Positions 1-43,900 of a stretch of DNA of 43,900 bases are shown here, piece by piece. The position numbers and the translations under genes were made by a program. This DNA comes from Candidatus Peribacteria bacterium (GTDB lineage Bacteria; Patescibacteriota; Gracilibacteria; Peribacterales; Peribacteraceae). The notes below the pieces were generated by a model. The model saw only the letters and a program-made list of their open reading frames with translations. It searched no databases and was not told where the DNA came from. The stretch spans positions 1 to 43,900 of the forward strand of contig JAHFJP010000007.1 in assembly GCA_023245765.1 (NCBI GenBank). Reading direction: 5' to 3'. How positions within the stretch are numbered: the first letter of the stretch is position 1; each line of letters begins with the position of its first letter.

Positions 1-2
1 AC

Positions 3-119
3 ATCTACACATTCGACGCACAGGGAAACATCACGAAGCGGGAAGTGCGACAAATTCCCGGAATCGTCACCAAAGGCGCCTCGCAGACCGAAACGACGGT
101 GGAAAAAGGGAGAGTGTGA
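3..119 (+). CDS. C-terminal fragment of a CDS entering from the left edge
   Basis: Open frame from position 3 reading IYTFDAQGNITKREVRQIPGIVTKGASQTETTVEKGRV, ending at TGA 117-119. Confidence 0.45.
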   Translation: MYTFDAQGNITKREVRQIPGIVTKGASQTETTVEKGRV

Positions 120-164
120 TGTCTCACGATGCCTGGGCTGCCGGTTCCGAAGGAAATGACGTGA

Positions 165-518
165 TTAAAAATCTTTTTTCAATGTGACGTCGCCGCGGAA
201 AGCTTCTTCTAGTGTAGCGTTTATTTTTTTGGCGACTGCATCGGTCACATTAACTCTGTGAAGTCCGACCGAGCTCACATCTTTGAATGGAACGAGGGAA
301 GGCTGCAAAAGCCCGTTCATGTCGAGCAGCACCGTGGCACGTCCACGCAGTGCATGAGACTTGTCTACCGTTAATTTGTCCGTGCATCCGTCATGGATAG
401 GATGTGCGGAGATTTCGAGAATCCAAGAATGCGCGTCAGTGGGAATAAGAACCATAAGGTCAGGTATGGTATTCCGCTCTATCAAGCCGTCAATGGGGTT
501 TAGGGCTCGTGTCATCAT
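165..518 (-). CDS. hypothetical protein (PemK/nuclease-like function not assignable)
   Basis: ORF track 165..566; start chosen at MMTRALNPIDG to limit overlap with the divergent wecB-like gene. Confidence 0.4.
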   Translation of the reverse strand: MMTRALNPIDGLIERNTIPDLMVLIPTDAHSWILEISAHPIHDGCTDKLTVDKSHALRGRATVLLDMNGLLQPSLVPFKDVSSVGLHRVNVTDAVAKKINATLEEAFRGDVTLKKDF

Positions 519-1915
519 CACCGCTCCGGTATGCTCAAAAGGTGCAAGAGATCGTGTACCGCTCACCGGCTTTCTTGGACGAGGTTGCGTCCCATAAGGA
601 CAAGCACGTTCACTTGATCCTCATTGCGACCAAGCCCGACATCATCAAGCAGGTTCCTCTCTATAGGGAGCTTCAGAAAAGAGGTCATTGCGTTGTACTC
701 GGGCACACAGGACAACATTATGATGAGAATCTGAGCGGCGGGATGCTCAAGGAGTTTGGCGTGCAGCCGGACTTCAACCTCAACGTCCGTGGCACGATGT
801 ACGAAGTCGTCAGTCAGATCATCGGGCGGCTTGGGTACGTCATCGGTGAGTTGAAGAAGAGGGGAAAGGTCGTCATCCCCTACGTGCATGGCGACACGAC
901 GACGGCGATGGCGGCGAGCAACGCGGGATTCTGTCATCAGTTTGCGTCTGTTCACGTTGAGGCTGGTATACGAACCCTCACGCCAAATTATGCATTGTTT
1001 CCTGCCCTCACCCCGCACCAGTCGCTTCGCTCCGGTGCGGGGCAGGCCCCCAGCTCGAAAGGGGGGCAGTTTGACGTGAAAGCGTGGCATCACTTTCTTC
1101 AAGATCGCAAGAATTGGGAACGCGGATCACTCGAGCCCTACCCGGAACAGTTCAACACGCGGTGCAGTGAGGCTGCAACGGGGATTCATCTGGCTCCGGT
1201 TGAACTTGATCGCGAGTTCATGCTCAGTGAAGGCTTCCCCGATGACCGGATTTTCGTTGTCGGCAATTCCGTTGTCGACGCCACGATGGAGGCGATGGAG
1301 CGGATCGATCAATCAACGGTCTTTGATCGTCATTCGACTCTCAAGGATGGAGATTTTGTCCGTTTTTGCATCCATCGTCGGGAGAACTGTCTGAGCGAGA
1401 AGCGCTTCCGCGCGATCTACGGTGCGATGAAGGGATTGGTCGAAGACGGGAGAAAGGTTCTGCTGATTTCGATGATCCAAACGGAGGCCGCATTCGAGCG
1501 GTTTGGGCTCAAAGACGAAGTCAAAGCTCTCGCGAAGTCGCATCCGAACTTCATCTACTCCCCCGTGTGGGCAGAGTACGTCGACGTTGTCGCTGCGATG
1601 AGTAAAGCCGCCGTCTGCGCGACGGATTCGGGCTCGATGCAGGAGGAAATGAACGCGATGAGCATTCCGTGCGTCACACTGCGGTTCGGATCCGATCGCA
1701 GCGAGTCGATCCTGTGCGGCGGCAACATCATCGCGCCGCCGGTGGATGCAGGCATCATCAAGAAGATCATCGAATTTGCTTGGGATAATAAGCAGATGCG
1801 CAAAGCACCGAAAATTTACGGCAAGGATGTCTCAAAAAAGTGCATTGATGTCATCGAGAAGGTTCTGAAAGAAGGGGATCCGTTCAGGAATGAGGAGGGG
1901 AGGTTGCGGCTCTGA
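509..1915 (+). CDS. wecB: UDP-N-acetylglucosamine 2-epimerase-like protein (WecB family)
   Basis: GHTGQHYDENLSGGMLKEFGV, HGDTTTAMAASNAGF, VHVEAGIRTLTP, TDSGSMQEEMNAMSIPCVTLR motifs; GTG start. Confidence 0.85.
   Translation: MSSSPLRYAQKVQEIVYRSPAFLDEVASHKDKHVHLILIATKPDIIKQVPLYRELQKRGHCVVLGHTGQHYDENLSGGMLKEFGVQPDFNLNVRGTMYEVVSQIIGRLGYVIGELKKRGKVVIPYVHGDTTTAMAASNAGFCHQFASVHVEAGIRTLTPNYALFPALTPHQSLRSGAGQAPSSKGGQFDVKAWHHFLQDRKNWERGSLEPYPEQFNTRCSEAATGIHLAPVELDREFMLSEGFPDDRIFVVGNSVVDATMEAMERIDQSTVFDRHSTLKDGDFVRFCIHRRENCLSEKRFRAIYGAMKGLVEDGRKVLLISMIQTEAAFERFGLKDEVKALAKSHPNFIYSPVWAEYVDVVAAMSKAAVCATDSGSMQEEMNAMSIPCVTLRFGSDRSESILCGGNIIAPPVDAGIIKKIIEFAWDNKQMRKAPKIYGKDVSKKCIDVIEKVLKEGDPFRNEEGRLRL
1011..1067. 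repeat. palindromic repeat inside wecB (two adjacent hairpins)
   Basis: CCCCGCACC(1011-1019)/GGTGCGGGG(1034-1042) 9-bp stem, followed by GCCCCC/GGGGGC stem 1046-1067; related sequence at 34449-34530. Confidence 0.7.
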
Positions 1916-1921
1916 ATGGAA

Positions 1922-1995
1922 AATTAAAAGTGAAAAGTGAAAAATGTACTCTATACTCAGGTCCAACGTTCAATTTTTCACTTTTCACTTTTCTC
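1922..1995. repeat. inverted array of 7-nt unit (AAAAGTG)n / (CACTTTT)n
   Basis: ATTAAAAGTGAAAAGTGAAAAATG...CAATTTTTCACTTTTCACTTTTC flanking a short spacer. Confidence 0.75.
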
Positions 1996-1996
1996 T

Positions 1997-3439
1997 GTGC
2001 AACGTTTCCGTGAACAACTGACACTCGTTCTCATCGCCCTCCTCCCGTTCCACGCTCTCCTCGTGACGGTGGGGACGAAATTCCTGCTCGGTCCAGGTCA
2101 CGCACCAATGCCAGCACTCGCGATCTGGAAAGAGATACTCTTAGGCCCAATACTTCTCTTTAGCTCAGGAGAGATCTTCATGAGAGTGAAAAGTGAAAAG
2201 TTAAAAGTGAAAAATATTTTTTTAATAGATTTGATTGATGTTTTTATCCTCATACTCATTGGAATTGGGATCACGCTCTTCTTCTACCGCCCCTGGATGA
2301 CGACGACTGGGTTGGTGCTCGGATTCAAATACGATTTTATTCCTCTCATTGCGTTTCTGGTACTGCGGAGAGTCCAATGGTCTGATCAATTCCGTGCGCG
2401 CGCCGAAGGCGCGCTCCTGTGGGTGGCCGGAATTGTCGCGCTTTATGGCATCCTCACGGTCTTCGCTCCCAAAGGGTACTTCCGCCTTCTCGGCTACAGC
2501 GACGCACATTCGTTGTATCTACCCAATGGTCCGCTCGCGGCGTTCCAGCAAATCAGTGGCAGCGCAATCCGGCGGGTGCAGAGTACGTTCAGCGGACCAA
2601 ATCAATTTGGCATTTGGTTATTGATTCCTCTGAGCATCCTCGCGACACGAATTTTTCAGTCAAAAAAATTCAAGAAGCATGAATCAAGAATTTTGATGAT
2701 GTTCGGTGTCTGTCTCATTGTTGCATTGATGCTTACCTTCTCGCGCTCTGCGTGGATCGGCGCCTTTGTGATCGCTGCTGTTGTCGGTTCGAAACATCTC
2801 CCCCGACGTGTGTTCCGCGATGCACTCATCGGAATCGTCTCGATCCTTGCCATTGCCGGAGTCGCGGCATCCCTCATCGCCCCGTCGGTCTTCCTGCGCG
2901 CGACCTCCACGCGCGAGCACATCGTCCGGCCGCTGAAGGCCATCCACGAGATGATCCGCTATCCGCTGGGCATGGGTCTGGGTGCGGCTGGGCCCGCCGC
3001 CAACCGCACGCATGAGCCATGCGTGTTCCTAGAGCCAGGGAATGATCCTTCGTGGGCGAAGAATGCCCCGACACTTTGCGTCTTTGTGGGGCAAACGCAG
3101 GTACAGCCGGCGAATCATCACTGCGACTGTGCCCTGCTGCCCGAGAGCTGGTATCTCCAAGTCGGCGTCGAAATGGGAGTGCTCGGCTTTCTTTTGTACA
3201 TATGTTTGGTGGGAGTTGTGCTGAGCCGACTTGCAGTGAAAAGTGATCCTTCGTCAGGCTCAGGATTAAAAGTGAAAAATGGCGAAACCCGAACTTTTCA
3301 CTTTTCATTTTTCACTTTTCTCTTCTTCTTGGGCATCAGCATCGCCGCGTTATTCCTCCATGCCTGGGAAGACGCCGCAGTGGCCTATACGGCATGGGTA
3401 TTCGTAGCATCAAATTTCTCCAAATCTTCCTCCGTTTGA
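1997..3439 (+). CDS. O-antigen ligase / Wzy-type polymerase-like membrane protein
   Basis: Multiple hydrophobic segments, TFSGPNQFGIWLLIPLS, LTFSRSAWIGAFV, PESWYLQVGVEMGVLGFLLY; GTG at 1997 preferred over 1937, which lies in a repeat. Confidence 0.7.
   Translation: MQRFREQLTLVLIALLPFHALLVTVGTKFLLGPGHAPMPALAIWKEILLGPILLFSSGEIFMRVKSEKLKVKNIFLIDLIDVFILILIGIGITLFFYRPWMTTTGLVLGFKYDFIPLIAFLVLRRVQWSDQFRARAEGALLWVAGIVALYGILTVFAPKGYFRLLGYSDAHSLYLPNGPLAAFQQISGSAIRRVQSTFSGPNQFGIWLLIPLSILATRIFQSKKFKKHESRILMMFGVCLIVALMLTFSRSAWIGAFVIAAVVGSKHLPRRVFRDALIGIVSILAIAGVAASLIAPSVFLRATSTREHIVRPLKAIHEMIRYPLGMGLGAAGPAANRTHEPCVFLEPGNDPSWAKNAPTLCVFVGQTQVQPANHHCDCALLPESWYLQVGVEMGVLGFLLYICLVGVVLSRLAVKSDPSSGSGLKVKNGETRTFHFSFFTFLFFLGISIAALFLHAWEDAAVAYTAWVFVASNFSKSSSV
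2186..2215. repeat. GTGAAAA-type repeat, in frame inside O-antigen ligase-like CDS
   Basis: GTGAAAAGTGAAAAGTTAAAAGTGAAAAAT encodes VKSEKLKVKN. Confidence 0.65.
3235..3278 (+). repeat. 44-bp repeat copy 1 (also at 6693-6736), in frame
   Basis: AGTGAAAAGTGATCCTTCGTCAGGCTCAGGATTAAAAGTGAAAA identical in both places; followed by inverted CTTTTCACTTTTCATTTTTCACTTTTC. Confidence 0.9.
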
Positions 3440-3843
3440 GCCAGTTGCAGAGTATGTTTCCAATCAAGTGCATCAATGATTCCCGGATGATTAGGGAATG
3501 TCTCCAGAGCCATTTGCATGAGTCTGTTATTGCACCGAATGTGCAGAATTGTTTTAATGACGGGATCGTGTAGCAAGTCCTGCTTTTTCGGGAGAAGCCG
3601 GCGAAATTCACGCATGTCCGTAAGGATTGTGAGAGTCGTTGCAGCGCCAAGTGCCATCGTTACATTGTTATCCACCACGTCTCGTACATTTTCTATGACG
3701 CGCAGCAGAGCTATTTTGAACTGAACCAGATTGGCAACTTTCACGGCTCCAGGTGCTTCCAGGTCAGCAACGATTCTCTCCGGCTTCGTTGCCTGTTCGA
3801 TCGCCGCACAGAGCGCGCCAGTGCTGAGGATAATGTTGCGCAT
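3385..3843 (-). CDS. hypothetical protein
   Basis: 152-aa ORF, part of a three-gene minus-strand run 5668->3385. Confidence 0.5.
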   Translation of the reverse strand: MRNIILSTGALCAAIEQATKPERIVADLEAPGAVKVANLVQFKIALLRVIENVRDVVDNNVTMALGAATTLTILTDMREFRRLLPKKQDLLHDPVIKTILHIRCNNRLMQMALETFPNHPGIIDALDWKHTLQLAQTEEDLEKFDATNTHAV

Positions 3844-3866
3844 GAGATCAGAGAGTAAAGAAGCAA

Positions 3867-4733
3867 TTATGAAGATTCCTCTAATTTCTTGGCTAAATCA
3901 CCCAATTCCATTTGGGCATTGGTAAGCAGGAACCGGGCGCGGGAGCCGGGGAACTCGTCGCGGACGGCCACGCGCACGCCTGACCGCGCCTGCCAGGCAG
4001 TGATATAGAGCCGAACAAGCGCCTTCAGCTCGTCTGCACGTTTGACATTATTCTCTTGCGCAGCCGCGAAGCGCCTTTTCGCATGCGTGCGAAACTGCTG
4101 CGGAGGCATTGTTTGTTCGGCCGCACGGTACCTTTTATTTTGCTCATCCGACCACGCGTTCCTCATCAAATGTCGGACAAGGAGATGATATTGTCCGATG
4201 AATTCCTTCACGAATTTCCGTTGTGGCTCGAGGAATACCGATGGCAGACTCTCAATGGCATCGAGATCGGTGTATTCCATCAAAATCTCGGTCAGCCCTT
4301 CCAGATCAGCATGGATGGAGAGGAAAGGATTGTTAATGAAGAGCAGTTTTTGCGCTTTTTCATCCTTCACCAGTGCCGAAATCCGGAAGATTGTTTCCGC
4401 ATCGTGTTTCATCGCTTCGCCGAGCTCTTTCGCTTCGATCGTATCAGGGTCCCACTCATTGACCGTCTCGGACCATTTGTCCAGCCGACGTTCGATATCG
4501 GCATGAGCATTGAGCAGATCTCGATGTCTGCGGATGATTCGCTTGTTTATTTCGAGGTTCATGATCACGTCCAGCGCATTCGATGCGCCGCAGGAAATGC
4601 GATGCAGATCGCGCGCAAGTGCGATCGCTTCCCCTGAATTTTCTACGGCTTGGCTTTTGGACTGTACATATGTTGTGTAGTAATCCGCGAGATCGCAGAC
4701 AGATCGTTCCAGTGGTTGCGCGAAGCCGTTCAT
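3867..4733 (-). CDS. hypothetical protein
   Basis: 288-aa ORF; start overlaps the stop of the upstream gene by 4 nt (4730-4733). Confidence 0.6.
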   Translation of the reverse strand: MNGFAQPLERSVCDLADYYTTYVQSKSQAVENSGEAIALARDLHRISCGASNALDVIMNLEINKRIIRRHRDLLNAHADIERRLDKWSETVNEWDPDTIEAKELGEAMKHDAETIFRISALVKDEKAQKLLFINNPFLSIHADLEGLTEILMEYTDLDAIESLPSVFLEPQRKFVKEFIGQYHLLVRHLMRNAWSDEQNKRYRAAEQTMPPQQFRTHAKRRFAAAQENNVKRADELKALVRLYITAWQARSGVRVAVRDEFPGSRARFLLTNAQMELGDLAKKLEESS

Positions 4734-5668
4734 ACATCAGAGGGTGTTACATGATATCCCGATTCAACAACTTCCTGATCAGGAATATCCATCAGCATCA
4801 ACGAAATCCGGAAATCATGGATGATGTTGTCGGGGTCCTTTCTCTCCAGAACATCCAACGCGTTCAGAGTGCGACCAATTTGATTAATTCCCTGAGCGAT
4901 CAGATTGCTGCAGTATCGCCGGTTCACGCTCTGTGACTTTGCCTGAACATTTCCCACAATACTGAATAGTTCATACAACATTTGCGATCGTAATTCTGCT
5001 TGCAGTCGTACGAAATAGGGCTGGTCTCCCTGTATCTGCTCTTGAATCGTCAACATTTCCGCCTGAGAGCAACGGGCAATGATTTCGATGTTCCTCGCGG
5101 CAGCGATTTCCATTGCAGTCGGCTCGCGATCAATGTCTTGTCGATCGGCCTGTTCCCGGCACAGGCACAACAGGCAGTCCATCCATTCGCGCTGCATTCG
5201 CTTTGGAGATTCTGTCAGCGTCGTCTCCTTGTTCGCCTCTGCCTTGGCGTATTGTGAGTATTGCAACACGGGATCCTGCAGGATTTTCTCCAAATCCTGG
5301 AGCTCCATGAATTTATCTGCCAGTGTCCCTTCTTCTCCTTTTGTCAGTGGGATGTTTTCTCGGTCGAGCAATTTGCGGTACATCTCCATGAGCGCCCTTT
5401 TTCGGTCCGATCGTTCTTGTCCATCCTTCTTCCCGTTGCCTTGAAGATATGTTCTGAGAACGTCTACTTCTTTGGAGATTGCAATGGAAAAATCCAACCC
5501 CCGATGCGTGAGCACATGCATTTGTATACTTTGAAACCGATGAATGCGTCCGATGGCTTCATGAGTATCCAACCGTGAAAAATTTGCAGCCAATCCATCG
5601 ATACCAGACATGGCTCTTTGTTCCTGCGCCCATCCGAGGTAATTGTGCGTTATGCACTCACCAGACAT
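4730..5668 (-). CDS. hypothetical protein
   Basis: 312-aa ORF, translationally coupled arrangement with downstream ORF. Confidence 0.6.
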   Translation of the reverse strand: MSGECITHNYLGWAQEQRAMSGIDGLAANFSRLDTHEAIGRIHRFQSIQMHVLTHRGLDFSIAISKEVDVLRTYLQGNGKKDGQERSDRKRALMEMYRKLLDRENIPLTKGEEGTLADKFMELQDLEKILQDPVLQYSQYAKAEANKETTLTESPKRMQREWMDCLLCLCREQADRQDIDREPTAMEIAAARNIEIIARCSQAEMLTIQEQIQGDQPYFVRLQAELRSQMLYELFSIVGNVQAKSQSVNRRYCSNLIAQGINQIGRTLNALDVLERKDPDNIIHDFRISLMLMDIPDQEVVESGYHVTPSDV

Positions 5669-5742
5669 GATTACTTTTTAACATTTTTAATCAATTTAGT
5701 CAAATTCTCCCAAAAATCCTTTCTCTTCACTACAATCCCTCC

Positions 5743-7581
5743 ATGGTACACAAGGGCTCGATCGTCATCCTGGACTTCGGAGGTCAATACGCACATCTCA
5801 TCGCCAACCGTGTCCGACGTCTTGGGGCGTATTCGGAGATCAGAGTCTCAGAAACTCCAGCAAAAGAACTCAAGGGTGCAGCTGGGATCATCCTGAGTGG
5901 CGGACCACAGAGTGTGTACGAAAAGGGAAGTCCGACTGCAGATCACGGCATCTTCGAGCTCGGTATTCCCATCCTCGGCCTCTGCTACGGACATCAGTGG
6001 CTCGCGCATGCGCTCAATGGCAAGGTGAGTCCCGGGAAAACGAAAGAATACGGTCACACGATGATCGAACGTAGCGGCGAGTCGCCCATCTTCAAAGGTC
6101 TTCCGCAGATCATGACCGTCTGGATGTCGCACGGCGACGAAGTCACTCAGCTTCCGAAGGGATTCGTCGCGATGGCAAAGTCATCCGTCTGTTCGGTCGC
6201 TGCGATGGCCAATGAGAGCCGCAAGATCTACGGCCTGCAGTTCCACATCGAAGTGACGCACACGGAGCATGGCATGGAAATGCTCAAGAAGTTTGTCGCT
6301 CTTTGCAAAACGACGCCGTGGAAAATTGATTCGTTCGTCGATTATGTCGGCGGACAGATCAAAGAAGAGGTCGGCAAGTCCAAGAAAGTCTTCATGCTCG
6401 TCTCCGGCGGCGTCGATTCCACGGTCGCATTCACGCTACTCAACAAAGTTCTCGGCCCATCGCGCGTCCAGGGCATGCTCGTCGATACGGGATTGATGCG
6501 CAAGGACGAAGTTGCGCAGATTCGGGCGGCATTCAAGAAGTTGAAGATCAAGAATTTGCATATCGAAGATGCATCGGATGAGTTCTTCAAAAATTTGAAG
6601 GGCGCGACGGATCCGGAGCAGAAGAGGAAGATCATCGGGAGGACGTTTTTGGATGTTCAGCAGCGGGTGAGTGAGAAGATGGGGCTGACGGGAGTGAAAA
6701 GTGATCCTTCGTCAGGCTCAGGATTAAAAGTGAAAAGTGACGAGTGGTTACTCGGTCAAGGCACCATTTATCCCGATACGATCGAAACCGGCGGGTCGCG
6801 GCATGCTGATCAAATCAAAACGCACCACAACCGCGTTGATGCGGTGCAGAAGATGATCGATGCGGGGCAGGTGATCGAGCCGCTCAAGGAGCTCTATAAG
6901 GATGAAGTCCGGATGCTGGGGGAAGAGCTGGGGCTGCCGAAGGAACTTGTGTGGAGGCATCCTTTCCCTGGGCCGGGGTTGGGAGTGAGGATTCTTTGTA
7001 CGAACGAAGTGAAAAGAGAAAAGAGAAAAGTGAAAAGTGATGGAAGTATTTCAGTGCCTCATGAGATCCTCCCCGTTCGCTCTGTCGGAGTTCAGGGAGA
7101 CGGCAGGACATACCGGCATGCAGTTGCGCTCTTTTCACGGCATCCCTGTCACGTGACGCCGGAACATAAGGCATTGGCGACATCGATTCCGAATACCAAT
7201 AAGGAGATCAACCGTGTACTGCTCTGTACATCGCATGATCGCCCGGTGGAATTCACCGTGACGCCGGGGACGGTCACCCGCGAGCGCGCCGAACTTCTGC
7301 GGGAGGCGGACGCCATCGTCAGTGAGGAGATGCGCGCGGCGGATCTCTACGGCGTCATCTGGCAGTTCCCGGTCGTGCTGCTTCCATTTGGAACCAAGAA
7401 AGGAGGTCAGTCGATCGTCCTCCGTCCGATTGTCAGTGTCGACGCCATGACGGCGAATGCATATCTACTTGAACAGAGTGTTCTCGAAACAATCACCCGC
7501 CGGATTCTCGATCTCAAAGGTATCGATGCGGTGTTCCTGGATCTCACGAATAAGCCGCCGGGAACAATTGAGTGGGAGTGA
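5743..7581 (+). CDS. guaA: GMP synthase (glutamine-hydrolysing)
   Basis: GATase ILSGGPQSVYE, LGLCYGHQW, LQFHIEVTHT; ATP-PPase LVSGGVDSTVAF; QGTIYPDTIE; HPFPGPGLGVRIL; C-terminus LTNKPPGTIEWE. Confidence 0.95.
   Translation: MVHKGSIVILDFGGQYAHLIANRVRRLGAYSEIRVSETPAKELKGAAGIILSGGPQSVYEKGSPTADHGIFELGIPILGLCYGHQWLAHALNGKVSPGKTKEYGHTMIERSGESPIFKGLPQIMTVWMSHGDEVTQLPKGFVAMAKSSVCSVAAMANESRKIYGLQFHIEVTHTEHGMEMLKKFVALCKTTPWKIDSFVDYVGGQIKEEVGKSKKVFMLVSGGVDSTVAFTLLNKVLGPSRVQGMLVDTGLMRKDEVAQIRAAFKKLKIKNLHIEDASDEFFKNLKGATDPEQKRKIIGRTFLDVQQRVSEKMGLTGVKSDPSSGSGLKVKSDEWLLGQGTIYPDTIETGGSRHADQIKTHHNRVDAVQKMIDAGQVIEPLKELYKDEVRMLGEELGLPKELVWRHPFPGPGLGVRILCTNEVKREKRKVKSDGSISVPHEILPVRSVGVQGDGRTYRHAVALFSRHPCHVTPEHKALATSIPNTNKEINRVLLCTSHDRPVEFTVTPGTVTRERAELLREADAIVSEEMRAADLYGVIWQFPVVLLPFGTKKGGQSIVLRPIVSVDAMTANAYLLEQSVLETITRRILDLKGIDAVFLDLTNKPPGTIEWE
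6693..6736 (+). repeat. 44-bp repeat copy 2, in frame inside guaA
   Basis: Exact match to 3235-3278; encodes VKSDPSSGSGLKVK in both genes. Confidence 0.9.
7011..7041. repeat. GTGAAAA-type repeat inside guaA
   Basis: GAAAAGAGAAAAGAGAAAAGTGAAAAGTGA-type tract encoding EVKREKRKVKSD in a variable loop. Confidence 0.6.
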
Positions 7582-7584
7582 CAT

Positions 7585-8427
7585 TCATGCATTTGCCTCG
7601 ACAGCTATCTCCTCGTGAACAGCGGATCCGCCAGCTTTTCCATTCGGGCTATCGGCCGGTCGTCTTTTCGACACTTTGCTTTTGGCTTCCTCCGCGAATG
7701 CAAATTCCGCGATGACCGACCGCCGGTAGAGTTCGGCGCACATCGCACTGAATTTCCCGATGAGCGGTTCCATCGTCGGTTCGTCATCGCGAATTTTGTT
7801 GTATTCCCGTTTCGTGAACTTCGGCACTGAGGAGGTTTTCCGAACACCTTCCGGATTATCTGCCAGACTTTTTCCTTCTTTTTCGACGGCGGCATAATCC
7901 TGGATAATTTCCCGTTGAACCTTTTCCAGCAAGATACTCAGTGCATGCTGTATTTGTTGCAGCTCTCCCGCCAAATCAACCGGATCGTCCGATAATCCAT
8001 TGGGATTTGCCTTCCATTCTTGAGTTCTGCGATCCGCTTCCGATGCGAAGCGGTCCTTGTCTTTTATCGCTTCAGGAAGTGTGGATCGCGTCAGCAGATT
8101 CAGGTGTTCGATCTGGTGATATATATTCAACCGGGCGAGAAAAGATGCTTCTGATGCGCGGAGTTTGTTGTATTCATCCCGTTGTTCGTCATCCATGAAA
8201 AGAGCGGGGTTCTTTTCAAAGTGTTCCAGTAATTGTTCCAGGGTCACCTCGACTGCCGCATGTTGTCGCAATCGCGCGATGCCCCACTTTGCCGCAGGAG
8301 TGTAGATGGGTGTTCCGTAATCCGCCGTTGAATACATATCTTGCCGTGGACCTTCCGGCGTATTCGGATCGAGTCCATCGGTGCTGTACTCCCGTCCTGC
8401 ATGCCCCTCTGTGTTCATGTCGCTCAT
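7585..8427 (-). CDS. hypothetical protein
   Basis: ORF 7585..8457; internal start MSDMNTEG chosen. Confidence 0.55.
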   Translation of the reverse strand: MSDMNTEGHAGREYSTDGLDPNTPEGPRQDMYSTADYGTPIYTPAAKWGIARLRQHAAVEVTLEQLLEHFEKNPALFMDDEQRDEYNKLRASEASFLARLNIYHQIEHLNLLTRSTLPEAIKDKDRFASEADRRTQEWKANPNGLSDDPVDLAGELQQIQHALSILLEKVQREIIQDYAAVEKEGKSLADNPEGVRKTSSVPKFTKREYNKIRDDEPTMEPLIGKFSAMCAELYRRSVIAEFAFAEEAKSKVSKRRPADSPNGKAGGSAVHEEIAVEANA

Positions 8428-8562
8428 AAAGAAATGTGAAAAGAAGATTGGCGGCAACCCTACTGCCTTGGTACGGGGGGGTCAAATACTCTCGTGACAC
8501 CGGCGAGTTTTGCTCATCCAGAGCGAAAGAATCCGCAGATCTCACGGTACTGGCGGTGATCA

Positions 8563-8619
8563 AGGGGCGTAGCAGTGCTGGGCTGGGGAGATCGCGGGCG
8601 TAGCGGTGCTACGCCCCTA
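8563..8619. repeat. palindromic repeat GGGCGTAGCGGTGCTACGCCCCTAC with partial neighbouring copy
   Basis: GGGCGTAG(8595-8602)/CTACGCCC(8608-8615) 8-bp stem; second GGGGCGTAGCA at 8563. Confidence 0.7.
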
Positions 8620-8639
8620 CGGCTATGCTGTGAACTCTC

Positions 8640-9206
8640 ATGCAGCAGCAATTACCGGAGAGCGAACTCCAGCGGCTTGTGGCCAAAGCGCAGGACGGCG
8701 ATACCGATGCGTTCGAGAAGCTGTACCTGCAGTTCTTTCTGCCCATCTACCGCTACACGGCGTTCCGCGTTCCATCGGAAATCGCCGAAGACATCGTCGC
8801 GGATGTGTTCGTGAAGGCGTGGGAAAAGATCCATCAATACAGGACGAAAAAAGGCGTGCCGTTCGGCGCGTGGCTGTTTCGCATCGCGCGACACACGGTG
8901 ATCGATACATACCGCCATGAGCGCAATTTTGAGGAGGTCTCCGAAGACCTCGCCGATCCCGATGTGCTCAACCGCGCCGATGCGCATGTCAAAAACCGCG
9001 ATGTGCTGCGGATTGTTCGGGCTGCACTGGAGAAGCTCCCTCGACGCTACCGGGAAATTCTTGTTCTTTCGTACATTGCCGAGCTCCCCCACAACGAAGT
9101 CGCCCGGGTGCTCAAGATGACCGAGGGGGGAGTGCGAATTCTCAAGTTCCGGGCGCTTAGGAAACTCGAGGCCCTTTTACCCCCTGATATCAACGATCGT
9201 TCATGA
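8640..9206 (+). CDS. RNA polymerase sigma factor, sigma-70/ECF type
   Basis: LQFFLPIYRYTAFRV...AEDIVADVFVKAWEKI...FGAWLFRIARHTVIDTYR (region 2) and LPRRYREILVLSYIAELPHNEVARVLKMTEGGVRILKFRALRKLE (region 4). Confidence 0.9.
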   Translation: MQQQLPESELQRLVAKAQDGDTDAFEKLYLQFFLPIYRYTAFRVPSEIAEDIVADVFVKAWEKIHQYRTKKGVPFGAWLFRIARHTVIDTYRHERNFEEVSEDLADPDVLNRADAHVKNRDVLRIVRAALEKLPRRYREILVLSYIAELPHNEVARVLKMTEGGVRILKFRALRKLEALLPPDINDRS

Positions 9207-9264
9207 TGATCACCTTTTTAGCTCAATTTTGTGTAACACAAGGCAAAATTTCCCGTTTTAACTC

Positions 9265-11271
9265 ATGCATCCGGATAGAAAATCCATTATGAGGTCCAAC
9301 TCTCCATCCCCGGCCAATGGATCTGAGCATCTGCTCCGGCAGGCGGCATCGAATCTCACGCCGAACGCCGGTGCACAAGCGCGTGTGAAGCGCATGATCC
9401 GCGCGCAGCTGCGTGCTCCGCATCTGCTCAATCAGGTTCGCGAGGAGCTGACGCCGTCGTCGGGGCTCATCAGGGATCTGTGGTCGCACGTTCTTTCATC
9501 AATCGATCCAATCAGGCATCTCACGCTGTGGGAGCGTCTTCGTGGAACGCTCAGACCAGCAGCTGGAGCACGTGAACTTCTGTGGAGTAGATTCTCCGTT
9601 CGTCTCGAGCCGTCCTACGCGCGGTACGTGGCATCCCGTCCGGTTAAATGGGTCGCGGCGTTCGCTATCGTTCTCGTCGCCGCCCGTGTGAGCCCGCTGC
9701 TGTTTCTCGCTCCCGCCTCCATCGCGGTATCGCCGGTCACGCTGTTTGCCCCGGAAGGGCAGGTGGAAGTGCTGCTCGGGTCACTATGGCAGCCGATCAC
9801 CGGTGAAGTCACCTTAAATTCTCCCACGCGTTTGCAGACGCAGAAGGGTAGGGCGACGATCGTCACGCACGATGACGCGGTGTTCCGCTTTGCGCCCTCC
9901 ACGCGCGGTCAGCTTGTGGATCTTTCCGACCGTCCCGAATCCTCGGTGCAGGAGACAACGGTGGCGCTCGAAGAAGGAGAGCTGTGGGTGCTCGGGCTTG
10001 TTCCCAAGCACGTGCGCGCGATCACGGTTCTCACGTCACAAGGGCGCGTGTTCATCCACGAAGGCAGCGTTTCCATTAAGCAATCTCCCACGGAGGTGGT
10101 GATTCGCGTGCTTGACCGCAGCGCTCTCGTCTCACGTCACGGACACCAGATATCGCTCGTTGCCGGGGAACAGACCGTTCTCAGTGGCGAGAATGAGCCC
10201 GTTGCAACCAAGATGGACTCCTCCGTTTTCCAGGAAGCCTGGGTGGCCGGCAATCTCAGCCGCGACGCGGCCCATCAGCGCGAGATCGCCCAGCTCCAGC
10301 AGGAGCGGCGCGCGGGGGCAGCCGGCATTCTTCCCGGTTCGCGCCTGTATCCCGTCAAGCGCCTCGCCGAAACGGTCGATGTGCTCTTCTCGCTCAGTGA
10401 AGAAGAGCGCGCGCGCAAACTCATCACGCAGGCCAACACGCGTCTCAACGAAGCTGCCGCGATGATTTCAAGTGGAGGGACGCAGGCCGCGGAAGATGCA
10501 CTGCAGGAGTACAAGAACACGCTCCTCCAGGTGGCCAGCGGTTCCGGAGGGAATGCGGTTGTCCAGTCGTTGCTGCAGACGGAAGTCGTCGATGCCGGTC
10601 CGGCCACGGTGGCCGCAGCGCTGCCGGGCGATCCGAGCTACGCACTCAAACTGGCGGTCGATGACACCATCGCCGCATTGCCGAGTACCGTCACCAAGCC
10701 CGATGTGGAGGGCGAAGCGCTCATTGATCAGCTGATTGTGGCCAAGCGCCAGGCTGAGCAAGGGGATACGGAACATGCGAAGGAGACGCTCTCCGAACTC
10801 AGCGATTCCATCGCGCTGCTGGATTCAACTGGTGCCCTCAACCTCGTGGCGCCGGACGTCCGGCACGAAGCCAAAGCGGTCGTGCAGCAGGTGGCTGCCG
10901 CCGTCGAAGGCCCGGTGCTCGGCATCGGTCTGACACTCGGTGTCCCCGAAAAAGATCTGGTGTTGCCGCAGCATCCCTCGCGGACCGTGCTCATCCGTTC
11001 CCTGACGCCGCAGCAGGTGATCGCCAAAGCCCAGGAAATCCGCGGACGCATCTTCGTCTTCGGCACGAAGAAGGCCCGGTACGACGCTCTCGAAGACCAG
11101 ATGCGACTTCTGCTGAACCATCCCGACCGCGGTCGCATCCTCCGCGAGCTCGGCAAGTCTCTCCCGCGCGATGGACTCGCACAGCGCGTGACCCGCGAGA
11201 TTCGAGCGGTGACGGAGGAGGTGCAGATGCAGGTGACCGCCTCCGGCGGGACTGCACCTGCGGCACAGTGA
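9265..11271 (+). CDS. membrane protein with FecR-like region and DUF5667-like region; candidate anti-sigma/sensor partner
   Basis: Single TM near KWVAAFAIVLVAARVSPLLFL, FecR-like beta-rich segment, PGSRLYPVKRLAETVDVLFSLSEEERARKLITQANTRLNEA; directly downstream of the ECF sigma gene. Confidence 0.6.
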   Translation: MHPDRKSIMRSNSPSPANGSEHLLRQAASNLTPNAGAQARVKRMIRAQLRAPHLLNQVREELTPSSGLIRDLWSHVLSSIDPIRHLTLWERLRGTLRPAAGARELLWSRFSVRLEPSYARYVASRPVKWVAAFAIVLVAARVSPLLFLAPASIAVSPVTLFAPEGQVEVLLGSLWQPITGEVTLNSPTRLQTQKGRATIVTHDDAVFRFAPSTRGQLVDLSDRPESSVQETTVALEEGELWVLGLVPKHVRAITVLTSQGRVFIHEGSVSIKQSPTEVVIRVLDRSALVSRHGHQISLVAGEQTVLSGENEPVATKMDSSVFQEAWVAGNLSRDAAHQREIAQLQQERRAGAAGILPGSRLYPVKRLAETVDVLFSLSEEERARKLITQANTRLNEAAAMISSGGTQAAEDALQEYKNTLLQVASGSGGNAVVQSLLQTEVVDAGPATVAAALPGDPSYALKLAVDDTIAALPSTVTKPDVEGEALIDQLIVAKRQAEQGDTEHAKETLSELSDSIALLDSTGALNLVAPDVRHEAKAVVQQVAAAVEGPVLGIGLTLGVPEKDLVLPQHPSRTVLIRSLTPQQVIAKAQEIRGRIFVFGTKKARYDALEDQMRLLLNHPDRGRILRELGKSLPRDGLAQRVTREIRAVTEEVQMQVTASGGTAPAAQ

Positions 11272-11375
11272 GGTAAAGAGGGCGAGAAACGGTTAAGAGG
11301 GTAAAGAGGAATTTTTTCGTTTCCTCTTTACCTTCTTCACCCTCTTTACCTTCTTCATCCTCTTCGTTACCCTTC
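11272..11375. repeat. inverted array of ~9-nt unit; possible terminator hairpin
   Basis: GGTAAAGAGGA...TCCTCTTTACC stem and tandem CTCTTTACC|TTCTTCACC|CTCTTTACC|TTCTTCATC. Confidence 0.7.
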
Positions 11376-11382
11376 CCGGGCT

Positions 11383-11946
11383 ATGGCAATGTATTCCATC
11401 ACCGACCTCAAGCCCGGACGCGCCGTCAGTATCGACGGGCAGCCGTACCTGGTGCTTACCTCGCAGTTTGGGCGCAAAAGCCAGAGCAAGGCGAACATGC
11501 AGTGCAAACTCAAGAATCTGCAGACCGGTGTGATCATGGCGCGCAACTTCCAGGGCAGCGAGAAAATCGAGCAGGCGGATGTCGGCTTTAAGCATGTGCA
11601 GTTTCTGTATGGTGACCAGACCTCCTGCACGTTCATGGATCTGGAAACCTACGATCAATTCGCACTGCAGAAGGACGATATTGAAGATCTGGTCGGATTC
11701 CTGACCGACGGTCTCGAAGTCGACGCACTCATGTACGGCGAAAAACCGATCAGCATCAAGTTACCGTCGACCGTCATTCTCACGGTCAAAGAGACGATCC
11801 CGGGTGTGAAAGGAGACACCGCCACCGGGGGAGGGAAGCCGGCGAAGCTGGATACGGGACTGACGGTGACTGTTCCTTTGTTTATCAATGAAGGCGATAA
11901 GATTATCGTGAATACGGAGACCGGGGAATATAAAGAGAGAGCATAA
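11383..11946 (+). CDS. efp: translation elongation factor P
   Basis: YSITDLKPGRAVSIDGQPYLVL, KLKNLQTGVIMARNFQGSEKIEQADV, C-terminal LTVTVPLFINEGDKIIVNTETGEYKERA. Confidence 0.92.
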   Translation: MAMYSITDLKPGRAVSIDGQPYLVLTSQFGRKSQSKANMQCKLKNLQTGVIMARNFQGSEKIEQADVGFKHVQFLYGDQTSCTFMDLETYDQFALQKDDIEDLVGFLTDGLEVDALMYGEKPISIKLPSTVILTVKETIPGVKGDTATGGGKPAKLDTGLTVTVPLFINEGDKIIVNTETGEYKERA

Positions 11947-11970
11947 TCAGGTGGAAGCAAAGAATCTGAT

Positions 11971-12008
11971 GATCCCCCCCCACCTAACCTCCCCCTGCGG
12001 GGGAGGGA
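11971..12008. repeat. palindromic repeat CACCTAACCTCCCCCTGCGGGGGAGGGAG
   Basis: CTCCCCC(11989-11995)/GGGGGAG(11999-12005) stem. Confidence 0.6.
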
Positions 12009-12049
12009 GATGCGGAGGAGGGAAAAAGGTATATGAGCTCTAGCAATAT

Positions 12050-12913
12050 TCAGGTCATTTTTGCTGATGCCTCGTCGCGCATGATCTCTTCGCGAATTTT
12101 TTCCCGATCGATGCCGAGGTCGTGGAAATAGTTGTCCAAGTCTCTATAGAGTTGCGAATAGCGTTCCTTATCACGTCTATCCAGAGCCAGGAGACCATGA
12201 ATTTCGGAGGCAAATGCCGGCATTTGGCCTGTGTATTGTGTGTAAGTGCTCAACGTGCGTGTCTGTTCATGCTGCCGCAGGCGTTCCTCGTAGGTCATGA
12301 TGCGTGTAGGGTCCGCGCTATCGACCCCACCGCAGATGTCGGCGTACATGATGATTTTTTCGATGGGCTCAAGCTGTTCGAGCGTTTTGAATTTCTTTCC
12401 CAGACGCACCGTATCGACAATCAGATGCGCCATCCCCGCGCGTTTTAAAATCGCGTCGCCCTCGTACTCGGTACGCAGATATCCAAACTGTCCCGCAACT
12501 TTACCGATATCATGAAAGAGACCTTCGATCTCCACCGTTCTGGGATCCAGAGATGCAAATTCTGCTGTGTTGACATTATCACTGTCCTGTAATTTCTCCG
12601 TGACTCTCCGTGCAAATTCCCCGACGCGCCGTATATGGAGATGTAGTAAGCGGCTCTTTTCCGTCACCGGACCCAGAGTTTCAAGATAGCGTAGCGCTTC
12701 CTGTACATCTTCCACCGAGAGTATTGCGCCGGGAATACGTAAACGCGAATTTTCCGGAATCTGTTCCTTGGTAATCTGAACGGCAGCTCTGATTCTGCTT
12801 TTTGAAGCGTGACGCTTTTCCTTCAATGCCTCCGCGCGCGATATGGGTCTTGGATCTCCAGTTTCTTTTGGTCGAATCGCCAGCAAATCATTGTAAACTC
12901 TGTCCAAACCCAT
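12050..12913 (-). CDS. HD-domain protein (putative phosphohydrolase)
   Basis: HIRRVGEFARRV...IEGLFHDIGKVAGQ... Confidence 0.65.
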   Translation of the reverse strand: MGLDRVYNDLLAIRPKETGDPRPISRAEALKEKRHASKSRIRAAVQITKEQIPENSRLRIPGAILSVEDVQEALRYLETLGPVTEKSRLLHLHIRRVGEFARRVTEKLQDSDNVNTAEFASLDPRTVEIEGLFHDIGKVAGQFGYLRTEYEGDAILKRAGMAHLIVDTVRLGKKFKTLEQLEPIEKIIMYADICGGVDSADPTRIMTYEERLRQHEQTRTLSTYTQYTGQMPAFASEIHGLLALDRRDKERYSQLYRDLDNYFHDLGIDREKIREEIMRDEASAKMT

Positions 12914-12952
12914 AAAGGTATTTTAATGTATTTTTTCAATAAAGTCAATAAT

Positions 12953-14377
12953 TTAGAGATGCTTCAGGAGAATTTCGTTCACCTTCCCCGGATTCGCCTG
13001 CCCTTTCGACTGCTTCATCACATAGCCAACGATCGCCCCGAGTGCCGCCTGCTTGCCGCTCTTGTAATCCTCGATGGCTTTCGGATTCTTCGCGATTGCC
13101 TCTTTCACGAATGCCTCGATCTTCGAGTCATCAGAAATCTGGCCCATACCTTCGGCGGCGATGATGTCCTTGGGTGATTTTCCCGTCGTCACCATCTTCT
13201 CCAATACAGTCTTCCCCGCATTGCCGGAGATCGTTCCATCATCAATCGCGATCACCAGGTCGAGCATCGCGTTCACGGAGGGCGCATCGGCGGCGGTCTT
13301 GCCGTGCGCGTTCAAAAAGCCCATCAGCTGGGTGAGGATCAGGCTTGAGGTGCGCTTGGCATCGTCGGTCTTGGCATACACGGCATCAAAGAGTGCCCGC
13401 ATCTCCGGCTGATCGATCAGCGTCGCCGCTTCCGCGTCATTGAGCCCCATCGCGAGGTAGTGCTTCTTGCGCTCACGCGGCAGAACAACGGGCTCCGGTT
13501 GGATCTGTAGCAGCATCTTTTCATCAATCAACAATGGGGGAATATCCGGCTCCGGGAAATAGCGGTAATCGTCGGCGGTTTCTTTCTCGCGCAGCATGCG
13601 TGTTTTGCCATCGTCATCCAGCCATCCGACGGTGATATCTCTTTTGAGCGGCCCACCGGTCTCATCCCACGATTTGCGGAGCCGCGCTTCTTCGTACTGG
13701 AGCGCTCTCTCGAGTGCCTTGAACGAATTCAAGTTCTTGATCTCACTGCGGGGGTTCAACTTCGTCGTTCCCTTCTCACGCAGGCTGATACTCGCATCAA
13801 ATCGCATCATTCCTTTGAACATGTCGGCCTCGGAGGCATTCACCGCGATCAACATCCGCCGGAGCTCTTCGGCGAACGCGACGGCTTCATCGGCGGATCG
13901 CAGATCCGGTTCGGTCACGATCTCCATCAGCGGCGTCCCCGCGCGGTTGTAATCACAAAGAGTCACGGATCCCCTGTGTGTCAGCTTTCCTGCGTCATTC
14001 TCCATATGCAGTCTCGTGATCCCGCACACCATCTCCTTCCCTGCGACGTCGTAGTGGACTTTCCCCTTCGAGGCTAATGGAAAGTCATACTGAGAAATCT
14101 GAAATCCCGACGGCAAGTCCGGATAGAAGTAGTGCTTGCGGTCGAAGTGACTATTTTTATTCACCGTGCACTTGAGCGCGAGCGACATCTTCACCGCCTT
14201 GATGATCGATTCTTTATTCGGCACGGGCAGCGTCCCGGGATGACCCATGCAGATCTCGCACACGGTCGTATTCGGTTCTTTGCCGAACGCGTCGTTGTCG
14301 CACCCACAGAACATCTTCGTCTTCGTGTTCATCTGGGCGTGGACCTCCAGTCCGATGATGGCTTCCAGGGTTGGCAT
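12953..14377 (-). CDS. gatB: Asp-tRNA(Asn)/Glu-tRNA(Gln) amidotransferase subunit B
   Basis: IGLEVHAQMNTKTKMFCGC, CEICMGHPGTLPVPN, YFYPDLPSGFQISQYDFPL, RYFPEPDIPPL. Confidence 0.97.
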   Translation of the reverse strand: MPTLEAIIGLEVHAQMNTKTKMFCGCDNDAFGKEPNTTVCEICMGHPGTLPVPNKESIIKAVKMSLALKCTVNKNSHFDRKHYFYPDLPSGFQISQYDFPLASKGKVHYDVAGKEMVCGITRLHMENDAGKLTHRGSVTLCDYNRAGTPLMEIVTEPDLRSADEAVAFAEELRRMLIAVNASEADMFKGMMRFDASISLREKGTTKLNPRSEIKNLNSFKALERALQYEEARLRKSWDETGGPLKRDITVGWLDDDGKTRMLREKETADDYRYFPEPDIPPLLIDEKMLLQIQPEPVVLPRERKKHYLAMGLNDAEAATLIDQPEMRALFDAVYAKTDDAKRTSSLILTQLMGFLNAHGKTAADAPSVNAMLDLVIAIDDGTISGNAGKTVLEKMVTTGKSPKDIIAAEGMGQISDDSKIEAFVKEAIAKNPKAIEDYKSGKQAALGAIVGYVMKQSKGQANPGKVNEILLKHL

Positions 14378-14407
14378 AGGTACCCCTGCAGAGTAATCAA
14401 CTCGCCA

Positions 14408-15448
14408 TCATGCTGCCAGATCATTCTGCCGGATAATTGTGGCTGCCTGGGAAGATACCGACGAATCCGTCGATTTTTTTTCACCCTTTCGGCGCTGTAT
14501 GAAGTTATAGAGCAACCACTGCAATTTCTCCCAATGGACCTCCATCGATGGCACGGTGATATGTTCTTCGGGATCCAGCCCCAGGAGATCTGCGAAGCCG
14601 TTCACGAACCGCACGAAATTGATGTAGTTGATCAGATGTACCAGCATGTCATCGTTCCATGCGTCACCCCCTTTTGAGAAATATTCCAACAACTCCTGGC
14701 CGGTCCTCATCAATTTTTTGTGGTCCAGCAGGAGCTGTGGATCCGACATCTTGAACTGCCACTCATCTGCTTCGGGATACACGAAGAGATTTTTGTATGC
14801 CATGCAATCCACCGGTTGTTTCGTTTTCTGCGCGAAGAAGCTCATTTGGGAAAAGAGTTGCACCAGACGTTCACGCAACAGAGCTTCGATCTTCATCAGC
14901 GTAAATGTTTTTTGCATGTCTTTGTTGCGGAAGATTGCCTTAAAGGCATCGGGATCGAAAGGCCCTCTTTGGAAAATCGCGCGTTCATTGACCGCCGCGT
15001 ATGTTCTGGGGTCATGCATCTGCTCATCTTCGTAGCCAGAAGCGATATTGAGCGTATCGGGATGATTGATAATGCGGGAGATATCCTTCTGGAAATGCAC
15101 GGCCTGTACGATTCCATTCTGTGGCGGATAATGCGAATGCACGACACGTTCATCACCAAAGAAAAACTCGCAGTTTTGCTGATAATGCAGCCGGCTCAAT
15201 CGTTCATGATCATCAGATTGCTGTTTATCTACTTTCCCCACCACGGACGGAGTCACCTGGAACACAAAAGACTGCGCCCCCGTCCCGACCAGTGGAAAGA
15301 TATTGTTATCATGATGTCTTCCAAGGACTTCGTGCAGCCGCACTCTCGCAAGCGTTTCTCCGATGTCCGCTTGGGGCAGTTGATAGTTCCGAACGGACTG
15401 CTTGTGAATCAGCGTCCGGTCCTCGACATCAGGGGTTGTCTGGACCAT
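14408..15448 (-). CDS. hypothetical protein
   Basis: 346-aa ORF with no recognised motif. Confidence 0.6.
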   Translation of the reverse strand: MVQTTPDVEDRTLIHKQSVRNYQLPQADIGETLARVRLHEVLGRHHDNNIFPLVGTGAQSFVFQVTPSVVGKVDKQQSDDHERLSRLHYQQNCEFFFGDERVVHSHYPPQNGIVQAVHFQKDISRIINHPDTLNIASGYEDEQMHDPRTYAAVNERAIFQRGPFDPDAFKAIFRNKDMQKTFTLMKIEALLRERLVQLFSQMSFFAQKTKQPVDCMAYKNLFVYPEADEWQFKMSDPQLLLDHKKLMRTGQELLEYFSKGGDAWNDDMLVHLINYINFVRFVNGFADLLGLDPEEHITVPSMEVHWEKLQWLLYNFIQRRKGEKKSTDSSVSSQAATIIRQNDLAA

Positions 15449-15492
15449 GGTGCCACTCTAGAGGTGTGTTTTCCGCGAGCAACAAAATTGTT

Positions 15493-15513
15493 CCACGATA
15501 GCCTTCATCGTGG
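15493..15513. repeat. small hairpin CCACGAT-AGCCTTC-ATCGTGG in divergent intergenic region
   Basis: Perfect 7-bp stem, 7-nt loop. Confidence 0.5.
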
Positions 15514-15607
15514 TCCGTTTGGCTATTCAAAGACAAAAAAAGTCCTCAGGCGATCTCGATGTTCGCGCCGCTTGTCCCGGCAATAGACGCTGTATAGATT
15601 CCATGGT

Positions 15608-16240
15608 GTGAATACCCTACAAGTTGCGGCACGTCGTAAAAAATCTCCGGAGTGTGCGACGAAAGATCCTCCGGAATTTCTGGAAGCACTGCGCCGGGGT
15701 GATGAACGCGCGTGGCAGGCATTGATGCGACGTCATGAAGCCCAATTCATTTGTGTCATCCAACCTATCATTTCTGATCCCGAGGGGATTGAAGATGTTT
15801 TACAGGATGGATATTTGAAGGCTCACCGTGGCATTGGAGAATTCGACAATCTTGAAGCGTCCATTGCCACGTGGGTAACGAAAATTATGCGGAGAGCAGC
15901 GATCAACAGGGTTCGCAACACAAACAAAAAGAAGATGCTGCGTATGGGTGTGGACGATGAAGGAAAAAATATCGAATATACAAGCGACGTCCCCGACACG
16001 CTTGATGCAGCCATGCAACGTGAGCAAATTACTCTGATTGAGAGCGCACGTCGGTCACTCATGCCGAAATATCAGGATGTCATCAATGTATGGATGACAC
16101 CCGGTATGACCTACGAAAAGGCGGGGAAACATTTTGGTATTTCGTTTAAAGCATATAAATCACTACTCGACCGAGCGCGCAAATCTCTCTCGATACTTCT
16201 GCAGGAAAACGGCGTGTTGAACGGTCACGACGTTGCGTAA
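15608..16240 (+). CDS. sigma-70 family (ECF-like) RNA polymerase sigma factor
   Basis: ALRRGDERAWQALMRRHEAQF...GIEDVLQDGYLKAHRGIGEFD...ASIATWVTKIMRRAAINRVR...TYEKAGKHFGISFKAYKSLLDRARKSL; GTG start. Confidence 0.75.
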   Translation: MNTLQVAARRKKSPECATKDPPEFLEALRRGDERAWQALMRRHEAQFICVIQPIISDPEGIEDVLQDGYLKAHRGIGEFDNLEASIATWVTKIMRRAAINRVRNTNKKKMLRMGVDDEGKNIEYTSDVPDTLDAAMQREQITLIESARRSLMPKYQDVINVWMTPGMTYEKAGKHFGISFKAYKSLLDRARKSLSILLQENGVLNGHDVA

Positions 16241-16671
16241 TCCACGATCAACACCCCCTCCAGATGATCCACTTCGTGCTGCACCACGCGCGCGTCGAAG
16301 TTCTTGAGCTTCCGCTGCTGCTTTTTGCCCTTGAGATCCTTGTATGTGACGGTGATCTCCACGGAGCGGGGGATCATCAGCCAGACGTTCGGGAGACTCA
16401 GACATCCTTCCTGATCGAGATCCTTCTCTTTGCTCTTCCCGCTGATCACGGGGTTGATCAGCGGCGTTATTTTGCCGCCGATGACGGCGATGCAGATGCG
16501 CTCGGTGCGCGCCACCTGTGGTGCCGCGAGACCCACACCGCTGGCTTCCTTCATTGTTTCAATCATGTCTTTAATCAATTGCTTCACGTCTTTGGTCACC
16601 GCCGGGACCGGTTTGGTCTTTTTCCGGAGGATCGGATTATCCGGCCCAATAACAATCGGAAGAATAGGCAC
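16225..16671 (-). CDS. def: peptide deformylase
   Basis: GVGLAAPQ, EGCLSLP, HEVDHLEGVL motifs. Confidence 0.95.
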   Translation of the reverse strand: MPILPIVIGPDNPILRKKTKPVPAVTKDVKQLIKDMIETMKEASGVGLAAPQVARTERICIAVIGGKITPLINPVISGKSKEKDLDQEGCLSLPNVWLMIPRSVEITVTYKDLKGKKQQRKLKNFDARVVQHEVDHLEGVLIVDYATS

Positions 16672-16683
16672 ACCGAAATTATA

Positions 16684-16722
16684 AAGCTAACCAGCTAAAA
16701 AGCTAAACAGCTAAAAAGCTAC
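16684..16722. repeat. 8-nt tandem repeat AGCTAAMM
   Basis: AGCTAACC AGCTAAAA AGCTAAAC AGCTAAAA AGCTAC between def and the exonuclease gene. Confidence 0.75.
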
Positions 16723-17318
16723 TTCACCATCATCTTCACCCCCGCTCTCTTCTTCAGCTCCTCAAAGCTCGGAATCCTCTCGGTCATCTTCTGCAGTGCC
16801 TGCGCGGTCAATATCACGTCGGCCAGCGCGCGATGGCGCTCCACGGGCATGTCGAGGTTGAACTTCTTACACAGCACGTCGAGCGAGTGTCGAAAATCGC
16901 TGGGGTAGAGACTGCGGGAGAGCGTCATCGTGCAGAGACAGTCGGGTAGATCGACAAATCCCCAGCAGTACTGTTTTTCAGCCTCAAGGAAACCCATATC
17001 GAAGCTTGCGTTGTGTGCCACGAGCGTGGAGCCTTTCGCGAATTCCAGAAACTGCGGCAGCACGAAGTCGATTGTCGGTGCGGCTTTGACATCCTCATCG
17101 CTGATCTTATTCACCTGCCGCGCTTCCCAGGGAATGTCGCGTTCCGGATTCACGAGCGTCACAAAGGCGCTGTCCTTCAGAATCACACCGTTTTCCATCC
17201 GCACTCCCGCGATTTCGATGATCCGGTGCCCCCGGAGCGGGTCGAGACCGGTCGTCTCAACATCGAAAATGGTCAGAGGCGGAAGCACCGGGGGACTATA
17301 GTGGAGGACCATGTTCAT
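16719..17318 (-). CDS. DnaQ-like 3'-5' exonuclease (Pol III epsilon family)
   Basis: TIFDVETTGLDPLRGHRIIEIAGVRM, LVAHNASFDMGFLE, HRALADVILTAQ (ExoI/II/III motifs). Confidence 0.9.
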   Translation of the reverse strand: MNMVLHYSPPVLPPLTIFDVETTGLDPLRGHRIIEIAGVRMENGVILKDSAFVTLVNPERDIPWEARQVNKISDEDVKAAPTIDFVLPQFLEFAKGSTLVAHNASFDMGFLEAEKQYCWGFVDLPDCLCTMTLSRSLYPSDFRHSLDVLCKKFNLDMPVERHRALADVILTAQALQKMTERIPSFEELKKRAGVKMMVK

Positions 17319-17365
17319 GCCTAGTTATTGCGGGGCAATCATTTTGATTCTAGAATCCCGCTCCT

Positions 17366-17590
17366 ATGGCGACATTCACTCTTGAGGCAGCGAATGATTC
17401 TGTGAACGCGCAGGACGCGGCAGCAGTTTTGCGGGCATCGTTGCCGTCAACATATATCATCAATGTTCATGCTGCGCAGGTGACGATCAATACGGCGCAT
17501 GGCACGGTGCCGGTTGCAGAAATTCAGGAAAAAATTGTTGCAGCATGTTTGAGAGTCGTTTCCGTGGACGATACAATCACTCTTCCATGA
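17366..17590 (+). CDS. small hypothetical protein
   Basis: 74-aa ORF ending at the start of nth (4-nt overlap). Confidence 0.45.
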   Translation: MATFTLEAANDSVNAQDAAAVLRASLPSTYIINVHAAQVTINTAHGTVPVAEIQEKIVAACLRVVSVDDTITLP

Positions 17591-18249
17591 TGAAGGTATC
17601 TTTGACCGGTGGTGCAGTATTGCGGCGCCTCGAAAAACTCCACGCGCCTCCGCGCACGTTCCTCCACTGGCGCACGCCGCTGGATTTGCTCGTCGCAACG
17701 ATCCTTAGCGCCCAGTGCACCGATGTGCGTGTGAATATCGTCACGAAAACGCTCTACAAGAAGTATCAGACACCTCAAGATTACGTCGCTGTTCCCCGGA
17801 AGGAGTTAGAGAAGGACATCCACTCCTGTGGCACATACCGCAACAAGGCGCGGTTCATTCAGGAGATGTGCGCGCGACTGATCAGTCACCATCACGGAAA
17901 AGTTCCGCAGACGATGGGGGAACTCACGGCGCTCCAGGGCGTCGGCCGCAAGACGGCGTCGATCATCCTGTGGGCGTGCTTCGGCAAGAACGAAGGCATC
18001 GCGGTCGATACACATGTGATCCGGGTTTCACAACGGCTGGGACTGACCAAACACAAAGACCCCAAGCGCATCGAACTCGATCTGATGAAGGCGCTGCCGA
18101 ACAAGAAGTGGGGAGAGTTCACCACGCTCATCATCACGCACGGGCGGGCAGTCTGTACCGCGAGGAATCGGCAATGTGAAAAGTGTGTGTTTAAGAAGGA
18201 GTGTCCGTCATCTCTCGTTTTGGGGAGAAAAGACGTGGCGAAGCCGTAA
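17587..18249 (+). CDS. nth: endonuclease III
   Basis: LSAQCTDVRVN, LQGVGRKTASIIL HhH, VDTHVIRVSQRLGL, 4Fe-4S motif CTARNRQCEKCVFKKEC (C-x6-C-x2-C-x5-C). Confidence 0.95.
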   Translation: MMKVSLTGGAVLRRLEKLHAPPRTFLHWRTPLDLLVATILSAQCTDVRVNIVTKTLYKKYQTPQDYVAVPRKELEKDIHSCGTYRNKARFIQEMCARLISHHHGKVPQTMGELTALQGVGRKTASIILWACFGKNEGIAVDTHVIRVSQRLGLTKHKDPKRIELDLMKALPNKKWGEFTTLIITHGRAVCTARNRQCEKCVFKKECPSSLVLGRKDVAKP

Positions 18250-18308
18250 ATCGTGATTGACAGAAGTTATATATTCCATAATAATAATACCTTTATTCCC
18301 AATCGCCT

Positions 18309-19109
18309 ATGGCCTCCCGAGAAGCATCCGACTTGATCAGTGTTCATCACGTTTTGAAGAGTAACGACATCCGGGAACCGAAGCTGGAGCGGGTGATGGC
18401 AGATTTGCGAACGCTTTTCATCGGGCGTGCGGGAACAACATTTGACTGGCAGGAACAGTACGACTCCGCCTGCGAAACATTGGCGGTATCGGGTACTGCC
18501 AAATTTATGCCATCGCTTGAGAACGCGCGTGGTGCGTTTACTCCTGATCAGCAACAAATGATGCTACTACTTCGCAATCCCACTCTCGTATTTGTTCCCG
18601 ATCAAAAATTCAGCGCTATGCTTAAGGCGATCGGAGAAAGTGGCCTTGTGGAAAAAGACCCCGAAATCCACAGGCCCTTTGCGGAAATCATGAAAAAGGA
18701 TGACAGGAAATCTTCAGCGGCAACGACCGTCCAGCCCGTGGTGATGGAAAGTACTCAAGAGATAGAGCCATTTGTGGGTGATGATCCGCAAAAAAATGTT
18801 GCTGAGCGTGTTCAGATTGCTGCCGCGATCCATGAGGTGCTCTCGATGGGGCCAATGACGAAAGAGGGGTACACCATGCTTGCATTGGATCATTTCCGCA
18901 AAGGAACACAGGTTGATGACCAAACGGCGACGATTCTCGATGCTGAATCCACGCACAAAGACGTATTTTGGGGGGGGGTTAAAGTATACAAAGAATTTTC
19001 GAGCTCGCCTCCGCAACGGCAAATGTACTTTGGCTTTTTGCCCAATATTGCAACGAGAACCTTGACCCGGTTCCGTTCCACAATAGCTGGAAGAAAGATA
19101 TCGCAGTGA
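18309..19109 (+). CDS. hypothetical protein
   Basis: 266-aa ORF, contains a 9-G homopolymer at 18970-18978. Confidence 0.55.
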   Translation: MASREASDLISVHHVLKSNDIREPKLERVMADLRTLFIGRAGTTFDWQEQYDSACETLAVSGTAKFMPSLENARGAFTPDQQQMMLLLRNPTLVFVPDQKFSAMLKAIGESGLVEKDPEIHRPFAEIMKKDDRKSSAATTVQPVVMESTQEIEPFVGDDPQKNVAERVQIAAAIHEVLSMGPMTKEGYTMLALDHFRKGTQVDDQTATILDAESTHKDVFWGGVKVYKEFSSSPPQRQMYFGFLPNIATRTLTRFRSTIAGRKISQ

Positions 19110-19131
19110 GCTTCGGCTATACTCACTGGCG

Positions 19132-20964
19132 ATGACTGTATTGTTGACGCTCTTCCTCGCCGGCCTGATCACCATCCTGCTCCCCTGCATCCTCCCGCTG
19201 ATCCCGGTCGTCTTGGGTGTGAGCATTGCGGGCAAGAGCAGGCTCAGGCCACTCGTCACGATCGGGGGCATGGTGCTGTCGTTCGTCCTCTTCACATTCA
19301 TTCTCCAGACGCTCCTCAGCAGGTTTGTCGCGTTTGCCGACATCATCCAGATTTCGACGTACTACGTGCTGCTACTCTTTGGCATTTGTTTCCTCACCCA
19401 TAACAAGAACATTCAGCTGATTGTTGCGGTGCTCGGCGGGTACTTCTATTACAAATACGGATGGATCACCATCTCGATCGCGGAAGTCGGCGGGTGGCTG
19501 GCAATTGAAATCGGCGGACGGGTCGCAGCGAAGATTCAGCAGATCGGATCGGATGTGCAGCAGGCGGCACGATCCGGCATCGGTTCCGAATCACTCGTCA
19601 CGGCATTCATCGTCGGACTCACGCTCGGTTTGGTCTGGGTACCCTGCGCGGGCCCCGCACTCGGCTTTGCCCTCACGCTTGTCCGCAACGAACCGGGACT
19701 GATGGCGCTCGGCGCTCTCTCCGCCTACGGCATTGGCGCGGCGGTTCCCCTCCTCATTGTCGCCTATGGCGGCCAGTGGGCGGTGCATTCGGTGCGAGCG
19801 CTCAGCCAATACACCGGCCGCATCAAGCAGTTTGCGGGCGCGGTGCTCATTATGACCGCAATCGGATTCCAGTACGGATGGCTCATGACATTTCAAACAT
19901 GGCTAACAGATATCACCGGATTTGGATCGTTTGGATCGAAAATAGAAGAGAATTTGTTTCAGCAGGAAGTATCATCATCGAGTACCTCGGTCCCGTCGGT
20001 CTCCTCGGTTTCTTCGGTTCCCTCTTCTGTGACTCTCCCCACCCTTCCAAAAATCTCACGCGCTCCAGAGCTTACAGGTCTAGGTCCATGGCATAACTCG
20101 CAGCCGTTCACGATGGCGTCGCTCAAAGGCAAAGTTGTCCTCGTCGACTTCTGGACCTACAGCTGCATCAACTGCATCCGGACGCTGCCGTATATGGAGG
20201 GATACTGGAAAAAGTTTAAAGACACTCCGTTTGTTCTGCTCGGCGTGCATACTCCCGAGTTCGTGTTCGAGAAGGATGAGGGAAACGTGAGCGACGCGAT
20301 CAAGCGCCACGGGCTCACGTACCCCATCGCGCAGGACAATGATTTCGGAACGTGGAACGCGTTCGCGAATCGTTACTGGCCGGCGAAGTATTTGATCGAT
20401 GCCGACGGATACATCCGGTACACGCATTTCGGCGAGGGCAATTACGACGAAACGGACCTCGCCATCCAGAGTCTGCTCAAAGAGATCGGCGCAACGGCGA
20501 AAGGTCCGATGATTGGCGCGGATGCGTCCGAGGGGGGAGGCCGCGAAACGTCACCGGAGACCTACGTCGGTTCGCGTAACTGGCCGTCGTTCAGTAACAG
20601 CGCCGGCGACCCCGATACCGCGATCCACACCTACGTCATGCCGGAATCCGTGCCACTCCATCAGTATGCGCTCAGCGGCGACTGGCAGCTGTCGGTCGAC
20701 GAGGAGAGTCAGGTACTGCGGAGCACCGAAGGAGCAATCCGGTATCACGCGATGGGATCCGAAGTGAATCTAGTCTTGGGTATCGAAGAAGGATCAAAAC
20801 CCGTTCCCGTCGATATTTTCATTGATGGAATGAAAACGAAGACGATCACGGTCCGGGCGCACGATCTCTACAATCTCTTCACGGGCACGTACGGCGAGCA
20901 TGACGTTACACTCAACATTCATGGAAAGGGCGTAGCGGCGTATGCGTTCACGTTTGGGTCATAG
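19132..20964 (+). CDS. DipZ-like protein: CcdA/DsbD-type membrane domain + TlpA-like thioredoxin + C-terminal beta domain
   Basis: LLPCILPLIPVVLGVS, VWVPCAGPALGFAL; VVLVDFWTYSCINCIRTLPYMEGYWKKF; C-terminal WQLSVDEESQVLRSTEG...HDVTLNIHGKGVAAYAFTFG. Confidence 0.88.
   Translation: MTVLLTLFLAGLITILLPCILPLIPVVLGVSIAGKSRLRPLVTIGGMVLSFVLFTFILQTLLSRFVAFADIIQISTYYVLLLFGICFLTHNKNIQLIVAVLGGYFYYKYGWITISIAEVGGWLAIEIGGRVAAKIQQIGSDVQQAARSGIGSESLVTAFIVGLTLGLVWVPCAGPALGFALTLVRNEPGLMALGALSAYGIGAAVPLLIVAYGGQWAVHSVRALSQYTGRIKQFAGAVLIMTAIGFQYGWLMTFQTWLTDITGFGSFGSKIEENLFQQEVSSSSTSVPSVSSVSSVPSSVTLPTLPKISRAPELTGLGPWHNSQPFTMASLKGKVVLVDFWTYSCINCIRTLPYMEGYWKKFKDTPFVLLGVHTPEFVFEKDEGNVSDAIKRHGLTYPIAQDNDFGTWNAFANRYWPAKYLIDADGYIRYTHFGEGNYDETDLAIQSLLKEIGATAKGPMIGADASEGGGRETSPETYVGSRNWPSFSNSAGDPDTAIHTYVMPESVPLHQYALSGDWQLSVDEESQVLRSTEGAIRYHAMGSEVNLVLGIEEGSKPVPVDIFIDGMKTKTITVRAHDLYNLFTGTYGEHDVTLNIHGKGVAAYAFTFGS
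19978..20031 (+). repeat. 9-nt tandem repeat (TCGGTYNCN) inside the dipZ-like CDS linker
   Basis: CTCGGTCCC GTCGGTCTC CTCGGTTTC TTCGGTTCC encodes SVPSVSSVSSVPSSV. Confidence 0.7.
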
Positions 20965-21015
20965 ACATTTCCGTTGCTCTCGACCTACAATCAACCACTT
21001 TCCACTCATCTCTCT

Positions 21016-21735
21016 ATGTCCGATTCGCTTCTCAAAGGAGTTGCAATCATCTGCGGAGCCACCGTCACGTTGACCTGCATCGCGGTCACGATTTTCCTCG
21101 CGGTGTTCTTTAAGGCGTACATTCGCTCCCTCCCGCCGCCGATCAATTACGGCTCCTATGGCCCCATGGGCATGATGAATGGTATGCCGCCGACCGGACG
21201 TTCCTGGGGTCCCGAACAGGCGACCGGAGAACCCAACACGACGATGGCGGGGGATCAAATTACCGCGTGGGCATCGCTCACGACCGATTTTCAGGATGAG
21301 TGGCTCACACTCACGTACAAGGATCCGGTGACGCCGGTCGCCGTGCTCGTGCACGAGACGTTCAATCCCGGTGCGGTGACCAAAGTCACGTCCGTCGACG
21401 GTGACAAGGAAACGACGCTGTGGGAGGGCAAGGATCCGGTCAAGATTGAGTACGGCAAGGGGGTCGCGGAAATTCCCGTCACGGTACCTTCACCAATCAC
21501 GTCCGTGAAAATCTATCTCAACTCCAAGAATGTTCCCGGCTGGAACGAAATCGATGCCGTTGGGCTCAAGGCCGCGGATGACACGGTGCAGTGGGCAACC
21601 GAAGCAAAAGCAAGCAGCACATTCGCCGAACAACCGCCGATGGGCATGATGCCGGGAGATCCCACGACCGACCGACTCAACGGTATGGACCAGCGGTTGA
21701 AAGCATTGGAAGACGGCTCGAAGGCGAAGAAGTGA
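21016..21735 (+). CDS. single-TM protein with extracytoplasmic beta-rich domain
   Basis: TM segment GVAIICGATVTLTCIAVTIFLAVFF then GPEQATGEPNTTMAGDQITAWASL...; ATG at 21016. Confidence 0.6.
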   Translation: MSDSLLKGVAIICGATVTLTCIAVTIFLAVFFKAYIRSLPPPINYGSYGPMGMMNGMPPTGRSWGPEQATGEPNTTMAGDQITAWASLTTDFQDEWLTLTYKDPVTPVAVLVHETFNPGAVTKVTSVDGDKETTLWEGKDPVKIEYGKGVAEIPVTVPSPITSVKIYLNSKNVPGWNEIDAVGLKAADDTVQWATEAKASSTFAEQPPMGMMPGDPTTDRLNGMDQRLKALEDGSKAKK

Positions 21736-21867
21736 CAGAATAAGAAGATCATGACCTTTGTTTTGTCTTATCCAGAAGGGAAAAAGTAGGCTTCGTGCGT
21801 CATGTACTTTCTTTTCATAGAAAGCGGGGTAGCATCTGCCTCCGTACTTCTTTCCCCTGTTTTCTCT

Positions 21868-22083
21868 ATGGAATTTACTCTTTCAGAGCCACAGCGCGCT
21901 GTTCTCACCAGGATTGGTGTTAAGGACCTGGACGCTGCACAGAGGGGAATTGAAGCATCTACACAGCAGACGCCCATTCTCGCTGCAATCGATCGTATGA
22001 TAGGCAACGATCAGTCAACCGGCACGCTTCTCAAGACATTGTTGGAGGACGTTCCGGGCGTGGAGTTTGATCAGAAGAAATGA
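21868..22083 (+). CDS. small hypothetical protein
   Basis: MEFTLSEPQRAVLTRIGVKDLDAAQ..., internal start of ORF 21802..22083. Confidence 0.45.
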   Translation: MEFTLSEPQRAVLTRIGVKDLDAAQRGIEASTQQTPILAAIDRMIGNDQSTGTLLKTLLEDVPGVEFDQKK

Positions 22084-22129
22084 AATCTTATGAAAAGTCA
22101 TACGCCTCCTGCATTCTTTCTCCACTTCC

Positions 22130-22693
22130 ATGCCGTCATCGTCCTCCAGAATTGATCTCTCACCTGTGAGCATCCACGACCGGCCGGTGGTCGAAGAATA
22201 CAGCGCTGACCACCGGGTCAACGATGCGCGCTGGGTTTCGGCTATGCCTGATGGCAAGCCATGGCAGGATTATGAATTGCATCCGAGCATTCTGCCGCAG
22301 TTGAAAAATCTCCGCGATTTGCCCCGAGGCATGCGGATCCTCAATCCTCTCGAACTGATGCAAGTCTTCGCCGGGCAGCAGGATGAAATTCAGAATGCTC
22401 TTCGGGACGTGTTTGCGCGTGGCATCGTGAAATGCGGCGCAGAGAATTCACATTACTTTTCCGTCATACAGGATGCAGATGGCCATCCGGCGTTCCACCG
22501 GCCGGGGTACGCGGGGGGCACACGCGCAAACATCATGATTGCCCCGATGGGCACGCCGGGCGATGACTACACGGTAAAACTCTGCATCGATGATGGGAGG
22601 ACGGGCGCGCGGGAGGCTGTCTTCCGCTCCATCGGCAATGTCGACGATGAAATTGTCACGCTGCCGGATAGGCGTCCGGTCGTTACATTTTAA
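22130..22693 (+). CDS. hypothetical protein
   Basis: 187-aa ORF followed by strong terminator. Confidence 0.6.
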   Translation: MPSSSSRIDLSPVSIHDRPVVEEYSADHRVNDARWVSAMPDGKPWQDYELHPSILPQLKNLRDLPRGMRILNPLELMQVFAGQQDEIQNALRDVFARGIVKCGAENSHYFSVIQDADGHPAFHRPGYAGGTRANIMIAPMGTPGDDYTVKLCIDDGRTGAREAVFRSIGNVDDEIVTLPDRRPVVTF

Positions 22694-22698
22694 CTTAC

Positions 22699-22733
22699 AA
22701 AAAAACCGGCCCCGGAGGAGCCGGTCTTTTTTT
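22699..22733. terminator. bidirectional intrinsic terminator between convergent genes
   Basis: AAAAAAACCGGCCCCGGAGGAGCCGGTCTTTTTTT: ACCGGC/GCCGGT stem with A-tract 5' and T-tract 3'. Confidence 0.88.
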
Positions 22734-22740
22734 ACATCTG

Positions 22741-24117
22741 TTACTTGCGACCCAGCGCCGCGGTCTTCTCTGCGATCACTGTCCGCATCGACGGGGTTCC
22801 CGCCAGCGCCATATCCGGAACTTCAATGGCATCCTCGACCATCTCGGTATCGAACACGTAGGCGAAACTGCCATGCTCCCCAATGTCCACGCCATCGACT
22901 TCTGAGATCGGTGACACACGGAGGCTACCGAGAACCGTTTTGACTGCGAACCAGCAGATCGAAGAGCCGATGACGGTATACGCGCCGACCGCGAGGATGC
23001 CGATGACCTGGCTCTGCAGGAGTGCCATTCCTCCGCCGTAGAAGAGGCCATCTAACGTTCCGACGGATCCCAACTTGGTTGCGAACAAGCCGACGGCAAA
23101 CGTTCCCCAGACGCCGTTCACCAAGTGCACCGAGAGCGCGCCGACGGGATCATCCACGTGCAAGCGCTCGAAGATCGGGGCGGAGAAGAAGCAGAATGCC
23201 CCTGCGAGTAGCCCGATCGCAAGCGCTCCGACCATGGAGACGGCGTTGCAGCCGGCGGTGATGGCAACGAGACCTGCCAGACAGCCGTTGAGCATGGCAC
23301 CGAGGTCAGCTTTCCCGAGCTTCCACCATGAAAGCAGCATCGCGCTTCCGAGGGAGGCGGAGGAAGCGAGCATCGTGGTCATCGTGATGTGGGCGATGGG
23401 ACCGGCATCGGCGGCAAGTGTGCTGCCGGGGTTGAAGCCGAACCAGCCCATCCACAGAATGATGGTGCCGAGTGTCGCAAAGGTGAGGTTGTGCGGCTTC
23501 ATCACGCGTGGCTTGCCATTGGCGTCATACTTGCCGATGCGCGCACCGACGAAGAGCGCTCCCGTCAGCGCTGCCCATCCTCCGACGGAGTGGACGATTG
23601 ATGAACCGGCAAAGTCTTGGAATGGCGTCGCAAGCGTGCTCAAAAATCCTCCGCCCCATGCCCAGTGCCCGGTGACGGGGTACAACAGGGCGATGAAGAG
23701 GATGGAGAAGAGCATGTATGCCGAGAATTTCATGCGCTCGGCCACGATGCCCGAAACAATCGTCACCGCGGCGTCAGCGAAGACAAGTTCGAAGAAGAAC
23801 TTTGCGGCGATGGGGACCTTGGACCAGTCGAGCGATGCGAATCCGTCACCGCTCAGAAGCGCTGAAACGAATCCCGTGAGACCGACGAAGGGGTTGCCGT
23901 TGCCGAACATGAATGCAAAGCCGACGGCCCAGAACACGAGTCCCGAAATCGTGACGACGCCGAAGTTCATGGCGAGCACGTTGGTCACATGCCGCACGCG
24001 GCAGAAGCCTGATTCGAGGAAGGCGAACCCGGCGAACATCCAGAAGACGAGGACGCCGGTGTAGAGCACCCAGACGGTATCGATGTTCGTCTTGAGGGTA
24101 TCGAGTGTGAGTTCCAT
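22741..24117 (-). CDS. amt: ammonium transporter
   Basis: FWMFAGFAFLESGFCRVRHVTNVLAMNFGVV, GHWAWGGGFL, GSSIVHSVGGWAALTGALFVGARIGKY, WFGFNPGSTL. Confidence 0.95.
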   Translation of the reverse strand: MELTLDTLKTNIDTVWVLYTGVLVFWMFAGFAFLESGFCRVRHVTNVLAMNFGVVTISGLVFWAVGFAFMFGNGNPFVGLTGFVSALLSGDGFASLDWSKVPIAAKFFFELVFADAAVTIVSGIVAERMKFSAYMLFSILFIALLYPVTGHWAWGGGFLSTLATPFQDFAGSSIVHSVGGWAALTGALFVGARIGKYDANGKPRVMKPHNLTFATLGTIILWMGWFGFNPGSTLAADAGPIAHITMTTMLASSASLGSAMLLSWWKLGKADLGAMLNGCLAGLVAITAGCNAVSMVGALAIGLLAGAFCFFSAPIFERLHVDDPVGALSVHLVNGVWGTFAVGLFATKLGSVGTLDGLFYGGGMALLQSQVIGILAVGAYTVIGSSICWFAVKTVLGSLRVSPISEVDGVDIGEHGSFAYVFDTEMVEDAIEVPDMALAGTPSMRTVIAEKTAALGRK

Positions 24118-24144
24118 AGATGAGTGAGGGGAAGGGGGGAAGCG

Positions 24145-24174
24145 GTAGAGACGCCCCGACGGGGCGTCTGTACA
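24145..24174. repeat. palindromic repeat GTAGAGACGCCCCGACGGGGCGTCTGTAC in glnA-amt intergenic region
   Basis: AGACGCCCC/GGGGCGTCT perfect 9-bp stem, GAC loop (24149-24169). Confidence 0.8.
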
Positions 24175-24189
24175 AGTCCGATAGAGGAT

Positions 24190-25695
24190 TTACACATCGT
24201 AATACCGATAAAATTCCGAGGCGGTGGGCCGTTTAGCCTCGTCCATGACATCGCCGCGCTTCCAGGTGATGAAGTTTTCAATGAACGCTTTGCTGAAGAC
24301 GCCACCCTTGAGCAGGAATTCATGGTCTTGTTCCAAAGAATCCAGTGCCTCGCCCAGGGAGGATGGCGCATGCTTGATCTTCGCGAGCTGATCGGGGGCC
24401 ATGTCATACAGGTTTCCGTCCGTGTGGTCGCCGGGCAGGAGTCCTCTCTCGATGCCGTCCATTCCCGCGAGGAGCAGTGCGGAGAACGCGAGGTACGGGT
24501 TGCAGGCGGGGTCGGGCATGCGGAATTCCACACGCTTTGCCTTGGGGTTGTTGCTGTACATCGGGATGCGGATCGCGGCCGAGCGATTGCGCGCCGAGTA
24601 GATGAGGTTCACCGGAGCCTCAAAACCTGGAACGAGACGCTTGTAGCTGTTGGTCGTGGGGTTGCAGATTGCGCAGAGCGCCTTGGCGTGGTGGAGGAGG
24701 CCCGCGATGTAGTGGAGGGCCATTTTGCTGAGGCCCGCATATTCACTGCCTGCGAACAGCGGCTTGCCCTGCTTCCACAAACTCATGTGGACGTGCATGC
24801 CCGAGCCGTTGTCGCCAAAGAGGGGCTTCGGCATGAACGTCGCGGTCTTGCCGTACCGATAGGCGACGTTGCGGACAATGTACTTGTAGCGCATGAGCTT
24901 ATCGGCCATGGTCAGGAGCTCGTCGCGCTCCATATCGATCTCCGCCTGGCCACCGGTGGCAACTTCGTGGTGGAAAGTTTCGATTTTGACACCCGCGCGT
25001 TCCATCTCGCGCACCATCGTCGAGCGCAGGTCCTGCTGGGTATCCATCGGCGAGACCGGGAAGTAGCCTTCCTTGTGGCGGATCTTGTAGCCCAAGTTGC
25101 CGCTGCTCCCGTCTTCATCCGTACCGGTGTTCCAGATGCCTTCGTTGGAATCCACGGCGAAGGAAGCGTGGTTCGCTCCGTTGTCGTACTTCACGGAATC
25201 GAAGATGAAGAACTCCGCCTCTGGGCCGAAGTACCCGCTGTCGGCCACGTTGCTGTTCTTTAGATACTCCATCGCACGCATCGCGACCGTCCTTGGGCTG
25301 CTGTCATAGAACTCGCCCGTGATCGGATCCTTCACATTGCAGAGGACCGAAATCGTCTGCTCGGTCTTGAACGTATCAAGAATCGCTGTCGCGGGATCGG
25401 GAACGAGCAACATGTCGGACTCCTGAATCTGGCGGAATCCGCGGATCGAGCTTCCATCGAAGCCCGCCGCAGTCTTGAGGACATCCTCCAGTTCATGGAT
25501 CGGCTTGCTCGTGTGCTGGAGCGTGCCGGGGACATCGACGAATGTCAGGTCGAGCACGGTGCAGTCATGCTTCTTGGCAAATGCCATGACATCTTCCGCG
25601 GTCTTCATCTTGGGTGTGAACGAAAGATCCTCACCCATGTGCGGGCGCGGGATCTTCATGAGTTCCTTTTCCATTGTTCCAGCGACCGGATTCAT
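24190..25695 (-). CDS. glnA: glutamine synthetase type I
   Basis: FDGSSIRGF, GYFGPEAEFFIFD, NGSGMHVHMSLWK, NPTTNSYKRLVPGFEAPVN, RIPMYSNNPKAKRVEFRMPDPACNPYLAFSALL. Confidence 0.96.
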   Translation of the reverse strand: MNPVAGTMEKELMKIPRPHMGEDLSFTPKMKTAEDVMAFAKKHDCTVLDLTFVDVPGTLQHTSKPIHELEDVLKTAAGFDGSSIRGFRQIQESDMLLVPDPATAILDTFKTEQTISVLCNVKDPITGEFYDSSPRTVAMRAMEYLKNSNVADSGYFGPEAEFFIFDSVKYDNGANHASFAVDSNEGIWNTGTDEDGSSGNLGYKIRHKEGYFPVSPMDTQQDLRSTMVREMERAGVKIETFHHEVATGGQAEIDMERDELLTMADKLMRYKYIVRNVAYRYGKTATFMPKPLFGDNGSGMHVHMSLWKQGKPLFAGSEYAGLSKMALHYIAGLLHHAKALCAICNPTTNSYKRLVPGFEAPVNLIYSARNRSAAIRIPMYSNNPKAKRVEFRMPDPACNPYLAFSALLLAGMDGIERGLLPGDHTDGNLYDMAPDQLAKIKHAPSSLGEALDSLEQDHEFLLKGGVFSKAFIENFITWKRGDVMDEAKRPTASEFYRYYDV

Positions 25696-25713
25696 AGAAG
25701 GAGGGGGGAAGAA

Positions 25714-25749
25714 AAGAAGTGAAAAATGAAAAATGAAAAGTGAAAAATG
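25714..25749. repeat. GTGAAAA-type tandem repeat upstream of glnA
   Basis: GAAGTGAAAAATGAAAAATGAAAAGTGAAAAATG. Confidence 0.7.
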
Positions 25750-25933
25750 CCAAGGGTAGTGAACAGGGGACGGGGAGCCGTTCCAACCTGCCCGATGAAC
25801 ACAATGTTTTTTCTGTTATTATTTTGAACAACAGAGCGTTATCATGTATCTTCCCTTCCTCCCCGTTATTCGGGGAGATTTCCCGGTTCCGTGTTCAGCC
25901 AGATTACACATTGCGGTCTACTCTCCTTCCCGT

Positions 25934-26680
25934 ATGGCTAAAGATCTCATTCGCATCCTCTCCTCCGCCGGACTCACCGATGCTCAGGCGCAACTGTACT
26001 ACGCTGGTCTCAAGATGGCGTCGGCTCCAGCCTCTGAATATGCCAAGAAGACCGGATTCAACCGGATTACCGCGTACAACATGCTGGAAGAAATGGTCCG
26101 GCAAGGCCGGTTCACTCTTGTGAAGAAAACCCGTGGCAAGTGGTATTCGCCAATTGCACCCGAATATCTGGCGGTGGATGCACGCAAGAATGCCGACGCA
26201 TTGGAGCGCAGTCTTCCAGAACTCCGTTCCATGCAGGGGCCGAAGGAACGAAAGCCGCGTGTCCGGTTCTTTGAAGGATGGGACGGCGTACGGCGCGTGT
26301 ATGAGGAGACGCTCACTGCGCATGGGGAAATCCTGAACTTCGCCAACTCTGCTGTCGTGCGGGAGTATTGGCCAGCGTACGATACAGAGTACGTGGAGGA
26401 ACGCGTCCGGCGCGGCATCCACCTGCGCGGCATCGCTCCCGACGAGCCGACGGGGAGGAAAGTGCACGGTGAAGACCGCAAGAAGCTGCGGGAAATCCGT
26501 CTGGTCCCCGGCAAGGATTTCGACTTTACCAACGAGATCAACGTCTACGATCATAAAGTCGCCATCTGCTCGTTTGCGTCGCAGCCGCAGATGTTCGGGG
26601 TGATTATCGAAAGCAAAGAGGTCGCCGAAACGCAGCGGCAGATATTTGAGATGGCCTGGCGGTACGCGGGACGAAAGTAA
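25934..26680 (+). CDS. TrmB-family transcriptional regulator-like protein
   Basis: Winged HTH: LIRILSSAGLTDAQAQLYYAGLKMASAPASEYAKKTGFNRITAYNMLEEMVRQGRFTLVKKTRGKWYSPIAPE. Confidence 0.7.
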   Translation: MAKDLIRILSSAGLTDAQAQLYYAGLKMASAPASEYAKKTGFNRITAYNMLEEMVRQGRFTLVKKTRGKWYSPIAPEYLAVDARKNADALERSLPELRSMQGPKERKPRVRFFEGWDGVRRVYEETLTAHGEILNFANSAVVREYWPAYDTEYVEERVRRGIHLRGIAPDEPTGRKVHGEDRKKLREIRLVPGKDFDFTNEINVYDHKVAICSFASQPQMFGVIIESKEVAETQRQIFEMAWRYAGRK

Positions 26681-26690
26681 TTACGACCAA

Positions 26691-28772
26691 TCACGCATCC
26701 TTCACCACATACTTTTGCACGTCCGGTCGCAGCTTCAGAGTGCTGCTCCCCACCGTTCTGACGACTTTGACCGAAATCGAACGCCCCATATCCCATTCAT
26801 CCAGTTCCTTGGCCTGTATCATCGAATCGAACAGCCACTGTTCATCGAATCGGGACAATTGTTTTTCATCGAAGATGGCCTCCGGGTAAATGTTTTCATC
26901 CAATGGAATCCGGGCTGTGAGATTGTCGCCACCCCCGTACGGCGTGATCGTCACGATACGGACCGTGGGCCCCTCATAGACTCCCTCCGGATCTTTGATG
27001 ACGACGGTGGCATGGTGTTCCATGTCTTCGTATTCAATGGTATCGGGATTCGCGCTGCCGTTGACTGCGTACTCCTTCAGTGCGCCGGGCAGCTCCGTGC
27101 GATAGTCGTTTGCCCTTCTCTGGATGAAGGTGCATTCCGTATCCCACGACTTCGCGGGGATCGGGCCCTGCTCCCGGTCGAACATCTGTTCGATTTCTGC
27201 CAACTGCTGGGGAGCGAAAAAATCTCCGCAACACTCTTTGATCTTGGTTCCGATGGGAATGCGGAGTGTGGTTTCTTCGCCCGGAGAAGCGACGATCGTG
27301 ATGTAGCGCACACTTCTCATATCATACAGTCCTATGTTGCCCACAAATACTTTCACGTTCCTCTTTTGTTTCTTTATCTCCGGTGTGGATTGAACGCGGT
27401 CCGTCTCACGCTGAACAGCCTGTCGCTTGCCTTCCATCCGCCCGGAGATTTCCCGGTAATCGATCAGGGAACTGATCTGCTTCAGGTCCAAGACACCATC
27501 GAGCAGTTCCTCCCGCTTCTGTTTATCATCATGAATGTCTCCCGCGTATTCCTGGAGAATTTTGATGATCGCCTGCTCTCCGTCGGAATCCGGTGCCCCC
27601 AGAATGCGAAGCGCCTTTAGAGAATCGGTCACTTCTTCGAACGTGAAAGGATAACTGGTACCTGCCCACGTGACGCCGAAGTCGGCACTTTTTTGTATAG
27701 ACTTGATTTGCTCCGTCGCTTTCTGCTGAAAACTATCAACAATGCTCTCGAGCAGCACTTCGACCGTTTCCTCGTCCGCACCGATTTGCATCGCCTTTAT
27801 CAGGTTCACGGCGACGGTATTCGCATGGTCGGCATTGAGGCTATCGCCGCGGGTGGACGTGATATTTTCGGCTTCGGACAACAGTTGAATCTTGCGGAAT
27901 CCATCGGGCAACTGGATGATCTTCTGCCCCTGCTTTGTCGTCACCTGTTCCAGGCCGACAAACTCCACGTCCACGAGTTGCGTGTGATTCCAATCGGTAT
28001 TCCCAATCAGTCCGGACAAGCCGGCCGAGGATTCGGACGTTTCGTCCGGGCGGAACAAGTGTTCTTTCACCAGAACTATCGGTTTTTTCGTCTTGTCCCC
28101 CTCCTGGAAAAATGTGATCAGTTGCCGTTGCAGGAACGGCGCAACATCGTCGATGGAGACTTTGCGCGAAAACGCTCCCGTCTTATCGGGAAGGTACAGA
28201 GTGAATGAAAGACGTCCGCCGGGACCATATTCCCGTTTTGCGGTGAGCCCCACGCGAGTCGGGTTCACCGTTTTTTTGCCGGCATCCTGATTGATTTCTT
28301 CATTCGGTAGCCTTTTGTACTCGGCTATCTTGCCGAGCAGTCGTTCAATCTGGTCCAACTGTGCTTTCTGTGTTTGCAATTGCACTTTGGCTTGGTCCAA
28401 ACCCACCACGGCATTGTCGGGGCTTGCGAGTGCGTCCTTCGCGTCGGTGGCCTGTTGCGTATATGTGGGGGCAACGCCGACGCTTCCGAGCAGTCTGGTC
28501 ACAAATCTCGGCATGAGTCTCGTGAGAAGACCGTCGACTTTGGCCGTTGCCGGGTTCCTGTTCTGCCATCCGCGAAGGTCACTCAGATTTGTTCTGAGAC
28601 GATTTCGTATCTCGGTTCGATTCGTAAGTACCTGTATTTTCTGTCCCAATTCTTTATTGGATGCCGTCAGCCGCGGGCGATCATTGAGGGCATCGCGGAG
28701 CTCATTGAAACGCCGGTCCGCCAGTTCCGGCTGTTGTGTGATGTTGGTGTTGGCTTGCAGATCTTTTTTCAT
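26691..28772 (-). CDS. large hypothetical protein with internal repeat modules
   Basis: 693-aa ORF; VRYITIVASPGEETTLRIPIGTKI... resembles VRIVTITPYGGGDNLTARIPLDENI... Confidence 0.65.
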   Translation of the reverse strand: MKKDLQANTNITQQPELADRRFNELRDALNDRPRLTASNKELGQKIQVLTNRTEIRNRLRTNLSDLRGWQNRNPATAKVDGLLTRLMPRFVTRLLGSVGVAPTYTQQATDAKDALASPDNAVVGLDQAKVQLQTQKAQLDQIERLLGKIAEYKRLPNEEINQDAGKKTVNPTRVGLTAKREYGPGGRLSFTLYLPDKTGAFSRKVSIDDVAPFLQRQLITFFQEGDKTKKPIVLVKEHLFRPDETSESSAGLSGLIGNTDWNHTQLVDVEFVGLEQVTTKQGQKIIQLPDGFRKIQLLSEAENITSTRGDSLNADHANTVAVNLIKAMQIGADEETVEVLLESIVDSFQQKATEQIKSIQKSADFGVTWAGTSYPFTFEEVTDSLKALRILGAPDSDGEQAIIKILQEYAGDIHDDKQKREELLDGVLDLKQISSLIDYREISGRMEGKRQAVQRETDRVQSTPEIKKQKRNVKVFVGNIGLYDMRSVRYITIVASPGEETTLRIPIGTKIKECCGDFFAPQQLAEIEQMFDREQGPIPAKSWDTECTFIQRRANDYRTELPGALKEYAVNGSANPDTIEYEDMEHHATVVIKDPEGVYEGPTVRIVTITPYGGGDNLTARIPLDENIYPEAIFDEKQLSRFDEQWLFDSMIQAKELDEWDMGRSISVKVVRTVGSSTLKLRPDVQKYVVKDA

Positions 28773-28824
28773 GATTTCTCTCGAAGGGAAACTATGAAAT
28801 TATATCACATATTTAGCAATATTG

Positions 28825-29625
28825 TCAAATATCTTTGGGGACCCATAGTTCGTATTCGGCTACAGCTATCTCACCGAGATCTGTCCGGACGTCCTGAGAG
28901 GCCGCTAACCGGAAAAATTGCGCATTCGGACGAAAATCCCTCGATGTTCCCGGTCCAATCACGATTGCCCGGGGTCGAATACGATCCATTCTCGTGCGAC
29001 ATTCCTCTGCGTAACGATCATTATTACTGTTTGTGGGATCTCCTGGAAAGAGGGGACGTTCCCGCGAGAGTTCAATGCCGCAGAGAAAGAGCACCAGGTC
29101 TTCATTGCTCGGCCGTGCCGTCAGCTTCACGAGCGTTTCGAGGATGTCTCCCGTCATGTATACGCTTTTGCCGTTTTCTTCCACGCGATCCACAAAGCCA
29201 TCGGACTTATCAATCCCGATATACTGATGCGCTCCGAACACATGGGCGATTTCTTTCGGCTGAAAGGACATGTCTCCTCCGCATCCCAGGTCAACGAATG
29301 TCGTTCCAGACACCGCTTCTCGGAGACTGCCTCCAAACACAGTGAGATGCTCCGCGTTGACGTCTGTTGATACCATAGACCGCTGTGCTATCCGGCTCTG
29401 GTCATCCAGATCTACGAAACACGCTCTTCCCAGACTTTGCGAAAATGGAAGACGTCTATCCAGCTCAACGCCCAGACGAACGTCTCGCGACAACATTCCC
29501 TTGAAGACGGCACCGCGAACGACGTCACTCAATCTGGCAACTTCTGAAGATACCTCGCCGTTTTCCGGACCGAAGAGCGCCTGTTTTGCCTGATCGACAG
29601 TATTGATGTGTTTGCCAGCTGCCAT
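28825..29625 (-). CDS. putative SAM-dependent methyltransferase
   Basis: TTFVDLGCGGDMSF...YIGIDKSD motif I/II-like. Confidence 0.5.
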   Translation of the reverse strand: MAAGKHINTVDQAKQALFGPENGEVSSEVARLSDVVRGAVFKGMLSRDVRLGVELDRRLPFSQSLGRACFVDLDDQSRIAQRSMVSTDVNAEHLTVFGGSLREAVSGTTFVDLGCGGDMSFQPKEIAHVFGAHQYIGIDKSDGFVDRVEENGKSVYMTGDILETLVKLTARPSNEDLVLFLCGIELSRERPLFPGDPTNSNNDRYAEECRTRMDRIRPRAIVIGPGTSRDFRPNAQFFRLAASQDVRTDLGEIAVAEYELWVPKDI

Positions 29626-29696
29626 CGGTACATTGTATCACAAAAACAGCTTCTTGGCTCGGATGCGGGAAGTGATTGCTGTACACTGCGTCTCCC

Positions 29697-30512
29697 ATGC
29701 AGCAATATCTCGACCTTCTTCGCCATATTCTCGACCACGGTGTCAAAAAAGATGACCGCACGGGCGTAGGGACTCTGAGTACATTCGGCAATCAGATGCG
29801 GTTCAATCTGCAGGAGGGTTTCCCGCTCCTCACCACGAAGAAGCTCCACACGCGGTCGATCTTCCACGAACTCCTCTGGTTCCTGAAGGGTGATACCAAC
29901 ATCAAGTATTTGCACGATAACCAGGTGACGATCTGGGACGAGTGGGCGGATACAGATGGCAACCTCGGGCCGGTCTACGGCAAGCAATGGAGGAGATGGG
30001 AGGGGCCCGATGGCAAGGTCTACGATCAAGTCGCCGAGGTCATCGAGCAAATCAGGAAGAATCCGAATTCGCGTCGCCTGATCGTGAGTGCCTGGAACGT
30101 CGCGGATGTTCCCAAGATGGCGCTGCCGCCGTGCCACCTCCTATTTCAGTTCTACGTGAGTCCAGCAACCAGCGCAGGTCTTCGACCCGCGTTAAGTTGC
30201 ATGTTGTATCAACGGAGCTGCGACGTGTTTCTCGGAGTACCGTTCAATATTGCGAGTTATGCGCTCCTCACGCACATGATCGCGCAGGTCTGTGGCCTCC
30301 AAGTCGGCGAATTCGTTCACACGCTCGGCGATACGCACCTCTATCTGAATCATCTAGACCAGGCGAAGGAACAGCTCAGTCGCGAGCCACGGAACATTCC
30401 GCAGCTCAAACTCAATCCAGCAGTCAAAAATATCGATGACTTCAAATACGAGGACATTGAGATCCTGAATTATGATCCGCATCCATCAATAAAAGCCCCT
30501 ATTGCCATATAA
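29697..30512 (+). CDS. thyA: thymidylate synthase
   Basis: [85 protein letters not shown]. Confidence 0.96.
30172..30192. repeat. palindromic insertion inside thyA
   Basis: GCGCAGGTC-TTC-GACCCGCGT hairpin with one G-T pair; encodes AGLRPA in an extended loop. Confidence 0.6.
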
Positions 30513-30513
30513 A

Positions 30514-30545
30514 CGTCGGGACCGGGCTCGGGACCGGGACCGGAA
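30514..30545. repeat. 6-nt tandem repeat (CGGGAC)n between thyA and folA
   Basis: CGGGACCGGGCTCGGGACCGGGACCGG. Confidence 0.7.
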
Positions 30546-30562
30546 TGAGGTATTCTTTGCCT

Positions 30563-31087
30563 ATGATTATCTCTCTGATAGTCGCTGCCAGTGAAAACAA
30601 TGTTATTGGCAAAGATAATAAGCTTCCTTGGAACTTACCAAACGATTTAAAACATTTTAGAGATCTCACAAAAGGGCATGTTGTAATTATGGGCCGTAAA
30701 ACGTTTGAATCTATTGGTAAGCCACTTCCAAATCGCCGTAATGTGATTGTTTCAAGAAATTTAAAGGAAGCTCCTGTTGGGGCTGAAGTCACTGATAATC
30801 TCGGGGAATTCCTAATGAAATTATCGATGTTCGATTTCAAAGATAAACCTTCTGAAGAAATTTTTATTATTGGTGGTGGAGATATTTTTAATAAATTTTT
30901 GTTGGAGGGTTTTATGAAATTCACGGCTGATCGAATATATCTCACCCGAGTCCATGCGAATGTAGAAGGTGATGTTTTTTTCCCGGAAGTTGATTCCTCA
31001 CAATGGAACGGATCTTTACCTGAATATCATCCAGCTGACTCAGAGAATCAATTTCCATACTCCTTCATCACGTACGAACGCTCGTGA
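30563..31087 (+). CDS. folA: dihydrofolate reductase
   Basis: MIISLIVAASENNVIGKDNKLPWNLPNDLKHFRDLTKGHVVIMGRKTFESIGKPLPNRRNVIVSR. Confidence 0.96.
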   Translation: MIISLIVAASENNVIGKDNKLPWNLPNDLKHFRDLTKGHVVIMGRKTFESIGKPLPNRRNVIVSRNLKEAPVGAEVTDNLGEFLMKLSMFDFKDKPSEEIFIIGGGDIFNKFLLEGFMKFTADRIYLTRVHANVEGDVFFPEVDSSQWNGSLPEYHPADSENQFPYSFITYERS

Positions 31088-31088
31088 T

Positions 31089-31391
31089 TCATGACGCTGA
31101 TGAGGGCAAGATGCAGAGCTCCTCCAACATATGCATAAAGGAGGCCTGTATAGCGAGAAGGTCCTGCTGCTTCCCCCTGAGCGTGAATTTGAATCCACAA
31201 TTCGGTCCGATGCCGAGCGTCGCGACTTCCAGCCCCTTCACTGCATCATCCACAACACCCCCCGGTCCCGCAATACTCACGGCGATATTGTAATCGCCGC
31301 GCACAATGCCTCTCAACCTGTTGGCCAGTTGCTGGCAATTGAGCGCAGTGTGCCCAGACATTTTGCATTCGATGGTGACGGTCTCTTCCAT
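31089..31391 (-). CDS. small protein with possible HPr-like fold
   Basis: Pattern GHTALNCQQLANRLRGI...VVDDAVKGLEVATLGIGPNCGFKFTLRG resembles HPr layout but lacks the GIHARPA active site. Confidence 0.4.
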   Translation of the reverse strand: MEETVTIECKMSGHTALNCQQLANRLRGIVRGDYNIAVSIAGPGGVVDDAVKGLEVATLGIGPNCGFKFTLRGKQQDLLAIQASFMHMLEELCILPSSAS

Positions 31392-31584
31392 GGGTCGCGT
31401 ACTGTATGCGCAAATGTTTGCGTTGTACAGTTATCGCGCACGTGATAGATGTCGTCCTCACGATCGACAATACCCCAGATCTGCTGGTCTTCGTTTTTGT
31501 CTTCCTGAAGCCAAAAAATGATGTACACAGTCGTTCATCACGTTCATCGAAGGTATCGCGCCGGAGACCTGCGACACTGTGCTC

Positions 31585-32403
31585 ATGGCACCCGAGACAC
31601 TCATGACGGCCGATCAGGAAGTAGAAGCTGCAGTGCAGGACCTTGAGCGGCAGGCGCTCCAGAAAACGAATGTCGTTGGTGACTATGCTGGCGAGCTGGA
31701 AGAGGCCGCGGAGGATCCCGGCGAGCGTGTGGCGACCATGCGGGCGGAGAAAAAAGAGCAAGTTGTGCAGACAGTAAAGAAGAATGCTGCTCAGGCCAGG
31801 AATGCGACCAAGGATAATGCTGACCTGCATGTTGATCATTCACTCGCCGGCACAACCACACAGGGAAATGCCGGAGTTGGGGCGGGCCGTCGATCAATCA
31901 ATATCAATCCGGATGCCGTGGTGCGGGCTGCGCAGGGAAAGCAGGGAGAACAGAGCTTCAAAAATCTCGCGGCGCACGAAAACGCGCACGCGACCAAGCA
32001 GAAGATGATGCGCAATGTTCGGACGGCAAAGAAGGTCGTGGATGCATGGAGCCTTCATGAGTGGCATTCCGAGAAAGAAGGTGCAAAAGCAGAAGGAAAG
32101 GACACGAAGTCGTTCAACCGGGAGGGGCAGCCCAAGGACTATGCGAAAGCACAGGAACAGGGAAACGCACTGCAGGATCTGGGGATTCGCGAAGATGAAC
32201 TCGATACGTTCATTGCCGCCGGGGACAGTGAAGGACTCCAGCAGCGCGTGATCGAAGTCGAGGTGCAAAAGAGAGTCATCACACCGGAGGAGATGAAGAA
32301 GAATATCAATGAAGATCGCGGTTTGTATGCAAAGGCTGCACACGATGCACTGACGAAGCTTTTGCCACACGAAGCTGAAGTTCCGGCACATAGTGCGCCG
32401 TAA
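31585..32403 (+). CDS. hypothetical protein with HExxH-like motif
   Basis: FKNLAAHENAHATKQKMM; start at MAPETLM. Confidence 0.5.
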   Translation: MAPETLMTADQEVEAAVQDLERQALQKTNVVGDYAGELEEAAEDPGERVATMRAEKKEQVVQTVKKNAAQARNATKDNADLHVDHSLAGTTTQGNAGVGAGRRSININPDAVVRAAQGKQGEQSFKNLAAHENAHATKQKMMRNVRTAKKVVDAWSLHEWHSEKEGAKAEGKDTKSFNREGQPKDYAKAQEQGNALQDLGIREDELDTFIAAGDSEGLQQRVIEVEVQKRVITPEEMKKNINEDRGLYAKAAHDALTKLLPHEAEVPAHSAP

Positions 32404-32407
32404 AGCT

Positions 32408-32950
32408 TCAGCCCCGAATCAATTCCAAAAATTCCTGACGTGTCTTTTGGTTCTCTTTAAAAAGCCCCTTCACGCAGCTCGTCACTGCCGTCGAGTGCTG
32501 CTTCTGGACGCCGCGCATCATCATGCAGAGGTGGCTGCACTCGATCACGACGCCGATGCCTTTGGGTTTGAGGATTTTTTCGAGTGCATCGCAGATCTGC
32601 TGGCCCATGCGTTCCTGCACCTGGAGCCTGCGCGCGTACATGTCGACAATGCGGGGGATTTTGCTGAGGCCGATCACATGCTTGCGGGGGATGTAGCCCA
32701 CATGCACTTTGCCGAAGAAGGGGAGCAGGTGGTGCTCACAGAGCGAATACACCTCGATGTCCTTCACGATGACCATTCCCTCGGTATCCACCGGCATCAA
32801 TGCGTTGTTCACGATCGTTGCGAGATCCTGATCGTAGCCGGACGTCAGGAATTTGTAGGCCTCGCTCACCCGGCGGGGGGTGCCCTTCAATCCCGGGCGC
32901 TTGGGGTCTTCGCCGAGGGCTGCGATGAGTTTGTGGATGAGGGCGTCCAT
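32408..32950 (-). CDS. folE: GTP cyclohydrolase I
   Basis: [73 protein letters not shown]. Confidence 0.96.
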
Positions 32951-32993
32951 GGGACGAGCAGTATGCCTTGTTTCCCGGCATACGCGAAGACCA

Positions 32994-33479
32994 TTAGAGA
33001 CGAACAATCAGTTTGTTTGCCTTTTGGTCGAGCGTTTTGTCCAATAATTCTTCCCAGGTCTTCCCGATGACCGGGTGGGTAGCGGTCGGATCGAGAAGCT
33101 CGATCAGCGGTTCTAGGACGAACCGTCGCTCGTGCATGCGCGGATGCGGCAGAATCAGTGGCGGATCGGGTCGGATCAGGTTTCCGTGGAGCAGCAGATC
33201 CAGATCAATCGTCCGGGGACCGAATTTGAACGGAGGAGCCTTTTTTAAGTGTCGTTCGACATTGGTCAAAAATTCATAGACGTCATCCGGAGCGAGATCG
33301 GCATCGAAACCTGCAACCGCGTTGAGGAAATCGTCCTGCTGTTCGTGGTGCAGGGGGGCGCTGCGGTAGACCGACGAGAAGCGGATGCCCGGAAGGCGCT
33401 CGCGCAGCATCGTCGCCGCTGCTTTGAGGTTATCTTCGGGGTCGATGTTACTGCCGAGGGCGATGTAGATGGAGGTCAT
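32994..33479 (-). CDS. folK: 2-amino-4-hydroxy-6-hydroxymethyldihydropteridine pyrophosphokinase
   Basis: [51 protein letters not shown]. Confidence 0.95.
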
Positions 33480-33492
33480 GGCAGGCATGTCG

Positions 33493-34083
33493 CTACGATA
33501 GACATGGGAATATCGAGTGCAATGCATTTTGCACTTCTTCCAAATTTTTGCGCAGCAGCTCCTGATCAGGGCGCTGTCGGTGGCTTTCCATTACCCTCCA
33601 GGTGGTGGCTTTTGTGACCGCAAGTGTCATCAACATGGCCTTCTTCAGTGTAATCAGTATGTCCGAAAATTTTTCCGCACTCTGCATAATGGGGATGCCG
33701 GTCGCCGCCTGCACGAACAAACCGGACAGGAAATCTTCCAGCTTGTCCTCAGCGCTTACTGCGAGGAGCGTTGCCTGGCCTATGGCGAGGTTTTCGTATG
33801 ACCCTTCTCGTACGCGCTGTACGTCCAGGCCATACACTTTCTTGAGAAACCCATGTTCTTTCATGAGTCGATCGATCCAGGTGAGCGTCTGTACTCCATT
33901 CGGGTCTTGCACCGCTATCTGTTCCATGACCAGGTGGGGCAATGCAGGGACCTGTTCCAATGGATCCATTGCTTTGATGTGCTCGCGAGCCTCATCGAAC
34001 AGTCGCGTTCCGGCGCCCGCGACCGCCAGTTGCGGAGCGAGTTCCAGGAATTCAGCGTCGTTGTTTGGTTCCAGAGGTGTCAC
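33493..34083 (-). CDS. hypothetical protein embedded in folate operon
   Basis: 196-aa ORF between folB and folK; overlaps folB 3' end. Confidence 0.55.
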   Translation of the reverse strand: MTPLEPNNDAEFLELAPQLAVAGAGTRLFDEAREHIKAMDPLEQVPALPHLVMEQIAVQDPNGVQTLTWIDRLMKEHGFLKKVYGLDVQRVREGSYENLAIGQATLLAVSAEDKLEDFLSGLFVQAATGIPIMQSAEKFSDILITLKKAMLMTLAVTKATTWRVMESHRQRPDQELLRKNLEEVQNALHSIFPCLS

Positions 34084-34426
34084 GGTATCGCGTGATGGTG
34101 AGGGAGACGCCGGATGCGGGCAAAAGGGGGAATTTTCGCACGGTCACGGTCGCTGAGCAAGGCTTGTATTTGCGGAGAATCAGCCTTGCGGCATCCTCCG
34201 CAAATCGTTCAATGGTCTTTCGTTCGGTCTGCGCGAGTGCCTTCAAATCCTCCGTCACATCGACGTAGTTGATCGACTTCTTTACATCATCACTCTTCGC
34301 GGCGGCCACGGTATCGAGAGTCATCTCCACGGTCACGAGTAAACGTTGCTCAGCGTCACGCTCTGCTTTCGGGACGCCGATGTGGGTCCAGAGTTCGAGG
34401 TCGGTGATGGTGAGGAGGTCGCTCAT
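34052..34426 (-). CDS. folB: dihydroneopterin aldolase-like protein
   Basis: ITDLELWTHIGVPKAERDAEQRLLVTVEM, INYVDVTEDLKALAQTERKTIERFAEDAARLIL. Confidence 0.85.
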   Translation of the reverse strand: MSDLLTITDLELWTHIGVPKAERDAEQRLLVTVEMTLDTVAAAKSDDVKKSINYVDVTEDLKALAQTERKTIERFAEDAARLILRKYKPCSATVTVRKFPLLPASGVSLTITRYRDTSGTKQRR

Positions 34427-34448
34427 GTTAACATTTTACTGTAGTTGA

Positions 34449-34530
34449 TGCATTTTTTCCTGCCCTCACCCGCCCCGCACCTTGTTGCGCAAGGGTGCGG
34501 GGCACCCTCTCCCGCTGCGGCAGGAGAGGG
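34449..34530. repeat. palindromic repeat related to the one in wecB
   Basis: TGCATTTTTTCCTGCCCTCACC matches 991-1012 with one mismatch; GCCCCGCACC/GGGTGCGGGGC and CCTCTCC/GGAGAGG stems. Confidence 0.75.
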
Positions 34531-34562
34531 AATGAAACAGGGGTCCATTCATTTCGAATAAT

Positions 34563-36989
34563 TTAAGAATTGTGAATGTGTTTCACTCCGAAGAGTTCCG
34601 GTCGTTCCGCGAATGAAGTCTCTGCCAGCCTCCTGAGCAGCCACCGCGTCACCGTCACCGCCGTGAAGAGCGAGAGCAGCACACCCATGCCGAGCGTCAC
34701 CGCGAAGCCGCGGACGATGGAGGAGCCTGCCATGAAGAGAATCGTGCAGGTGATGAGTGTCGCAATGTTGCCGTCCCGGATGGCCGGCCATGCATGCTTG
34801 AAGCTGGTTTCGATTGCGGTCTTCACGAGTTTGCCTTTGCGAAGCTCTTCCTTCATCCGTTCGAATACGAGCACGTTGGCGTCCACCGCCATACCGATGC
34901 TCAGTATGATGCCGGCCATGCCCGCGAGGGTGAGAACGATGTAGTTGCTGGTGACGAGGAGCAGCGGGAGCTTGAGAATCGCAAAGAGCAGGACCGCGTA
35001 GAAGCCAAGAGCGAGATCGGCCATCACGCCCAGGATGCGGTACATGACGATCATGTACACCATGAGGATCAGCGTTCCGAGGAGGGCGGCGAGGAGCGAG
35101 GTATGGAGAGCTGCGGCGCCGAGCGTCGCTTCCACCGTGTACTGACCGACCAGGTAAATGGGCGCCGGGATGGCTCCGGTATTGAGGTCCTGGGCGAGCA
35201 TGCGCGCTTCGTCGAAGTCGCCGCTCCCCGTGATCACCGCAATCCCTCCGGCGATCTCCTGCTGCACGCGGGGGGCCGAGATCATCTCGCCGCCGACGAA
35301 GATCGCAATCTGCTTGCCGATGTTGCGCTTGGTGAGCTCTTGGAAGAGCTTGCCGCCTTCGGCATCGAAGATGATCTGCACCACGGGGATATTCGTGACC
35401 GAATCCGCGGTAACGTTCGCCGCGCGGAAGTGCTTGCCATCGAGCGCGGTATCCTTCCAGCCCGTTGGCTCCAGAGAGAAGAAGAGCAGGCGCAGTGTCA
35501 CGGCGGGCTCACTCGTCGTCACCTGTCCGCCTTGCAGGCGTGCGGCGATCTCCGTAGCGCGCTTTTCGCTGTCTGCACCGGAAATAATCAGCTCGTCGTA
35601 CGTGGCGGTGTCGGGAGTCACGGTCACGGCTTTATCAAGACGGATAATGTGGTAGCCGAACTGTGTTTCGACGATGCCGGTGATCTCGCCGGGCTTTTTG
35701 AGAGCGAAGACGGCTTCTTCAAACGCGGGAGCCATCACGCCGCGGCCGAAGGATCCCAGGCTGCCGCCGTCACTCTTCGACGGACCGTCGGACTGCGCGC
35801 GCGCGAGCTGCGCAAAATTTGCGCCATGGTCGAGTTCGGCCTTGAGGCTCGTAGCCTTCTGCAACGCCTGCTCCTTTGTTCTGGTGATGGAGGACTCCGC
35901 ACCCGATGCCCCCGCGTAACTGACCAGAATATGACTTGCGGCAAGCTGCTCGCCACCGTGTATGAAAGAATTCAAGAAAACAATGCGCGAGACAGCATCG
36001 GTCTGGACCTGCTTGAGTGATCCCGGCTGAATGCTGCGGAGGACCGCTGCAACGCGCGTGTCGACGCCGGCATCGATCTGTGCCTTCTCGTGATGGGCGG
36101 TTGTGGTTGCTGCTTCCGTCTTCGCGAGGAGTGCGAATGCCCGGGTCGCTTCGCTCACGATACGACCGGTCTCCGTGGGTCCGCGAAGAACTTCAGCCAG
36201 AAAAATCCCCGGAACCTGCTTCTCGGTCATGCTGCCATCGGCGTTCTGTTTGGGTTGCGCGATGCTGCCGTCGTGGAGCACCACTTTGCCCGGCTGCATG
36301 GTCCAGAGGTCCTCAAGACCTTTGGGAACCTGGTCACGGAACAGTGTCTTGCTCGGCTGGAACGCCACGCCGAGCTCACTGCCCATATCCTGGCCTTCCT
36401 TCACCAGCGTCGAACCGCTCTCGGTGATCCGCCGCAGCGTCGTCTGCGCCTTGAGTCGTACTCCTTTGGTGTACTCGGCGGTGACTTCGGTGAACGGCTC
36501 TTTGAATTCCAGTTGGATGGTTTTGCCGACGACTTTGATGCACTCCTGCACATCGACGACGCCGGGACATTCCACGAGCAGGTGGCGCTCATTACCGACG
36601 TATGACGGCGTGATCGTCGCTTCACTGACGCCCAGCGAGTTGATGCGGCGTTCGAGAACGGTGCGGATGGCCTCGACGAGATTGGTCTGCTGTTCGGTGA
36701 TGCTCTGCTTCTGCGCGCGCGCGAGGTTCACGTCCTGCGCCGACGCGCCGCTCTTTTCCAGTCGTGCGATTTCGGCGTTGATATCGTCGAGCTGTTTATA
36801 GATTTCTTCCTCCGAAATACGGAAATCGAGCTGCGTTCCTCCGGCCAGGTCCAGTCCCAGGTGGAGCGCGGGGCTGCGGAGGAATCCCGGCGCCCAGGAT
36901 TTCCACTGCTGCGGCGCGACGATGAACATCGCCAGCACGCCGACGGCGGCAACGACGAGGGGCCAGGTGAGGGAACGCTTTTGGGCCAT
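34563..36989 (-). CDS. secD: protein translocase subunit SecD with inserted PpiC-type (parvulin) domain
   Basis: LHLGLDLAGGTQLDFRI, RRINSLGVSEATITPS, LVECPGVVD, WKDTALDGKHFRAANV, P1 head VVQIIFDAEGGKLFQELTKRNIGKQIAIFVGGEMISAPRVQQEIAGG, GMAGIILSIGMAVDANVLVFERMKEEL; parvulin ASHILVSY...FAQLARAQSDGPSKSDGGSLGSFGRGVMAPAFEEAVFALKKPGEITGIVETQFGYHIIRLDKA. Confidence 0.93.
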   Translation of the reverse strand: MAQKRSLTWPLVVAAVGVLAMFIVAPQQWKSWAPGFLRSPALHLGLDLAGGTQLDFRISEEEIYKQLDDINAEIARLEKSGASAQDVNLARAQKQSITEQQTNLVEAIRTVLERRINSLGVSEATITPSYVGNERHLLVECPGVVDVQECIKVVGKTIQLEFKEPFTEVTAEYTKGVRLKAQTTLRRITESGSTLVKEGQDMGSELGVAFQPSKTLFRDQVPKGLEDLWTMQPGKVVLHDGSIAQPKQNADGSMTEKQVPGIFLAEVLRGPTETGRIVSEATRAFALLAKTEAATTTAHHEKAQIDAGVDTRVAAVLRSIQPGSLKQVQTDAVSRIVFLNSFIHGGEQLAASHILVSYAGASGAESSITRTKEQALQKATSLKAELDHGANFAQLARAQSDGPSKSDGGSLGSFGRGVMAPAFEEAVFALKKPGEITGIVETQFGYHIIRLDKAVTVTPDTATYDELIISGADSEKRATEIAARLQGGQVTTSEPAVTLRLLFFSLEPTGWKDTALDGKHFRAANVTADSVTNIPVVQIIFDAEGGKLFQELTKRNIGKQIAIFVGGEMISAPRVQQEIAGGIAVITGSGDFDEARMLAQDLNTGAIPAPIYLVGQYTVEATLGAAALHTSLLAALLGTLILMVYMIVMYRILGVMADLALGFYAVLLFAILKLPLLLVTSNYIVLTLAGMAGIILSIGMAVDANVLVFERMKEELRKGKLVKTAIETSFKHAWPAIRDGNIATLITCTILFMAGSSIVRGFAVTLGMGVLLSLFTAVTVTRWLLRRLAETSFAERPELFGVKHIHNS

Positions 36990-37116
36990 AGGGGATCACA
37001 AGATCCGGGGAAGGATAGCAACACGAAGTCACAATTCATAGACTGAAAGGAACAGGGAAAAATGTACTATCTGTCGATTTGAGCCAATCTTCGCTCTCGC
37101 GCGTCGAAGACGCACA

Positions 37117-37782
37117 TTAGGGTGCCGGCGTGAACTTCACGTGCAATCCCACATTGACGTCATCCGCGAACGCGGCGGCCAGGGCGCCATTCGGGATGCC
37201 TTCAATCGAAATCGAGGTTTGCTTGTCGGTGGCATCAATCGTTTTTTTACTCATCAGCTGACCCCGGACGAAGATACCGATCACGCTGCCGCGGTTTTTG
37301 GCGAACATGTCCTTGAGGAGCGCCTCACCCTCCTTGGTGAACTGAATGACGACGGCGCCCTGCTCGGCACCCGTCACCTTCGTTATGCCGGCCGTGATCC
37401 AGTCGACGTGCTTCGTGACGATGCCCGTCTCCTTGAATTCGCCATACTTTTCGCTGATGAGATCGCCCTGTCCGGAATCCACCTGCTTCATGATCGCCAT
37501 GGTGAATGGGACGGCGAGGGAGTCCTGCAGAAGCTTTGCCATTTCCTCGTCCCCGACCGTCACGTCCAACATTGTCGCATCGCCGTCTTTGCGAACGCTT
37601 TGGGCAATGAGCTTCTTCTCCTTTGCCAGCACTCGCCCTTCGATGGTGCGCTGAACGGCTTCCGTGAGCTTGGTCACCCGCTCAGCATCTTTCGTATCGA
37701 ATGTCAGCGAAAAGCGAACAGTTTTCCCTCCGCAGGCGGTGAGGAGGAGCGTGAGGGCGAGGGCGGAGAGGAGTTTCTTCAT
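37117..37782 (-). CDS. lipoprotein resembling a free SecD P1 (extracytoplasmic) domain
   Basis: Lipobox LLLTACGG; GAVVIQFTKEGEALLKDMFAKNRGSVIGIFVRGQLMSKKTIDATDKQTSISIEG parallels the SecD P1 head. Confidence 0.65.
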   Translation of the reverse strand: MKKLLSALALTLLLTACGGKTVRFSLTFDTKDAERVTKLTEAVQRTIEGRVLAKEKKLIAQSVRKDGDATMLDVTVGDEEMAKLLQDSLAVPFTMAIMKQVDSGQGDLISEKYGEFKETGIVTKHVDWITAGITKVTGAEQGAVVIQFTKEGEALLKDMFAKNRGSVIGIFVRGQLMSKKTIDATDKQTSISIEGIPNGALAAAFADDVNVGLHVKFTPAP

Positions 37783-37809
37783 ACGTTGCCGCCGAGTATG
37801 CCCCTGTTG

Positions 37810-38763
37810 TCATCCGTCGACAATCAATTTCGTCCCGGTCCGGAGCATTTGTTTCCGCAAATCAATTCCCTGAAGTATGCAACCATCGTCGATCACGCAG
37901 TCGCGCAGCGTGCAGTCGCGGATCGTCACATTGTCGAAGATCATGCAGTCGGTCAGTTCGCTCCGCTCAATCATGCAATTGCGCCCGACCGTGACACTCC
38001 CGCGTACGGTTGTCTCCTTTATTGTCGCGTCCGGATCGACCAGCGCCTGTTCCCCAATCAATTCCCTGTGCGCGTGCAGGTAACTTCCGAATGAACCGAT
38101 GTCCATCCATGGCTCCGAAAAGATGAAGCAGTCGACGGTCATGTTTCTGTGCAAAAATTCCTCAAAAATTCCCCCGAGGTTGTCGGGCTTCACTTTCGCG
38201 AATTCCATCAGGACCGGGAGGGCGGACTTGGGGATGATCACGCAGCCGGTGCTGACCAAGGTGGAGCTTGGAGACTTGGGTTTCTCTTCAAATCCCGTGA
38301 CCCGTGTTCCTTCTCCTTTTATGACGACGCCAAATGCCTTCGCTCTCTCCAGATCTCCCACGTCATGGGCAGCCAGCAGGGGATTTCCGCTGAAGGCTTT
38401 CAGAAATGTCTCCATCGAGAATCCCAGGTAGTTATCTCCCGTCAGGATCAGCAGATCATCATCAATGCTCTCCGCCCTCACCCACTCGGCGATCGAGCCG
38501 AGCGCGCCGAGTTTGTGGTCGTCACGACTGGTGCCTTCAACCACGAGTTCCATTCCTGAACGCTGCAGACCGTCGAGCCACTGTTTAAATCCATCCGCAA
38601 ATGCGGCATTGGTACTCACAGTGATCGGCATGCCGGACGGAATCTTCTCGATCAAATGCGTGATGATGGGTTTGCCGGCCAAGGGGAGCAGCGGTTTGGC
38701 CCGCTTTTCCGTCAACGGCCACAAACGAGTGGCGAAACCGCCGGCGAGGATAAAAGCATGCAT
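37810..38763 (-). CDS. NDP-sugar nucleotidyltransferase with C-terminal left-handed beta-helix repeats
   Basis: MHAFILAGGFATRLWPLTEKRAKPLLPLAGKPII; TGDNYLGF; hexapeptide-like C-terminus. Confidence 0.88.
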   Translation of the reverse strand: MHAFILAGGFATRLWPLTEKRAKPLLPLAGKPIITHLIEKIPSGMPITVSTNAAFADGFKQWLDGLQRSGMELVVEGTSRDDHKLGALGSIAEWVRAESIDDDLLILTGDNYLGFSMETFLKAFSGNPLLAAHDVGDLERAKAFGVVIKGEGTRVTGFEEKPKSPSSTLVSTGCVIIPKSALPVLMEFAKVKPDNLGGIFEEFLHRNMTVDCFIFSEPWMDIGSFGSYLHAHRELIGEQALVDPDATIKETTVRGSVTVGRNCMIERSELTDCMIFDNVTIRDCTLRDCVIDDGCILQGIDLRKQMLRTGTKLIVDG

Positions 38764-38869
38764 GAGGAAACCGAGGAAACCGAGGCAACCGACGAAACCG
38801 AGGATGCCTCGTTGAAAGTATACTCTTCGGTTTCCTCGGATTCATCGGTTGCGTCGGTTGCGTTCACCT
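38764..38869. repeat. inverted array of 9-nt unit (GAGGAAACC)n / (TCGGTTNCN)n
   Basis: GAGGAAACC GAGGAAACC GAGGCAACC GACGAAACC ... TCGGTTTCC TCGGATTCA TCGGTTGCG TCGGTTGCG. Confidence 0.8.
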
Positions 38870-39667
38870 GAAGAACCAATTCCACCACCCGCTCTCCGGA
38901 CTCACCACCGTCACCGCCTTCCCCTCCAGACTCTCTACGCGCTCATCGCGCTCGACGATCCCCATGACCGAGGGCAGCAGCATGTACGTGATGCCCCGCG
39001 CGCGGCAGGCACTCAATAAATTGATCGATTGTTCCAGGTCGCTGCACTGGATGATGTGCGTGATTCGGAATTCCCGGAGAATCTCCTCAAGCTTGTCGAG
39101 CTTGCCTTTGACCGGGACACCGGCGATCTCCCTCTCTTTGATCCCTGACGCGTCGAGGATCGCGACGGGCTTGAGGACGCTTTGGCGCTTCTGGAGGAGG
39201 TCGATGAGGTGCCGTGACTCGCGCGTGACCCCAACGATCAGCGTTGGAAAACTCGGCAACCCGCTTCGCAACGTCATGCGCATCAGCAGTCCAAAGACCA
39301 TGTGCCAGGCCCACGTCGCGAATGCGCTCAGCACGAATGCCGTGAGCAGAAGTTCACGACTGAAGACCCGCTGGAAGAGGAAGAAGTACACGGTCGTCAC
39401 AAGCGCGACACCGAGGATTGCGGCACATCCGATGTAGGCCGCATTGCGCGGTGTTCTCTGCCGTCGCGTGAGGCTGAACGTTCGTGTGATCACGAGTCCC
39501 GCGAGCCACGGAACGCCGCTCAGTGCCACCGCGGTCATGAAGTTACGGAAGGGGAGATCACTGCTGAGGATCCACCCGACCCGTTGGAAATAGGCAAATG
39601 CATACACGCCCAGAAAGAGGAGGTAGTCGGTTGCGAGCCAGAGAAAGAGGAGGAGGGGGCGGCGCAT
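38864..39667 (-). CDS. membrane protein resembling the N-terminal (CoA_binding_3-type) half of polyprenyl glycosylphosphotransferases, without catalytic domain
   Basis: TM helices, then LPSFPTLIVGVTRESRHLIDLLQ...IAGVPVKGKLDKLEEILREFRITHIIQCSD; ends SPESGWWNWFFR. Confidence 0.65.
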   Translation of the reverse strand: MRRPLLLFLWLATDYLLFLGVYAFAYFQRVGWILSSDLPFRNFMTAVALSGVPWLAGLVITRTFSLTRRQRTPRNAAYIGCAAILGVALVTTVYFFLFQRVFSRELLLTAFVLSAFATWAWHMVFGLLMRMTLRSGLPSFPTLIVGVTRESRHLIDLLQKRQSVLKPVAILDASGIKEREIAGVPVKGKLDKLEEILREFRITHIIQCSDLEQSINLLSACRARGITYMLLPSVMGIVERDERVESLEGKAVTVVSPESGWWNWFFR

Positions 39668-39670
39668 GGG

Positions 39671-39764
39671 ATTAGAGTATTAGAATATTAGAATATTAGG
39701 AATAACGGGTGGAGGCTGCACAAAATCGTAGTCCTAGTATTCTATTACTCTAGTATTCTTTCTT
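39671..39764. repeat. inverted array of 8-nt unit (TATTAGAA)n / (TAGTATTC)n
   Basis: ATTAGAGTATTAGAATATTAGAATATTAGG ... CTAGTATTCTATTACTCTAGTATTC. Confidence 0.75.
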
Positions 39765-39779
39765 ATCATCTCAACAAAC

Positions 39780-40772
39780 TCATTGTGCTATCCACTGGAA
39801 TCCCAGCTTGGTGGCATCCCACGCGATCTTGCCATCCCAGGGTGTGCCCTCGGCGACCGCGTCTTTCTTCGGCATGTACTTCTCGAGCCACGCGAGCTTC
39901 TTGGCGAGGATGGAGCTCTTCTCGGCTCGCACGCGGAACGCGTGCTCCTGGGTCATGTAGTAGGTGACGCTCTCGGCGAGGTCTTCGAAGTTATCGGCCT
40001 GGTAGGCGTAGCCCGTGACAAACTGGCGGCGGACAGCGGTGGATTTTCGCGTCTTGTCGTTCTCCCACGAAATTTTGTAGAACTCCACGCTCGGATCGTC
40101 GTTGTAGATCACATCCTCTCCGTCGCGGAAGGCGCTTGCTCCGCTCTTTTCATCACCTGTGAGGCACGTGATATCCCGGAAGTGGCCGAGACCTTCGTGC
40201 ATCAGGAGGCCGATGAATTCCTGATCCGGCACTGTTCCCGAGACGAGGATAACACCACGGCCGGCGAGGCCGCGGTGCTTGGGGTTATCGTAGAGAACGC
40301 TGAATGTCTGAAGTTTTTCCAGGCATGCCGGATCGAGCAGACTCAAGACTGCCTCGGCGAGCGGGCGCTGTGCCTCGTGAATGCCGGACTGATCGAGGAT
40401 CGTCTGCAGACGGGTTTTCGTCGCGGGAATTTCCATCAGTAGGGGTTGTTCGTCCCTCGGCACGGCTCGAGACAGGCCGTCATTCACAGGTGTCGCCATC
40501 ACCGTCTCCTTGACCGGCCGCACGCGCACCTGGTGGCGACGAGGGCCGTAGATCACACGAGCGGCCAAATCTGTCCGTGGGAAGGGCAGAGCATGCTCTG
40601 CCCCTACAGTACCGTTGCTTGCAGCCGAACGAAGTTGTGCTACACTGGTAGGCAGACACAGTGCAACAGAGAAGATTGTCACGAAGAGGATCAAAGCCAA
40701 TGGTTGGAGAGCGTTCTTCTGCACGTGTTTCCCGAAGTGGTACTTTATATCATATTTATCTTTAGATGTCAA
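39780..40772 (-). CDS. putative secreted protein, possible metallopeptidase-like
   Basis: Signal-like LALILFVTIFSVALCLPTSVAQ; MHEGLGHFRDI and downstream FEDLAESVTYYM. Confidence 0.5.
   Translation of the reverse strand: MTSKDKYDIKYHFGKHVQKNALQPLALILFVTIFSVALCLPTSVAQLRSAASNGTVGAEHALPFPRTDLAARVIYGPRRHQVRVRPVKETVMATPVNDGLSRAVPRDEQPLLMEIPATKTRLQTILDQSGIHEAQRPLAEAVLSLLDPACLEKLQTFSVLYDNPKHRGLAGRGVILVSGTVPDQEFIGLLMHEGLGHFRDITCLTGDEKSGASAFRDGEDVIYNDDPSVEFYKISWENDKTRKSTAVRRQFVTGYAYQADNFEDLAESVTYYMTQEHAFRVRAEKSSILAKKLAWLEKYMPKKDAVAEGTPWDGKIAWDATKLGFQWIAQ
40584..40608. repeat. perfect palindrome GGGCAGAGCATGCTCTGCCC(CTAC) in frame inside CDS 39780..40772
   Basis: 20-bp perfect palindrome 40584-40603; encodes TVGAEHALPFP. 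Confidence 0.85.
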
Positions 40773-42184
40773 TCCCCGTCACTATAGAGAAACTCACCTT
40801 CGGAGGTGCAGGTTTGACCCATGTCGATGGTTTAACCGTGTTCGTCCCGGACACGATTCCGGGCCAGCAGGTGGAGATCGAAATTACCAAAAAGAAGGAC
40901 ACGTTTGCGGAAGCGAAGGTCGTCAAGGTTCTGCGCCGCGCCAAGGACGAAATTCCCGCGCGCTGCACGCACTTTCACGACTGCGGCGGATGCATCTGGC
41001 AGAATCTCCCGTACGACAAGCAGATCAGTTATAAGGAGGACATCGTCCGCGAGACACTCACGCACCTTACACCGGTGGACGAAGAGCAACGCAAACAACT
41101 CGCCGGCCGCGTGATCAACATCGTTCCGAGTCCGCAGATCTACCACTATCGCAACAAACTCGAGTTCAGCTTTGGATACCAGTCGATGCGCACCGAGGAA
41201 AAAGCCGGCCGGCGTCTCTACTTCGACGAAGGACCGAGCATCGGGTTCCATCAGCCGGGTCAATGGTCCACGATTCTGCCGATCACCGAGTGTCACCTCT
41301 ACGACGAGCAGGTGGGGGTGCTCCTCGCCGACGTCAAACGCTTCATGGAGCAGACGCGGCTCCCGGTGTTCAATCCCAAAACAAACAAAGGAATGCTTCG
41401 CAATCTCCTCCTGCGCCGCGGCGTCCACACCGGCGAGCAGATGATCTGCTTTTTGCTCCACGCGCGGAAAAAAGAACTCGAGCCGCTCTTCCAACAGTTC
41501 CTCCGTGCGTTCGGCGGGCGCCCGCACCTCGCGTCGCTCCTCATCGTCGAACATATGGGCCTCCACGAGAAGCCGGAGTTCCCCAAAGTCCACACGCTCA
41601 TCGGCAAGCCCACCATCACCGAGCGGCTCTTTGATCTCAGCTTCGAAATCTCGCCGTTTTCGTTCTTTCAGACCAACACGCTCGCAGCCGAAAAACTCTA
41701 CACCGCGATCGCGCAGGCTGCAGCACTGACAAGCCGCGATACCGTGCTCGATGCCTACTGCGGCATGGGCACGATCGGGCAATATCTGGCGCGGTTTTGT
41801 CAGAGAGTCGTCGGCGTCGAGAGCCATCCTTCCGCGGTTGATGATGCGCTCAAGAGCGCGGGCCGCAATCGCATCGGCAACATCAGTTTCTATAAAGGAC
41901 GAGCCGAGCAGGTGCTCCTCGATCAGCTCAAACCCGGGGGCAAATACAAATTCGATGTCGTCGTGCTCGATCCCCCCCGCGCGGGGCTCCATCCCAAAGC
42001 CCGCGATGCGGTTCTCGCGCATCAACCGGAGAAGATCGTCTACGTCTCGTGCAACACCGCGACGTTCGCACGCGATCTCGGGGAGTTCTTAAAGGGAGGG
42101 TATGACCTCAGGACAATCCAGCCCGTCGATCTGTTCCCGCATACAGCACATATTGAGACGGTGGCGTTGTTACAGAAAAAGTAA
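40766..42184 (+). CDS. 23S rRNA (uracil-C5)-methyltransferase, RlmD/TrmA family
   Basis: TRAM-like N-terminus; CTHFHDCGGCIWQNLPYDKQ; SFFQTNTLAAEKLY; VLDAYCGMGTIGQYLA; VVLDPPRAGLHPKA; IVYVSCNTATFARDL. Confidence 0.93.
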   Translation: MSIPVTIEKLTFGGAGLTHVDGLTVFVPDTIPGQQVEIEITKKKDTFAEAKVVKVLRRAKDEIPARCTHFHDCGGCIWQNLPYDKQISYKEDIVRETLTHLTPVDEEQRKQLAGRVINIVPSPQIYHYRNKLEFSFGYQSMRTEEKAGRRLYFDEGPSIGFHQPGQWSTILPITECHLYDEQVGVLLADVKRFMEQTRLPVFNPKTNKGMLRNLLLRRGVHTGEQMICFLLHARKKELEPLFQQFLRAFGGRPHLASLLIVEHMGLHEKPEFPKVHTLIGKPTITERLFDLSFEISPFSFFQTNTLAAEKLYTAIAQAAALTSRDTVLDAYCGMGTIGQYLARFCQRVVGVESHPSAVDDALKSAGRNRIGNISFYKGRAEQVLLDQLKPGGKYKFDVVVLDPPRAGLHPKARDAVLAHQPEKIVYVSCNTATFARDLGEFLKGGYDLRTIQPVDLFPHTAHIETVALLQKK

Positions 42185-42283
42185 CCGAAGAATCCGACGG
42201 AACCGAGGGAACCGAGGATTCTTTACTTTTCCAAAAACCAATCCTCGGTTGCTTCGGTTTCTTCGGTTACGTCGGTTTCCTTC
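42181..42283. repeat. inverted array of 9-nt unit (GGAACCGAG)n / (CTTCGGTTN)n
   Basis: GTAACCGAAGAATCCGACGGAACCGAGGGAACCGAGGATT ... AATCCTCGGTTGCTTCGGTTTCTTCGGTTACGTCGGTTTCC. Confidence 0.8.
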
Positions 42284-42298
42284 CGCTAGGATTCTTCC

Positions 42299-42763
42299 GT
42301 GCAAAAGATCACTCTCCTGACCGTCGGCCGCATCAAGTCTTCGTGGATCGCGAACGGATGTTCTGAATTCACCGAACGTCTCCGTCCGGCCGTCAAACTG
42401 ACCATCACCGAAATCCCTCCCAGCCGCCAAAAAGATCCTGAGAAGCAGCGGCAAGAAGAGAGTGAACAGATTCTCCATGCATTGGAGAAGGAACGCGGGG
42501 ATATTTTTCTGCTGGATGAGAACGGCGGGCACATGACGTCCAAACAGTTCAGCGTGTTCCTCAGCAAAGCTGAAGATATGGGTATTCCCCTCACGTTCAT
42601 CCTCGGTGGCGCGTATGGCGTCAGTGAGCAGGTGAAGAGTGTCGCGCGTGGAAGCATCCAGCTCAGCGATATGACGCTGACCCATGAGATGGCGAGGCTG
42701 TTCCTTCTGGAGCAGCTGTACCGGGCAGTCGAAATCAAAAAGGGAAGCGGGTATCACCATTGA
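42299..42763 (+). CDS. rlmH: 23S rRNA (pseudouridine1915-N3)-methyltransferase RlmH
   Basis: ITLLTVGRIKSSW, IFLLDENGGHMTSKQFS, FILGGAYGVSEQV, LTHEMARLFLLEQLYRAVEIKKGSGYHH. Confidence 0.93.
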   Translation: MQKITLLTVGRIKSSWIANGCSEFTERLRPAVKLTITEIPPSRQKDPEKQRQEESEQILHALEKERGDIFLLDENGGHMTSKQFSVFLSKAEDMGIPLTFILGGAYGVSEQVKSVARGSIQLSDMTLTHEMARLFLLEQLYRAVEIKKGSGYHH

Positions 42764-42815
42764 AGATCGGCCCTGAACATTGCCGAATGCAGGAAAAAGT
42801 GTATAAATATCTGCT

Positions 42816-43900
42816 ATGTCTCAAAAGACGATCGTCACCGGGGGGCAGGTGGGAGCAGCTGCCGGCGAAACAGTGACCGGTCTCACGCTGACCGGTTCGA
42901 TGGAAGGCTCACTCGCAGCACACTTGCTGCAGGAAAAAGCCATCCTCCTGCGCAGTCGCGTGCGCGATGCCCTCTTTCGTAACGAAGAACCTCAGCCTCT
43001 TCCCCGGGACAGTGATGAACCGGGAGTCATTGATGCCGCCATCGCGTTGGAGCAGGCCCTTGGCGATCGAAAGAATACCGTTCTGATTGCAGCACTTGAA
43101 AAAATGCTGCATTTGGACGAGAAAAATGAAGGAACCGGGCAGCCCAGCTTGGCTGAGAAAATTTTTCACAGTCTGGAACTCCATCCTGAGCGAACAGAGT
43201 TTCGCGGAGATATCGATGACGATACCGTCCTGGAACTGCTTTCACTTGCTGAGACACGTCCGAAGATGGCAGGCCTGATACGGCGAATGGTTCACGCGCG
43301 TAAACAAATGAAGCAATTACTCGAAGCAAAAGACAGGGAGATTGCGGAGCAGCATCGTCAATTAACGCATGATCGCAAATTTCCCGCGTTGCTCACGAAC
43401 AGCGCATTACAGGATGCGCTCGATACCGACCCTCTCAACAATTCCGGACTCTTTGTCTTCGGAGATGTGAGCGATTTTAAGAGCGTGAACGATACGTACG
43501 GAATGGCATTCGTGGATAAGACACTGCTATTTGCGATTGCCAACGCGTTCTCGCCATCGGCCTTTGGCAGGAGAACGGTATGCGACGTTCTGAGTTCCCG
43601 TGTGGATGGGGACGAAATCGTCGTGTTTTTCCGCGGAGCGGTCGACGAGCTCGCGGCAGCAAGGCTGTATGCCGCGGCGTTCCGGCATGCGGTTCAGGGC
43701 ATTTCGTATCATTTTCTCGATGACCGGTGGTCTGACCTCAGCCCGCGGGTGCGAAAGCCGGTGGATGACATCGATGATGCGCGGCAGCGCGAAGGGACGA
43801 GGAAGCAGGTGCTCGAAATGATTCAGAGCAGATTCGCTTCGATGCAGTGCAAAATGGGGGTGGTGCCCCGTGCCGGTACGGCTGCACAAACGCAATCGGG
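42816..43900 (+). CDS. degenerate GGDEF-like domain protein (truncated by window end)
   Basis: Manual translation from ATG 42816 (open to the end, absent from ORF track): GLFVFGDVSDFKSVNDTYGMAFVDKTLLFAIANAF...SSRVDGDEIVVFFRG. Confidence 0.7.
   Translation, partial: MSQKTIVTGGQVGAAAGETVTGLTLTGSMEGSLAAHLLQEKAILLRSRVRDALFRNEEPQPLPRDSDEPGVIDAAIALEQALGDRKNTVLIAALEKMLHLDEKNEGTGQPSLAEKIFHSLELHPERTEFRGDIDDDTVLELLSLAETRPKMAGLIRRMVHARKQMKQLLEAKDREIAEQHRQLTHDRKFPALLTNSALQDALDTDPLNNSGLFVFGDVSDFKSVNDTYGMAFVDKTLLFAIANAFSPSAFGRRTVCDVLSSRVDGDEIVVFFRGAVDELAAARLYAAAFRHAVQGISYHFLDDRWSDLSPRVRKPVDDIDDARQREGTRKQVLEMIQSRFASMQCKMGVVPRAGTAAQTQS

Follow-up and report, generated by a model that had tools for sequence, protein, structure and literature searches.

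Paired inverted arrays of short units in a Peribacteria genome keep their architecture and place while the unit word changes between species

Why should a short intergenic stretch consist of near-repeats of one 9-nt unit facing near-repeats of its reverse complement, and why should the same layout return elsewhere with another unit? The locus that raises this question lies in a 43,900-nt stretch of DNA (the window), which is the entire contig C68 of a 1.45-Mb, 71-contig MAG of a Peribacteria (CPR) bacterium with relatives among the Candidatus Peregrinibacteria/Peribacteria. In the array at 38764-38863, five GAGGAAACC-like units of 9 nt stand opposite four TCGGTTNCN units. The left arm (38764-38804, + strand; 4.6 units of GAGGAAACC, in the phase CGANGNAAC; TRF score 68) belongs to the family named here F1a; the loop (38805-38826) includes GTATACTC, with a partial match in the loop of a sister species (ATTATACTC), and the right arm (38827-38863, - strand) holds, according to TRF, 4.1 units of TCGGTTNCN, the reverse complement of F1a. 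When folded as RNA, 38760-38866 reached -47.8 kcal/mol (z -4.8 vs dinucleotide shuffles).

The eight arrays listed in the preliminary description of the window, five inverted and three one-sided, were all recovered at their positions. Besides the array above, the inverted ones are an F4 element at 1915-2002 (GTGAAAA and TTTTCAC units, fold z -4.4), an F5 element at 11272-11375 (GGTAAAGAG and CCTCTTTAC units, z -5.9), an F3 element at 39668-39761 ((GANTANTA)3-GG, a 32-nt loop and CC-(TANTANTC)3, z -5.8), and a second F1a element at 42178-42282 (z -6.4), between a TRAM/RNA-methyltransferase gene and rlmH. For each of these five paired arrays, none of 200 dinucleotide shuffles was as stable. The one-sided arrays are a lone F2 arm at 16683-16721 (- strand; AGCTAANN), at a junction where the sister species has a pair of a different unit, a lone F4 arm at 25714-25749 (+ strand; GTGAAAA/ATGAAAA) and a 6-nt array, CGGGAC, at 30516-30543 (+ strand), without an inverted partner. 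Four more arrays, absent from the earlier list, lie in frame within genes. The Wzy_C-like gene at 1997-3439 hosts two F4 arrays in opposite orientations, at 2185-2213 (+ strand; RVKSEKLKVKN, with the stop-avoiding unit GTTAAAA) and at 3293-3324 (- strand; TFHFSFFTFLF). A third F4 array (7007-7040, + strand; EVKREKRKVKSD) is in the GMP synthase gene (5743-7581), where GTGAAAA arrays occur near 6726 and at 7007-7040, before the C-terminal domain; its product of 612 aa is long for GuaA. The fourth, of F1 type (19985-20024, - strand; TSVPSVSSVSSVPS), lies in the linker of a DsbD/thioredoxin protein and is shorter in the sister species. A search of the window against Rfam 15 gave no match above the gathering score.

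Virtually the whole genome was then covered, with a home-made hexamer gene caller (1222 genes, 83% coding) and a detector of inverted tandem elements that required two 24-nt arms, complementary at 18 or more of 24 positions and each at least 62% self-similar at a lag of 6-10. In this analysis, we detected 98 elements, vs none in an order-3 Markov copy of the genome; applied to E. coli K-12 (150 kb), the same detector found none, and in the contigs from the relatives (1.11 Mb) it found 74. Tandem arrays of period 5-20 numbered 290 in the genome (163 of them intergenic) and 37 in the Markov copy (three intergenic); periods of 7, 8 and 9, as well as twice these values, were overrepresented. With the exception of five elements inside called genes, the 98 are mostly intergenic, and about one gene junction in 12 is occupied in this compact CPR genome. 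Neither rare coincidence nor assembly artefact holds as an explanation, as the elements are present in dozens of independent assemblies and in frame within genes; MAG sequences may contain errors, but the independent assemblies agree on the elements. All P values given here are nominal, each for a single test.

The unit had been taken to be specific to its locus, which did not hold, as the families are common to the whole genome and specific to the lineage. About seven words recur genome-wide: NGNAACCGA and two relatives, TTAGCTNN, GANTANTA, GTGAAAA and GGTAAAGAG. Labelled by regular expressions as five families with F1 subfamilies, they account for 88 of the 98 elements. F1 (9 nt, CGANGNANN), with a stable CGA-G core, comprises the subfamilies F1a (AACCGA, 20 elements), F1b (GACCGA, 8) and F1c (AAACGA, 10). 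F2 (8 nt, TTAGCTNN) has 22 elements, F3 (8 nt, GANTANTA) 18 and F5 (9 nt, GGTAAAGAG) six, while F4 (7 nt, GTGAAAA) occurs as four pairs and mostly as single arms. The arrays at 38764 and 42181, for example, are of one family, whose core word has 64 matches genome-wide with at most one mismatch, vs three for the reversed word, and the unit of the array at 1922 is found again at 2185, 3293, 6726, 7007 and 25720. Throughout, three to five tandem units of 7-9 nt combine a fixed core with variable positions; F2 and F3 each leave two positions free, while their core positions are 89-99% fixed. The grammar of F3 is strict: a left arm of, as a rule, three units is followed by GG, and after a loop of 20-45 nt (mostly 32-36) come CC and the three units of the return arm. 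The unit logos contain no G3 tracts, so that the units are not of the G-quadruplex-forming Xanthomonas/Nostoc type.

Within each family the order of the arms is fixed, the same word being on the left in 86 of 86 elements, and wherever an arm has an inverted mate at up to 130 nt, the two form an 'in' pair and never an 'out' pair. The preliminary description had proposed a local process in which a unit and its reverse complement are amplified jointly, for example by template switching at hairpins; local slippage combined with such switching would also cover the polymerase slippage invoked in the literature. Genuine recent expansions do exist, at C8:23380-23471 (a 16-nt dimer, x5.8) and C52:26918-26990, and an indel of one unit separates two species at C62. 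However, the families are shared genome-wide with a polarity that never flips, and the variable letters of the two arms have no clear match: arm-to-arm identity at these positions was 0.44 in F2 and 0.35 in F3, vs 0.47 and 0.35 for shuffled partners, with a weak excess in F1 (0.45 vs 0.40, P 0.017). Slippage is expected to make neighbouring units more alike, whereas adjacent units in F2 and F3 are less alike than chance (P 0.001 or less; F1 showed no such effect), with excess identity at lag 2. The mismatch at variable positions and the dissimilar neighbours in F2 and F3 thus argue against slippage and also against copying of one arm from the other. As the origin of the arrays, slippage is contradicted by these results, and as a general explanation it is very improbable; it remains as a minor later process. 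The 16-nt dimer (AGCTAACAAGCTAAAC) is an expansion of the F2 right arm, seen also at C52:45389-45442, and in these dimer expansions true slippage has acted on an array that was already there.

No near-identical sequences of the REP kind were found among the elements of the genome, the best pairwise identity being 0.89 over 80 nt and the median best 0.54. Loops are not common to the Peribacteria copies and are mostly unique to each copy. A comparison of the F3 loops with the genome gave matches of 12-17 nt, no more than expected by chance, and the mean similarity of the loops to one another was marginal (P 0.03); a promoter-like TATACT word is present in a few loops but is not general. Two F2 elements 500 nt apart (C45:16000-16087 and 16587-16673) share their right arm, which is a local duplication. 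A separate inverted-repeat family, AATGACTAATGATAAATCNTTAAG...ATTAGACATT, has conserved arms (C14:12824-12932, C34:2677-2776 and C58:6719-6803); its C58 copy is kept in the sister species, and it looks like an ordinary MITE.

The genes flanking the elements are oriented ++ in 32 cases, -- in 27, -+ in 17 and +- in 14, compared with 365, 360, 211 and 217 for all gene pairs. Because this mix is that of the genome background, the elements are not tied to convergent 3' ends or to promoters. They do abut stop codons, whatever the gene orientation: the median distance was -2 nt on the stop side vs 28 nt on the start side (P 3e-7). Strong predicted hairpins adjoining stop codons would suit bidirectional intrinsic terminators, but there was no enrichment between convergent genes (14 of 90 elements vs 217 of 1153 pairs), elements are also present between divergent genes and within genes, and any stem would serve a terminator, so that hairpin strength fails to explain the tandem near-repeats. 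We therefore regard a terminator role as barely plausible.

The copies within genes follow the reading frame. Peptides such as SEKLKVKSEK and FHFSLFTFH (F4) or TEGTEGTEGT (F1) are encoded, and the in-frame GTGAAAA arrays often use GTTAAAA where TGA would fall in frame; the words of F2 and F3 contain stops, and no array of either family was found within a gene. Gains can also be recognised: at C8:30401, C41:4187 and C46:5664, one species has an element where the genes of the other overlap (gaps of -4 to -8). This placement is that of insertions filtered by tolerance. In alignments of empty sites by eye, element edges were not sharp and no target-site duplication was recognised.

To follow junctions between species, we used a sister species of the same genus (G002; ~74% DNA identity), of which 472 kb, a third of its genome, was compared. 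Among the 110 comparable junctions, 14 were occupied in both species, nine only in our genome, 15 only in the sister species and 72 in neither (OR 7.5, P 8e-5); limited to spacers of 60-200 nt, the corresponding counts were 14, 3, 6 and 12 (P 0.006). The distance from element to gene was kept to 6-7 nt between species, vs 24-27 nt when permuted. At 13 of the 19 double-occupied junctions judged convincing by eye, the word or subfamily differed. The earlier observation that the architecture repeats while the unit sequence differs is thus borne out, and more strongly across species, where orthologous junctions carry different units; as had also been argued, decay of REP or IS sequences describes such junctions poorly. 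Orthologous loops were slightly more alike than permuted ones (11.6 vs 9.35), to which same-family cases contribute in part, and most had no recognisable homology.

At the 38764 locus, nearly all units read AACCGA in our genome and AAACGA in the sister species, and the loop tail TATACTC is kept; of the other congeners, G001 has almost no spacer there and G003 a 46-nt spacer without an array. At the methyltransferase-rlmH junction, the sister species has an F1c element instead of F1a. Some of the ~60 Peribacteria loci at this junction lack an array, while at least 12 have an inverted one, with words as varied as ACGARTK, NNTTGAR, NNNNTGC, NNNNCCA, GAAAGARA and others. The word ATGARNN was seen only in G002 among four congeners. 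The F2 pair pattern is present in three of 288 genomes of the class (ours with 14, G026 with three and G041 with one), as is the exact F3 grammar (ours with 10, G034 and G241 with one each). Words are therefore lineage-bound, and the architecture spreads further.

Conservation of place raises the possibility of a host function, in which proteins that organise the chromosome or regulate globally would bind the tandem units, as similar paired sites in Geobacter metallireducens have been read, and selection would keep the core and the place while the units drift with the protein. The fixed core with free spacer positions is consistent with this, as are the conserved places (in co-occupancy, distance to genes and loop score) and the F2 elements found at the same junction in two species, which keep the core while the loop and the variable letters differ. 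Yet several unrelated families coexist in each genome and different ones occupy the same place in sister species, copies lie in frame in unrelated genes, one of them essential, gene orientation is not preferred, and presence varies between congeners. We consider this explanation possible but doubtful.

Some loci suggest instead that the word changes in place, each junction having one ancestral element in which the units of both arms are replaced in concert by a homogenising or templated process. One is a FemAB-like gene (C3:22593-22741, i.e., L004:2593-2741, and L191:15070-15218), with two in-frame arrays around a conserved coding stretch of ~75 nt; between our genome and the sister species, both arms have switched between the words GTGAAAA and GAGAATT. 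This gene is the best single locus in which to trace the change of a word. The retained loop tail at 38764 points the same way, and so does C47:65470, where F5 in one species is in phase with F1c in the other. However, homogenisation should even out the variable positions, whereas F2 and F3 neighbours differ and arms mismatch; most loops are not recognisably homologous, and the pattern is equally obtained when tolerant junctions are reused independently. An ancestral element homogenised in this manner seems quite unlikely. That junctions keep a fold-back element in the long term, with the word of both arms rewritten in concert while loop and flanks stay, the core remains fixed and set positions are free, we hold to be rather unlikely. 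Such rewriting might rely, for example, on a short template acting in trans, from which arrays are synthesised at DNA ends, or on selection by a protein with drifting specificity.

The same architecture was observed in a distant lineage. In a Desulfobacteraceae MAG, CTAAAGTGN arrays numbered 42 forward and 45 reverse (control 0), the forward arm coming first wherever two opposed arms lie close. These arrays belong to a ~240-nt repeat that is present in dozens of copies, some full and others partial, so that the body is copied with its ends, as in a MITE, which is not the case in Peribacteria. In two of the ~240-nt copies (L172:1235-1472 and 4830-5090), the loop is inverted relative to the arms.

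We favour, with slightly less than even confidence, the reading that the arrays are dispersed fold-back insertion elements with units recognised by a putative trans-acting factor, because the polarity is fixed, each end has several tandem sites, gains are seen, some copies are in frame and the Desulfobacteraceae analogue is copied. Each element would consist of two arms, with three to five near-repeats of a 7-9-nt unit per arm; the order of the arms is fixed, and the loop between them is mostly unique to the copy. Insertion would take place at many chromosomal sites, and the elements that persist would be mainly those right behind stop codons or, if their units are stop-free, those that serve as linkers in the reading frame of a gene. 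Recognition of the unit core would occur in trans, and the most likely reader is a protein that binds or recombines DNA and contacts several tandem sites at either end, in the manner of a transposase with multiple end sites. The set of families would change between lineages, and tolerant junctions would be refilled by whichever family is active. By an arithmetic based on the 110 junctions, independent insertion alone yields the observed co-occupancy if ~43% of junctions are tolerant and about half of these are filled. Against fold-back insertion stand the unshared loops and the lack of near-identical elements, which mean that recent copying of whole elements is not seen in this genome, as well as the failure to recognise a target duplication by eye and the lack of an adjacent recombinase; the FemAB case also suits change in place better than reinsertion. 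For Peribacteria, two models thus remain: reinsertion at tolerant junctions, which we think the more probable source of the changed words, or words rewritten in place.

Y1 transposases are few in the genus (one in our genome, five in G001 and one each in G002 and G003), and none is flanked by arrays. Only one of these eight loci is near an element, an F2 copy ~1 kb off and behind another reading frame, so that no RAYT (Y1) gene was found beside elements of its family. A search for autonomous elements, in the form of a gene flanked by arms of the same family, yielded no more than three pairs, all distant, of which one lies in the Wzy_C-like gene of the window. Reverse transcriptase genes (PF00078) are present in our genome and G002 (L250:526-2298, on C57, and L249), with masked bases nearby, and absent from G001 and G003, where few elements were seen; four genomes are too few for this to serve as evidence.

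The elements are a variant of paired tandem arrays already known, and unexplained, in Xanthomonas and Geobacter. Xanthomonas has (GGGANTN)n arrays, mostly of four units, with 70-75 inverted pairs per genome, lying mostly between the same genes in two species with changed length and sequence and having no explained function; in Nostoc, the repeat is the G-rich heptamer GGGGA(T/C)T (Rehm et al. 2015, PMC4692102). Our elements resemble these in their fixed core, spaced variable positions, inverted pairs and intergenic bias. Where those genomes have a single G4-forming family each, ours has about seven, unrelated to one another, with units of 7, 8 or 9 nt that are not of G4 type; in addition, units are replaced at a given junction and some copies lie in frame within genes. 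Geobacter metallireducens has three to five tandem degenerate 7-8-mers, mostly in opposite-strand pairs at variable distance (classes 1-3), which were named 'global regulator binding sites' without a test, and a GGACCGG x4 element that also occurs within genes (Aklujkar et al. 2009, PMC2700814). These sites are likewise paired tandem degenerate short units of several classes per genome, some in genes, whereas the main text of that account gives neither cross-species unit replacement nor polarity statistics.

REPINs of the REP-RAYT system are inverted doublets with a spacer, form hairpins, and occur in many extragenic copies and several families, along with singlets (Bertels and Rainey 2011, PMC3116915). 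Inverted doublets with a spacer and several sequence classes per genome are also found here, but REPINs are near-identical palindromes with an adjacent RAYT, in contrast to tandem near-repeats with no RAYT adjoining. The TAACTGA repeats of Beggiatoaceae are short intergenic tandem 7-mers across distant lineages (MacGregor 2015, PMC4679880). They and the cyanobacterial STRR share with our elements the short tandem 7-mers between genes and the distant lineages, but they are almost exclusively direct repeats (one inverted case) with a largely constant unit before start codons. Animal fold-back (FB) elements are inverted repeats of short tandem subrepeats, and Rickettsia palindromic elements (RPE) are hairpins in frame within genes; both differ from our elements in size, sequence and host. 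We found no description of intergenic arrays in CPR bacteria in the literature.

What had been reported piecemeal is extended here by the persistence of place and architecture across species while the unit word changes, by the invariant polarity and by the obedience of gene-internal copies to stop-codon rules. Scattered repeats thereby become a class with testable rules, pointing to a putative factor that reads words of 7-9 nt in trans; it is probably widespread in uncultured bacteria and would either drive a new type of miniature insertion element or organise chromosomes. In viral contigs, matches to F1 and F2 words were mostly isolated, and a few contigs have arrays of the same design. On one IMG/VR contig (L260:3554-14687) there are five inverted arrays of AGGCTRA, and TCTGATCAGA forms the centre of two.
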